Origin: a virus
Strand: one strand, 5' to 3'
IMG/VR virus record: IMGVR_UViG_3300021957_000124
Location: 1 to 37,147 of that record
Length of the DNA: 37,147 nucleotides
Below, one piece after another: positions 1 through 37,147 of the stretch. Both the position numbers and the translations under genes were made by a program. The notes beneath the pieces were generated by a model. It saw only the letters and a list, made by a program, of their open reading frames with translations. It was not told the DNA's origin and did not search any database. Within the stretch, counting starts at the first letter, position 1. Each line of letters begins with the position of its first letter.

Positions 1-838
1 CGTCTGGAACCTGTGACTCTTCAGCCATTGCCTGTTCTTCAGGTGTAAAAGTATCTACAGGCATTTCTTCTTCCATACCCATTTCAGGGGGTACAAGCAT
101 TGAACCGCCTTCAGCTTTCATAGTCCTGTCCTGTTCTTTAAACACAGACATTTTTACTGCTTGATCTATGTTTTGTGTCTGCTGTTGAAAGTTTTGTTGA
201 ATACGTTCTTGTTGTTCAGGTGACTCAGCCGCTTCCATTTCTTGTTTATATGAGTTATACATCATACGAAAACTATCTTCGTCAGACATTTCTTCAGTAA
301 CTACACCGCCGGGTGCTTTTTTAAGACGTTCTAAAGCGTCTAAAGCAGCTTTAGTATTGTAAGTGGTTCCTTCATACTTAAAGGTTTTTCCTTTAGCTTT
401 TTGAGCAGCTTTTTTAAAAGCACTATTAGTATAAATAACTTTATCTTCTGTTTCGTAAGTAGCTGCACCTTCTTCAGGAAGATCTAATAAAGAGTAAGAT
501 ACTTTTTCTTCTTTCTTCTTTTTAGAAGAAGATTTAGAGGGTTTTGCTTCAACAACAACATCATCGTCGTCATTTATTAAACCAGCAACTGTTCCTATGC
601 CAGCAGCGCCAGCGGCTGTTTTCAGCGCACCTGATCTTTCGCCAGCTCTAAATTTTCTTTGACTGCCAGTAGCCTTTTCTATTTTTAATTGACCCGGAGT
701 AGGTTCTGTAGTCACATCATCATAATGTTTTTTTAAAAAATCTATACTTTCACTTAATTTTTTACTTACTGCTTTAGTAACTCCTTTACTAATCCCGCCT
801 ACTACGTATTCTTCTCTGTCCAGCATACTTTTACCCAT
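1..838 (-). CDS. Virion-assembly or structural protein of unknown function, 3' end cut by window edge
   Basis: The frame stays open from an ATG at 838 to the left edge, giving about 279 residues without a stop. The ATG overlaps the stop codon of the preceding gene (831-833) and has a GGAGAG Shine-Dalgarno sequence, so translation is probably coupled. The protein starts MGKSMLDREEYVV, has an Ala/Gly stretch (AGAAGIGTVAGL) near residues 70-80 followed by an Asp run, then a Lys-rich part, and becomes Gln/Glu/Met/Pro-rich. It contains EGGSMLVPPEMG near the visible end. Its place directly after the portal suits a scaffold, protease or other head-assembly role, but I do not recognise a domain and make no functional claim. 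The gene continues beyond the window. Confidence 0.8.
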   Translation of the reverse strand, partial: MGKSMLDREEYVVGGISKGVTKAVSKKLSESIDFLKKHYDDVTTEPTPGQLKIEKATGSQRKFRAGERSGALKTAAGAAGIGTVAGLINDDDDVVVEAKPSKSSSKKKKEEKVSYSLLDLPEEGAATYETEDKVIYTNSAFKKAAQKAKGKTFKYEGTTYNTKAALDALERLKKAPGGVVTEEMSDEDSFRMMYNSYKQEMEAAESPEQQERIQQNFQQQTQNIDQAVKMSVFKEQDRTMKAEGGSMLVPPEMGMEEEMPVDTFTPEEQAMAEESQVPD

Positions 839-1061
839 CTTTTCTCTCCATTGCTTCTTTAACGCTGTCCTTTAAACTCTCTAACTTAGCCAGAGAACTC
901 AGCCTCCCCTGACTGCGGTACAGCTCCAGTTCCGATGTTGCCACCGCCAGTACCTGTAGCTCCAAGGTCTTGGCCTTCTGGAGGTGCTCCTTCAGGGGGA
1001 GCCATAGGTCCGGGTTGTTCACCAGTGGGGCCAGCTTCCGCGCCAGTTGCCTGTCCAACAT
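831..1061 (-). CDS. Short helical protein overlapping the portal 3' end
   Basis: This 76-residue frame begins (MLDRQLARKL) inside the portal gene and shares its last 176 nt in another frame. It looks real rather than a shadow. The sequence is a well-mixed helical protein rich in Leu, Lys, Glu and Gln, with no low complexity. A weak GGGA ribosome site lies 9 nt before the ATG, and its stop overlaps the start of the next gene with a good ribosome site. In the same DNA the portal frame is a Gly/Pro/Ala-rich, probably disordered tail, as expected if it is constrained by a second reading frame. Short helical proteins are common just after portal genes in marine phages, from memory. Function unknown; possibly a portal-associated or head-completion factor. 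Confidence 0.75.
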   Translation of the reverse strand: MLDRQLARKLAPLVNNPDLWLPLKEHLQKAKTLELQVLAVATSELELYRSQGRLSSLAKLESLKDSVKEAMERKDG

Positions 1062-3060
1062 TATTTTGCATCCCTATAATTTGAGCCATTAGTGCTGCTT
1101 CTTCTGGATCGTTGATCAATTCATCTGGATCAAGGTCAAGACTGTAAGCAAGCTCGCTAATTAGCTTGTTCATTTTAATGAATGGTGCAATAGCAGGGTT
1201 TTGAGCAGTCTGTAAGAACATAGTCAAGCGTTGACTACGTACTTCCTTCTGCATTAAGCTATTAGTACCCGTGGCTTTTACTTCTAAGTCACCTTTAACA
1301 TCTAACTTAGACTCTAAAAACTGCATGTTCCATTGGAAATATGCTTCACCCATTGGCTTTAACAAGAAATCATCAAGGTTTTTAATAACAGTCTTGATGT
1401 TAAGAGATGCTGCGCCAAGTAGCATGGACATTCCTGAAGCAGTTCGCGTCATACTCTGGACACCTGTTTGACCATGAGAATAGCTTGGGATACCTGTTTG
1501 TTCATCTGCAAGTTGTCTGAATTTATCAAACATCATCATGTTTTCTTGTGAGGTGTTAGGAAACTTCAGGCCATTAATTGCCTGTCCCGGTACTCCTGCT
1601 TGTCTTCGGAATACTTTACCCGGAAATATTTCCATGCTTTGACCGCCCACAAGAGCAGTTTCGTCTACATCAAAGACTAATGACCCTGACAACGCTAGAT
1701 TGTCAATAGCCATACGTGCATGACCATTCATGATCTTTTGAGAGTCATCCATGTTCTCTGCAACACCAATACCAAAGAAACTATAAGGATTTCTTTCGTA
1801 TGGGAAGGCATGATAAGGCAACCTGAAAGGCGTAAAAGGGTTTATTACTGCTCGTAACATTTGACCATTGCAGATCCAAGCATTAACTTGTACTTCATCT
1901 AGGTCATCTACTTCATCTGGAATATCCATACCAACTTGGCGAGCATACTCAGCGTCTATTACTCCCCAGTATTCCAAAACTTCAAACTGTCCTGAACCAG
2001 CTTCATCAGAACGGTGATCATCCTTTAATTCTTGCTCGTAATCTTTTTCTTCGTAATTAGGCCCTAGCATTAAGGCTTCACGAATTGCGTCTTTATTAAA
2101 ATATGGCATCTTCGCCAACGAACGCAGCTTAGTGCGGTTCATACGGTGGCGATGGAATACATATTCTGCTTCGTTTACGGTTGTAGCGTTTGGATCAGGG
2201 AAAAAATCCCAAATGCTGACAAACTCAATACGAGGAACGCGCACATCAATTGGAGAATATCTCCTAAATCCTTCTTCATTTTCTTCCCAACGACTTAATG
2301 TTTTATTAAAGTTAAATGGCCCCTTTACGATGCCTGTTCCAAATAGAGCAGACTCAAAAAGAGCGTTGCGTATTTCACTAGCGCCGTTAGATTCTTCAAT
2401 TTGATCATGAATTAACTTCTCTAAACGTCTTGCAGCTTCTTTTGCTGGGCTAACTTCCATTACTGCTGGGTTAGGGCTGGTTCCATCTACAAGCTTGTTT
2501 GCTCCTTGTACTTCAAGAGGCGTCACATCAAACTTGCCAGATCCATAAGTAGCTCCGGGCTTTAATACACGACCATCACCCTCAAAACCCACATCAAATG
2601 GGTTTTCTTTTTTCTCTTTCTCACCTTTAGGGTTTTCTTCTGCCGAAGTTTCAATGCCGGGAAGAGGGTTTTGAGGATCTAAATGGGCATACTCGCTAAT
2701 ACCTTCTGGTATTTTAGTCTCTGAAATGCCAATAGGGAACTTGTTAGCTCCGAATATGACATCTACTAGTTGACCAAAGGCCGCTAGAACCTTTGTTTTA
2801 GTTACTTTGACAAAAACTCTAGACTTTTCTGACTCTCTAAAGCGCACATTTTTATCATATAAACCACGATAGTTGTGATATGCAGTTAACCAGCGCCTTT
2901 CATCAATGTCTCTAGCACTTTCAGCCTGTTCGTAACGATCCATAAGAAGACCAACAAAGTTATTACGCAAGGACTCTTCTAAAGTCAATTGCATACCTTG
3001 CTCGTCTTCTACTTGTTCAAAGTATAGACCGTTAGCTGTTAAGCTATTTTCATCTGACAT
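886..3060 (-). CDS. Portal protein
   Basis: A 724-residue protein directly downstream of the large terminase gene (3 bp gap), the usual place for a portal. Its N-terminal part (residues about 30-110, with DERRWLTAYHNYRG and a conserved-looking KTKVLAAFGQLVDV) and the central region resemble portal proteins of marine T7-like phages. The length is well above T7 gp8 (about 536 residues) and close to P22-type portals (about 725). A portal is the dodecameric ring at one capsid vertex through which DNA is packaged and ejected. The last 60 or so residues are Gly/Pro/Glu-rich and are overlapped by another gene. No clear Shine-Dalgarno sequence precedes the ATG at 3060. The family call rests on position and general resemblance, without one diagnostic motif. 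Confidence 0.85.
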   Translation of the reverse strand: MSDENSLTANGLYFEQVEDEQGMQLTLEESLRNNFVGLLMDRYEQAESARDIDERRWLTAYHNYRGLYDKNVRFRESEKSRVFVKVTKTKVLAAFGQLVDVIFGANKFPIGISETKIPEGISEYAHLDPQNPLPGIETSAEENPKGEKEKKENPFDVGFEGDGRVLKPGATYGSGKFDVTPLEVQGANKLVDGTSPNPAVMEVSPAKEAARRLEKLIHDQIEESNGASEIRNALFESALFGTGIVKGPFNFNKTLSRWEENEEGFRRYSPIDVRVPRIEFVSIWDFFPDPNATTVNEAEYVFHRHRMNRTKLRSLAKMPYFNKDAIREALMLGPNYEEKDYEQELKDDHRSDEAGSGQFEVLEYWGVIDAEYARQVGMDIPDEVDDLDEVQVNAWICNGQMLRAVINPFTPFRLPYHAFPYERNPYSFFGIGVAENMDDSQKIMNGHARMAIDNLALSGSLVFDVDETALVGGQSMEIFPGKVFRRQAGVPGQAINGLKFPNTSQENMMMFDKFRQLADEQTGIPSYSHGQTGVQSMTRTASGMSMLLGAASLNIKTVIKNLDDFLLKPMGEAYFQWNMQFLESKLDVKGDLEVKATGTNSLMQKEVRSQRLTMFLQTAQNPAIAPFIKMNKLISELAYSLDLDPDELINDPEEAALMAQIIGMQNNVGQATGAEAGPTGEQPGPMAPPEGAPPEGQDLGATGTGGGNIGTGAVPQSGEAEFSG

Positions 3061-3063
3061 ATA

Positions 3064-4746
3064 TTAATATCCGAAATCTGCATCTGCAGGTGTGTATGCT
3101 TGTTCCATGCGTAAGTGCCGCATCTGTGCTAGTGGGTCATTTACTCTTGGCCTTGACATAATAAGATACCGTAAAGCATCGTATGCGTGATCAGGCGCAT
3201 GAGTATTGACATCTTCAGGATTAGTCTTATCCAGAGGAATACTTTGAAGCTCGCGTATCAGGCTAGGACAGCTACTGAAAATCTGTAATCTTGGTCTTCC
3301 GCTTGGCTGTAGCCTCAAGTATTCGTGGATTTGAATCTTACCTTGTATTCTGTTTTTATCTGCTCTTCGCAGCTTATGGCCCTGTCTTACTAATGTTTCA
3401 CCGACTGTAGGGCCTGTAGTCCCAGTACGGGACCATGCTGCTGTATCTAGTACACCTTGAACTGAGAAGGGGTCTTCTACTTCCATCTCTGTTATTATAG
3501 TGCCTAAATCCTGTCCTGTCAAGCCTTTACGGTATAATTCTCTATAAACAATAAGAGTACCATCACTTGGATCTATAGCGGCCCATATACAAGCTGACTC
3601 ACTGGCGTAACCATAATCTATTCCTTTAACTCTATCCCAGTAAATCGGGATTTGAAATGGCGGTATTACATGGTTTTCTAAACTAAATTCAGTAAAGGCT
3701 GCGCCCTCATTAACATCCCAGTTACCTTCTAGTAATTGCTTACGTTGTGTAGGAGGTAAGGCTTTAAGCATTTTTTCATAACGACCATCCATTGCTAGGA
3801 AAGGATTATCTTCTAAACGAGCCGGTATAAACTTTCTTGTAAGGCCATCTTTGCCTACAAAGCTTGTATCAGGTTCTGATGGTAATATATATCTATTCTT
3901 TACCCAGTGAGCGCCCACGCCACCGGGGTTAGCAGTGCAACGCATGTAAGGAACAATTTCTGAATCAGTAGTACGTAATCTTGAAGCTAGGTAGTTCCAA
4001 GAGAATTCTGTGGGTAAGTGAGTAATTTCATCAAAACCTATCCAACTATATGCTTGTCCCTGATAGCGATATACATCTGCATCACGCTCAAGGAAGCCAA
4101 ACTCTATCTTAGCTCCGCTGGGGAAGTTCCAAAGCTTCTCTACTTCCCTATATTTACAACCGGGGAAAGCCTTGGGATATAACTCTCGGCTCTTGTCTAT
4201 TAGCTCTCGTAGCTCTGGCATTGAACGTCTAATGATTAAGGCCCTGTGTGCGGCTCTGTGAGCGTATCTGAGAGGATCTACGAGCATTGCATAGCTCTTA
4301 CCACCCCCTGCTGCTCCACCGTACAGAACGTCTGTCTCGGCTGCTGCGAGGAACTCTGTTTGAGGCCCTTCATTTGGAGCAAAGATAACATTTTCTTTTG
4401 CTTCTTGTTGAACTTGCTTGGGGGTGTTTGATAGCTCTTCGGGGGTTATAATTTTATCGGAGTCTGAGTTTTCTAGCTTTTTTATTGTTTGCTTTGTGTT
4501 TTTTAAAGATTCTTTATAAGCATGTAGCTTAGATTCAGTCTTAGCTATTTTCTTTTGTTTATCTTTTATAACTCGGTTAGCAGTTAACTTAGCCTTAGTT
4601 TGACTATGATAATTATATCCTCTGCCTTTTGAGCCTTTAGGTCTACCACCTTTTAATCTAGGTGTACCATCTACCTTAAAGATAAAGTTATTGTCTTCAT
4701 CTTTAAGATACTTATCTGGATTAATTTCCCAATCTTTCATTGTCAA
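3064..4746 (-). CDS. terL: Terminase large subunit (ATPase and nuclease)
   Basis: A 560-residue packaging motor. Walker A is GGAAGGGKS at residues 143-151, and Walker B with its catalytic acid is WIGFDE at 235-240. The nuclease domain starts with an RNase H-like GIDYG (Asp377) and ends with the DHAYDALRY motif typical of the family. TerL powers DNA translocation through the portal and cuts the concatemer. The first 120 residues are an extension: an AT-hook-like GGRPKGSKGRG at about 33-43 and a Lys-rich helical segment. The ATG at 4746 overlaps the previous gene by 26 nt; an in-frame ATG at 4740 is an alternative start. The identification is secure; the cutting mode (cos, pac or repeat-based) cannot be read from the window. 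Confidence 0.97.
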   Translation of the reverse strand: MTMKDWEINPDKYLKDEDNNFIFKVDGTPRLKGGRPKGSKGRGYNYHSQTKAKLTANRVIKDKQKKIAKTESKLHAYKESLKNTKQTIKKLENSDSDKIITPEELSNTPKQVQQEAKENVIFAPNEGPQTEFLAAAETDVLYGGAAGGGKSYAMLVDPLRYAHRAAHRALIIRRSMPELRELIDKSRELYPKAFPGCKYREVEKLWNFPSGAKIEFGFLERDADVYRYQGQAYSWIGFDEITHLPTEFSWNYLASRLRTTDSEIVPYMRCTANPGGVGAHWVKNRYILPSEPDTSFVGKDGLTRKFIPARLEDNPFLAMDGRYEKMLKALPPTQRKQLLEGNWDVNEGAAFTEFSLENHVIPPFQIPIYWDRVKGIDYGYASESACIWAAIDPSDGTLIVYRELYRKGLTGQDLGTIITEMEVEDPFSVQGVLDTAAWSRTGTTGPTVGETLVRQGHKLRRADKNRIQGKIQIHEYLRLQPSGRPRLQIFSSCPSLIRELQSIPLDKTNPEDVNTHAPDHAYDALRYLIMSRPRVNDPLAQMRHLRMEQAYTPADADFGY

Positions 4747-4957
4747 TTATATTCTTTAAACCTTGATAACTTAGTTTACGACCTGTTTTATGCTCTAACC
4801 ACATAGAGCCATCACGTAAAGATAACTGCTTATTAATTACTGCTTGTTTAATATCTTCTAATGCTTCTAGTTCTAGAGGCACAGGTATTAATTCTTTTTT
4901 TTCTTTTTTATAGCCGAAAGGTACATGACCTTTAAGCTTCCTCGTATTCTCCATCAA
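4721..4957 (-). CDS. Small HTH-like protein between terminase genes
   Basis: A 78-residue protein (start 4957, or the adjacent in-frame ATG at 4954) nested between the two terminase genes with 26 nt overlaps on both sides. The middle reads like the DNA-binding part of serine recombinases: GHVPFGYKK, then a helix, then SLRDGSMWLEHKTGRKLSYQGL, that is a helix-turn-helix with the recurring KTGR-LS-GL pattern. Comparable short proteins precede terL in other marine phages, from memory. A DNA-binding role in packaging or terminase regulation is plausible, but this is inference. There is no recombinase catalytic domain. Confidence 0.8.
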   Translation of the reverse strand: MMENTRKLKGHVPFGYKKEKKELIPVPLELEALEDIKQAVINKQLSLRDGSMWLEHKTGRKLSYQGLKNIIDNERLGN

Positions 4958-5321
4958 TAATAACCTCTTGTTTAGAAGGTAGTATAAATAAACCTCCTTC
5001 AGCCTTATGACTTACATCTATACGTTCTGATTTACCTAAGCCTACACGGTCTAGGATTGTCTGTGCTGCTTGTAGCCTCATGTTAGCCTGTGGAATAGGC
5101 ACATCAGAGTTCATTACTTCTACAAGTTTTAAAGCAGCTTTTGGAGCTGACTGGGCTAGGATTCCTTCAGCTATGTCTAATATTTCTTTTTTTAATGATT
5201 TTACAACCTGATAATGACCACTATTGTACCCAGCCAACTCCGCTGCCTTCTTCGGATCACCTCCTTGTTCCACTAGGTGTTCTAAGAAAGAGTGTTGTTT
5301 ATCTGTTAATTCTTTATTCAT
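4932..5321 (-). CDS. terS: Terminase small subunit-like protein
   Basis: I start this 129-residue protein at the ATG at 5321 (MNKELTDKQHSFLEHLVEQGG). The longer frame to 5384 runs through a consensus promoter and should be rejected. The N-terminal part has the TerS-type helix-turn-helix (GGDPKKAAELAGYNSG, residues about 20-35). The rest is helical, with an acidic C-terminus (IDGEYEEA). TerS recognises phage DNA and hands it to TerL. It is the first gene of the leftward operon, and the mapped promoter predicts a transcript beginning at or one base before this ATG, so the mRNA may be leaderless. Assignment is by HTH, size and adjacency to terL. Confidence 0.85.
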   Translation of the reverse strand: MNKELTDKQHSFLEHLVEQGGDPKKAAELAGYNSGHYQVVKSLKKEILDIAEGILAQSAPKAALKLVEVMNSDVPIPQANMRLQAAQTILDRVGLGKSERIDVSHKAEGGLFILPSKQEVIIDGEYEEA

Positions 5322-5328
5322 ACTCATC

Positions 5329-5356
5329 ATTATAGAGCCTATAGCGGTTTTGTCAA
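5329..5356 (-). promoter_or_regulatory. Consensus sigma-70 promoter for the leftward packaging operon
   Basis: On the minus strand TTGACA (5356-5351) and TATAAT (5334-5329) match the consensus at every position, with a 16 bp spacer. The predicted transcription start, seven bases past the -10 box, falls at 5322-5321, which is the ATG of terS. The -35 box is half of an inverted repeat shared with the rightward promoter. Confidence 0.85.
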
Positions 5357-5380
5357 GTAGTAAATTTAACTTGACAAAAC
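5347..5380. promoter_or_regulatory. Inverted repeat joining two back-to-back -35 boxes, likely operator
   Basis: GTTTTGTCAAG (5347-5357) and CTTGACAAAAC (5370-5380) are perfect 11 bp inverted copies with a 12 bp AT-rich spacer. Each arm contains the -35 hexamer of one of two divergent consensus promoters. Arm centres lie 23 bp apart, about two helical turns, as suits a dimeric protein. A single regulator bound here would control both transcription directions. No regulator gene is identified. Confidence 0.7.
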
Positions 5381-5399
5381 GCACTTTCAGCTATATACT
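5371..5399 (+). promoter_or_regulatory. Consensus sigma-70 promoter for the rightward leader
   Basis: TTGACA (5371-5376), a 17 bp spacer and TATACT (5394-5399) predict a start at about 5406 (an A). The next protein gene on this strand begins at 6485, so the transcript would have a leader of about 1.08 kb containing the hairpin array. The same hexamer pair and spacer recur before the ssb gene at 12083-12111. Confidence 0.85.
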
Positions 5400-5402
5400 A
5401 AC

Positions 5403-5438
5403 GTAATCGGTCCCCCCGGTTACATATAGATATATGTA
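5403..5438 (+). repeat. Two short hairpins at the start of the rightward leader
   Basis: GTAATCGG (5403-5410) pairs with CCGGTTAC (5416-5423) around a TCCCC loop with one G-T wobble. TACATATA (5421-5428) pairs with TATATGTA (5431-5438). The two share bases 5421-5423, so they are alternatives. They lie at the predicted 5' end of the leader RNA. Confidence 0.45.
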
Positions 5439-5463
5439 TAAGTTTATCTTCTTTAAATACCCG

Positions 5464-5516
5464 CACTAACCGAACAGGAAGCTATAAGATCCCTATAGGA
5501 TGTTGTTCGGTTAGTG
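5464..5516 (+). repeat. Hairpin 1 of the array
   Basis: Arms CACTAACCGAACA (5464-5476) and TGTTCGGTTAGTG (5504-5516) are a perfect 13 bp inverted repeat. The 27-nt interior can form a second stem, CTATA (5482-5486) with TATAG (5494-5498), around the 7-nt loop AGATCCC. Confidence 0.8.
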
Positions 5517-5535
5517 GGTCTTTGAATACCCGCCT

Positions 5536-5582
5536 TAACCGGACAAGAAGCTATAAGATCCCTATAGGATGTTGTCCGGTTA
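5536..5582 (+). repeat. Hairpin 2 of the array
   Basis: Arms TAACCGGACAA (5536-5546) and TTGTCCGGTTA (5572-5582) pair over 11 bp. The interior is identical to hairpin 1: CTATA 5551-5555, loop AGATCCC, TATAG 5563-5567. Relative to hairpin 1, an A-T pair has become G-C and the innermost pair G-T has become A-T. Confidence 0.8.
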
Positions 5583-5583
5583 G

Positions 5584-5630
5584 TAAGGTGTCAAGATCCT
5601 ATATATCCCTTATAGCATCTTGACACCTTA
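5584..5630 (+). repeat. Inserted hairpin with the same tip but an unrelated stem
   Basis: Arms TAAGGTGTCAAGAT (5584-5597) and ATCTTGACACCTTA (5617-5630) are a perfect 14 bp inverted repeat with no similarity to the arms of the other units. The interior again has CTATA (5599-5603) and TATAG (5611-5615) around a 7-nt loop, here TATCCCT, sharing ATCCC with the other loops. It sits between the right arm of hairpin 2 and that unit's closing TGGGTC. Confidence 0.8.
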
Positions 5631-5651
5631 GTGGGTCTTTAAATACCCGCC

Positions 5652-5700
5652 CTACGGGGACAAGAAGCTATAAGATCCCTATAGGATGTTGTCCCCTTAG
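5652..5700 (+). repeat. Hairpin 3 of the array
   Basis: GGGGACAA (5656-5663) pairs with TTGTCCCC (5689-5696), extended past one mismatch by CTA (5652-5654) with TAG (5698-5700). The interior core is identical to hairpins 1 and 2: CTATA 5668-5672, TATAG 5680-5684. Two C-G pairs of the other units are G-C here, changed on both sides. Confidence 0.8.
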
Positions 5701-5706
5701 TGGGTC

Positions 5707-6107
5707 TATTAGCCCCGCCCAGAAGTACCTGCTTGACACTCCAGAGTTTCCGAAAATGTATAACATTTAGTATATATGGGGGTGGGGGGTACTGGCCTCC
5801 TGCCCACCCTCCGAGGACTCCAGAGTTTCCTAAGAAACTCTAAAGATTTCCAGAGTCCAAGCCTCAGAGTTTCTTAAGAAACTCCAGAGTACTCCAGAAT
5901 ACTTTAAAGTTCTTTAAAGTAATATTAAATAAAATTACTTTGTAATTCTTATGTGCTTGATAGAGTCCCAGAGGACTCCCTAGTGTGTTAGTTTTAAAGA
6001 TTCTTTAAAACTCTCCGAGGATTTTCAGAGACTTACGAGTATTTCTATCCATAGTATAATAATACTATGAGAATTCCAGAACTAACTACAAAGTAGTTAA
6101 AAAATAC
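5707..6107. repeat. Non-coding stretch dense in short inverted repeats
   Basis: I find no convincing gene in these 400 bases. They hold a run of unrelated palindromes: AGAGTTTC/GAAACTCT (5822-5841), inside GGACTC/GAGTCC (5815-5858); the perfect 18-mer GAGTTTCTTAAGAAACTC (5867-5884); ACTTTAAAGT (5901-5910); AAAGTAAT/ATTACTTT (5916-5941); GAGTCC/GGACTC (5963-5978); AGTTTTAAAG/CTTTAAAACT (5990-6012); CATAGTAT/ATACTATG (6050-6069); TAACTAC/GTAGTTA (6083-6099). There is also GGGTGGG/CCCACCC near 5780-5808. The words CCAGAGTTTC and CTCCAGAGT recur. None has the T-run of an intrinsic terminator. An isolated TTGACA lies at 5733-5738. Confidence 0.6.
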
Positions 6108-6436
6108 TTGACAGACCCGCCAAAAAGCTGCCAATCGCGCAGGTATATACACATACACAACCCCATCATAATCTATGATTATGAAAATAATTCATGTGAC
6201 AAAGGCCGAAAAGTTTGCCATCGCACACAGCCACACATGCAGGCGACCCCTAGAACTACGTTCTAAAAAATAAATGTTGACAAGGGTTTCGGCAACTGCT
6301 AGGGACGATCACAACATGCACTGATGACATGTGCACATGATGCAGGCTTTCTTCGCCTGTTAACATGTGCATAATGCGATCATGATTAATCACGCACCAG
6401 AAAGCTGTTGACAATCAAAACCGGATCTGCCAGCTT
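6108..6436 (+). promoter_or_regulatory. Four promoter-like elements TTGACA-N14/15-TGCYA before the first early gene
   Basis: Element A: TTGACA 6108-6113, N15, TGCCA 6129-6133. Element B: GTGACA 6196-6201, N14, TGCCA 6216-6220. Element C: TTGACA 6277-6282, N14, TGCTA 6297-6301. Element D: TTGACA 6408-6413, N14, TGCCA 6428-6432. The TGC sits where an extended -10 TGn motif would be, but the following hexamers (CAATCG, CATCGC, TAGGGA, CAGCTT) are poor -10 boxes. They may be activator-dependent promoters or operators for one regulator. Element D would start transcription near 6443, about 42 nt before the first gene. Between them lie TCATAATC/GATTATGA (6166-6184) and TAGAAC/GTTCTA (6251-6265). Confidence 0.5.
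6328..6371. repeat. Compound palindrome and hairpin in the early leader
   Basis: CATGTGCACATG (6328-6339) is a perfect 12 bp palindrome. Its right half TGCACATG (6332-6339) also pairs with CATGTGCA (6364-6371), enclosing CAGGC/GCCTG (6343-6347 and 6355-6359) around a TTTCTTC loop. Two mutually exclusive structures are possible. TGATTAATCA (6383-6392) follows as a further perfect palindrome. Confidence 0.55.
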
Positions 6437-6484
6437 GATATGGCCTCCAGCAATTTCGCTGTCTGGCAACTCAGGAGTTTTATC

Positions 6485-6940
6485 ATGGCGACATTCACAT
6501 ACAACATCGATGACAACAAGCTGGCATCTGGCAAACAGTTCAACGCTGTATGCTCACACTACACTAACCTACTCGCTACGAAGTTAAATTTAACTTCACA
6601 AGATCGTTATGTCCTGTTTAACAGGATGAGAGGTGCTGTAGGTCATTACTTCGGAGAAGTATTGAACTCTAAGATGACCCATGGCGATGTGCAATTGGCT
6701 TTTCAAGCCACTGTGGTTCCCTCAGACATCTTAATTACTATTAAGATTCCTAGTGATGCACCAAAGGCTCAACCGAAGGTTGCAGCGGTTGTAGAGGCTC
6801 CTAAGAAGGGCCGAGGTAGACCCAAAGGGTCTAAGAATAAAGCAAAAGAGACTACGAAGTCTCCAGAGACTTTAGAGCAACGGGTAGATTCCTTAGAATC
6901 TAAGATGGATAAAATCTTAGAAATTCTAACTGCGAAGTAA
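6485..6940 (+). CDS. AT-hook DNA-binding protein with C-terminal coiled coil, first early gene
   Basis: I start this 151-residue protein at ATG 6485 (MATFTYNIDD), which has AGGAG seven bases upstream; the frame extends to 6440 without a ribosome site. Residues 1-90 form a compact-looking unknown domain. Residues 107-118 (KKGRGRPKGSKN) are a canonical AT-hook with the GRP core that binds the minor groove of AT-rich DNA. Residues 129-149 (LEQRVDSLESKMDKILEIL) are a predicted coiled coil, so it should oligomerise. As the first gene after the structured leader it may act on host or phage DNA early in infection, for example as a transcription or nucleoid factor. That role is inferred. Confidence 0.85.
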   Translation: MATFTYNIDDNKLASGKQFNAVCSHYTNLLATKLNLTSQDRYVLFNRMRGAVGHYFGEVLNSKMTHGDVQLAFQATVVPSDILITIKIPSDAPKAQPKVAAVVEAPKKGRGRPKGSKNKAKETTKSPETLEQRVDSLESKMDKILEILTAK

Positions 6941-7006
6941 TCCTGAGTCACCTGAGTATGTGAATAAACTACTCACCTGAATTTAATTAATATTACGAGG
7001 TGGTTT

Positions 7007-7171
7007 ATGAAATTTTTTATTGGCGTTGCGTTTAGTTCGGCTTTGTTTTTTATATATGTTGCTTGGACAATTAGTATTATAAAGTTTGATATAATGGTAC
7101 TTAGCACCTTATCAGGTGTAATAATAGGGGCAGTTCCCGGTATGTTATATTATTTTAATGGTGGAGAGTGA
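7007..7171 (+). CDS. Small two-helix membrane protein
   Basis: A 54-residue frame starting MKFFIGVAFSSALFF, with two hydrophobic segments (about residues 3-24 and 31-48) and few charges. ACGAGGTGG precedes the ATG at 7007. Its stop is two bases before the ATG of the next gene. Position in a dense run of early genes and the good ribosome site support it. Function unknown; early inner-membrane proteins of phages often modify the host envelope or exclude other phages. Confidence 0.65.
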   Translation: MKFFIGVAFSSALFFIYVAWTISIIKFDIMVLSTLSGVIIGAVPGMLYYFNGGE

Positions 7172-7173
7172 GT

Positions 7174-7380
7174 ATGTATTATTCTTATGGCGATGGATCT
7201 GGTAAGTGGCATAGCCAAACCATGAAGCGATTCAGTGACTTAGAAACTGAGTCATTAAAATATATTATGTTTGATTGTAGCAGGGCTTTAGAGGCTATGC
7301 CTGACAATCCAAAGGCAGGACAATATCAAGATGAGATTCTTTATTGTTCTATGGAGTTAAATAAAAGGAGGAACAGTTGA
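7174..7380 (+). CDS. Small early protein of unknown function
   Basis: A 68-residue protein, MYYSYGDGSGKWHSQTMKRF. The ATG at 7174 is preferred over the in-frame GTG at 7168 because GGTGGAG lies seven bases before it. It is soluble-looking with a helical C-terminal half ending NKRRNS. No family is recognised. It is coupled to the next gene through a TTGA overlap. Confidence 0.7.
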   Translation: MYYSYGDGSGKWHSQTMKRFSDLETESLKYIMFDCSRALEAMPDNPKAGQYQDEILYCSMELNKRRNS

Positions 7381-7607
7381 AAACTATATTACATGTTAAT
7401 CAGCATAACATTAAAGCTAATAGTAGAGGGGCTGATCTACCAGTACTTACTGTTAAAGATTATAAACAAAATAGAAAATGTAATCAGGCATTAATTAAAG
7501 ATGCCGAAGGTAATGTAGTTGCTAAGTTAATATATAGTCCAGACAAGCCACTGTCCTGTGGTGCCAAGGTCTGGATAGAAACTGAATTAAATGTGGAGAC
7601 AATATAA
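7377..7607 (+). CDS. Small early protein with TTG start
   Basis: A 76-residue protein beginning KTILHVNQHNIKANSRGAD after a TTG start at 7377. The start is decided by a full AGGAGG five bases upstream and by the TTGA overlap with the preceding stop; no ATG fits. The fold looks like a small beta-rich domain (VLTVKDY, VVAKLIYS, KVWIETELNVETI). Function unknown. The stop overlaps the next ATG by one base. Confidence 0.7.
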   Translation: MKTILHVNQHNIKANSRGADLPVLTVKDYKQNRKCNQALIKDAEGNVVAKLIYSPDKPLSCGAKVWIETELNVETI

Positions 7608-8227
7608 TGTATAAAACTCACGCTACTAAAGTTCAATCTTATGCACAAAGATCTGCCGATAATATGGCATGGGTTGTTATTATGGTTATTTGTTCAATCA
7701 GAATGAATTGGTTGACCGTAGGTTTTCAGCTAATAGATATTAAAAATCTTAAATTAGACTCTAGGTTTCTTAAAAACAAAACTAGGGCCAAAGGTTATAT
7801 GTATATTATGACTCACAAGCATAAAATTTATAGCCAAATGCTGGCAGTAATTAACTCACATAAGAACGATGACGAGAAAGCATTATCACTTATGAAAATA
7901 TTCATTAGGATTCCGGGGCTTGGATTAGCTAAAGCTGGCTTTGTTTGTCAGTTAACTGCTGGATTAGTTGGGTGTATGGATAGTCATAATGTAAAGTTAT
8001 TTGGCATTGAGCCAAAGTGTTTAGAGTATGATAAAAATATTAAGAAGGAGGCGTTACTTATTGAAAAGAAAAGGAATTATATTAAGATTTGCCATGAGTA
8101 TGGCACAGAATTTCTTTGGAATAATTGGTGTGAATTCTTGGCTAACGACTCAGGATCTAATAGTAAATGGGTTGACGGGTTCCATGCCTCGGAAGTACAC
8201 TATACTTATCTAACTCAGGAGGGCTAA
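7607..8227 (+). CDS. Helix-hairpin-helix protein, possibly DNA glycosylase-like
   Basis: A 206-residue protein. Residues 100-128 read IRIPGLGLAKAGFVCQLT...GCMDSHN: a helix-hairpin-helix (PGLGLAKAGF) followed by a hydrophobic helix and a conserved-looking Asp in C-M-D-S-H-N. This layout matches the HhH-GPD DNA glycosylase fold, in which an Asp follows the hairpin, and similar proteins occur in marine T7-like phages from memory. The catalytic Lys of bifunctional glycosylases is not evident. GGAG precedes the ATG. A role in repair or modification of phage DNA is plausible; a plain HhH DNA-binding protein is the alternative. Confidence 0.75.
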   Translation: MYKTHATKVQSYAQRSADNMAWVVIMVICSIRMNWLTVGFQLIDIKNLKLDSRFLKNKTRAKGYMYIMTHKHKIYSQMLAVINSHKNDDEKALSLMKIFIRIPGLGLAKAGFVCQLTAGLVGCMDSHNVKLFGIEPKCLEYDKNIKKEALLIEKKRNYIKICHEYGTEFLWNNWCEFLANDSGSNSKWVDGFHASEVHYTYLTQEG

Positions 8228-8229
8228 CA

Positions 8230-8457
8230 ATGTATTACGCAACTAGGGTTGATTCATGTAGCGGGATTTGGTTTGTTAATAAAACTTTAAAAAGCTTTGT
8301 CAAGAACTTTCATGATGGCGACGAGATTCTCATCTGTAAGAAAAAACCAGACACTGCTGACCACGGTTATTATTATAGAGTAGTAGACGGAAAAGTTAAG
8401 CGCCACCCTAAGAAAGCAATTAATGTAATGTGGATGAAAAGGGAGTTAGGACTATGA
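8230..8457 (+). CDS. Small early protein of unknown function
   Basis: A 75-residue basic protein (MYYATRVDSCSGIWF) with a strong AGGAGG site before ATG 8230. A run of short strands, including GYYYRVVDGKVKRHP, suggests a small beta domain. It is coupled to the next gene by an ATGA overlap at 8454-8457. No family is recognised. Confidence 0.7.
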   Translation: MYYATRVDSCSGIWFVNKTLKSFVKNFHDGDEILICKKKPDTADHGYYYRVVDGKVKRHPKKAINVMWMKRELGL

Positions 8458-8696
8458 GGTATAATAAAATATTAGAGTTTAATGTAGGTAAAGTAAAAGG
8501 TTCTTGTCTTGTTTATTATGAGCCTCCCCAGTACGAACCACCTAACATGATTCAACAACAGTATATTGAGTTCTCTCATGTAGATGTTAATAATAAACTA
8601 ATACCTTTTGAAAGTATTAATGATGTTTTATTTGGAATTATGGAACAAGCTTTTGAACAAGAACAAAAAGACTACTTAGCTTATGGAGATTATTAA
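8454..8696 (+). CDS. Small early protein of unknown function
   Basis: An 80-residue acidic protein (MRYNKILEFNVGKVKGS). I take ATG 8454 as the start because it overlaps the previous stop (ATGA) and has AGGGAG upstream; the longer frame to 8430 lacks support. It has Pro and Gln-rich stretches (YEPPQYEPPNMIQQQ) and an acidic C-terminus. The stop overlaps the next ATG. No family is recognised. Confidence 0.68.
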   Translation: MRYNKILEFNVGKVKGSCLVYYEPPQYEPPNMIQQQYIEFSHVDVNNKLIPFESINDVLFGIMEQAFEQEQKDYLAYGDY

Positions 8697-8956
8697 TGAG
8701 CTTAACACTTTGGGTTACACAAGACATAGAAGTTATTCATTTTAAAGGTTATAAAGAACACACTATAAGGAGGTTTAAAAAGTTTAATACATTATCACAA
8801 GCACAGGAGGAACTAGAAAAAAACAGTGACAACTATTATATATATGAGGGAGTTAAACCTGACGACCTTCATGGAGTTTATATTTTTTCAGGTAATAGAT
8901 TACATAGGATAGACAATGAAGCAAGTATTAATAGACGTAAGAAACAGCTACGGTAA
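8696..8956 (+). CDS. Small early protein of unknown function
   Basis: An 86-residue protein (MSLTLWVTQDIEVIHFKGY) with a basic C-terminus (INRRKKQLR). ATG 8696 overlaps the previous stop in TAATG. It ends the first early gene cluster, since a 58 bp gap follows. No family is recognised. Confidence 0.68.
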   Translation: MSLTLWVTQDIEVIHFKGYKEHTIRRFKKFNTLSQAQEELEKNSDNYYIYEGVKPDDLHGVYIFSGNRLHRIDNEASINRRKKQLR

Positions 8957-9014
8957 TACTTTATATTAAAAAACTAGGTTACACAATCACTGTAAAACAA
9001 AAGGAAGTAATAGT

Positions 9015-9956
9015 ATGAACAACGTAATTAATATGTTTGAAAACGCCAAAGTTGCTGACTACGGCCCTGCTGATTTTGATATTGATCAAGCGCCTCTTAC
9101 TTATATTACTGAGTCTGGTATTCAGAAAGCATCCAAGCATGTAATATATAGAACAGATACTGGAGAAGAGTTGGGTATACACGGCTCACGTTACTCAGAC
9201 TTATATGATTTATCTTATAAGAGAATGATAGATAACCAAAGAGATTGTATTAATAAATCTGGTTTAGACCTCGGAGGTCTTAGCGAAGACATACAAGTAT
9301 CACATAACGGTGCTAAGTGCTTTGTTAAACATACCCTACCAGATGTAAAACTACGGACTCCAGATGGTGATCAAGCAGCCCTAACATTCTTAACTGTTAG
9401 TAGCCTAGATGGCACCTTCCCCTTTATATCTACAACAGGAGCCAATCAGTGGGCTTGTATGAATGGTCAAGTATTTACTAATGGTGCAGCTACCATGTAT
9501 AAATCTAGACACACTAAGAAATTAGATGTAGACCATGCCGCTAAGATTATGTATCAAGCTGTAGATATATTTAAAGATGAGGTAGACAAGTGGTTTGTCT
9601 GGTCTGAGATTGGTGTACATAATATGGATGCCTTCTTTGCTTTTGCTAAAGCAGCTAATGCAAAGGCAGTGTTTGCTTGGCATAAAGAATACCCAACAGC
9701 CCATATAAACGAGATGCTTTTACAACCTAAGATATATAGCAATACTGCTTTGATGTATATGTGGGATAAATATACTACGCATTACTCTAAGAAGATGGGT
9801 ACGAATCAATGGGCTGTATACAATACACTTACTGATTGGTCTACTCATGCTCCAGCAGCAAGGGAATCTTCTCAGGTAAACATTGCTTCTATATCTTATA
9901 AGCGTGGTGAGACTGTTCGTGATACAATTATTTCTAACTTTCGGGAGGCAGCGTAA
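9015..9956 (+). CDS. DUF932-like phage/plasmid protein
   Basis: A 313-residue protein with AAGGAAG seven bases before ATG 9015. The layout resembles the DUF932/DUF945 phage and plasmid proteins: YRTDTGEELGIHGSRYSDL near residue 45, then a beta-rich middle (AALTFLTVSSLDGTFPFISTTGANQWACMNG) and a long helical C-terminal half. The biochemical role of the family is unknown; members are common in mobile elements. The stop overlaps the start of the next gene. The 58 bp upstream gap holds no promoter I would defend. Confidence 0.75.
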   Translation: MNNVINMFENAKVADYGPADFDIDQAPLTYITESGIQKASKHVIYRTDTGEELGIHGSRYSDLYDLSYKRMIDNQRDCINKSGLDLGGLSEDIQVSHNGAKCFVKHTLPDVKLRTPDGDQAALTFLTVSSLDGTFPFISTTGANQWACMNGQVFTNGAATMYKSRHTKKLDVDHAAKIMYQAVDIFKDEVDKWFVWSEIGVHNMDAFFAFAKAANAKAVFAWHKEYPTAHINEMLLQPKIYSNTALMYMWDKYTTHYSKKMGTNQWAVYNTLTDWSTHAPAARESSQVNIASISYKRGETVRDTIISNFREAA

Positions 9957-10228
9957 TGAAAATTGATACAGCAAAGATTAAACTAGACGCAGACTATATT
10001 CTTCAGGCTTACACAAGAGAGTATAAGAATATAAATAACGTCTATAGACAGACAGGAAAGAAGGATATAATTGCTTGCTTCACTACTTTTAAATGCTATG
10101 AAGAGCCAGCAGAACAGCTCCAAGGTATATTAAATTTAAGGGATGCGCTGCTTAGAGCATACGAGTTCTACCCTGATGGTGAGGTAGTTGTGGAGTTAAT
10201 TATAAAGGATGAGATGGTGAACGTATGA
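9956..10228 (+). CDS. Small protein of unknown function
   Basis: A 90-residue protein (MKIDTAKIKLDADYIL) coupled to the DUF932-like gene by a TAATG overlap and to the next microgene by ATGA. It looks alpha/beta, with a helical middle (EQLQGILNLRDALLRAYEF) and a closing strand. No family is recognised. Confidence 0.68.
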   Translation: MKIDTAKIKLDADYILQAYTREYKNINNVYRQTGKKDIIACFTTFKCYEEPAEQLQGILNLRDALLRAYEFYPDGEVVVELIIKDEMVNV

Positions 10229-10383
10229 ATAAGAAAGAATTAATATGGGAGTTAATGGAGCTTAGAGAACAAGATCTAGATGGTTATCCTCTTGACTATA
10301 TGTTTGGGTATAGATCTGCTTTGGATGAAGCTATAGATTTAATCATGCCGTTCCTAGTTAAAATTAAGGAGGATGCAAAATGA
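10225..10383 (+). CDS. Small helical protein of unknown function
   Basis: A 52-residue frame (MNKKELIWELMELREQ) filling an otherwise empty 150 bp gap. ATG 10225 overlaps the previous stop and its own stop overlaps the next ATG (10380), both as ATGA. That chain of couplings is the main support. The protein is helical and acidic, ending FLVKIKEDAK. Confidence 0.65.
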   Translation: MNKKELIWELMELREQDLDGYPLDYMFGYRSALDEAIDLIMPFLVKIKEDAK

Positions 10384-10637
10384 AATTTGATATAGACTGG
10401 GACACAATAGATGCAATCGGTATAGAGTTTGTTAAAGAATCCTATGCGGGATTACTTGAAACATTCAGTGGGTATGATCCTGAAAACGCTGATCATAAAG
10501 AAGATTTTTATAACGATGAGTGGAGGGTTGAATGCTTTGAAACTGTTTTAAAATACATACTACCTAAAGGAGAAGCACATGCGTTTATTGCGGGACAAAG
10601 GCAAAAATACCTTAGCCAGATTGACCTCTTTAATTAA
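10380..10637 (+). CDS. Small protein of unknown function
   Basis: An 85-residue acidic protein (MKFDIDWDTIDAIGIEF) with a full AAGGAGG seven bases before ATG 10380. The C-terminal helix reads EAHAFIAGQRQKYLSQIDLF. The last 59 nt are shared out of frame with the next microgene. No family is recognised. Confidence 0.7.
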   Translation: MKFDIDWDTIDAIGIEFVKESYAGLLETFSGYDPENADHKEDFYNDEWRVECFETVLKYILPKGEAHAFIAGQRQKYLSQIDLFN

Positions 10638-10749
10638 AGGGGTTTGGACAGACATGACAGCAGGTGAGTTAAGTGAGAACGAAAGAACTTATATTAAAAC
10701 ATCTGCCGTTATATTTTTATTATTTCTTTATGTATGGGTGACATTATGA
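10579..10749 (+). CDS. Single-pass membrane microprotein overlapping its upstream neighbour
   Basis: A 56-residue frame starting MRLLRDKGKNTLARL at 10579, inside the preceding gene in another frame. AAAGGAG stands six bases before the ATG. The stop (10747-10749) overlaps the thyX ATG as ATGA. The C-terminal 18 residues (KTSAVIFLLFLYVWVTL) are a transmembrane segment and the N-terminus is basic, so the bulk should be cytoplasmic. It fills the gap before thyX and decides the thyX start. Function unknown. Confidence 0.65.
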   Translation: MRLLRDKGKNTLARLTSLIKGVWTDMTAGELSENERTYIKTSAVIFLLFLYVWVTL

Positions 10750-11387
10750 AAGTAGAATTGATTGATTTGATGGGCGGGGACTTGACTGTTGTAAACAGTG
10801 CCAGAGTTTCCTTTGATAAAATAGCATCTAAAGTTAAGGAGTCAGACCAGAAGTTAATTAGATACCTAGCAGCACATGATCACTGGACTCCCTTTGGACA
10901 CGTTCAAGCACAGTTCAGGATTAAGGCTCCGGTATTTGTCGCAAGGCAGTTGGTTAAGCATCAGGTCGGCATGGTCTGGAACGAGACGAGTCGTAGGTAT
11001 GTAGATAGTGAGCCAGAGTTTCATGCACCTGAAGCTTGGAGGAAACGTGCGCCAGATAAGAAACAAGGTTCATTATTAGAAACATTTACAGGGATAGATG
11101 AGGAGCGTTGGGATACAAAGTATTGGGGCCTCATGGAAACTTGTAAGACTATCTACGATAACATGATTGCTTCTGGTGTAGCCCCTGAACAGGCTCGTAT
11201 GATTCTACCGCAGTCTATGATGACTGAGTGGATATGGACAGGATCACTGGTTGCATTTGCTAGGGTAGTTAAGTTAAGATCCAGTTCTGATGCACAGTAT
11301 GAGTGTCAGCACATAGCAAACAGGATTAAAAAAGAGTTAGACAACACCCCACAAGTTGAGTATTCTTGGAGAGAATTATGTCAATAG
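10746..11387 (+). CDS. thyX: FAD-dependent thymidylate synthase ThyX
   Basis: A 213-residue ThyX, which makes dTMP from dUMP with methylene-tetrahydrofolate and FAD. The family signature near residues 71-85 reads KHQVGMVWNETSRRY; the usual form is RHR-x-x-S-x-N-E-x-S-x-R-Y, so Arg-His-Arg is replaced by Lys-His-Gln and one residue is inserted before N-E. Other parts (NSARVSF, HWTPFGH, EQARMILPQSMMTEW) fit the family well. The ATG at 10746 is preferred to 10734 because it overlaps the stop of the microgene and follows GGTGA. With the ribonucleotide reductase downstream it forms a dNTP supply route independent of ThyA. Confidence 0.95.
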   Translation: MKVELIDLMGGDLTVVNSARVSFDKIASKVKESDQKLIRYLAAHDHWTPFGHVQAQFRIKAPVFVARQLVKHQVGMVWNETSRRYVDSEPEFHAPEAWRKRAPDKKQGSLLETFTGIDEERWDTKYWGLMETCKTIYDNMIASGVAPEQARMILPQSMMTEWIWTGSLVAFARVVKLRSSSDAQYECQHIANRIKKELDNTPQVEYSWRELCQ

Positions 11388-11569
11388 GCACTAGGATTTT
11401 TGTACACGACACTGTTAAAATTAATATCAAGAGATCTTTAGCGGATGACACACAGTCTAAAGATACTTGGGACATTACGATAACAGATGATAGAGGTGAA
11501 AGCGTAACTATCTATTGTTGGGGTGATGATGCTATATTGACTGGAGATCTTACAGGAGAAGGTGTATGA
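11378..11569 (+). CDS. Small protein of unknown function
   Basis: A 63-residue protein (MSIGTRIFVHDTVKINI). ATG 11378 follows GGAGAG and overlaps the end of thyX by 10 nt. A TTG further upstream keeps the frame open but is less likely. The protein is beta-rich and acidic (WDITITDDRGESVTIYCWGDD). Function unknown; its position does not by itself imply a link to thymidylate synthesis. Confidence 0.65.
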   Translation: MSIGTRIFVHDTVKINIKRSLADDTQSKDTWDITITDDRGESVTIYCWGDDAILTGDLTGEGV

Positions 11570-11808
11570 CAGCAGACGAGGAAGGTTGGATTGAGGGCAT
11601 GGCAGATTTCTACTCAGCAGTAGATGACGCATGGGCTTATGCTTTTGTTATGAGCTTAGGTACTCGTACTCCTAATGATGTTACGAAACAAAAGTTTATT
11701 GAGTTTGTTTCAGATACTCTTATGAGTGTGAACGATGACCTTTCTTGTAGCACCGATGACATCATCAACATGATTCCAGATTTTATTGAATACTTAGGAG
11801 ACTGGTAA
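11566..11808 (+). CDS. Small acidic protein of unknown function
   Basis: An 80-residue, strongly acidic, helical protein (MTADEEGWIEGMADFY). Start and stop are both coupled to neighbours (ATGA at 11566, TAATG at 11808). Small acidic phage proteins often mimic DNA or bind host factors, but nothing here points to a target. Confidence 0.68.
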   Translation: MTADEEGWIEGMADFYSAVDDAWAYAFVMSLGTRTPNDVTKQKFIEFVSDTLMSVNDDLSCSTDDIINMIPDFIEYLGDW

Positions 11809-12086
11809 TGTTTGTAGAAGATATTTTAAAACTAAAAGAACAACTGTTAAACCCTAAAAGAAGTGATGAGTTTATTGTACCATTATACATTGAAGGTTGG
11901 AGATACTTTAAAGTAAAAGTAGGTAACAAATATTGTTTCTTAACACCTCTTGTAGGAGGTAACAGAACCAAGAAAAGATTAAGTTCTTTTAAACAAGAGC
12001 TTAAAGAAACTTACTGGAGTGCTGCGACATGGCATTCTAGTAGGCAGGGCAAACGCCCTAGAAACTGGAAGAATTTGTATGCTTGA
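11808..12086 (+). CDS. Small basic protein of unknown function
   Basis: A 92-residue basic protein (MFVEDILKLKEQLLNPK) with strands in the middle (GWRYFKVKVGNKYCFLTPL) and a Lys/Arg-rich C-terminus (SSRQGKRPRNWKNLYA) that could bind nucleic acid. The stop codon lies inside the -35 box of the ssb promoter. No family is recognised. Confidence 0.68.
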   Translation: MFVEDILKLKEQLLNPKRSDEFIVPLYIEGWRYFKVKVGNKYCFLTPLVGGNRTKKRLSSFKQELKETYWSAATWHSSRQGKRPRNWKNLYA

Positions 12087-12111
12087 CAAGAAGTTTTGCA
12101 TCGCTTATACT
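12083..12111 (+). promoter_or_regulatory. Consensus sigma-70 promoter for the replication operon
   Basis: TTGACA (12083-12088), a 17 bp spacer and TATACT (12106-12111) place the start near 12118 (an A), 26 nt before the ssb ATG. The -35 box contains the stop codon (12084-12086) of the upstream gene. The layout equals that of the rightward promoter at 5371-5399. Confidence 0.8.
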
Positions 12112-12143
12112 TCCCAAACCATAAACCTATAGGAGAAAATACG

Positions 12144-12575
12144 ATGGCTATTGTTGATGGAGTTGCTTACTGGGCTAGTGTCACTACCCCCAACACAACC
12201 TATGAACCTGTCTACAGTATTAATGTAGTAGTAGATAATGAAGTTGCTAATGACTTCAGGAGCCGAGGCTTTACTGTTAAAGATAAAGAAGAAGGCCCAA
12301 CCATTGTTGTTAAGCGTAAAGTGCATGGACCTAATGGTATGATTAGAACTGCACCTAAGTTAATTGACAATATGAAAAATGAGATGGACTGTCAGATCGG
12401 TAATGGATCTACTGTACGTGTCCAGTATAAAGAGTGGGAAATGACTCGCCAAGGTACTTTGTATAAAGGACTAGACCTACAAGCTGTACAGGTTAAAAGC
12501 CTAGTTTCTTTTAGTAAGGGCGGTTTAGACGAGTTTGATATTATTGAAGATGAAGAGGAGGTAGATGAACTATGA
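12144..12575 (+). CDS. Single-stranded DNA-binding protein (probable)
   Basis: A 143-residue protein. I choose ATG 12144 (MAIVDGVAYWASV), with AGGAG eight bases upstream, over the in-frame start at 12096, which lies before the mapped promoter's start site. The body is a run of strands that fits an OB fold (YWASVTTPNTTY, YSINVVVDNEVA, GPTIVVKRKVHG, TVRVQYKEWEM). The C-terminus is a strongly acidic tail (EFDIIEDEEEVDEL), the hallmark of SSB and T7 gp2.5, which use it to contact polymerase and helicase. It is first in an operon with primase-helicase and polymerase. The assignment is by architecture and context, not by a unique motif. Confidence 0.75.
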   Translation: MAIVDGVAYWASVTTPNTTYEPVYSINVVVDNEVANDFRSRGFTVKDKEEGPTIVVKRKVHGPNGMIRTAPKLIDNMKNEMDCQIGNGSTVRVQYKEWEMTRQGTLYKGLDLQAVQVKSLVSFSKGGLDEFDIIEDEEEVDEL

Positions 12576-12799
12576 CACAGTTCACATATAAAACTGATGA
12601 TGGTTTGTATGATGTAGAAAAATTAAATGATGCTGGTAAAGTAGCTTTTAATTATCTTGCTGAAGTACAGTCTGAAGTTCAAATGCTTAGTAAAAAGATT
12701 GACGTTCTCAACGCAGCAGCTAAAACATACAATGGTATGTTGCAAGAGAATCTAGATCCCGAAGCTTTAATAGCCGAAGAGGATCAGGCAGAGTCTTAA
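12572..12799 (+). CDS. Small coiled-coil protein (DUF6447-like)
   Basis: A 75-residue protein with a short beta start (FTYKTDDGLYDVEKLNDAG) and a long helix (FNYLAEVQSEVQMLSKKIDVLNAAAK) ending acidic. This order matches the small DUF6447-type proteins of marine phages, from memory. Coupled to ssb by an ATGA overlap. Role unknown; it is followed by a terminator, so it is co-transcribed with ssb. Confidence 0.7.
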   Translation: MTQFTYKTDDGLYDVEKLNDAGKVAFNYLAEVQSEVQMLSKKIDVLNAAAKTYNGMLQENLDPEALIAEEDQAES

Positions 12800-12804
12800 A
12801 TAAT

Positions 12805-12834
12805 AGGGGGTGTAAAAGCCCCCTTTCTTTTTAT
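12805..12834 (+). terminator. Intrinsic terminator after the ssb gene pair
   Basis: AGGGGG (12805-12810) pairs with CCCCCT (12819-12824) around an 8-nt loop and is followed by TTCTTTTTAT. It separates the highly expressed ssb pair from the primase-helicase gene, whose ATG is 14 bp further on. With no promoter after it, downstream replication genes must depend on read-through. Confidence 0.85.
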
Positions 12835-12847
12835 ATCAGGAGTTAAT

Positions 12848-14494
12848 ATGTCTTTTGTTGCCTTTAGAAAGCCTTGCCCTGAATGTGGTGGCAGCGACCC
12901 CGTTCAGATAAATGACAACGGATCAGCTAAATGTTTTAGTTGTCAAACTTATTTTAGAGACTATGAGAAAGCCATGAATGGTGAACCCGTTAGCGATTTT
13001 AAAACCTATAAGAATAACTCAATGAATAATATAGATGGAGAATACTTGGAGCTTAGGGATCGTAAGATTTCTTTAGCAACAGCAAAGAAGTACGGCGTTA
13101 AAGCAGTAGTAAATAGTAAAGGAGAAATAGTTAAGCATTACTATCCTTACTACACAGCAAACGAAATCAGTGGTTATAAGGTAAGAGAGCCTAATAAACT
13201 ATTTTCATGGCAGGGTCAGGCAAAAGAGTCTGGCCTTTTTGGTCAGCAAGCATTCAACTCTGGTGGTAAGTACGTCACCTTAACAGAGGGCGAGTGTGAT
13301 GCTATGGCAGCTTATGAGTTGCTTGGTTCTAAGTGGCCTGTGCTATCAGTAAAGAATGGTGCTGGTGGTTCTGTTAAAGATGTCAAGCAAAATCTAGAGT
13401 ACCTAGAAAAGTTTGATAACGTAGTCATATCATTTGACAATGACAAGGTAGGTAAGGAGGCTGCTCGTAAAGTAGCAAAGCTTTTAACTCCCGGTAAGGC
13501 TAGGATATTAACACTGTCAGAGGACTACAAAGATCCTAATGACATGCTAAGGCAAGGACTCCATCAAAACTATGTGACTGCTTGGTGGGCCTCTAGCATC
13601 TATACACCAGCAGGTGTACTTAACTTAACTGATAACCTAGAAAAATTAATTAACCGTGAAAAGATAGAGTCAGTACCTTATCCTTGGAGCGGCCTTAATG
13701 AAAAGCTATATGGTATGCGGCGAGGAGAGCTTATTACTTTAACAGGTGGTACTGGGTTAGGTAAGTCTAGTATTACTAGAGAGCTTGAGCACTGGCTACT
13801 TAACGAGACACAAGATAATGTAGGTATTATTGCCCTTGAAGAGAACTGGAAAAGAACGGCAGATGGTATACTGTCTATTGAAGCCAATGAAAGATTATAC
13901 ATAGAACAAATTAGGGAGCAGTACGGAGACGATAAGTATACAGAGCTTGCTAATAAAGTATTTAAAGGAGACAATGAAAATCGTTTATGGATTCACGCTC
14001 ACTACGGAGCAACCGACTTTGATGATATTTTATCTAAGATTCGGTACATGATTATAGGCTGTAACTGTAAGTGGATAGTCGTAGACCATCTGCACATGTT
14101 AGTTATGAGTGCTGCCTTTGGTGATGAAAGAACTACCATTGATAACATCATGGGTTCTCTTAGTAGGCTTGTTGAAGAAACAAATGTAGGTATGATATTA
14201 GTATCACATCTACGTAGAGTAGAGGGGAACAAGGGACATGAGCAAGGCGTTACTGTAGGACTGTCTCACCTCAGAGGCTCTGCAAGTATTGCTCAGGTAT
14301 CTGATTGTGTTATTGCACTGGAACGTGATCAACAATCAGAAGATCCGCAAGAGGCAAACACAACACACATGCGTGTACTTAAATCTAGATACACAGGAGA
14401 TGTAGGGATGGCAACACACTTGTTATATGATAAAGATAGTGGTAGACTCAGGGAAGTATTTGTAGATGAGTCATCTGAAGAGCTGGAGTTATGA
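12848..14494 (+). CDS. DNA primase-helicase (T7 gp4 type)
   Basis: A 548-residue bifunctional replication protein. The zinc ribbon has Cys10, Cys13, Cys29 and Cys32. The TOPRIM primase domain shows TEGECDAMAA (146-155) and the metal-binding SFDND (195-199). The RecA-like helicase domain has Walker A GGTGLGKS at 300-307, Walker B IVVDHLH, and a later SHLRR and GLSHLRGSASI. It unwinds the fork and primes lagging-strand synthesis, working with the polymerase encoded next. AGGAG lies six bases before ATG 12848. It is close in length to T7 gp4 (566 residues) and complete. Confidence 0.97.
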   Translation: MSFVAFRKPCPECGGSDPVQINDNGSAKCFSCQTYFRDYEKAMNGEPVSDFKTYKNNSMNNIDGEYLELRDRKISLATAKKYGVKAVVNSKGEIVKHYYPYYTANEISGYKVREPNKLFSWQGQAKESGLFGQQAFNSGGKYVTLTEGECDAMAAYELLGSKWPVLSVKNGAGGSVKDVKQNLEYLEKFDNVVISFDNDKVGKEAARKVAKLLTPGKARILTLSEDYKDPNDMLRQGLHQNYVTAWWASSIYTPAGVLNLTDNLEKLINREKIESVPYPWSGLNEKLYGMRRGELITLTGGTGLGKSSITRELEHWLLNETQDNVGIIALEENWKRTADGILSIEANERLYIEQIREQYGDDKYTELANKVFKGDNENRLWIHAHYGATDFDDILSKIRYMIIGCNCKWIVVDHLHMLVMSAAFGDERTTIDNIMGSLSRLVEETNVGMILVSHLRRVEGNKGHEQGVTVGLSHLRGSASIAQVSDCVIALERDQQSEDPQEANTTHMRVLKSRYTGDVGMATHLLYDKDSGRLREVFVDESSEELEL

Positions 14495-16236
14495 AATCAT
14501 TAGTCTTTGATATAGAAACGGATGGGCTAGATGCCAAAAAAATATGGTGCATTTCTGCCCTTGACGTAGACACAGAACAACAATACTCTTATGGTCCCTC
14601 AGAATTATCTGAGGGTTTTGACATGCTTTTAAAAGCAGACAAGCTAATAGGTCATAACATTATTGGTTTTGATATTCCAGTAATCAATAAGCTAACTGGT
14701 TTAAACTTAATGGACAAAGAACTTGTAGACACACTTGTTCTTTCAAGATTATTTAATCCAGTTCGTGAGGGGAACCATGGCTTAGAAAGATGGGGTTATG
14801 CTCTAGGATCTCCTAAGATTGAGTTTGATCAGTATGATAGTTATAGCGTTGAGATGCTCAAGTATTGTGAGCAGGATGTATATCTTAACTATCAAGTTTA
14901 TAAAGCTTTAAAGAAAGAGTCTAAAGGATTCTCTCGTCAAAGCGTTGTGCTTGAGCATGAAACAAATAAGATATTATCTCAGCAAAGAGATCATGGTTTT
15001 TTGTTTGACGTTGAAGAAGCTACAAAGTTATTGGGTGTCTTGAACAGCAGACTTGCTGAGATTGTAAATAAAATTAATGAATGCTTTAAGCCCAAGCAAG
15101 AAGTAAGAAAAATATTTCGGAGGTATAGTCCTCAGAAAAAACTGTTGAAAACAGGTGTAGATAACTTCGGAAAAAATACTAGGGTTACAGACGAAGAGTA
15201 TACTGCCCTTAAAACAGAAGCATTTGTTGAAAGGGTATACGTTAAAGATTTTAATCCAGCCTCTAGACAACAGATAGGAGAGTACCTACAAGACTTTGGA
15301 TGGGAACCTTTAGAGCATACCCCTACGGGACAGCCTAAGATAGATGAAAAGATTTTGTCGCAGATCAAAGGCATCCCTGAAGCAGAAGTAATTTCTGAGT
15401 TCCTTATGATCCAGAAAAGAATATCTCAAATTAGTTCTTGGTTCAAAGAACTAGATGAAGATACCTTTAGGGTCCATGGTTTTGTTAATCATAACGGCAC
15501 TATTACAGGGCGCATGACACACCGTAATCCTAATATGGCACAGATACCCAGCTCTAGTTCTAGCTACGGTAAAGAGTGTCGAGCATGTTGGACAATACCT
15601 AAAGGGTATAAGCTTGTAGGAATTGATGCTTCAGGGTTAGAATTAAGAATGCTGGCCCATTATATGAACGATGAGGAGTATACAAATGAAATCCTTAATG
15701 GAGACATACACACCACTAATCAAAAACTTGCAGGACTTGAATCAAGAAATCAGGCTAAGACTTTCATCTATGCACTACTATACGGAGCAGGAGATGCAAA
15801 GCTTGGAACAGTGGCTGGAGGAGGTAAGAGTGTTGGAAGGAACCTTAGAAAATCATTTATTAGTAATCTCCCATCATTCAAGGCTCTTAAAGATAGAGTT
15901 GCTGGAGCTTCAGCAAAGGGCTATCTTAAAGCACTAGATGGTCGTAAGCTTTACATTAGGTCTGAACATTCTGCACTTAATACATTATTACAAGGGGCTG
16001 GTGCTATTGTAATGAAGCAAGCATTGATTATACTTAACGATAAGATTAAAGATTTAGATGCCCACTTTGTCGCTAACGTACACGATGAGTGGCAAATAGA
16101 AGTAAGAGAAGACCAAGCTGACACAGTAGGTAAACTAGGTGTGGAAGCTATCATTGAAGCCGGTAAGGTTCTTGAACTTAAATGCCCACTAGATGGGGAG
16201 TATAAGACTGGAGATAACTGGAGTGAGACACACTAG
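14491..16236 (+). CDS. DNA polymerase, family A, T7 gp5 type
   Basis: A 581-residue replicative polymerase. The 3'-5' exonuclease has FDIE (Asp7, Glu9), NIIGFD (Asp61) and YCEQD (Tyr125, Asp129). The polymerase domain has motif A GIDASGLELR (Asp379), O-helix residues Arg419, Lys423 and Tyr427 (the site equal to E. coli Phe762 and T7 Tyr526), and motif C VHDE (531-533). It is about 120 residues shorter than T7 gp5, and I see no clear thioredoxin-binding loop. Its ATG overlaps the helicase stop. The last codons lie in a 26 bp sequence that is repeated 309 bp downstream. Confidence 0.97.
   Translation: MKSLVFDIETDGLDAKKIWCISALDVDTEQQYSYGPSELSEGFDMLLKADKLIGHNIIGFDIPVINKLTGLNLMDKELVDTLVLSRLFNPVREGNHGLERWGYALGSPKIEFDQYDSYSVEMLKYCEQDVYLNYQVYKALKKESKGFSRQSVVLEHETNKILSQQRDHGFLFDVEEATKLLGVLNSRLAEIVNKINECFKPKQEVRKIFRRYSPQKKLLKTGVDNFGKNTRVTDEEYTALKTEAFVERVYVKDFNPASRQQIGEYLQDFGWEPLEHTPTGQPKIDEKILSQIKGIPEAEVISEFLMIQKRISQISSWFKELDEDTFRVHGFVNHNGTITGRMTHRNPNMAQIPSSSSSYGKECRACWTIPKGYKLVGIDASGLELRMLAHYMNDEEYTNEILNGDIHTTNQKLAGLESRNQAKTFIYALLYGAGDAKLGTVAGGGKSVGRNLRKSFISNLPSFKALKDRVAGASAKGYLKALDGRKLYIRSEHSALNTLLQGAGAIVMKQALIILNDKIKDLDAHFVANVHDEWQIEVREDQADTVGKLGVEAIIEAGKVLELKCPLDGEYKTGDNWSETH
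16210..16235 (+). repeat. 26 bp direct repeat, copy 1
   Basis: This copy encodes the polymerase C-terminus and at the same time carries GGAG and the GTG start of the next small gene. Copy 2 at 16519-16544 differs at one base. Confidence 0.9.
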
Positions 16237-16519
16237 CGCGTACAACTGGAGTTACAAAGGAATAAATAAAAAAGGCAAAAAAAAGTTTAAACATACTACA
16301 AACGAAAGTCTTGAAGATGTTATAAGTTACCTTGAAGAACAAGACATAAAATTTGTATATGATGATCGTGTCAGTATGTTCTGGATACACAATAAGGAAA
16401 AAATTTACTGTTATTACTACACAACAGGGAGGTGGGCAAACTATAGTAAACAACTGTTTAATAAACATTATGTTGCTAAAGGAATAAAAGATTTTTTAAA
16501 AAGGTTTATTTTAATATAG
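16223..16519 (+). CDS. Small basic protein lying between direct repeats
   Basis: A 98-residue basic protein beginning RHTSAYNWSYKGINKKG after a GTG start at 16223, nine bases after GGAG (16210-16213). The frame also opens at 16193 inside the polymerase gene. It is rich in Lys, Tyr and Phe, with two short strands (KFVYDDRVSMFWI, KIYCYYYTT) and an N-terminal NWSYKGINKKGKKKF that recalls small DNA-binding modules such as the AP2-type. It lies exactly between two 26 bp direct repeats, which supply identical ribosome sites and starts to it and the next gene. Function unknown; possibly a recently inserted cassette. Confidence 0.55.
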   Translation: MRHTSAYNWSYKGINKKGKKKFKHTTNESLEDVISYLEEQDIKFVYDDRVSMFWIHNKEKIYCYYYTTGRWANYSKQLFNKHYVAKGIKDFLKRFILI

Positions 16520-16544
16520 GAGATAACTGGAGTGAAACACACTA
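16519..16544 (+). repeat. 26 bp direct repeat, copy 2
   Basis: Same sequence as 16210-16235 except one G to A change. Here it provides GGAG and the GTG start (16532) of the winged-helix gene instead of coding for polymerase. Confidence 0.9.
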
Positions 16545-16837
16545 ACATGAAACAAGAAGAACTGTTTGAAAATGAAAATCCTTTTGTATATAAGTATGAC
16601 TATGAAAGATTAAAAACAGGCATGGCTAGAGTTTTTCAGTTTATGAAAGGTAACGACTGGAAGACGCTAAAAGAAATATCTAACGTAACTAATGTTCCTG
16701 AAGCCAGTGCTTCTGCATACCTCCGGGATTTTAGAAAAGCTAAGTACGGTTTACATACTGTAGATCGTAGGGTTAGGGGTAACAGAAGTAAGGGATTGTG
16801 GGAGTACAAACTTACATTAAACAATAATGAAACCTAG
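16532..16837 (+). CDS. Winged-helix DNA-binding protein
   Basis: A 101-residue protein, GTG start at 16532 with GGAG nine bases upstream; ATG 16547 is an alternative. Residues 30-95 have a winged-helix pattern: MARVFQFMKGNDWKTLKEIS, then TNVPEASASAYLRDFRK as recognition helix, then a wing (GLHTVDRRVRGNRSKGLWEYKL). Similar proteins sit in replication blocks of marine T7-like phages, from memory. Likely a DNA-binding accessory or regulator. It overlaps the following nuclease gene by 11 nt. Confidence 0.8.
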   Translation: MKHTNMKQEELFENENPFVYKYDYERLKTGMARVFQFMKGNDWKTLKEISNVTNVPEASASAYLRDFRKAKYGLHTVDRRVRGNRSKGLWEYKLTLNNNET

Positions 16838-17111
16838 TCACGACCCTAACAGAATTGGAGACTTAGCAGAGCATTACGCTATTACGTGGCTCTGGGACTT
16901 AGGCTACCATGTGTTTAAAAACTGTGGTTGCACAGGCCCTATTGATATAGTAGCATTAGACCCTGAAGGCAATGCTACCTTTATTGATGTTAAGTCTTAC
17001 AAGGACGGTAGGCTATCAGGAAAAACCCCTATTCAAAAAAAACTTAATGTACAGTATGTACACTACAATTCAAACACTCGCAAATGTAGATTTGTAAGGC
17101 ACAGAAAATGA
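16827..17111 (+). CDS. PD-(D/E)XK nuclease, Holliday-resolvase-like
   Basis: A 94-residue protein with the core of the PD-(D/E)XK fold: Glu15 in GDLAEHYAITWL, then GPIDIVAL (Asp40) and FIDVKS (Asp54, Lys56). Length and layout fit small archaeal-type Holliday junction resolvases and related phage endonucleases. It probably cuts branched or host DNA. It is the first of three nuclease genes in a row and overlaps its neighbours on both sides. The substrate cannot be read from the sequence. Confidence 0.82.
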   Translation: MKPSHDPNRIGDLAEHYAITWLWDLGYHVFKNCGCTGPIDIVALDPEGNATFIDVKSYKDGRLSGKTPIQKKLNVQYVHYNSNTRKCRFVRHRK

Positions 17112-17956
17112 ATATAGTAGAAAATATTTATACAAAACTAGATGGTCTTAATGATGGTCCTTTAGATTTATCTGATGAAATTATAGATAAGTTTGGTGAG
17201 GATATTAAAGCAGCCATTAAGTCTTGGGCGCAGCCCCAGAAAAGAAAGGAAGGTTTTTATCTTAGAATGTCTAACATTGGTAAACCTTCTAGGCAGTTGT
17301 GGTTTGATAAAAAGAATCAACTAACAGCCAAAAGACTTGAACCTTCTTTGTTTATTAAGTTTTTGTACGGCCACCTACTAGAAGAAGTATTACTTTTGTT
17401 AGTCCGCATGTCGGGACACAAAGTTTCTGATGAACAAAAAGAAGTAGACATTGAGGGCATCAAGGGCCACATGGATTGTAAAATTGATGGTAAGGTGGTG
17501 GATATTAAATCTGCCTCTGGCTTTTCTTTTAGTAAGTTTAGGCAGGGTATCCTTAGAGAAGATGATCCTTTTGGTTACATAGCTCAGTTGGCTGCTTATG
17601 AAGAAGCAGAAGGCACTGCTAACTCTGGTTTTTTAGTTATCAATAAAGAAACAGGTGAGCTTTGTTTTCATGAACCTGAAGATTTAGACAAACCAAATAT
17701 GTCACAACACATCAAAGATCTTAAACACAAATTAGACTTGAGCAAACCCCCTGAACTTTGTTACCCACCAGTGGCTGAAGGTAAGTCAGGAAATATGAGA
17801 ATAGCTAAGAACTGTGCTTACTGTTCTCATAAAAAAGAATGCCATAAAGATTCTAATAACGGTAAAGGATTGAGGGCTTTTAGGTATGCTAAAGGTCTTG
17901 TATACTTTACTAAAGTACGGGTGCAACCAAAGGTAGATGAAATACATGAATGGTAA
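17108..17956 (+). CDS. RecB/Cas4-type exonuclease
   Basis: A 282-residue nuclease with the RecB-family order: GHLLEEV (His89, Glu92), GHMDCKIDGKVVDIKSASG (Asp123, Asp132, Lys134), and the QxxxY motif IAQLAAY (Gln160, Tyr164). Four Cys near the end (218, 236, 239, 245; CAYCSHKKEC) could hold an iron-sulfur cluster or zinc, as in Cas4-like enzymes. It likely plays the part of T7 gene 6 exonuclease: removing primers, degrading host DNA and supplying recombination ends. Overlaps the preceding gene by 4 nt. Confidence 0.9.
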   Translation: MNIVENIYTKLDGLNDGPLDLSDEIIDKFGEDIKAAIKSWAQPQKRKEGFYLRMSNIGKPSRQLWFDKKNQLTAKRLEPSLFIKFLYGHLLEEVLLLLVRMSGHKVSDEQKEVDIEGIKGHMDCKIDGKVVDIKSASGFSFSKFRQGILREDDPFGYIAQLAAYEEAEGTANSGFLVINKETGELCFHEPEDLDKPNMSQHIKDLKHKLDLSKPPELCYPPVAEGKSGNMRIAKNCAYCSHKKECHKDSNNGKGLRAFRYAKGLVYFTKVRVQPKVDEIHEW

Positions 17957-18221
17957 ACAATCAAAAAAAGCTAATGTAAAAGCAAAAGAAATTATTATAG
18001 ACTGGCTTATTAGTGTTGTACCTGAAGAAGATGCACACAAGATTACTGCTGAAAATTTTAGTGACTTTCTACCAGAAGATAAATATTTCATTGCTAAAAA
18101 ATCAAAGTGGGTTTCTTTTTATACAGTACGCTGGGCTAAAAAGAATATTAAAAAATTAATGAACAAGGGCTACGATGTTTCATCCATAACCCTAAAGGAT
18201 ATAGAGTGGTCGGGAAAATAA
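17946..18221 (+). CDS. Small helical protein between nuclease genes
   Basis: A 91-residue basic protein. I prefer ATG 17946 (MNGKQSKKANVKAKEIIIDWL), which resembles the start of similar proteins in marine phages; ATG 17937 is possible and sits close to AAAGG. The body pattern is NFSDFLPEDKYF, then VSFYTVRWAKKNIKKLMNKG, then ITLKDIEW. Function unknown. It overlaps the exonuclease by 11 nt and endonuclease I by 16 nt, so all three are probably made together. Confidence 0.75.
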   Translation: MNGKQSKKANVKAKEIIIDWLISVVPEEDAHKITAENFSDFLPEDKYFIAKKSKWVSFYTVRWAKKNIKKLMNKGYDVSSITLKDIEWSGK

Positions 18222-18700
18222 AATCAGGAGCACGTAAGCGTAGAGTTGTTAGACCTGCCGAGAAAGGTGTCATTAAAGGATATGACTCTAACTGGGAGTA
18301 CGAACTACATACTGGTATTTTAAAAGAATGGGACATACATTCTGATACAGTTGACTACATTATTAAACATACCTATCACCCTGACTTCATAAAAAAGATT
18401 GGTAAGAATACAATCTTCTTAGAAGCTAAGGGTCGTTTCTGGGATCATGCAGAGCACAACAAATATGTATGGGTTAAGAAGGCCCTGCCTAAAAACATAG
18501 AGTTAGTTTTTCTGTTTGCAGATCCTTCAGCACCTATGCCGCAGGCTAAGAGAAGAAAGGATGGCACTAAAAGATCTCATGCAGAGTGGGCAGAAGCCAA
18601 TGGATTTAGATGGTACAGTGTTTATAGCATCCCTAAAAAATGGATTGACAGCTCTTGTGTCATAACTGAAAACCCAGACTACCCGGAGGAGTTGGAATGA
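18206..18700 (+). CDS. Endonuclease I, T7 gp3-type Holliday junction resolvase
   Basis: A 164-residue protein starting at GTG 18206, seven bases after AAAGG. The catalytic set of T7 endonuclease I is visible: Glu31 in DSNWEYEL, Asp60 in YHPDF, Glu73 and Lys75 in FLEAKGRF. The downstream region (KYVWVKKALP, VFLFADPSAPMPQ, HAEWAEANGFRWY) also matches the family. It resolves branched replication intermediates before packaging and helps break host DNA. Basic N-terminus (KSGARKRRVVRP). It overlaps both neighbours. Confidence 0.95.
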   Translation: MVGKIKSGARKRRVVRPAEKGVIKGYDSNWEYELHTGILKEWDIHSDTVDYIIKHTYHPDFIKKIGKNTIFLEAKGRFWDHAEHNKYVWVKKALPKNIELVFLFADPSAPMPQAKRRKDGTKRSHAEWAEANGFRWYSVYSIPKKWIDSSCVITENPDYPEELE

Positions 18701-19005
18701 AACAAAGCACTAAGAAAAAAATAAGTATAGACGATGCCAAGCCAGAAGATTGGAACAATACTAGGTGGTTGCAACAAGAAAAGGGAGAAGATTTAGTTAA
18801 CAGTCCCATACATTACAACAAGGGCGGTATAGAATGTATAGACGGCATTCAAGCAATGCTAACAAAAGAAGAATTTATAGGCTACTTACGCGGGAACAGT
18901 CTGAAGTACCGCTGGAGATTTCCGTACAAAAACGGAATAGAAGATTTAAAAAAAGCAGACTGGTACGAAAATAAATTGCTAGAGGTTTTAGGGAGCAATG
19001 GATAA
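18697..19005 (+). CDS. DUF3310 protein (T7 gp1.7-like)
   Basis: A 102-residue protein whose second half is the DUF3310 signature: NSPIHYNKGGIECIDGIQAML, then GYLRGNSLKYRWRFPYKNG, then DLKKADWYENKLLEV. T7 gp1.7, a nucleotide kinase, carries this domain, but the short phage versions are not shown to have kinase activity, so I keep the domain name only. GGAGG stands before ATG 18697, which overlaps the endonuclease I stop. Confidence 0.9.
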   Translation: MKQSTKKKISIDDAKPEDWNNTRWLQQEKGEDLVNSPIHYNKGGIECIDGIQAMLTKEEFIGYLRGNSLKYRWRFPYKNGIEDLKKADWYENKLLEVLGSNG

Positions 19006-19171
19006 AAATTACGTAGATAGAAAAACTGAACGCCGCGACAGGTATAATAAAAAATACAAGGGTAAGGCTACAAAGTCTCAGAAAAACTTTAAAAGTTTAA
19101 GAACTGATGAGCTTAATCAGCAAGAAGCTAAAGAGGATATAAGAGATGCAGGACAAAGAGAAAAGGTTTGA
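18998..19171 (+). CDS. Small highly charged protein
   Basis: A 57-residue frame (MDKNYVDRKTERRDRYNKKY) with GGGAG directly before ATG 18998 and an 8 nt overlap with the DUF3310 gene. Basic in the first half and acidic in the second, with no hydrophobic core, so probably disordered or bound to a partner. Supported by ribosome site and coupling rather than by family. Confidence 0.55.
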   Translation: MDKNYVDRKTERRDRYNKKYKGKATKSQKNFKSLRTDELNQQEAKEDIRDAGQREKV

Positions 19172-19331
19172 AATTTTTTGTGGCATGATGTACGCTGAAT
19201 ACTGCGATGAACATAAGTCAGACACCCAGCAAATGAGATACCTAGAATATACAAAGCTATATAACACGTTTTTAAAAGAGGAGTTTGAAAAAAAAGATGG
19301 ATCAATATCAACAATACATTCACAAGAGTAG
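19146..19331 (+). CDS. Small helical protein before the reductase gene
   Basis: A 61-residue protein (MQDKEKRFEIFCGMMYAEYCDEHK) that overlaps both neighbours. GAGG lies nine bases before ATG 19146. The sequence is amphipathic and mixed, unlike a random shadow frame, and covers an otherwise empty 125 bp. Its last 35 nt overlap the start of the reductase gene. Function unknown. Confidence 0.55.
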   Translation: MQDKEKRFEIFCGMMYAEYCDEHKSDTQQMRYLEYTKLYNTFLKEEFEKKDGSISTIHSQE

Positions 19332-21168
19332 GTACGCACGTTACTTAGATGAGGAAGGACGTAGAGAAACGTGGGCTGAAACAGTCAACCGTTATCTTTC
19401 TTTCTTTGTAGAGCGTAATCAACTAGGTGCTTCAGAAGCCGAAGAGCTTTTTAATGCTATCGCTGATCAAGAAGTAATGCCTTCTATGCGCTGTATGATG
19501 ACAGCAGGGCCAGCCTTACACCGTGATAATGTTGCAGGATTTAACTGCTCTTATCTTCCTATTGACAGTCCCCGCTCTTTTGACGAGCTTATGTATATCT
19601 TGTTGTGTGGTACAGGAGTAGGCTTCAGCGTAGAGCGGGACTACGTAAGCAAACTACCAGAGGTGGCCGACAGCTTCCATGAGACTGACTCCACGGTTGT
19701 AGTGTCTGACAGTAAGGTAGGCTGGGCAAGTGCCTTCAGAGAGCTTATCAGCCTCCTATATGCTGGCAAAATTCCTAAGTGTGACTTGACTAGGGTACGT
19801 CCTGCTGGAGCTAGACTGAAGACCTTTGGTGGCAGAGCCAGTGGACCACAGCCTTTAGCAGACCTGTTTAATTTTACTGTTGATCTGTTTAAAGCTGCTA
19901 CAGGCCGCAAGCTAACGTCACTAGAGTGTCATGACTTAGTATGTAAGATTGCTGACATCGTTGTTGTAGGCGGTGTAAGACGCTCTGCTCTGATCTCACT
20001 GAGTAATGTGACTGACAACCGCATGGCTAACGCTAAGAACGGTGAGTGGTACTTAGGTAACGGTCAACGCGCACTGGCTAACAACAGTGCTGTGTACTCT
20101 GAGAAGCCTGACTTTGATACTTACTCCTCTGAAATGAAGCGTCTGTATGATTCTAAGTCTGGTGAACGTGGTATCTTCAGCCGTATTGCAGCTCAGAAAG
20201 TAGCAGCACGTAACGAACGAAGAGACGCTACTTATAAGTTTGGTACTAATCCTTGCAGCGAAATTATTTTACGACCCTATCAGTTCTGTAATCTATCAGA
20301 AGTTATTGTTAGAGCAGATGATACAGAAGATACCCTTGTAGAAAAGGTGCGGGTTGCTACAATCTTAGGAACGCTTCAATCCACCATGACTGACTTCCGT
20401 TACCTACGTAACATCTGGAAAAAGAACACAGAGGAAGAAGCTCTTCTAGGTGTCTCAATGACAGGCATCATGGACTGCAAGCTAACTAATGGGTCAACGG
20501 GTGAAGAGGCTTTAGGACGGCTCTTAGAGACCCTTAGAGACGTTGCAATACTTACCAACAAGGATTGGGCCAAGAAGCTAGGAGTTAATCAATCAGTTGC
20601 TATCACTTGTGTTAAGCCTTCAGGAACTGTTTCACAGTTGACTGACAGCGCCAGCGGTATTCATCCACGCTTTAGTGAGTATTATATTAGGACTGTACGA
20701 GCTGATAAGAAAGATCCACTTGCTACAGCAATGATTGACAAGGGCTTTCCTCACGAAGAAGACGTAATGAATAACTCTAACTGGGTATTCAGCTTTCCTC
20801 AGAAGGCTCCTAACAAAGCGATAACAGTAGAAAGCATGGGCGCTATGGAGCAGTTAAAGCTTTGGAAGATCTATCAAGATAACTGGTGCGAGCATAAACC
20901 TTCTATGACTTGTTACTATAACGATGATAACTTCTACTCTGTGTGTCAGTGGATCTGGGAAAACTTTGATAGCGTCAGCGGCATTAGCTTTCTTCCTGAA
21001 GCAGAGCACGTATATAAACAAGCTCCGTACCAGAAGATAGCTAAGGATACATATCAAAGGCTTTTAAAAGAAATGCCTAAAGACATGGAGTGGGATATTG
21101 AAGAGCTAGATGATAACACTGAAGGCGCTCAGACACTTGCTTGTGTTGCAGGAGTGTGTGAGATATGA
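19297..21168 (+). CDS. nrdJ: Ribonucleotide reductase, class II (adenosylcobalamin-dependent), monomeric type
   Basis: A 623-residue reductase starting at ATG 19297 (MDQYQQYIHKSRYARYLDE); the open frame extends to a TTG at 19285. The active site is NPCSE (Asn318, Cys320, Glu322). The redox pair is Cys84 (GFNCSYL) and Cys331 (FCNLSEV). The C-terminal thiol shuttle is Cys616-xxxx-Cys621 (CVAGVC). The motifs and order fit the monomeric B12-dependent triphosphate reductase (Lactobacillus leichmannii type, 739 residues), somewhat shortened. It turns ribonucleotides into dNTPs without oxygen or a separate radical subunit, but needs cobalamin from the host. With ThyX it feeds phage DNA synthesis. 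Confidence 0.93.
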   Translation: MDQYQQYIHKSRYARYLDEEGRRETWAETVNRYLSFFVERNQLGASEAEELFNAIADQEVMPSMRCMMTAGPALHRDNVAGFNCSYLPIDSPRSFDELMYILLCGTGVGFSVERDYVSKLPEVADSFHETDSTVVVSDSKVGWASAFRELISLLYAGKIPKCDLTRVRPAGARLKTFGGRASGPQPLADLFNFTVDLFKAATGRKLTSLECHDLVCKIADIVVVGGVRRSALISLSNVTDNRMANAKNGEWYLGNGQRALANNSAVYSEKPDFDTYSSEMKRLYDSKSGERGIFSRIAAQKVAARNERRDATYKFGTNPCSEIILRPYQFCNLSEVIVRADDTEDTLVEKVRVATILGTLQSTMTDFRYLRNIWKKNTEEEALLGVSMTGIMDCKLTNGSTGEEALGRLLETLRDVAILTNKDWAKKLGVNQSVAITCVKPSGTVSQLTDSASGIHPRFSEYYIRTVRADKKDPLATAMIDKGFPHEEDVMNNSNWVFSFPQKAPNKAITVESMGAMEQLKLWKIYQDNWCEHKPSMTCYYNDDNFYSVCQWIWENFDSVSGISFLPEAEHVYKQAPYQKIAKDTYQRLLKEMPKDMEWDIEELDDNTEGAQTLACVAGVCEI

Positions 21169-21374
21169 AGGAGGGTAATTTAATTTCCTTCAAGGTTATA
21201 ATTGATGAGCGGGGAAGGCTAAGTACAGAGCTTAGTTTTTTTCCCGACTCTGAAATTACAAACGTATTCTTGGATGTATATACTCAAAATTATATTCGTA
21301 ATATATTAAGAGAGGCACACGTTAAGTTAGATCCTTTACATGAGCATTTAGAAAAACAATTACAGGCGTTATGA
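21165..21374 (+). CDS. Small protein of unknown function
   Basis: A 69-residue protein (MKEGNLISFKVIIDERGRL) whose ATG overlaps the reductase stop (ATGA). Short strands are followed by a C-terminal helix (NYIRNILREAHVKLDPLHEHL). No family is recognised; the coupling suggests co-expression with the reductase. Confidence 0.65.
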   Translation: MKEGNLISFKVIIDERGRLSTELSFFPDSEITNVFLDVYTQNYIRNILREAHVKLDPLHEHLEKQLQAL

Positions 21375-21375
21375 C

Positions 21376-21585
21376 ATGGAAGAAGTATTCTTTACACCCG
21401 AAACAAGGTTGGGGATGACCTTGCGAATAAACTCAGAAATTATTGCAGCCTTAGCCAGCGTTGAACTGGCTGAAGAAAACATTGAAGTAATTACAACCCT
21501 TCTACACCAGCACTCATCTTTTGTATTAGCAGTATCTCAGAAAGCAGTACAGGCAGAGCGCCTAGATGTGAAGGTGGTTAAGTAA
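21376..21585 (+). CDS. Small helical protein, last rightward gene
   Basis: A 69-residue acidic, mostly helical protein (MEEVFFTPETRLGMTLRINS). It closes the rightward unit, and its stop is only 2 bp from the stop of the opposing gene. No family is recognised. Confidence 0.65.
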   Translation: MEEVFFTPETRLGMTLRINSEIIAALASVELAEENIEVITTLLHQHSSFVLAVSQKAVQAERLDVKVVK

Positions 21586-21593
21586 TCTTACTT
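21580..21593. repeat. Palindrome at the tail-to-tail junction
   Basis: AAGTAA (21580-21585) and TTACTT (21588-21593) pair around TC and include both opposing stop codons. It has no T-run and is too short for a terminator, so neither unit has a visible intrinsic terminator here. Confidence 0.5.
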
Positions 21594-21842
21594 CCTAGAC
21601 TTAGCGCCTGAACACTTCCATCGCTTACGTGACAAGTTGTTAGGAGTATTAGGATCGTTCTGCTTTGCTTTAGACAAACCTTTCTTAATACCTAAGCTCC
21701 TTGCACAGTAGCTATCTCCTTTAGAAGTTCCCGGCTTAACTCTAGGACCACCGCCTTTAGCCTTTCCAGCTTGACCATAGCTAACCTTTTTACCACTAGC
21801 AGTTACCTTTACTTTTGCCTTTCCTTTTCTAGGACTTGCCAT
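21588..21842 (-). CDS. Small very basic Cys-containing protein
   Basis: An 84-residue protein, strongly Lys/Arg/Gly-rich (MASPRKGKAKVKVTASGKK). The C-terminal part has GDSYCARSLGI and LSRKRWKCSGAKSRK, a layout of two Cys separated by a charged segment that I have seen in many marine phage proteins without assigned function. Probably nucleic-acid binding and possibly packaged in the virion. Last gene of the leftward late unit; GGAG precedes the ATG. Confidence 0.75.
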   Translation of the reverse strand: MASPRKGKAKVKVTASGKKVSYGQAGKAKGGGPRVKPGTSKGDSYCARSLGIKKGLSKAKQNDPNTPNNLSRKRWKCSGAKSRK

Positions 21843-21918
21843 TTAGAATCTCCTCTTCTTTTTTAGTTAGCCAAGACAGTATAAATAATAAAAATGTTAC
21901 ACCAATAAAGCGCATCAT
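21829..21918 (-). CDS. 29-residue single-pass membrane microprotein (candidate)
   Basis: The frame MMRFIGVTFLLFILSWLTKK is one transmembrane segment with a charged end (KKEEE). Its ATG (21918) overlaps the upstream stop as ATGA and follows GAAAGG; its stop lies inside the next gene. Without it there would be a 72 bp gap. Coupling and hydrophobicity are the only support. Confidence 0.42.
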   Translation of the reverse strand: MMRFIGVTFLLFILSWLTKKEEEILNGKS

Positions 21919-22160
21919 ACCTTTCTATACTTTTTAGTTTTCTTTGCAATCTTCTTAGGCTGTGGACTGTGCTGCTTACCAGCCTTAGTATCCTTACGTT
22001 TCTTTGCGCTTGTCTGAGCATACTCAGCAGAGCTTAGAGACTCTCTAGCCTTCTTAGGTAAATACCGTTCACCTGTTTTGCTAGACTTCTTACCAGACTT
22101 AGTACCCCAGTCCTGAGCTGTCCAAGCTTTTAAAGACTTCTGTGGTTTTCTAATAGCCAT
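21915..22160 (-). CDS. Small basic protein of unknown function (DUF5872-like)
   Basis: An 81-residue protein starting at ATG 22160 (MAIRKPQKSLKAWTAQDWGTK), ten bases after AAGGAG; the GTG at 22169 is too near the ribosome site. The conserved-looking run is KAWTAQDWGTKSGKKS, then TGERYLPKKARESLSSAEYA, then a Lys-rich tail. This pattern occurs in many phage and large-virus genomes and I associate it, with some doubt, with DUF5872. Very basic, so likely DNA-bound or virion-packaged. Confidence 0.75.
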   Translation of the reverse strand: MAIRKPQKSLKAWTAQDWGTKSGKKSSKTGERYLPKKARESLSSAEYAQTSAKKRKDTKAGKQHSPQPKKIAKKTKKYRKV

Positions 22161-22175
22161 TGCTTGCACTCTCCT

Positions 22176-22610
22176 TTATACAATTTTAAATAATTTAAAT
22201 GCTACGTAGAGTACAAAAGGAAGCACCACTAAAGCGCCTGTTCCCCACAACAATGCTGATCCAAGTAACGCTAAATCAGCCGCTCTCTTTTGCTTACGCA
22301 AACGCTCTTCTCGTTCTCTTTTTTGTTTACATTGAGACTGAAACTTTAACCAGTCCTCATACATATCTGGACGACCAGCATAAACCATGTGGTCTTTGAG
22401 CCATGCTTCCTGCTCTTTAATCTTTTCTAGCTCCATAAAGCACTGAAGCTCATCAGAGCCTCCAGAGCGATCAGCCTTTTTAGCTATTGCAGATTTGTTA
22501 TTAAAATAATTTGTAGCTTGTTCTGCTACATCGTAAAGCTCTTTACCGTTTTCTAATGCTCCTTTGATGACTTGAAATGCTGCATTCGCTGCTGCAATTT
22601 CAACTAGCAT
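22176..22610 (-). CDS. Coiled-coil protein with C-terminal membrane anchor
   Basis: A 144-residue protein. Residues 1-50 are a helical Ala-rich domain (MLVEIAAANAAFQVIKGAL). Residues 55-110 are charged and helical, including YAGRPDMYEDWLKF and a Lys/Arg/Glu run. Residues 110-142 are hydrophobic (ADLALLGSALLWGTGALVVLPF and more), one or two membrane passes. Proteins of this layout are frequent next to lysis genes of marine phages. It could be a lysis accessory (spanin- or holin-like) or a minor virion protein; I cannot decide. Confidence 0.75.
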   Translation of the reverse strand: MLVEIAAANAAFQVIKGALENGKELYDVAEQATNYFNNKSAIAKKADRSGGSDELQCFMELEKIKEQEAWLKDHMVYAGRPDMYEDWLKFQSQCKQKREREERLRKQKRAADLALLGSALLWGTGALVVLPFVLYVAFKLFKIV

Positions 22611-22789
22611 TACTTGTACCCTCCACCTTTAGCTTTGTATTGTTTAGCTAACATCTGAGCCTTACGTGCTGACCACTGACCGGCGCTTCCGCCTTTACTC
22701 CCAGCTTTAATCTTATTAAAAAGATTCTTACGCATGGTAGGCTTGGTATAGTTGCCTGCTTTATTAACCGTAGATTTTTTATCAGTCAT
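22610..22789 (-). CDS. Small basic protein of unknown function
   Basis: A 59-residue protein from ATG 22789 (MTDKKSTVNKAGNYTKPTMR), ending GQWSARKAQMLAKQYKAKGGGYK. The start overlaps the stop of the upstream small gene by 8 nt, which argues against the longer frame to 22819. The GQWSARKAQ-LA--YK--GGGY ending is a pattern I know from many marine phage proteins of unknown function. Likely DNA-binding by charge. Confidence 0.75.
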   Translation of the reverse strand: MTDKKSTVNKAGNYTKPTMRKNLFNKIKAGSKGGSAGQWSARKAQMLAKQYKAKGGGYK

Positions 22790-22934
22790 TTTTTTTATTC
22801 CATAATTCAAACAGGACACGAACTTTTTCTTTTATAGTCTCAATATCTCCATGCATTTTAGCCAACACAATTACTAAAGTAATAAAGCCCATGAATATAG
22901 GCCAAGTAGAGTTGATGAACTCCATAGTTGTCAT
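22782..22934 (-). CDS. Small membrane protein, XhlA/holin-like
   Basis: A 50-residue frame, MTTMEFINSTWPIFMGFITL then a hydrophobic continuation, with one membrane segment (residues 10-25) followed by a short amphipathic helix (IETIKEKVRVLFELW). ATG 22934 overlaps the 3TM holin stop as ATGA. Size and order fit XhlA-type holin partners. With the holin and endolysin upstream it completes a lysis cassette; the role is inferred. Confidence 0.7.
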   Translation of the reverse strand: MTTMEFINSTWPIFMGFITLVIVLAKMHGDIETIKEKVRVLFELWNKKND

Positions 22935-23338
22935 CACTTATCTCTGTGCACTGAGTTCTTTTTTTCGTAAGTTCTCATTGCACCTAGCCCAAGCATACCC
23001 ATTAATACAGGCATCATAGTCTCTAAAGGAACTAGAGGTATAACTATGTCTAACTCAAGCAAAGCCAAAACAAAGTTGCTGAACGGGATAGTAATGAAAT
23101 TCCCAAACATACCTAAGACACATACCCAGCCCACTGCTGGTCGCCAGCCTGATACGAACAGCGACTTGTGAGCAGCTTCTACTTTGTTGACTTCTACCTG
23201 CGCCAACGCACTTTCTTGCGCGTATTTCTGTGACATTGTTGCAATTTCATGCGCCAACGCAGCCTTCTGATCCTTGTCCTCTATGAACTTGTCTAACAGG
23301 CCCGTCACAGGCCCTATGAGAGCGTTTAAGACAGTCAT
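22934..23338 (-). CDS. Holin, 3TM family
   Basis: A 134-residue protein resembling the 3TM holins of phages and gene transfer agents. A helical N-terminal half (VTGLLDKFIEDKDQKAALAHEI, then Glu/Ala/Lys-rich) is followed by LFVSGWRPAVGWVCVLGM, which is the family's SGWRP-x-x-GW signature, and two further membrane segments ending LMGMLGLGAMRTYEK. It should permeabilise the inner membrane and release or activate the endolysin encoded just upstream, one base away. Confidence 0.88.
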   Translation of the reverse strand: MTVLNALIGPVTGLLDKFIEDKDQKAALAHEIATMSQKYAQESALAQVEVNKVEAAHKSLFVSGWRPAVGWVCVLGMFGNFITIPFSNFVLALLELDIVIPLVPLETMMPVLMGMLGLGAMRTYEKKNSVHRDK

Positions 23339-23707
23339 CTAGTAACTCCATACCCAAGGTCTAGGGCGGTTTTCATCCCACTCAAGGTCGTCAAGGTGGA
23401 TAAATCTATTAGCGCCTTTTTGATTAACACCTATACCTGTCATGCCCATGCTTAGTGCAGCTTCTAAGAGCCTGTGGGCTTGGTTGCCAGTAACAGCAAT
23501 ATCTATAGCATGTCCAGAAGCATGTGCTCCGGGTGTCTTCTTCTTGCGCTCTATGATGTGGTCTTTGCAGCGGTAAGCAGATGTAACAGTAAAAGGAAAC
23601 TTTAGTTCATGTCGTAAGGCTTCTACCTTGGTCATAAACTCTTCATCCATGCCTTGCTCACCACAGTGTTGACATTTAAGCTCATCCATGCTAAAATATT
23701 TATACAT
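23339..23707 (-). CDS. Endolysin, M15 peptidase (D-Ala-D-Ala type)
   Basis: A 122-residue peptidase. The zinc ligands follow the M15 pattern: His62 and Asp69 in GAHASGHAIDI, and His104 in RFIHLDD. SAYRC near 43-47 and the KCQHCG start are typical of the M15_3 subgroup. There is no signal peptide, so it needs the adjacent holin to reach the wall. It cuts stem-peptide bonds of peptidoglycan at lysis. The ATG at 23707 overlaps the end of the upstream virion gene by 8 nt. Confidence 0.93.
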   Translation of the reverse strand: MYKYFSMDELKCQHCGEQGMDEEFMTKVEALRHELKFPFTVTSAYRCKDHIIERKKKTPGAHASGHAIDIAVTGNQAHRLLEAALSMGMTGIGVNQKGANRFIHLDDLEWDENRPRPWVWSY

Positions 23708-26700
23708 TATTTAACTTACTCCTTAAAGAGTTTACAACTTTACCACCTCTTTTCTTAGGTGCTCTTACACTCTTAACATTTGCTTGCTTTAATAATAAAG
23801 CATTTAAATCTTTCTTATCTTTTTGAGTTAGTTTAAGTGCATCTAACACATCTTGTATTTCAGCACGTATATCAGAAGTATCTTCTTCAAAGGCATCTTC
23901 GTATTTACCTGCTTCTGTATTAGTTTCTATTTCATCAGGAGTATACTTACGTGCTTTACTAAATTCTTCTCCTCCTACAAGCTCACCTTTTTTATTTATA
24001 AACTCAGGAAACTGTTCTTTTATTTGATCCATGCTCAAGTCATGCTTTTCTTCAAGAAGCGCCTTAGTTTCAAGTTTAATATAGTCTTCAATTTCAGGCT
24101 CTATATCAATAATTCCGGGCATGTCATCAAAACCTTTAAAGTTATAAAGTATTTTTTCAGCCGCTTCTTCAGCTACTTCATCTGAAACATCCCCTTTACT
24201 ATACTCTTTAATAACTTGGCTAAGAGGTTTTGAAATAATCTTTTGTATGCCTTTTGATATAACACCTCCAAAAACATAGCCACCTCTGCCAAAGCCCATG
24301 CGCTGTAGTGGATCTTGACGATCTTCTTGATCAGTAAAAGCTGCACCAGCTTGCTGATTATAAGGTCTACCAGTCACCTTATCTATACGTTGATCAGGCT
24401 CAGTAGGCACATTAGGAACATTTAGAACTTCACCGCCTTTGTTATATGCAGATTTTTTAGGCTCTACTAAAAATTCCTGTACTTCCTGACCAGCTTCATA
24501 AGCTCTTTTACGAATGAATTTTTTCTTATCTTTATTTAAAGCGCCATATCCGGGCGTAAACATTGGAACAAGAGCACCTACATTACCCGCTTGGACTGCG
24601 GATAAAGTCCCGCCTACTATAGGACCAAAACCAGAAGAGGCTGCTGTAAATACATTACCTCTATATGCAGATGAATCTTTAGCCCTGTTAAAAACATCTA
24701 GGTAAAGACCATTCCCGCCCCAACGAGCGGCACCTTCCATATATAAATCCCCAGCACTTTTGTACCGGTACTGATCATCTTGATTAAACATAGAATTACG
24801 AGCATAGTTATTTAACATACCCCCTGCTTGTAAGGCCAGTACAGTACCTACAACTTGTGCAGAAGCCCCTGCGTCCCCCTTAGCTATGTTCCTAGTTGTT
24901 CTTTTTGCTAAATCTTTAAGAACCGTATTAGTAAATGCAGATGGATAAGCAGTTAATTGAAATAGCATAGTTGTAAAAGGATTACCTGATAGGACTTTAG
25001 AGCGTAGCCCAGAAGATTTGTCAGGGTTTAAAATTATTTCGTTAACATATCTTCCTGCGCTCTTATCAAGATCTATCATGAAATCATCTTCTACATTAAC
25101 ATTTCCTTCGGTACGTTTAACCCATGCCAAACCTTTTTTTATATCAACACCTAATTCTAAAAGCTCATCTTGTTTTGTTTTAAGCCTAGGAGTTAAAGTT
25201 TCCCCTTGAGTTTTTGCCAACGCTTTTAAATTATTAGATATAATATCTCTGCCCACATTAAAACTTGTTAACTGAACAGTTTTAGTCCAAGGCTCTAGAA
25301 GATTAACTTTAAAGGCTGCATTATTAAGCTTACGCCAATGCTGAACATTGTCACCACTTAATCTTTCTACTTGATCAGCTACAGATTGATCTAAAGCAAT
25401 TCCAAACCTTTGCATTTTTCTAAATGCTTGTGGCCTAGTAAGGCCGTGATTTTTTACTAAAAGGTCTACTGTATCGTATGTAAGAATTTTAGCCCCTTCT
25501 TTTAAAGCACTTCCAAAATGCTTACTTGTACTTATAATACCACCACGGCTCATGTTCAACATTACTTCAGTTAAACTGCTTAAAGTTGCGAGGGGTAATA
25601 AAGCTATTCGCGTTGCTGTTGTAATAGTATCAATTACAAACCTGCCTTTATCGTTACCAAACTGGCTTACACCTTCTCCTGTTTGAGCAGACCAAACACG
25701 ATATAAATCTTTTTCTACATTTTCAGCTAAATCACCTTCTCCTGCATCCATTAATTCTCGTTGAGCGTCTTTTAAATACAAATCTTTTAAGCCTCTAAAA
25801 TTAGTAGCCCCAAAAGTTTTTTGTTTTGCCATCTGCTTGCTCATAGAATTAAAATAACTTTGCAATACATTGTTAGCATCGTTATCTAAAAACTTTTCAA
25901 ACATGGTGTCATCAGTAATATTTTCAAATTTTCTTTTACTTAAAAAAGAATTTGATAAAGTTCCCTCATCTCCAAAATCATTTTGCTTACTGAGCATACT
26001 TAATACAATATCATCAGCCTCTTGCTCAGTTTCAGCCTCGCCCACTTTTAACAGAAGACTTTTAAATTCTTTTTGATTTGATTTAATAACTTTACGATTC
26101 CAAAGTCTTGGAAAATAATTACCAGAAATTAAATCTGCTTCTTCATAAAGACCTAAATCTTTTAGCTCTTCTGCGGTGTCATCTAACTGCTTCCTAATAT
26201 TTAGAGCAGCCGTGTCTATAACCTCATCTCCTGATAAAGTACCACGAATGGAGCGCGTTAATGCTTGATAAGATTTATCACGTCCTAAAACATTAGTAGC
26301 TTTTAAAATAGGGTCCATAGTTTCTTTATAGCGCACAAAATGCCTACCAAATATATCGCCTAAAGTTTCTGCGTAGTCTTCGCCTTCTAAACTTCGCTCG
26401 CCTAATATGGATCTCTGCTGATCGTATCTAAAATTCTTTTGAAGCTTTGCTACAATAGGAGAGTGTTTAACATAAGGATCTAAGAAAGTAGATACCTTAC
26501 CTCCATACCAAGCAGGAAGTTTTTGCATCCAGTGGCCCGTGTTAACCATTGATTGAGCTATTTTACCTCTAGTAGGAGGCCCCTCACTTCTAAAAATTGT
26601 ATCTACCATTTCTTCAATAGCATCATCACCTAGACCTTCTTTCCTGCCATAAGTGTTTACAACTTTAATAACTTCTTGAGGATCATCTATAACTGAAAAA

Positions 26701-27821
26701 ACCCCCTCAATAAAATCAGAGCCTTCGTCACTAAAACCAAGTCTTTTAGCATCAAAAGAAAGAGCTTCTCTATCTACTAATTCTCCCAATCCATTTTCAG
26801 CTAAATCTCTAGTAGCAACCTCTTCAGGATCAACAGCTCTATTTAAATTATTTTTATCTAAACCTCTAAAAACATAGTCATAAGATCTTTTAAGTTCCTC
26901 GGCTCCTCTAGAAACCCCACCAGCTACAGCCCCTGCCCCTTTCTTAATGCCTTTACCTACCGCACCAAGCCCTACGCCAGCAATAGGACCAACTATAGCC
27001 CCCGCAACTGTAGTAAGACCTGTTTGAAGAAGACTAACCTCTTCCGCGTTACCAACTGCTACGTCTCTTGACTGCACACCATAATCAGCCAGACCTGCCC
27101 AAGCTCCCCCAATAGCTGCTGCCTTAGCGGTTTCTCTAGATGTAGCAAATTGAGCCAGTCTTTCAGTTATTTTTTTCTTAACTCCTTCTTTTGCAAGAAG
27201 TTGAGATGCTGTTTTAGCGGTTGCTGATTGACCACCTGAAAAAGGAATAGCTAGTAAAGAAAGTAAATTAACGGGATCAGTTACTAAATCTGTCCCTACA
27301 TCTGCGCCCCAATTTAACCACTCATGAGCACCTTCCATGTCTGAGTTTTCAAACTTTTGTTTTATATTTCTGTAAGCTCTTAAAACATCTTCAGGGGCAT
27401 TCTCTAATATAGCAGCATTTGAAAATAATGTACCTAATTTATATTCTTCATCTCTTAAAAATTCAACTATATCAGGAGCAAAACCTTTTTGGTTATAATC
27501 TCTTTTTTCTTTAGGAATTTGAGGAGTCATTAAAGCTTGCTGACCTGATAAAACATTTTCTAACACATTTCTATTATCTGAAATATATCTAAAAACTTTA
27601 AGCCCATCAGCTTGAAAATCTTCTTGATTTCTTAGCTCAGTAATCGTATAAGTTTTTGCATCTGGTTGAATAGCAGATGGTTTTTCTTCTTCTTCTTCTT
27701 CTTCTACATAATTATCAGGAAGCTCTGGAGTTTTTACAGCCGTACCTGCTCCTTGAAGAACCTTGAGCCTATAAGCAGGATCTTGTAATTTCTTTATAAA
27801 CTCTGGATCGTATGTAGACAT
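23700..27821 (-). CDS. Large internal virion protein (probable)
   Basis: A 1373-residue protein. The N-terminus is acidic with a run of seven Glu from a TTC microsatellite (about residues 39-46). An Ala/Gly-rich hydrophobic region follows at about 190-300 (including LLAIPFSG and VAGAIVGPIAGVGLGAVG), then long helical stretches. Near 1130-1190 comes NKGGEVLNVPNVPTEPDQ and QDPLQRMGFGRGGYV, and the C-terminus is KKRGGKVVNSLRSKL. Position among late genes, size, and mixed membrane-like and helical parts suit an ejected internal protein comparable to T7 gp16, but no transglycosylase motif is seen. The GGxV pieces recur in other large marine-phage virion proteins. Confidence 0.75.
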   Translation of the reverse strand: MSTYDPEFIKKLQDPAYRLKVLQGAGTAVKTPELPDNYVEEEEEEEKPSAIQPDAKTYTITELRNQEDFQADGLKVFRYISDNRNVLENVLSGQQALMTPQIPKEKRDYNQKGFAPDIVEFLRDEEYKLGTLFSNAAILENAPEDVLRAYRNIKQKFENSDMEGAHEWLNWGADVGTDLVTDPVNLLSLLAIPFSGGQSATAKTASQLLAKEGVKKKITERLAQFATSRETAKAAAIGGAWAGLADYGVQSRDVAVGNAEEVSLLQTGLTTVAGAIVGPIAGVGLGAVGKGIKKGAGAVAGGVSRGAEELKRSYDYVFRGLDKNNLNRAVDPEEVATRDLAENGLGELVDREALSFDAKRLGFSDEGSDFIEGVFSVIDDPQEVIKVVNTYGRKEGLGDDAIEEMVDTIFRSEGPPTRGKIAQSMVNTGHWMQKLPAWYGGKVSTFLDPYVKHSPIVAKLQKNFRYDQQRSILGERSLEGEDYAETLGDIFGRHFVRYKETMDPILKATNVLGRDKSYQALTRSIRGTLSGDEVIDTAALNIRKQLDDTAEELKDLGLYEEADLISGNYFPRLWNRKVIKSNQKEFKSLLLKVGEAETEQEADDIVLSMLSKQNDFGDEGTLSNSFLSKRKFENITDDTMFEKFLDNDANNVLQSYFNSMSKQMAKQKTFGATNFRGLKDLYLKDAQRELMDAGEGDLAENVEKDLYRVWSAQTGEGVSQFGNDKGRFVIDTITTATRIALLPLATLSSLTEVMLNMSRGGIISTSKHFGSALKEGAKILTYDTVDLLVKNHGLTRPQAFRKMQRFGIALDQSVADQVERLSGDNVQHWRKLNNAAFKVNLLEPWTKTVQLTSFNVGRDIISNNLKALAKTQGETLTPRLKTKQDELLELGVDIKKGLAWVKRTEGNVNVEDDFMIDLDKSAGRYVNEIILNPDKSSGLRSKVLSGNPFTTMLFQLTAYPSAFTNTVLKDLAKRTTRNIAKGDAGASAQVVGTVLALQAGGMLNNYARNSMFNQDDQYRYKSAGDLYMEGAARWGGNGLYLDVFNRAKDSSAYRGNVFTAASSGFGPIVGGTLSAVQAGNVGALVPMFTPGYGALNKDKKKFIRKRAYEAGQEVQEFLVEPKKSAYNKGGEVLNVPNVPTEPDQRIDKVTGRPYNQQAGAAFTDQEDRQDPLQRMGFGRGGYVFGGVISKGIQKIISKPLSQVIKEYSKGDVSDEVAEEAAEKILYNFKGFDDMPGIIDIEPEIEDYIKLETKALLEEKHDLSMDQIKEQFPEFINKKGELVGGEEFSKARKYTPDEIETNTEAGKYEDAFEEDTSDIRAEIQDVLDALKLTQKDKKDLNALLLKQANVKSVRAPKKRGGKVVNSLRSKLNNV
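27684..27705 (-). repeat. TTC trinucleotide microsatellite in coding sequence
   Basis: About seven tandem TTC (GAA on the coding strand) encode a poly-Glu run near the N-terminus of the 1373-residue virion protein. Slippage would add or remove whole Glu codons without a frameshift. Confidence 0.8.
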
Positions 27822-27824
27822 AGA

Positions 27825-29555
27825 TTATGACCCCCGTAATTCCGATAATAATGCGAGCTGATGAACAACTACAAAGTTTTCTCTAATACTGTAACCCGGA
27901 GTATCCTTATACTCTTCTTGCATACCTTCGTATCCTTGAAAATTTTCAAGAAAAGCAAGCCTAGCTTTGCTACCAAGCTTAGCAAAATCACCTATAGCCG
28001 ATTTAGTAATAGTATCAAATTGTGTGTCTGAAAGTCTTACCTCATTACCTCGCTGCTCTGATACTTTGTAAAAAGCATCTAAAGCATATACACCAGCAGC
28101 AGCCGAAAAATTAGCAGGGTTTAAAGCTGTGCTAGATTCAAAATCTACTTCGTCAAAATCAGGAGACTCTTCAAATGTATCAATTTCTATTTCCGAGCTT
28201 GAATCTCTAGCTTTAAAGCCCCCTACGTAATTAGCAAAAGCTGCCCCAGCCAGCGCAGAGGCGCTAGAAACTCCTATTTCTGGAAATCTAGATTCTAAAG
28301 CAACTGTATAGCCATGTACTGGCCTTGCAATAAGTTCTTTTTTAGCCGCTACAACATCCGTAGAAGCTCCGTAGCCTCTGCCCATTGTTAAAATAGTTTC
28401 AACTAATTGAGATTCTGCAACTGATTGATCACCATGCCTGCTAGGCATATTCCTAGCAATTGAATTATAAGAATTCATGGCTACACCTATTTGTGAAGGA
28501 GTGGCTTTCATAGACATTTTAGCAGCATCTTGTATTGGTGTATTATTTGTAATGGTACTTATAACTTCCCCAGAACCTAAAGCATGTTCCGTAGTAGTCG
28601 TTGTCATGCTATAGCCCAGCCCCGTGTCAAACTCAGCTGATTTAGAATTAGTTTTTACTATGCCCTTCCCTGAGTTACCTGCTTTTACAAGCTCTTCTGA
28701 TCTTTCATTACCTTGTATAGGGACATACATTCCTACTTTTAAATTAGGTTTAAATGGGTGTGTCTTTTCAACAAAAATTGCTTTAGTAGTTACGCTTTTC
28801 CCGCTGTCTAATTTAATTGTATAATCTTGTTCTTTAGTAGAAGTAGTAATCCAATCATCTTTAGTAACTCTAAAATCATTAATTTTTGTTGCTAAGTTTG
28901 TAATAGCAGCTACAGATGCACTAGCTCCTAATATTTTTTGAGAGTCTTTAATAGCATCTTTATTTAGTTTTCTAGATTTTTGAAGATATTCCATGCGTTC
29001 CCGCCGAATTTCATCGTAGTCTTTACCTGTAAAAAAACCTGTAGTTTTTTCGGAAAACCAATCTAGAACATTTTTAGGCCCTGAATTTTTAGAAAATTCT
29101 TTTTCTAAATCTGCTGCGGATCTAATTTTAAAAGAATTTTCGTATCTTGCATCCATTTCAGGAGTAGCCTTCGCTGCCCAAGCTTCGGCTTCTTTCCAAA
29201 GCAATCCATTTTTACCTTCTTTATATTCTTTTTCATCGTAAGTTCTATTAAAATCAGTTACAAGTTGATTATACCTTTGCGTTGTATAATAACTTTGGGG
29301 GCCTCCTACAGCCTCCATAGCTTTTTCATGGGCCTTCCTAAAAGAAGCAGCTCTATTGTATGTAGCCTCTTGTTGTCTTTTTTCTGCTAAAAAATTTTCG
29401 CTAGTTAAAAAATCATTTGCTTTTTTTTCTAACATTTTATTAGCAAAAATAGTACCTAGACCCGCTACCATTCCTAGCGTTTGATTGCGCTTTTCTTTTT
29501 TTTGTTTTTTTCTACGGCCCGATAACAGGCTTTCACCTAATGATTCAATACCCAT
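27825..29555 (-). CDS. Internal virion protein (probable), 576 residues
   Basis: Starts MGIESLGESLLSGRRKKQKKEK, a short leader and a strongly basic patch, followed by a hydrophobic segment (LGMVAGLGTIFANKML) and helical, charged sequence. The middle (230-350) has beta and Thr/Ser-rich segments; the C-terminal third is Ala-rich and acidic. Three base pairs separate it from the next virion gene. Gene order (this, the 1373-residue protein, lysis) recalls the internal core genes of T7-like phages (gp14-gp15-gp16). No enzymatic motif is seen; the call is from context. Confidence 0.7.
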   Translation of the reverse strand: MGIESLGESLLSGRRKKQKKEKRNQTLGMVAGLGTIFANKMLEKKANDFLTSENFLAEKRQQEATYNRAASFRKAHEKAMEAVGGPQSYYTTQRYNQLVTDFNRTYDEKEYKEGKNGLLWKEAEAWAAKATPEMDARYENSFKIRSAADLEKEFSKNSGPKNVLDWFSEKTTGFFTGKDYDEIRRERMEYLQKSRKLNKDAIKDSQKILGASASVAAITNLATKINDFRVTKDDWITTSTKEQDYTIKLDSGKSVTTKAIFVEKTHPFKPNLKVGMYVPIQGNERSEELVKAGNSGKGIVKTNSKSAEFDTGLGYSMTTTTTEHALGSGEVISTITNNTPIQDAAKMSMKATPSQIGVAMNSYNSIARNMPSRHGDQSVAESQLVETILTMGRGYGASTDVVAAKKELIARPVHGYTVALESRFPEIGVSSASALAGAAFANYVGGFKARDSSSEIEIDTFEESPDFDEVDFESSTALNPANFSAAAGVYALDAFYKVSEQRGNEVRLSDTQFDTITKSAIGDFAKLGSKARLAFLENFQGYEGMQEEYKDTPGYSIRENFVVVHQLALLSELRGS

Positions 29556-29557
29556 AA

Positions 29558-30082
29558 TTAATCTCTCGCTAGTAAACTTTTAGGTTCTGGCATTTCTTCT
29601 ATTTTTTCCTGAATATCTTGTGGTATAACATTGTCAGGAATTTGAGAAGTTTCTTTGGCATTTTTCATCCTATCAAATTTTTCTTTAGCTAACTGTACAC
29701 CCATTACAGAAGGCTCATCTTCTTCTTCGCCACGGTAGATTGTATAATCAATACCAGCTCTTTCTGCCAAGGCCATTAAAATATACGCAGTTGGCTCAAT
29801 GATAAGCATCATTAAATCAGGGTTCCACTTGTTCTGGTTAAAACCTTGAAAGGCTAAAACCTGAACAATATCCATGATAGCACTTCCATCATCAATAGCA
29901 TTCATTAAGCTTACATATGTTTCTTCTTCCGTAACCTTTTCAAAAATAAACTCTGAAGCTTTATGGACAGATGTATATTCAGGAGGCTTACGCCAAGTAG
30001 CTTCTTCTACAGGGACCGTTAACGAAGACCCCGGAATAGGTCTGTCCATTTTAGTTATTACTTTTCTGTATTCTTCATCCAT
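29558..30082 (-). CDS. Conserved late protein of unknown function
   Basis: A 174-residue acidic protein. PIPGSSLTVPVEEATWRKPP, then a helical block (KASEFIFEKV, ETYVSLMNAI, IMDIVQVLAFQGF), then KWNPDLMMLIIEPTAYILMA are segments I recognise from many marine phage genomes, always among virion genes and without known function. The C-terminus is acidic and Pro-rich. Probably a virion or virion-assembly component. Confidence 0.75.
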   Translation of the reverse strand: MDEEYRKVITKMDRPIPGSSLTVPVEEATWRKPPEYTSVHKASEFIFEKVTEEETYVSLMNAIDDGSAIMDIVQVLAFQGFNQNKWNPDLMMLIIEPTAYILMALAERAGIDYTIYRGEEEDEPSVMGVQLAKEKFDRMKNAKETSQIPDNVIPQDIQEKIEEMPEPKSLLARD

Positions 30083-30084
30083 AA

Positions 30085-31137
30085 TTAAGCTGTCCGTGAT
30101 TGCATGAATTGTAAATAAGCAAAAGGATCATAGTTTGAGTAGCCTGATTGATAAGCAGGAGTACCAAACTGCATCCATGAAGTATCTACACCAGCCACTT
30201 GGCGTGTTTGTATGGTAGGAGCGTTGCCAAAGTCTTGTACTTGACCTCGCTGTGGTTGGTAATAATCTTCATCAGTTACTAAGTCTTTACCCTGCTGTGC
30301 TATGTCTATTCCCGACCTTATTGTTCCTAAAGGATCTGCGGAAAAACTTTCTCCTAAACTTGTTTTTGCCTGAGACAAAAGTGAACCCGTTGTTTTTTCA
30401 GAGGGGACTTCCGTAGAAAGATTAGGAAATGTTGCTTTAACCGGGTCTAGATAGCTACTTGTTTTTACAGGCTCAAGGTAATTAGGAAATGGTAATTTTC
30501 CAGACTGATAAGCTTTATCAAAACCCTGTGCGCTAAAGTCCGTACTCATATTAGCGCCTGCTGGAATTACATCTCCCCCAAACTGTGGATTTAACTCACG
30601 CAATGTACTTTCTTTAATACCAACTTCTTTAGAGGCATCTGCAAAAGTAGTGTCTTTACCAAAATTAGTTTGCCCTTTAAAGGGATCAAGAATTTTAGAA
30701 CCTGTATCCATAGTTCTAGACCAAGCACTATCATTACCAAAAAAGTTTGTAGCAGCTCCGTCAATAGTAATACCGGGGATTTTATTCAAGGCTGTTTTAG
30801 CAAAATTACCGACTCCTTCAGTAATAGTACCAAAAACATTTCCTACAGTTCCTGCAAAACTATGAGCTGTTTTTAATACAGTTCCTAAACCTTTAGCTAA
30901 AGCACCTCCTAATCCTGACGTAGCATTAGCAAAATTTAATAGTCCTGCTGAGGCAGTACTTAGTCCATTCATGAGAAAACCAGCCACATGGGGCATGAGA
31001 AAAAACATTCCTATTTGCCCTACAATGCCAAGTTTACCTACAAACTTACCGACTTTACCCACAACTTTTTTAATGCCCCTGCCAATCTTTTTAACAACTT
31101 TCTTAACGCCCTTCCAAAGCTTACTAAAAAATCCCAT
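30085..31137 (-). CDS. Virion protein with cationic amphipathic N-terminus and LysM-like segment
   Basis: A 350-residue protein. Residues 1-37 are a Lys/Gly-rich repeat (FSKLWKGVKKVVKKIGRG and on) that forms a cationic amphipathic helix. Residues 38-115 are Gly/Ala-rich and hydrophobic (GQIGMFFLMPHVAGFLM) and likely membrane-active. Residues 163-198 read like a divergent LysM: TTFADASKEVGIKESTLREL, then NPQFGGDVIPAGANM, suggesting peptidoglycan contact. The C-terminus is Tyr/Gln-rich. Together this suits an ejected protein that crosses the envelope. The LysM assignment is tentative. Confidence 0.7.
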   Translation of the reverse strand: MGFFSKLWKGVKKVVKKIGRGIKKVVGKVGKFVGKLGIVGQIGMFFLMPHVAGFLMNGLSTASAGLLNFANATSGLGGALAKGLGTVLKTAHSFAGTVGNVFGTITEGVGNFAKTALNKIPGITIDGAATNFFGNDSAWSRTMDTGSKILDPFKGQTNFGKDTTFADASKEVGIKESTLRELNPQFGGDVIPAGANMSTDFSAQGFDKAYQSGKLPFPNYLEPVKTSSYLDPVKATFPNLSTEVPSEKTTGSLLSQAKTSLGESFSADPLGTIRSGIDIAQQGKDLVTDEDYYQPQRGQVQDFGNAPTIQTRQVAGVDTSWMQFGTPAYQSGYSNYDPFAYLQFMQSRTA

Positions 31138-31138
31138 C

Positions 31139-34100
31139 CTAAGTTCCTCCCATTGCAGCTATTATTGCAGTAACAATTGAATTTACAGTCCCAGCAGGGC
31201 CTGTGTCACTTTCATTAGCTAAAGCTGTGGCATACAAAGTAGTTCTTCTTTGCTGCTCATTTTCATAACCCTGCCTTAAATAATTTTGTTCATCACTTAA
31301 CTGCTGCCATAACATGTTTTGCTCTGTAGCATTTAACGAAAAAGCTTGTTGAACTGCTAATTGATTTGCAGCATTTTGAGCCGCAGTGTCTATAGTGTTA
31401 GCCTGTCTACGCCACGCAACATTTCCTTGCTCTACTGCCTGTTCATTCGCAGCATTCCATTGCTCTCTTTTAAGTTCATTGTCAGCATTATATTGATCAA
31501 CTTGTGCATTAATCTGAGTATTCATTTTATCAGCTTCTAAAGCATTACCTGCGTCTATAGCAGCCAACCTATTCTTTTCTGAAGCATTGAACTGCGTCAT
31601 GGCGTTAGCCTGTGAAGCATTAAACTGATTCATTGTCTGACCAAGATTAGCCATAAATTGATTTGCTTGCTGCTCAGAGGTAGCATTAAATTGTTTTGAG
31701 GCATTAGTGGCTGCAAAATTAGATAACAAAGTTTGTTGAGCTTGCTGTGAGCTTAACATCGCAGCCTGTTGATCATTATTTAACTCAGCCATATCCATAG
31801 CTAAAAAGTTTCTAGCGTTTTCAATAGACACTTTAGTTAAACTATCAGCCGCTTGTAGATCCATAGAAGCCATTGCAGTAGCATTCTGCATAGCCGCTTG
31901 CTGTTTGTTGTCTAGGTTTTTTATAGTCATTGACTTCATAAATTGACTATTAGCTAATGCCATCTGCTGATTAGCATCAAACTGCTTCATGTCTAAATTA
32001 GCGTCTATTTGAGCATTAAACATAGATGCTTGTTGCTCGTTAGAAAGATTAGTCAAACCCATCTGTTGCGCTAAGTTAGCATTAAGCTGTGCAGCACCCA
32101 TTTTCTTTTCAAACTTTTGAAGCTCTGCAACATTTTCAGCAGTCATAGACTCTGAATCAGCTTTATTAGTTTCAGACAAATTAACTAACCTAATTTTTTC
32201 TTCCATTGAAAGATTAGCAAGGTCTGCCTGTTGAGCAAGTTGCTCGTTCTGAGACATAACAGAAGCAAATGTTTGTAAGTCTGAAAGCCTTCTACTGTTT
32301 TCAGCAGTCATATTAGCTGAATCTGTAGCAGCTTTTTCAGCTAAGTTAGCTAACTCCATTTGCTGCTGGTTAGCCATATTAGCCATGTCCATTTGTTGAG
32401 CCATAGCTGCGTCAGTTTTCTTGAAGTCTACAAGAGTATTTAAATTAGCCAAACGCATTTGCTGATCTGAGGACATGTCAGCTCTATTAGTAGCATTTTT
32501 TTCAGATAATTCTGCTAACTCACTTTTTAGCCTTACATCAAGATTAGCTTTTTCCATGTCTTGATTTAGTTCTGTTTGTCTTATTGTGCGCTGTACCTTA
32601 GCAGTGTACGTTGCAAGCTTTGACTGCTGTTCCGCAGACATGCTATCTGCATCAGCTCTATTAAGAGCTTCAAGATTTGCAAGCTCTATTTGTTGATCAG
32701 CACTGAAAGTTTGAGATATTGCTTGCTGTTTTAGTTCAGCATTCTTAATACCTATAGTCAGCTTACTATTTAAATTAGCTAACTCTGTTTGTTGTTCTGC
32801 GCTTAAATTTTCAGAAGACGCTTGGTTCATGGCCTGTAAGTTAGCAAGCTGTATACGTTCAGCCCCGCTAAAGTTAGCCAACTCTGTCTGCTGTCTAAAC
32901 TCAGTATTCTGAGCCATGTGCTGTGCTGCTGTTTGAAGCTGTGTAAGTTTAAACCTATTAGCTTCAGTAAAGTTTGCACTGTCTGTAGCAGCTTTATCGG
33001 CTAGCTCGGCTATTTCCATTTGCTGTTCATTAGACATATTAGCTAAGTCCATTTGCTGGCTTAACTGAGCATTAGTCTTTTTAAAGTCTACTAAAGTATC
33101 TATTCTTTTTAAACGCATTTGCTGTTCAGAAGACATGTTAGCGCGAGAAGTAGCGTTCTTTTCTGTTAACTCAGATAACTCAATTTTTAACCTAGAGTCT
33201 AAGTTAACTTCTTCCATACGGTTATTAAGCTCAGTTTGCCGTATAGTGGTTTGAACTTTTGCATTATAAGTAGCTAGTCTAGCTTGCTGCTCACCGCTTA
33301 AACTTTCTGAATCAGCTCTGTTACGAGCTTCTAAATTAGCCAGCTCTGTTTGCTGGGCTATTGAAAATGTCTGAGTAATAACTTGCTGACGCTGTTGAGC
33401 GTTTAAAGCTCCTACCTTTAACTTAGCTTCAAGATTAGCAAGGCGTGTCTGTTGAGCAACATTTAAGTTTTCAGATGATGCTTGATTTTTAGAAGATAAA
33501 TCAGCTAACGCAAACTTTTCTTCGTTACTAAAATTAGCAAGCTCTGTCTGTTGTAATAGCTGAGTGTTTTCAGACATAAACTTAGTATAAGTCTGAAGCC
33601 TTGACAACTCTATTTGATTATCTGTACTAAAGTTAGCTGCGTCTGCGGCTGATCTATCAGCTAACTCAGCCATACGCATTTGCTGATCATTAGAAAGATT
33701 TGCTAAATCCATCTGTTGTGCCATAGCAGCATCAGTCTTTTTAAAATCTACAAGAGTATTAAGACGAGTAAGTCTTTCTTGGTTTTCCGCAGTCATTGAC
33801 TCACTAGCTGCTAAATTCTTTTCTCGTAAGTTAGAAAGCTCTACTTGAATATCAGAACTAAGATTTACCTTTTCCATTTCTTGTTGGAATTCAGCTTTTC
33901 TTGTATTACGATTTATTATAGCCTGATATTCTGTTAATTTAGACTGTTGTTCTGCGCTAAGGTTCTGACCTTCTGCTTGATTTAAAGCTTGAAGATTAGC
34001 TAATTCTATCTGCTGTGAAGCGTTTAGATTCTGTACTGCTGCTTGCTGACGTTGTGTAGACTCTTGCTGCGCTCTTTGCTGTGCCATCTGAGCAGTCATC

Positions 34101-36691
34101 ATTCTAGATTCTTGACCCTGTTGAGCACCAGTTATTACCGCTTGTTGACGAAAAGTACCTTGCTGAACGGCCATTTCTTGGGCCATTTGAGCTGTTTGAG
34201 AAGCTGCTGTTTGAGTATTAGCAAGGTTCTGCATACGAACCTGCATAATCTGCTGAGATTCTGCTAGGTTAGCTTGTTGTTCGTTACTAAGGTTTTGCTG
34301 TGCTCGCTGTTGTAGGGCCTGTGCGTTGCTCTGAGCCATAGGTAGAGCACTTTGAATAATAGCATTAAACAAAGCATCACGGCCTACAGTAGACGCTGAC
34401 ATGCCTCTCTGAGCCATCATTTGCTCTATTTGTGCTACAGCCGGTCTAGCCCACGCAGGAGTCTTACCATCCTCCATACCAGCTAAAAGGTTTTCCATTT
34501 GAACAGATACAAGAGCTTCTTGAGGCATAGCAGCAACAGCAGCATTAACCTTTGGATCTGCTCCACTATCTATTTGAGCTTCTACAGTTGCAGGGTCTTC
34601 TGAAACTGCGGCAGTAATTTCAGGAGGAAGTTCTGCAACAACTTCTGCCATATCAGCAGCAGCCATCGTTCTTTCTTGTCCTGTTATAGCTTGCATTTTA
34701 GAAGCTGCGAACGTAGGTACACCATCAATATTTGCAGCGTTGCCTCTGGCTTTTTCACCTAAAATAGCTTCACGGCCTTCTAAATCAGCAGAAGGAGCAT
34801 CACCTAATTCAGTAGCAATTCTTTGAGCTGCTTCACCCGTAGCTGCTTTACGCTGTCCTACTTTTTGAAAGGTTGGTAATTCTTCTAAGTTTGTAGTTTT
34901 AGCAGCAGCATCAGAAATAGGTTGAGCAGTAAAGGTTTTCCTGTCTGCTAAAGCATCTGCCTGTTCTTGTTTTTGCTGTGATGCAGGTTGAGATAAAATT
35001 TGTTTTGCTTGTTCTGCTTCTCTAGTAGCAAACTGTGCTTGACCTACATCTTTTATTGTTTCTTTAGAAGCATCTGGAACAACATCAACTCCTTTATAAC
35101 TAGCTTGTGCTGCGCTATCTGTAGGTGCACCTGTAACTTGACTTGCTTGTCTTTGGGCTGCTGTTCCTGTTTGTTCTTCTCTTTCTCTATCAAGAGTAAA
35201 AGGATCTAATGCATCTGTTTGCTGTGCTTCTGCTTTAGTTTCTAAGTCTTCTGTTATAGCTTCCCTATCTTTAACGCCAGCAGCCTGTTTAGCTACGTCA
35301 GCAGAGGTCATAGTACCAACACCCTCTGAAATAACACCTTCTCTACTTGCGGCTGGTGCAGTTCCTGCGTCTGCTATACTTTCTTTTTCACCAGCAGCTA
35401 CTTTTTGCATTGCATCATAATCAGATACAGCCGCTTCTTCTTTAGGAGCCATTCCTAAATCTTGTGCTCTTCTCCAAGCAAAGTCACCTTTTTGAACTGC
35501 ACGTTCTTTAATTGCAGGAAATCTTTTCATTACTTCATCTACAGGTATTTCTCTACCCGGAGCAATTTTTCTAAGCTCTGCAATTTCTTCTTCTGACATA
35601 ACAGATAAAACTCTTTCTCTTACATCAGGATCATCAGGATTTTGTACAATGTATTCTTCTGTACTTATTATACCATCTGCATATTCTTTTCTTTTAGGTC
35701 TTTTAGCAGCAGGAATAGCCATAGCCTTTTTTTCTTCAGCGGCATCTCGGGCTGGTGCTTTAGCACGTTCAGTAAGAGACGCTTTACCAGCTTCGGCTTT
35801 TGTAAGAACTGCATCACTTTTAGCACCAGTAGCTGTAGCACTGCTTACTATTTGATCGGCTTCGTAAGTAGATGCTGTAGCGGCTTTAGGAGCTCTCATT
35901 GCTGTAAAATTATTAGAGTTGGTGTTTGTTCTTTTATAAAACTCTTCAGGGCTTAACCTTTCAAAGCGAACATCACCCTCAAAACCCCACCCTGCCTTAT
36001 CAATAACATACATGCCTGATTTTTCATCATACGAGTATTCCATCATTTTTTTAGGAGGGTTGCCAAACACTGGCTGTCGCTTCATAGCATCTTGAATAAC
36101 CGCATCATGATCTACAACTTTTTCACCCATAAGGGCAGCTGTTGCTTTGCTAGTTGTAGAGGTTCCTTTTGTAGCAGAAGCCCCTATAGATGCCTTTGTG
36201 CCTACAGCCGTTTCATCGTCTTCAAATTCAGCAAGTTTTGATATGTCTTCGTCTTGAGTTTGAAAACTTTGACCTCCCATAAAAGGGCTTAAATTGTTAT
36301 AACCTGCTTCTAAGGCCATTTGTGCTGGAGTTCTTTCAAAAGTACTTCCATAAGCATTATAAGAGTAGTTACCTGTTTCAGAATCATAAGTAGCGTCTAT
36401 ACTTTTCTGCGCTAATATTTTATCCAGTGCTTTATTATTAAAAGCCACACCAACTTTATCTACTTTATCAGCCGCAACTTTAAAAGGCTCTGGCTGAATT
36501 GCTAAACTATTTTTTGCAGGATCATCAATTTCAACATCGTCTAGCGGGTCAACAACAGGGCCGACCCATCCGGGACTTCCGGGGCCACGACTAGTAGTAG
36601 TATCGGCTGTAGTTTTAGTTGTCTGAGTCTTACCGCCTGTTTTAAACTTTTTACGCTTCAAAGCAGCTAAGGCTTTATTTTTATTGCTCAT
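31139..36691 (-). CDS. Giant virion protein with about 95 tandem 11-residue repeats
   Basis: An 1850-residue protein. Residues 1-110 start with KRKKFKTGGK and are Thr/Pro-rich. Residues 110-780 are Ala/Glu/Gln/Lys-rich and probably disordered or loosely helical. Residues 783-1827 (DNA 31211-34345) divide without a gap into about 95 blocks of 11 residues, best copies QQMDLANLSND, QQTELANFSNE, QQIELANLQAL; positions 5 and 8 are hydrophobic. Eleven residues per three turns gives a straight, nearly untwisted helix. A higher-order 220-residue repeat is visible. It is likely an internal ejection protein or fibre; a T7-type tail-fibre motif is absent. The last 23 residues are hydrophobic (VNSIVTAIIAAMGG). 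Confidence 0.8.
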   Translation of the reverse strand: MSNKNKALAALKRKKFKTGGKTQTTKTTADTTTSRGPGSPGWVGPVVDPLDDVEIDDPAKNSLAIQPEPFKVAADKVDKVGVAFNNKALDKILAQKSIDATYDSETGNYSYNAYGSTFERTPAQMALEAGYNNLSPFMGGQSFQTQDEDISKLAEFEDDETAVGTKASIGASATKGTSTTSKATAALMGEKVVDHDAVIQDAMKRQPVFGNPPKKMMEYSYDEKSGMYVIDKAGWGFEGDVRFERLSPEEFYKRTNTNSNNFTAMRAPKAATASTYEADQIVSSATATGAKSDAVLTKAEAGKASLTERAKAPARDAAEEKKAMAIPAAKRPKRKEYADGIISTEEYIVQNPDDPDVRERVLSVMSEEEIAELRKIAPGREIPVDEVMKRFPAIKERAVQKGDFAWRRAQDLGMAPKEEAAVSDYDAMQKVAAGEKESIADAGTAPAASREGVISEGVGTMTSADVAKQAAGVKDREAITEDLETKAEAQQTDALDPFTLDREREEQTGTAAQRQASQVTGAPTDSAAQASYKGVDVVPDASKETIKDVGQAQFATREAEQAKQILSQPASQQKQEQADALADRKTFTAQPISDAAAKTTNLEELPTFQKVGQRKAATGEAAQRIATELGDAPSADLEGREAILGEKARGNAANIDGVPTFAASKMQAITGQERTMAAADMAEVVAELPPEITAAVSEDPATVEAQIDSGADPKVNAAVAAMPQEALVSVQMENLLAGMEDGKTPAWARPAVAQIEQMMAQRGMSASTVGRDALFNAIIQSALPMAQSNAQALQQRAQQNLSNEQQANLAESQQIMQVRMQNLANTQTAASQTAQMAQEMAVQQGTFRQQAVITGAQQGQESRMMTAQMAQQRAQQESTQRQQAAVQNLNASQQIELANLQALNQAEGQNLSAEQQSKLTEYQAIINRNTRKAEFQQEMEKVNLSSDIQVELSNLREKNLAASESMTAENQERLTRLNTLVDFKKTDAAMAQQMDLANLSNDQQMRMAELADRSAADAANFSTDNQIELSRLQTYTKFMSENTQLLQQTELANFSNEEKFALADLSSKNQASSENLNVAQQTRLANLEAKLKVGALNAQQRQQVITQTFSIAQQTELANLEARNRADSESLSGEQQARLATYNAKVQTTIRQTELNNRMEEVNLDSRLKIELSELTEKNATSRANMSSEQQMRLKRIDTLVDFKKTNAQLSQQMDLANMSNEQQMEIAELADKAATDSANFTEANRFKLTQLQTAAQHMAQNTEFRQQTELANFSGAERIQLANLQAMNQASSENLSAEQQTELANLNSKLTIGIKNAELKQQAISQTFSADQQIELANLEALNRADADSMSAEQQSKLATYTAKVQRTIRQTELNQDMEKANLDVRLKSELAELSEKNATNRADMSSDQQMRLANLNTLVDFKKTDAAMAQQMDMANMANQQQMELANLAEKAATDSANMTAENSRRLSDLQTFASVMSQNEQLAQQADLANLSMEEKIRLVNLSETNKADSESMTAENVAELQKFEKKMGAAQLNANLAQQMGLTNLSNEQQASMFNAQIDANLDMKQFDANQQMALANSQFMKSMTIKNLDNKQQAAMQNATAMASMDLQAADSLTKVSIENARNFLAMDMAELNNDQQAAMLSSQQAQQTLLSNFAATNASKQFNATSEQQANQFMANLGQTMNQFNASQANAMTQFNASEKNRLAAIDAGNALEADKMNTQINAQVDQYNADNELKREQWNAANEQAVEQGNVAWRRQANTIDTAAQNAANQLAVQQAFSLNATEQNMLWQQLSDEQNYLRQGYENEQQRRTTLYATALANESDTGPAGTVNSIVTAIIAAMGGT
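32432..33751 (-). repeat. Two tandem 660 bp super-repeats inside the giant gene
   Basis: Copies 33751-33092 and 33091-32432 each encode exactly 220 residues beginning VDFKKT. A third start at 32431 keeps the register for about 132 residues, and an upstream partial copy covers the last 88. Because 220 is 20 times 11, the hendecad frame continues through every junction. Confidence 0.9.
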
Positions 36692-36696
36692 AATAT

Positions 36697-36867
36697 CTAC
36701 TCTTTATCTTTTTTAAAAAGTTTCTGGACAGTCTCTGTTTCTAATATTCTAATAAAAGTCCAAATAATGGTTGCTAAAGCAGCTAAAGGTGGTAGCCAAC
36801 CAGCTAACGTACCTACTGTGCCACCGACAGCTATTGCATCTACCACTGCTTTAGTTTCCTCCTGCAT
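36697..36867 (-). CDS. Small holin-like membrane protein
   Basis: A 56-residue frame, MQEETKAVVDAIAVGGTVGT, followed by LAGWLPPLAALATIIWTFIR, one or two membrane segments with a Pro-Pro break, and a charged C-terminus (LFKKDKE). Its ATG overlaps the preceding stop in TAATG. Small proteins with a WLPP-type motif are common in marine phages, often annotated as holin-like. It lies far from the lysis cassette, so a role in virion entry or assembly is equally possible. Confidence 0.7.
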   Translation of the reverse strand: MQEETKAVVDAIAVGGTVGTLAGWLPPLAALATIIWTFIRILETETVQKLFKKDKE

Positions 36868-37028
36868 TATTTTTTAGCCTTTCCAATTACCAGTGCAAAC
36901 ATTTCTAAGAACTTATATAGCTTACCTACTATTTTATCATCTTTTGGCGTAGGAGTTAAAGCCGTGATGGCGCTACAAGCTGTTACAAGGGCCGTTAAAG
37001 CATTAATATAATCTAGTGCATTAGTCAT
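36867..37028 (-). CDS. Small hydrophobic protein of unknown function
   Basis: A 53-residue protein from ATG 37028 (MTNALDYINALTALVTACSA) with GGGAG upstream; the longer frame to 37061 lacks a ribosome site. The N-terminal half is hydrophobic and the C-terminal half is Lys-rich (KIVGKLYKFLEMFALVIGKAKK). It is coupled to the next membrane protein. Function unknown. Confidence 0.65.
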   Translation of the reverse strand: MTNALDYINALTALVTACSAITALTPTPKDDKIVGKLYKFLEMFALVIGKAKK

Positions 37029-37041
37029 ATTGTTTCTCCCT

Positions 37042-37147
37042 CTAAGACGCGGTATAACCATTACCTGCGCTGATAGCTGTATTAACTGCGGTCATGTCTT
37101 CATCACCCCAATCTTCTTTAGCAACCATAAGCTCAAGGTGCTGAGTA
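37042..37147 (-). CDS. 3' end of a late gene cut by the right window edge
   Basis: The last 34 or so residues of an open frame, ending VNTAISAGNGYTAS, enter from the right edge and stop at 37042-37044. It is 13 bp upstream of the next late gene. Too short for identification; context suggests a virion protein. Joining the two window ends would not put this frame in register with the left-edge gene. Confidence 0.6.
   Translation of the reverse strand, partial: TQHLELMVAKEDWGDEDMTAVNTAISAGNGYTAS

Follow-up and report, generated by a model that had tools for sequence, protein, structure and literature searches.

The locus described here raises the question of what a phage protein built around a long, unbroken run of 11-residue repeats (hendecads) looks like, how it varies among relatives and what it might be for. 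The sequence analysed, referred to as the window, is the IMG/VR virus record IMGVR_UViG_3300021957_000124 (37,147 bases). The repeat protein (P0001) is the 1850-aa translation of an ORF on the minus strand at 31139..36691, for which no match was found in Pfam, PHROGs, NCBIfam or PDB; a Pfam ferredoxin-like match below the cut-off (E 0.007) was spurious. In the original prediction, about 95 strict hendecads of a phage protein were placed at 34345..31211 (minus strand), corresponding to residues 783-1827; the coordinates are correct, and the protein is indeed that of a phage.

Comparison with 200 shuffles revealed period information at 11 (z = 45.8) and none at 7 (z = -0.1), and the hydrophobic autocorrelation reaches +0.21 at lag 11 with no peak at 7, as anticipated for hendecads. 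The same autocorrelation is +0.31 at lag 22 and +0.43 at lag 55, the identity autocorrelation peaks at lags of 220, 165, 110 and 55, and the lesser period peaks at 5, 10 and 20 result from the 55-residue superperiod. The register is unbroken, in that a cyclic 11-state HMM that was able to change phase chose one segment in one phase, residues 780-1796. When the first 47 hendecads were used to train a PSSM, the second half received +168 bits in the matching phase and no more than -312 bits in any of the other ten, with a shuffle maximum of -231 bits. The shuffles and this half-to-half prediction rule out chance or low complexity as the source of the period, and an assembly artefact is ruled out by the presence of the array in many independent contigs and in isolate genomes. 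The last block, residues 1762-1827 or about six of the hendecads claimed, is off consensus (PSSM window score -49), which lowers the supported number from 95 to ~89-92, the strictness of the repeat being upheld. The consensus first proposed, QQxxLAxLSxx, is corrected to QQ(A/M)(E/D)LAN(L/A)(Q/S)xE, and the earlier description had missed both the 55/110/220 superperiod and the length quantisation described below.

The protein begins with ~690 variable, low-complexity and probably flexible residues (34622..36691, minus strand, as are all features of the protein and its cassette), a part whose length differs among relatives. A conserved border domain follows at residues ~720-790 (34322..34534), recognised in alignment A2 by the motifs PxWA...RGMSxSSxGRDA...SALPMAQ and containing Pro784, which serves as the N-terminal anchor. 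The single-phase array, supported by the HMM, the PSSM and the shuffles, spans residues 780-1796 (31304..34354), with the best support at ~790-1770; Pro makes up 5.0% of residues 1-779 compared with 0.1% of the array, where the single Pro lies in the first hendecad. Within the array, residues 893-1541 (32069..34015) form a superrepeat of 55-residue units, related to one another at lags of 110 and 220 (up to 72% identity at lag 220), and each unit contains five hendecad classes, of which classes 1 and 3 are of the LANL type and class 4 deviates. The motif N/S-[LMF]-[ST]-x-[ED] ends class 2 in 71% of copies and class 5 in 43%. The superrepeat is followed by conserved C-terminal hendecads (residues 1542-1770, 31382..32068; QFNAxxxNAM..., NVAWRR), which are common to the window protein and the HMO-2011, CRP, CHOED and HTVC phages and carry Trp1760, the C-terminal anchor of the array. 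The remaining tail (residues 1797-1850, 31142..31303) is variable and not hendecad.

Leu is found at hendecad positions 5 and 8, and the third position of the 3+4+4 core spacing (position 1) is mostly Q/N; extra hydrophobic residues at position 3 lie on the opposite face from positions 5 and 8. As hydrophobic residues at positions 3, 5 and 8 occupy two helix faces, the hydrophobic Fourier spectrum peaks at 11/4 = 2.75 (power 55), the power at 11/3 being 7.9. Such a distribution would be compatible with a helix that has packing partners on two sides, whether in a bundle or in the wall of a tube. Position 7 is Asn in 56% of hendecads and, for comparison with hendecad barrels, N+Q amounts to 25.3%.

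A tblastn search revealed relatives in 21 phage records, all annotated as hypothetical or unannotated, including Pelagibacter HTVC103P/104P/115P/033P, Puniceispirillum HMO-2011 and the Roseobacter CRP phages, together with Pseudoalteromonas Slicky01, Aeromonas MQM1 and 1233, Vibrio CHOED and Sinorhizobium phiM6. Of the viruses known from the ocean, HMO-2011-type phages are said to be some of the most abundant, and the CRP phages have short tails (PMC6918029). The TerL of the window is nearest to that of HTVC115P (67% identity); the window also encodes an SU10-type portal (PF23899, 886-3060) and a class II (B12-dependent) ribonucleotide reductase (19285-21168). IMG/VR contains at least 35 close loci and many more distant ones. 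A further 12 loci were found in genome contigs; the clear matches lie on phage-like contigs from MAGs and a single-cell genome, whereas the final two hits are weak. The single-cell genome, AG-899-M17 from an uncultured marine alphaproteobacterium (L136), carries a relative of the array protein and is a possible direct link to a host.

To compare array lengths, D was defined as the span between two conserved anchors, the Pro of SALPMAQ that precedes the array and the Trp of NVAWRR close to the array end, and was measured in 100 non-redundant proteins (no more than 85% identical at equal length) drawn from at least 219 loci with both anchors. Among the matches listed, D equals 8 mod 11 in 99 of the 100 relatives over a range of 162-976 residues, taking 18 distinct values (162, 173, 184, 228, 235, 239, 250, 283, 305, 316, 415, 426, 448, 536, 646, 756, 866 and 976). 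The window protein has the largest of these; the array of locus L002 is longer (1127 residues compared with 1017 in the window) and has no Trp anchor. The sole exception to the rule, L084, has a 4-residue deletion, equivalent to one helical turn, near the N-terminal end of its array. As controls, the lengths of the tails beyond the Trp in the same proteins, and those of the whole proteins, cover all residues mod 11. In alignments, gaps between distant subfamilies are 11, 22 or 33 residues, whereas in MAFFT alignments within the clade of the window they are exactly 110 or 220 and nothing else; the length step in this clade is exactly 110 residues, or ten repeats. The array thus remains in phase while its length changes by whole hendecads and, within the clade, by 110-residue blocks.

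A tree of the flanks requires D to have changed at least 36 times, with one change breaking the 11-residue rule; the tree came from a short search and has many weak forks, so the number is approximate. Recent changes between close relatives demonstrate that copy number changes fast: the window protein has 330 residues more than that of L007 with flanks 97% identical, and L002/L006 and L003/L004 differ by 220 and 110 residues, respectively, with flanks 93-95% identical. These pairs, together with the number of changes, constitute a natural experiment in which the effect of array length can be asked directly. An alternative explanation of the length rule would be purely mutational, with unequal recombination of 33-bp or 330-bp repeats producing it and structure being irrelevant, and recent 110- and 220-residue duplications do occur (up to 91% identity at lag 220 in L002, which contains a 220-residue repeat). 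We consider this explanation very improbable, however, as the tail lengths reveal that ordinary small indels occur beside the array, and most repeats are too diverged for slippage (16-38% identity) and yet 99 of 100 arrays in the matches listed are in phase. Moreover, what the lone exception lost was one turn of helix. The strict length rule suggests instead a structural ruler or conduit, probably one concerned with delivering DNA into the cell.

Two AlphaFold2 models were used to investigate the structure of the array. That of residues 893-1332 (32696..34015), based on 29 in-register rows for 440 residues, is confident (pLDDT 87.3, pTM 0.59) and comprises eight 55-residue units, each a helix of ~16 residues, a turn, a kinked helix of ~29 residues and a turn of ~4, such that the helix is broken every 22 and 33 residues. 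The turns fall on the N-[LMF]-[ST]-x-[ED] hendecads of classes 2 and 5. The second model, of residues 700-1850 (1151 aa), is of low confidence (pLDDT 54); it contains only helices and no strands, breaks at the same sites as the first, and includes a single 110-residue helix at residues 1673-1782, near the C terminus. A β-solenoid, hinted at by the 11/4 harmonic, an Asn ladder and the likeness of LANLS to pentapeptide repeats, was rejected on the grounds that both models are strand-free.

The array is therefore predicted with good confidence to be helical and, as a monomer, folded in 55-residue helix-turn-helix units. The hairpins in these models are favoured by the confident model, by the coincidence of breaks in the two models, by the N-cap-like residues at these sites and by the placement of proline: only 5 prolines occur in 31,174 residues of relatives, and all five, which lie past the array start, follow the class-5 [N-L-S/G/A] motif at the N1 position. 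It had originally been proposed that residues 783-1827 might form either one continuous helix of 1045 residues (~157 nm) or antiparallel bundles making a rod or channel wall. The models lend no support to the former and are nearer to the latter, and the structure prediction of the monomer bears out the all-helical character but not the continuity beyond the 110-residue helix of the low-confidence model. Nonetheless, a continuous helix in some state is still favoured by the near-absence of proline and of loop indels (one array excepted), and the modelled hairpins leave room for it, as prolines are so scarce and as spurious bends in long coiled coils, together with poor handling of hendecads, have been reported for AlphaFold (PMC11676326).

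The protein could alternatively be an external fibre, whisker or stalk. Its hendecads would then pair in parallel as a homo-oligomeric coiled coil, reaching ~146 nm at most and holding a receptor-binding or head-whisker part off the virion. Such an assembly would resemble the stalk of tetrabrachion, a long hendecad run, mentioned in PMC11676326, to which the repeat array can be likened. The spacing of L5, L8 and Q/N1, which would correspond to the canonical 3+4+4, the near-absence of proline and of loop indels along the whole array, the possibility of spurious bending just mentioned and the tail-fibre genes located directly upstream in HMO-2011 and the CRP phages are all in keeping with a fibre. 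We nevertheless regard a fibre as rather unlikely: beyond the array the C terminus is short, stays conserved as far as the Trp anchor and offers nothing like a variable receptor-binding domain, the confident monomer model interrupts the helix at regular intervals, and the other genes of its cassette resemble those for ejection or lysin proteins.

This cassette ends the structural operon, after the tail genes and before a strand switch, and consists of the repeat protein followed by proteins of ~350 aa, ~180 aa (acidic), ~550 aa and ~1200 aa (lysin-like), in an order identical in 126 loci among the matches listed and in podophage isolates. In the window, the 350-aa protein (30085..31137) has a Lys-rich amphipathic N terminus followed by a hydrophobic stretch (MGFFSKLWKGVKKVVKKIGRGIKKVVG...); it starts with MGFFSKLWKGVKKVVKKIGRGIKKV, a start kept in many relatives (MGFFS/MGLFS/MGFLS/MGIFS), and homologues were found in 73 of the 126 loci listed. 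PHROG tape-measure matches to this protein (E 3e-6) were discounted as low-complexity and helical. Its homologue in L012 contains a long GTAAA-type low-complexity insert after the hydrophobic segment. In HTVC115P the Lys-rich protein is replaced by a 417-aa gene product, and between its gene and that of the repeat protein sits HTVC115P_gp46 (L037:15870-16319), annotated as a toxin-activating lysine-acyltransferase (HlyC-like), which might acylate the 417-aa protein for membrane insertion.

The most conserved neighbour is the acidic protein of 174 aa (29558..30082; RPIPGxSLT...WNPDLM), present in 115 of the 126 loci listed and confined to the same phage group and the Rhizobium phages RHph_N3_13, N3_19 and I3_11, in which tblastn found no equivalent of the array protein. 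The 576-aa protein (27825..29555) has no family match, and the last gene encodes a virion-type protein of 1373 aa (23700..27821) matching PHROG 7348 'endolysin' and PHROG 6958 'virion structural'. Sequence matches are fewer for the ~550-aa and ~1200-aa proteins than for the earlier ones, and, despite its conserved place, the 1373-aa protein was matched by none of 50,697 phage records in a tblastn search, from which it follows that it is evolving very fast.

As the gene heads this conserved five-gene cassette, the repeat protein most likely acts in ejection. In podophages, whose tails are too short for the purpose, a conduit is formed by internal proteins that are kept in the head and then ejected (PMC8954989, PMC11440229). 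The matches of the last cassette gene to lysis and virion PHROGs, and the resemblance in place to T7 13-14-15-16, argue for such a role. With moderate confidence, we consider the repeat protein an all-alpha internal ejection (pilot) protein of an HMO-2011/HTVC115P-type short-tailed marine phage; no virion proteomics of these phages, including the repeat protein, was found in the openly accessible literature. The protein would travel in the head and leave ahead of the DNA, and several copies would then line or extend a conduit through the envelope, their Gln/Asn side chains being exposed like those of the phiX174 H tube. How long or thick the conduit is would depend on the number of blocks, the strict 11-residue rule would keep adjacent helices aligned along their hydrophobic stripes, and the ~350-aa protein of the cassette would be the membrane-active component.

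With 162-250 residues, or 24-38 nm when extended, the short members of the family would be the right size for a tube that spans the envelope. At 976 × 1.5 Å (~146 nm), the longest would far exceed any envelope, so a simple periplasm-spanning tube fails for the long members, which would fit only if folded into hairpins or if they thicken or extend the conduit. A more specific form of the ejection role, which we think distinctly unlikely, is a spring-loaded ruler: the 55-residue units would be helical hairpins while in the head, their in-phase, proline-avoiding turns would straighten upon ejection, and several copies would zip together as an unbroken, right-handed barrel of hendecads reaching the same ~146 nm at most, its length set genetically by the gain or loss of 110-residue cassettes. 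The protein could alternatively remain in the head or neck as an internal ruler or core organiser, setting, like a tape measure, the size of the core or the spacing of ejection proteins. Its modular length steps recall siphophage tape-measure proteins; podophages, however, have no long tail to measure, the array has none of the Trp/Phe markers of tape-measure 11-mers, and a 330-residue change with almost identical flanks implies no tight link between array length and the other parts of the virion, making this alternative unlikely.

Profile searches of the PDB with the repeat protein family found nothing, and a Foldseek search of the model against the PDB gave no match (best E 0.28); with its 55-residue helix-turn-helix units, the model may resemble the tandem helical hairpins of α-solenoid repeat proteins. 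The sole strong structural match, BFVD A0A218MLQ0 (uncultured virus, 1277 aa; E 2.6e-15, 36% identity over 386 columns, TM 0.52), is clearly a family member, yet it is itself uncharacterised and no function is gained from it; two Mimivirus proteins in BFVD were also hit (E 2e-4, TM <0.2). Hendecad proteins and 11-mer repeats in phages are already known, and the openly accessible literature yielded no account of this family or of length quantisation as strict as that seen here.

Like the array, the tape-measure proteins of siphophages can carry 11-residue repeats, the phase of which matters for infectivity in TP901-1 (PMC5099701). The tape measures of TP901-1 and p2 share with it modular helical 11-residue repeats and a length that varies by repeats (PMC5099701), but in them Trp/Phe mark the repeats, units of 11 and 18 residues are mixed and there is a long tail to measure, compared with strictly 11-residue QQxELANLS repeats in a podophage. 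A search for these markers failed, Trp occurring only near the C terminus and Phe marking nothing, and the isolates are short-tailed. Families of all-hendecad coiled coils, in the survey of Martinez-Goikoetxea and Lupas 2023 as cited in PMC11676326, resemble the repeat protein, as far as that citation describes them, in their long hendecad runs and in being difficult for AlphaFold; the present family is itself a hard test case for the prediction of hendecad structures.

T7 gp14/gp15/gp16 and P22 gp7/gp20/gp16 are similar in gene-order place, in being largely helical and in having a large lysin-like last gene. Pairwise hhalign comparison of the repeat protein with T7 gp14/gp15 and P22 gp7/gp20 gave probabilities below 1%, and P22 gp7, gp20 and gp16, unlike the repeat protein, have no clear 11-residue period. 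The phiX174 H protein is a DNA pilot that forms a decameric α-helical tube from residues 151-271, lined with Gln/Asn/Arg and containing hendecads such as QKEIAEMQNET (PMC7354561). It differs in belonging to a tailless ssDNA phage rather than a short-tailed one and in having three hendecads followed by heptads rather than ~90 hendecads. It has no similarity to the repeat protein by hhalign, and in the absence of profile similarity to the T7, P22 and phiX174 proteins the repeat protein is not classed with any of them. In motif likeness, the whole of H exceeds 500 shuffles, whereas the value of the tube region alone is reached by 259 of 1000. Unrelated by homology and with weak motif statistics, H may still be taken, by analogy, as the nearest described parallel, in that both proteins are Gln/Asn-rich and share QxE(L/I)Ax(L/M)Q hendecads, with QKEIAEMQNET in H resembling QMELANLQxxx in the array.
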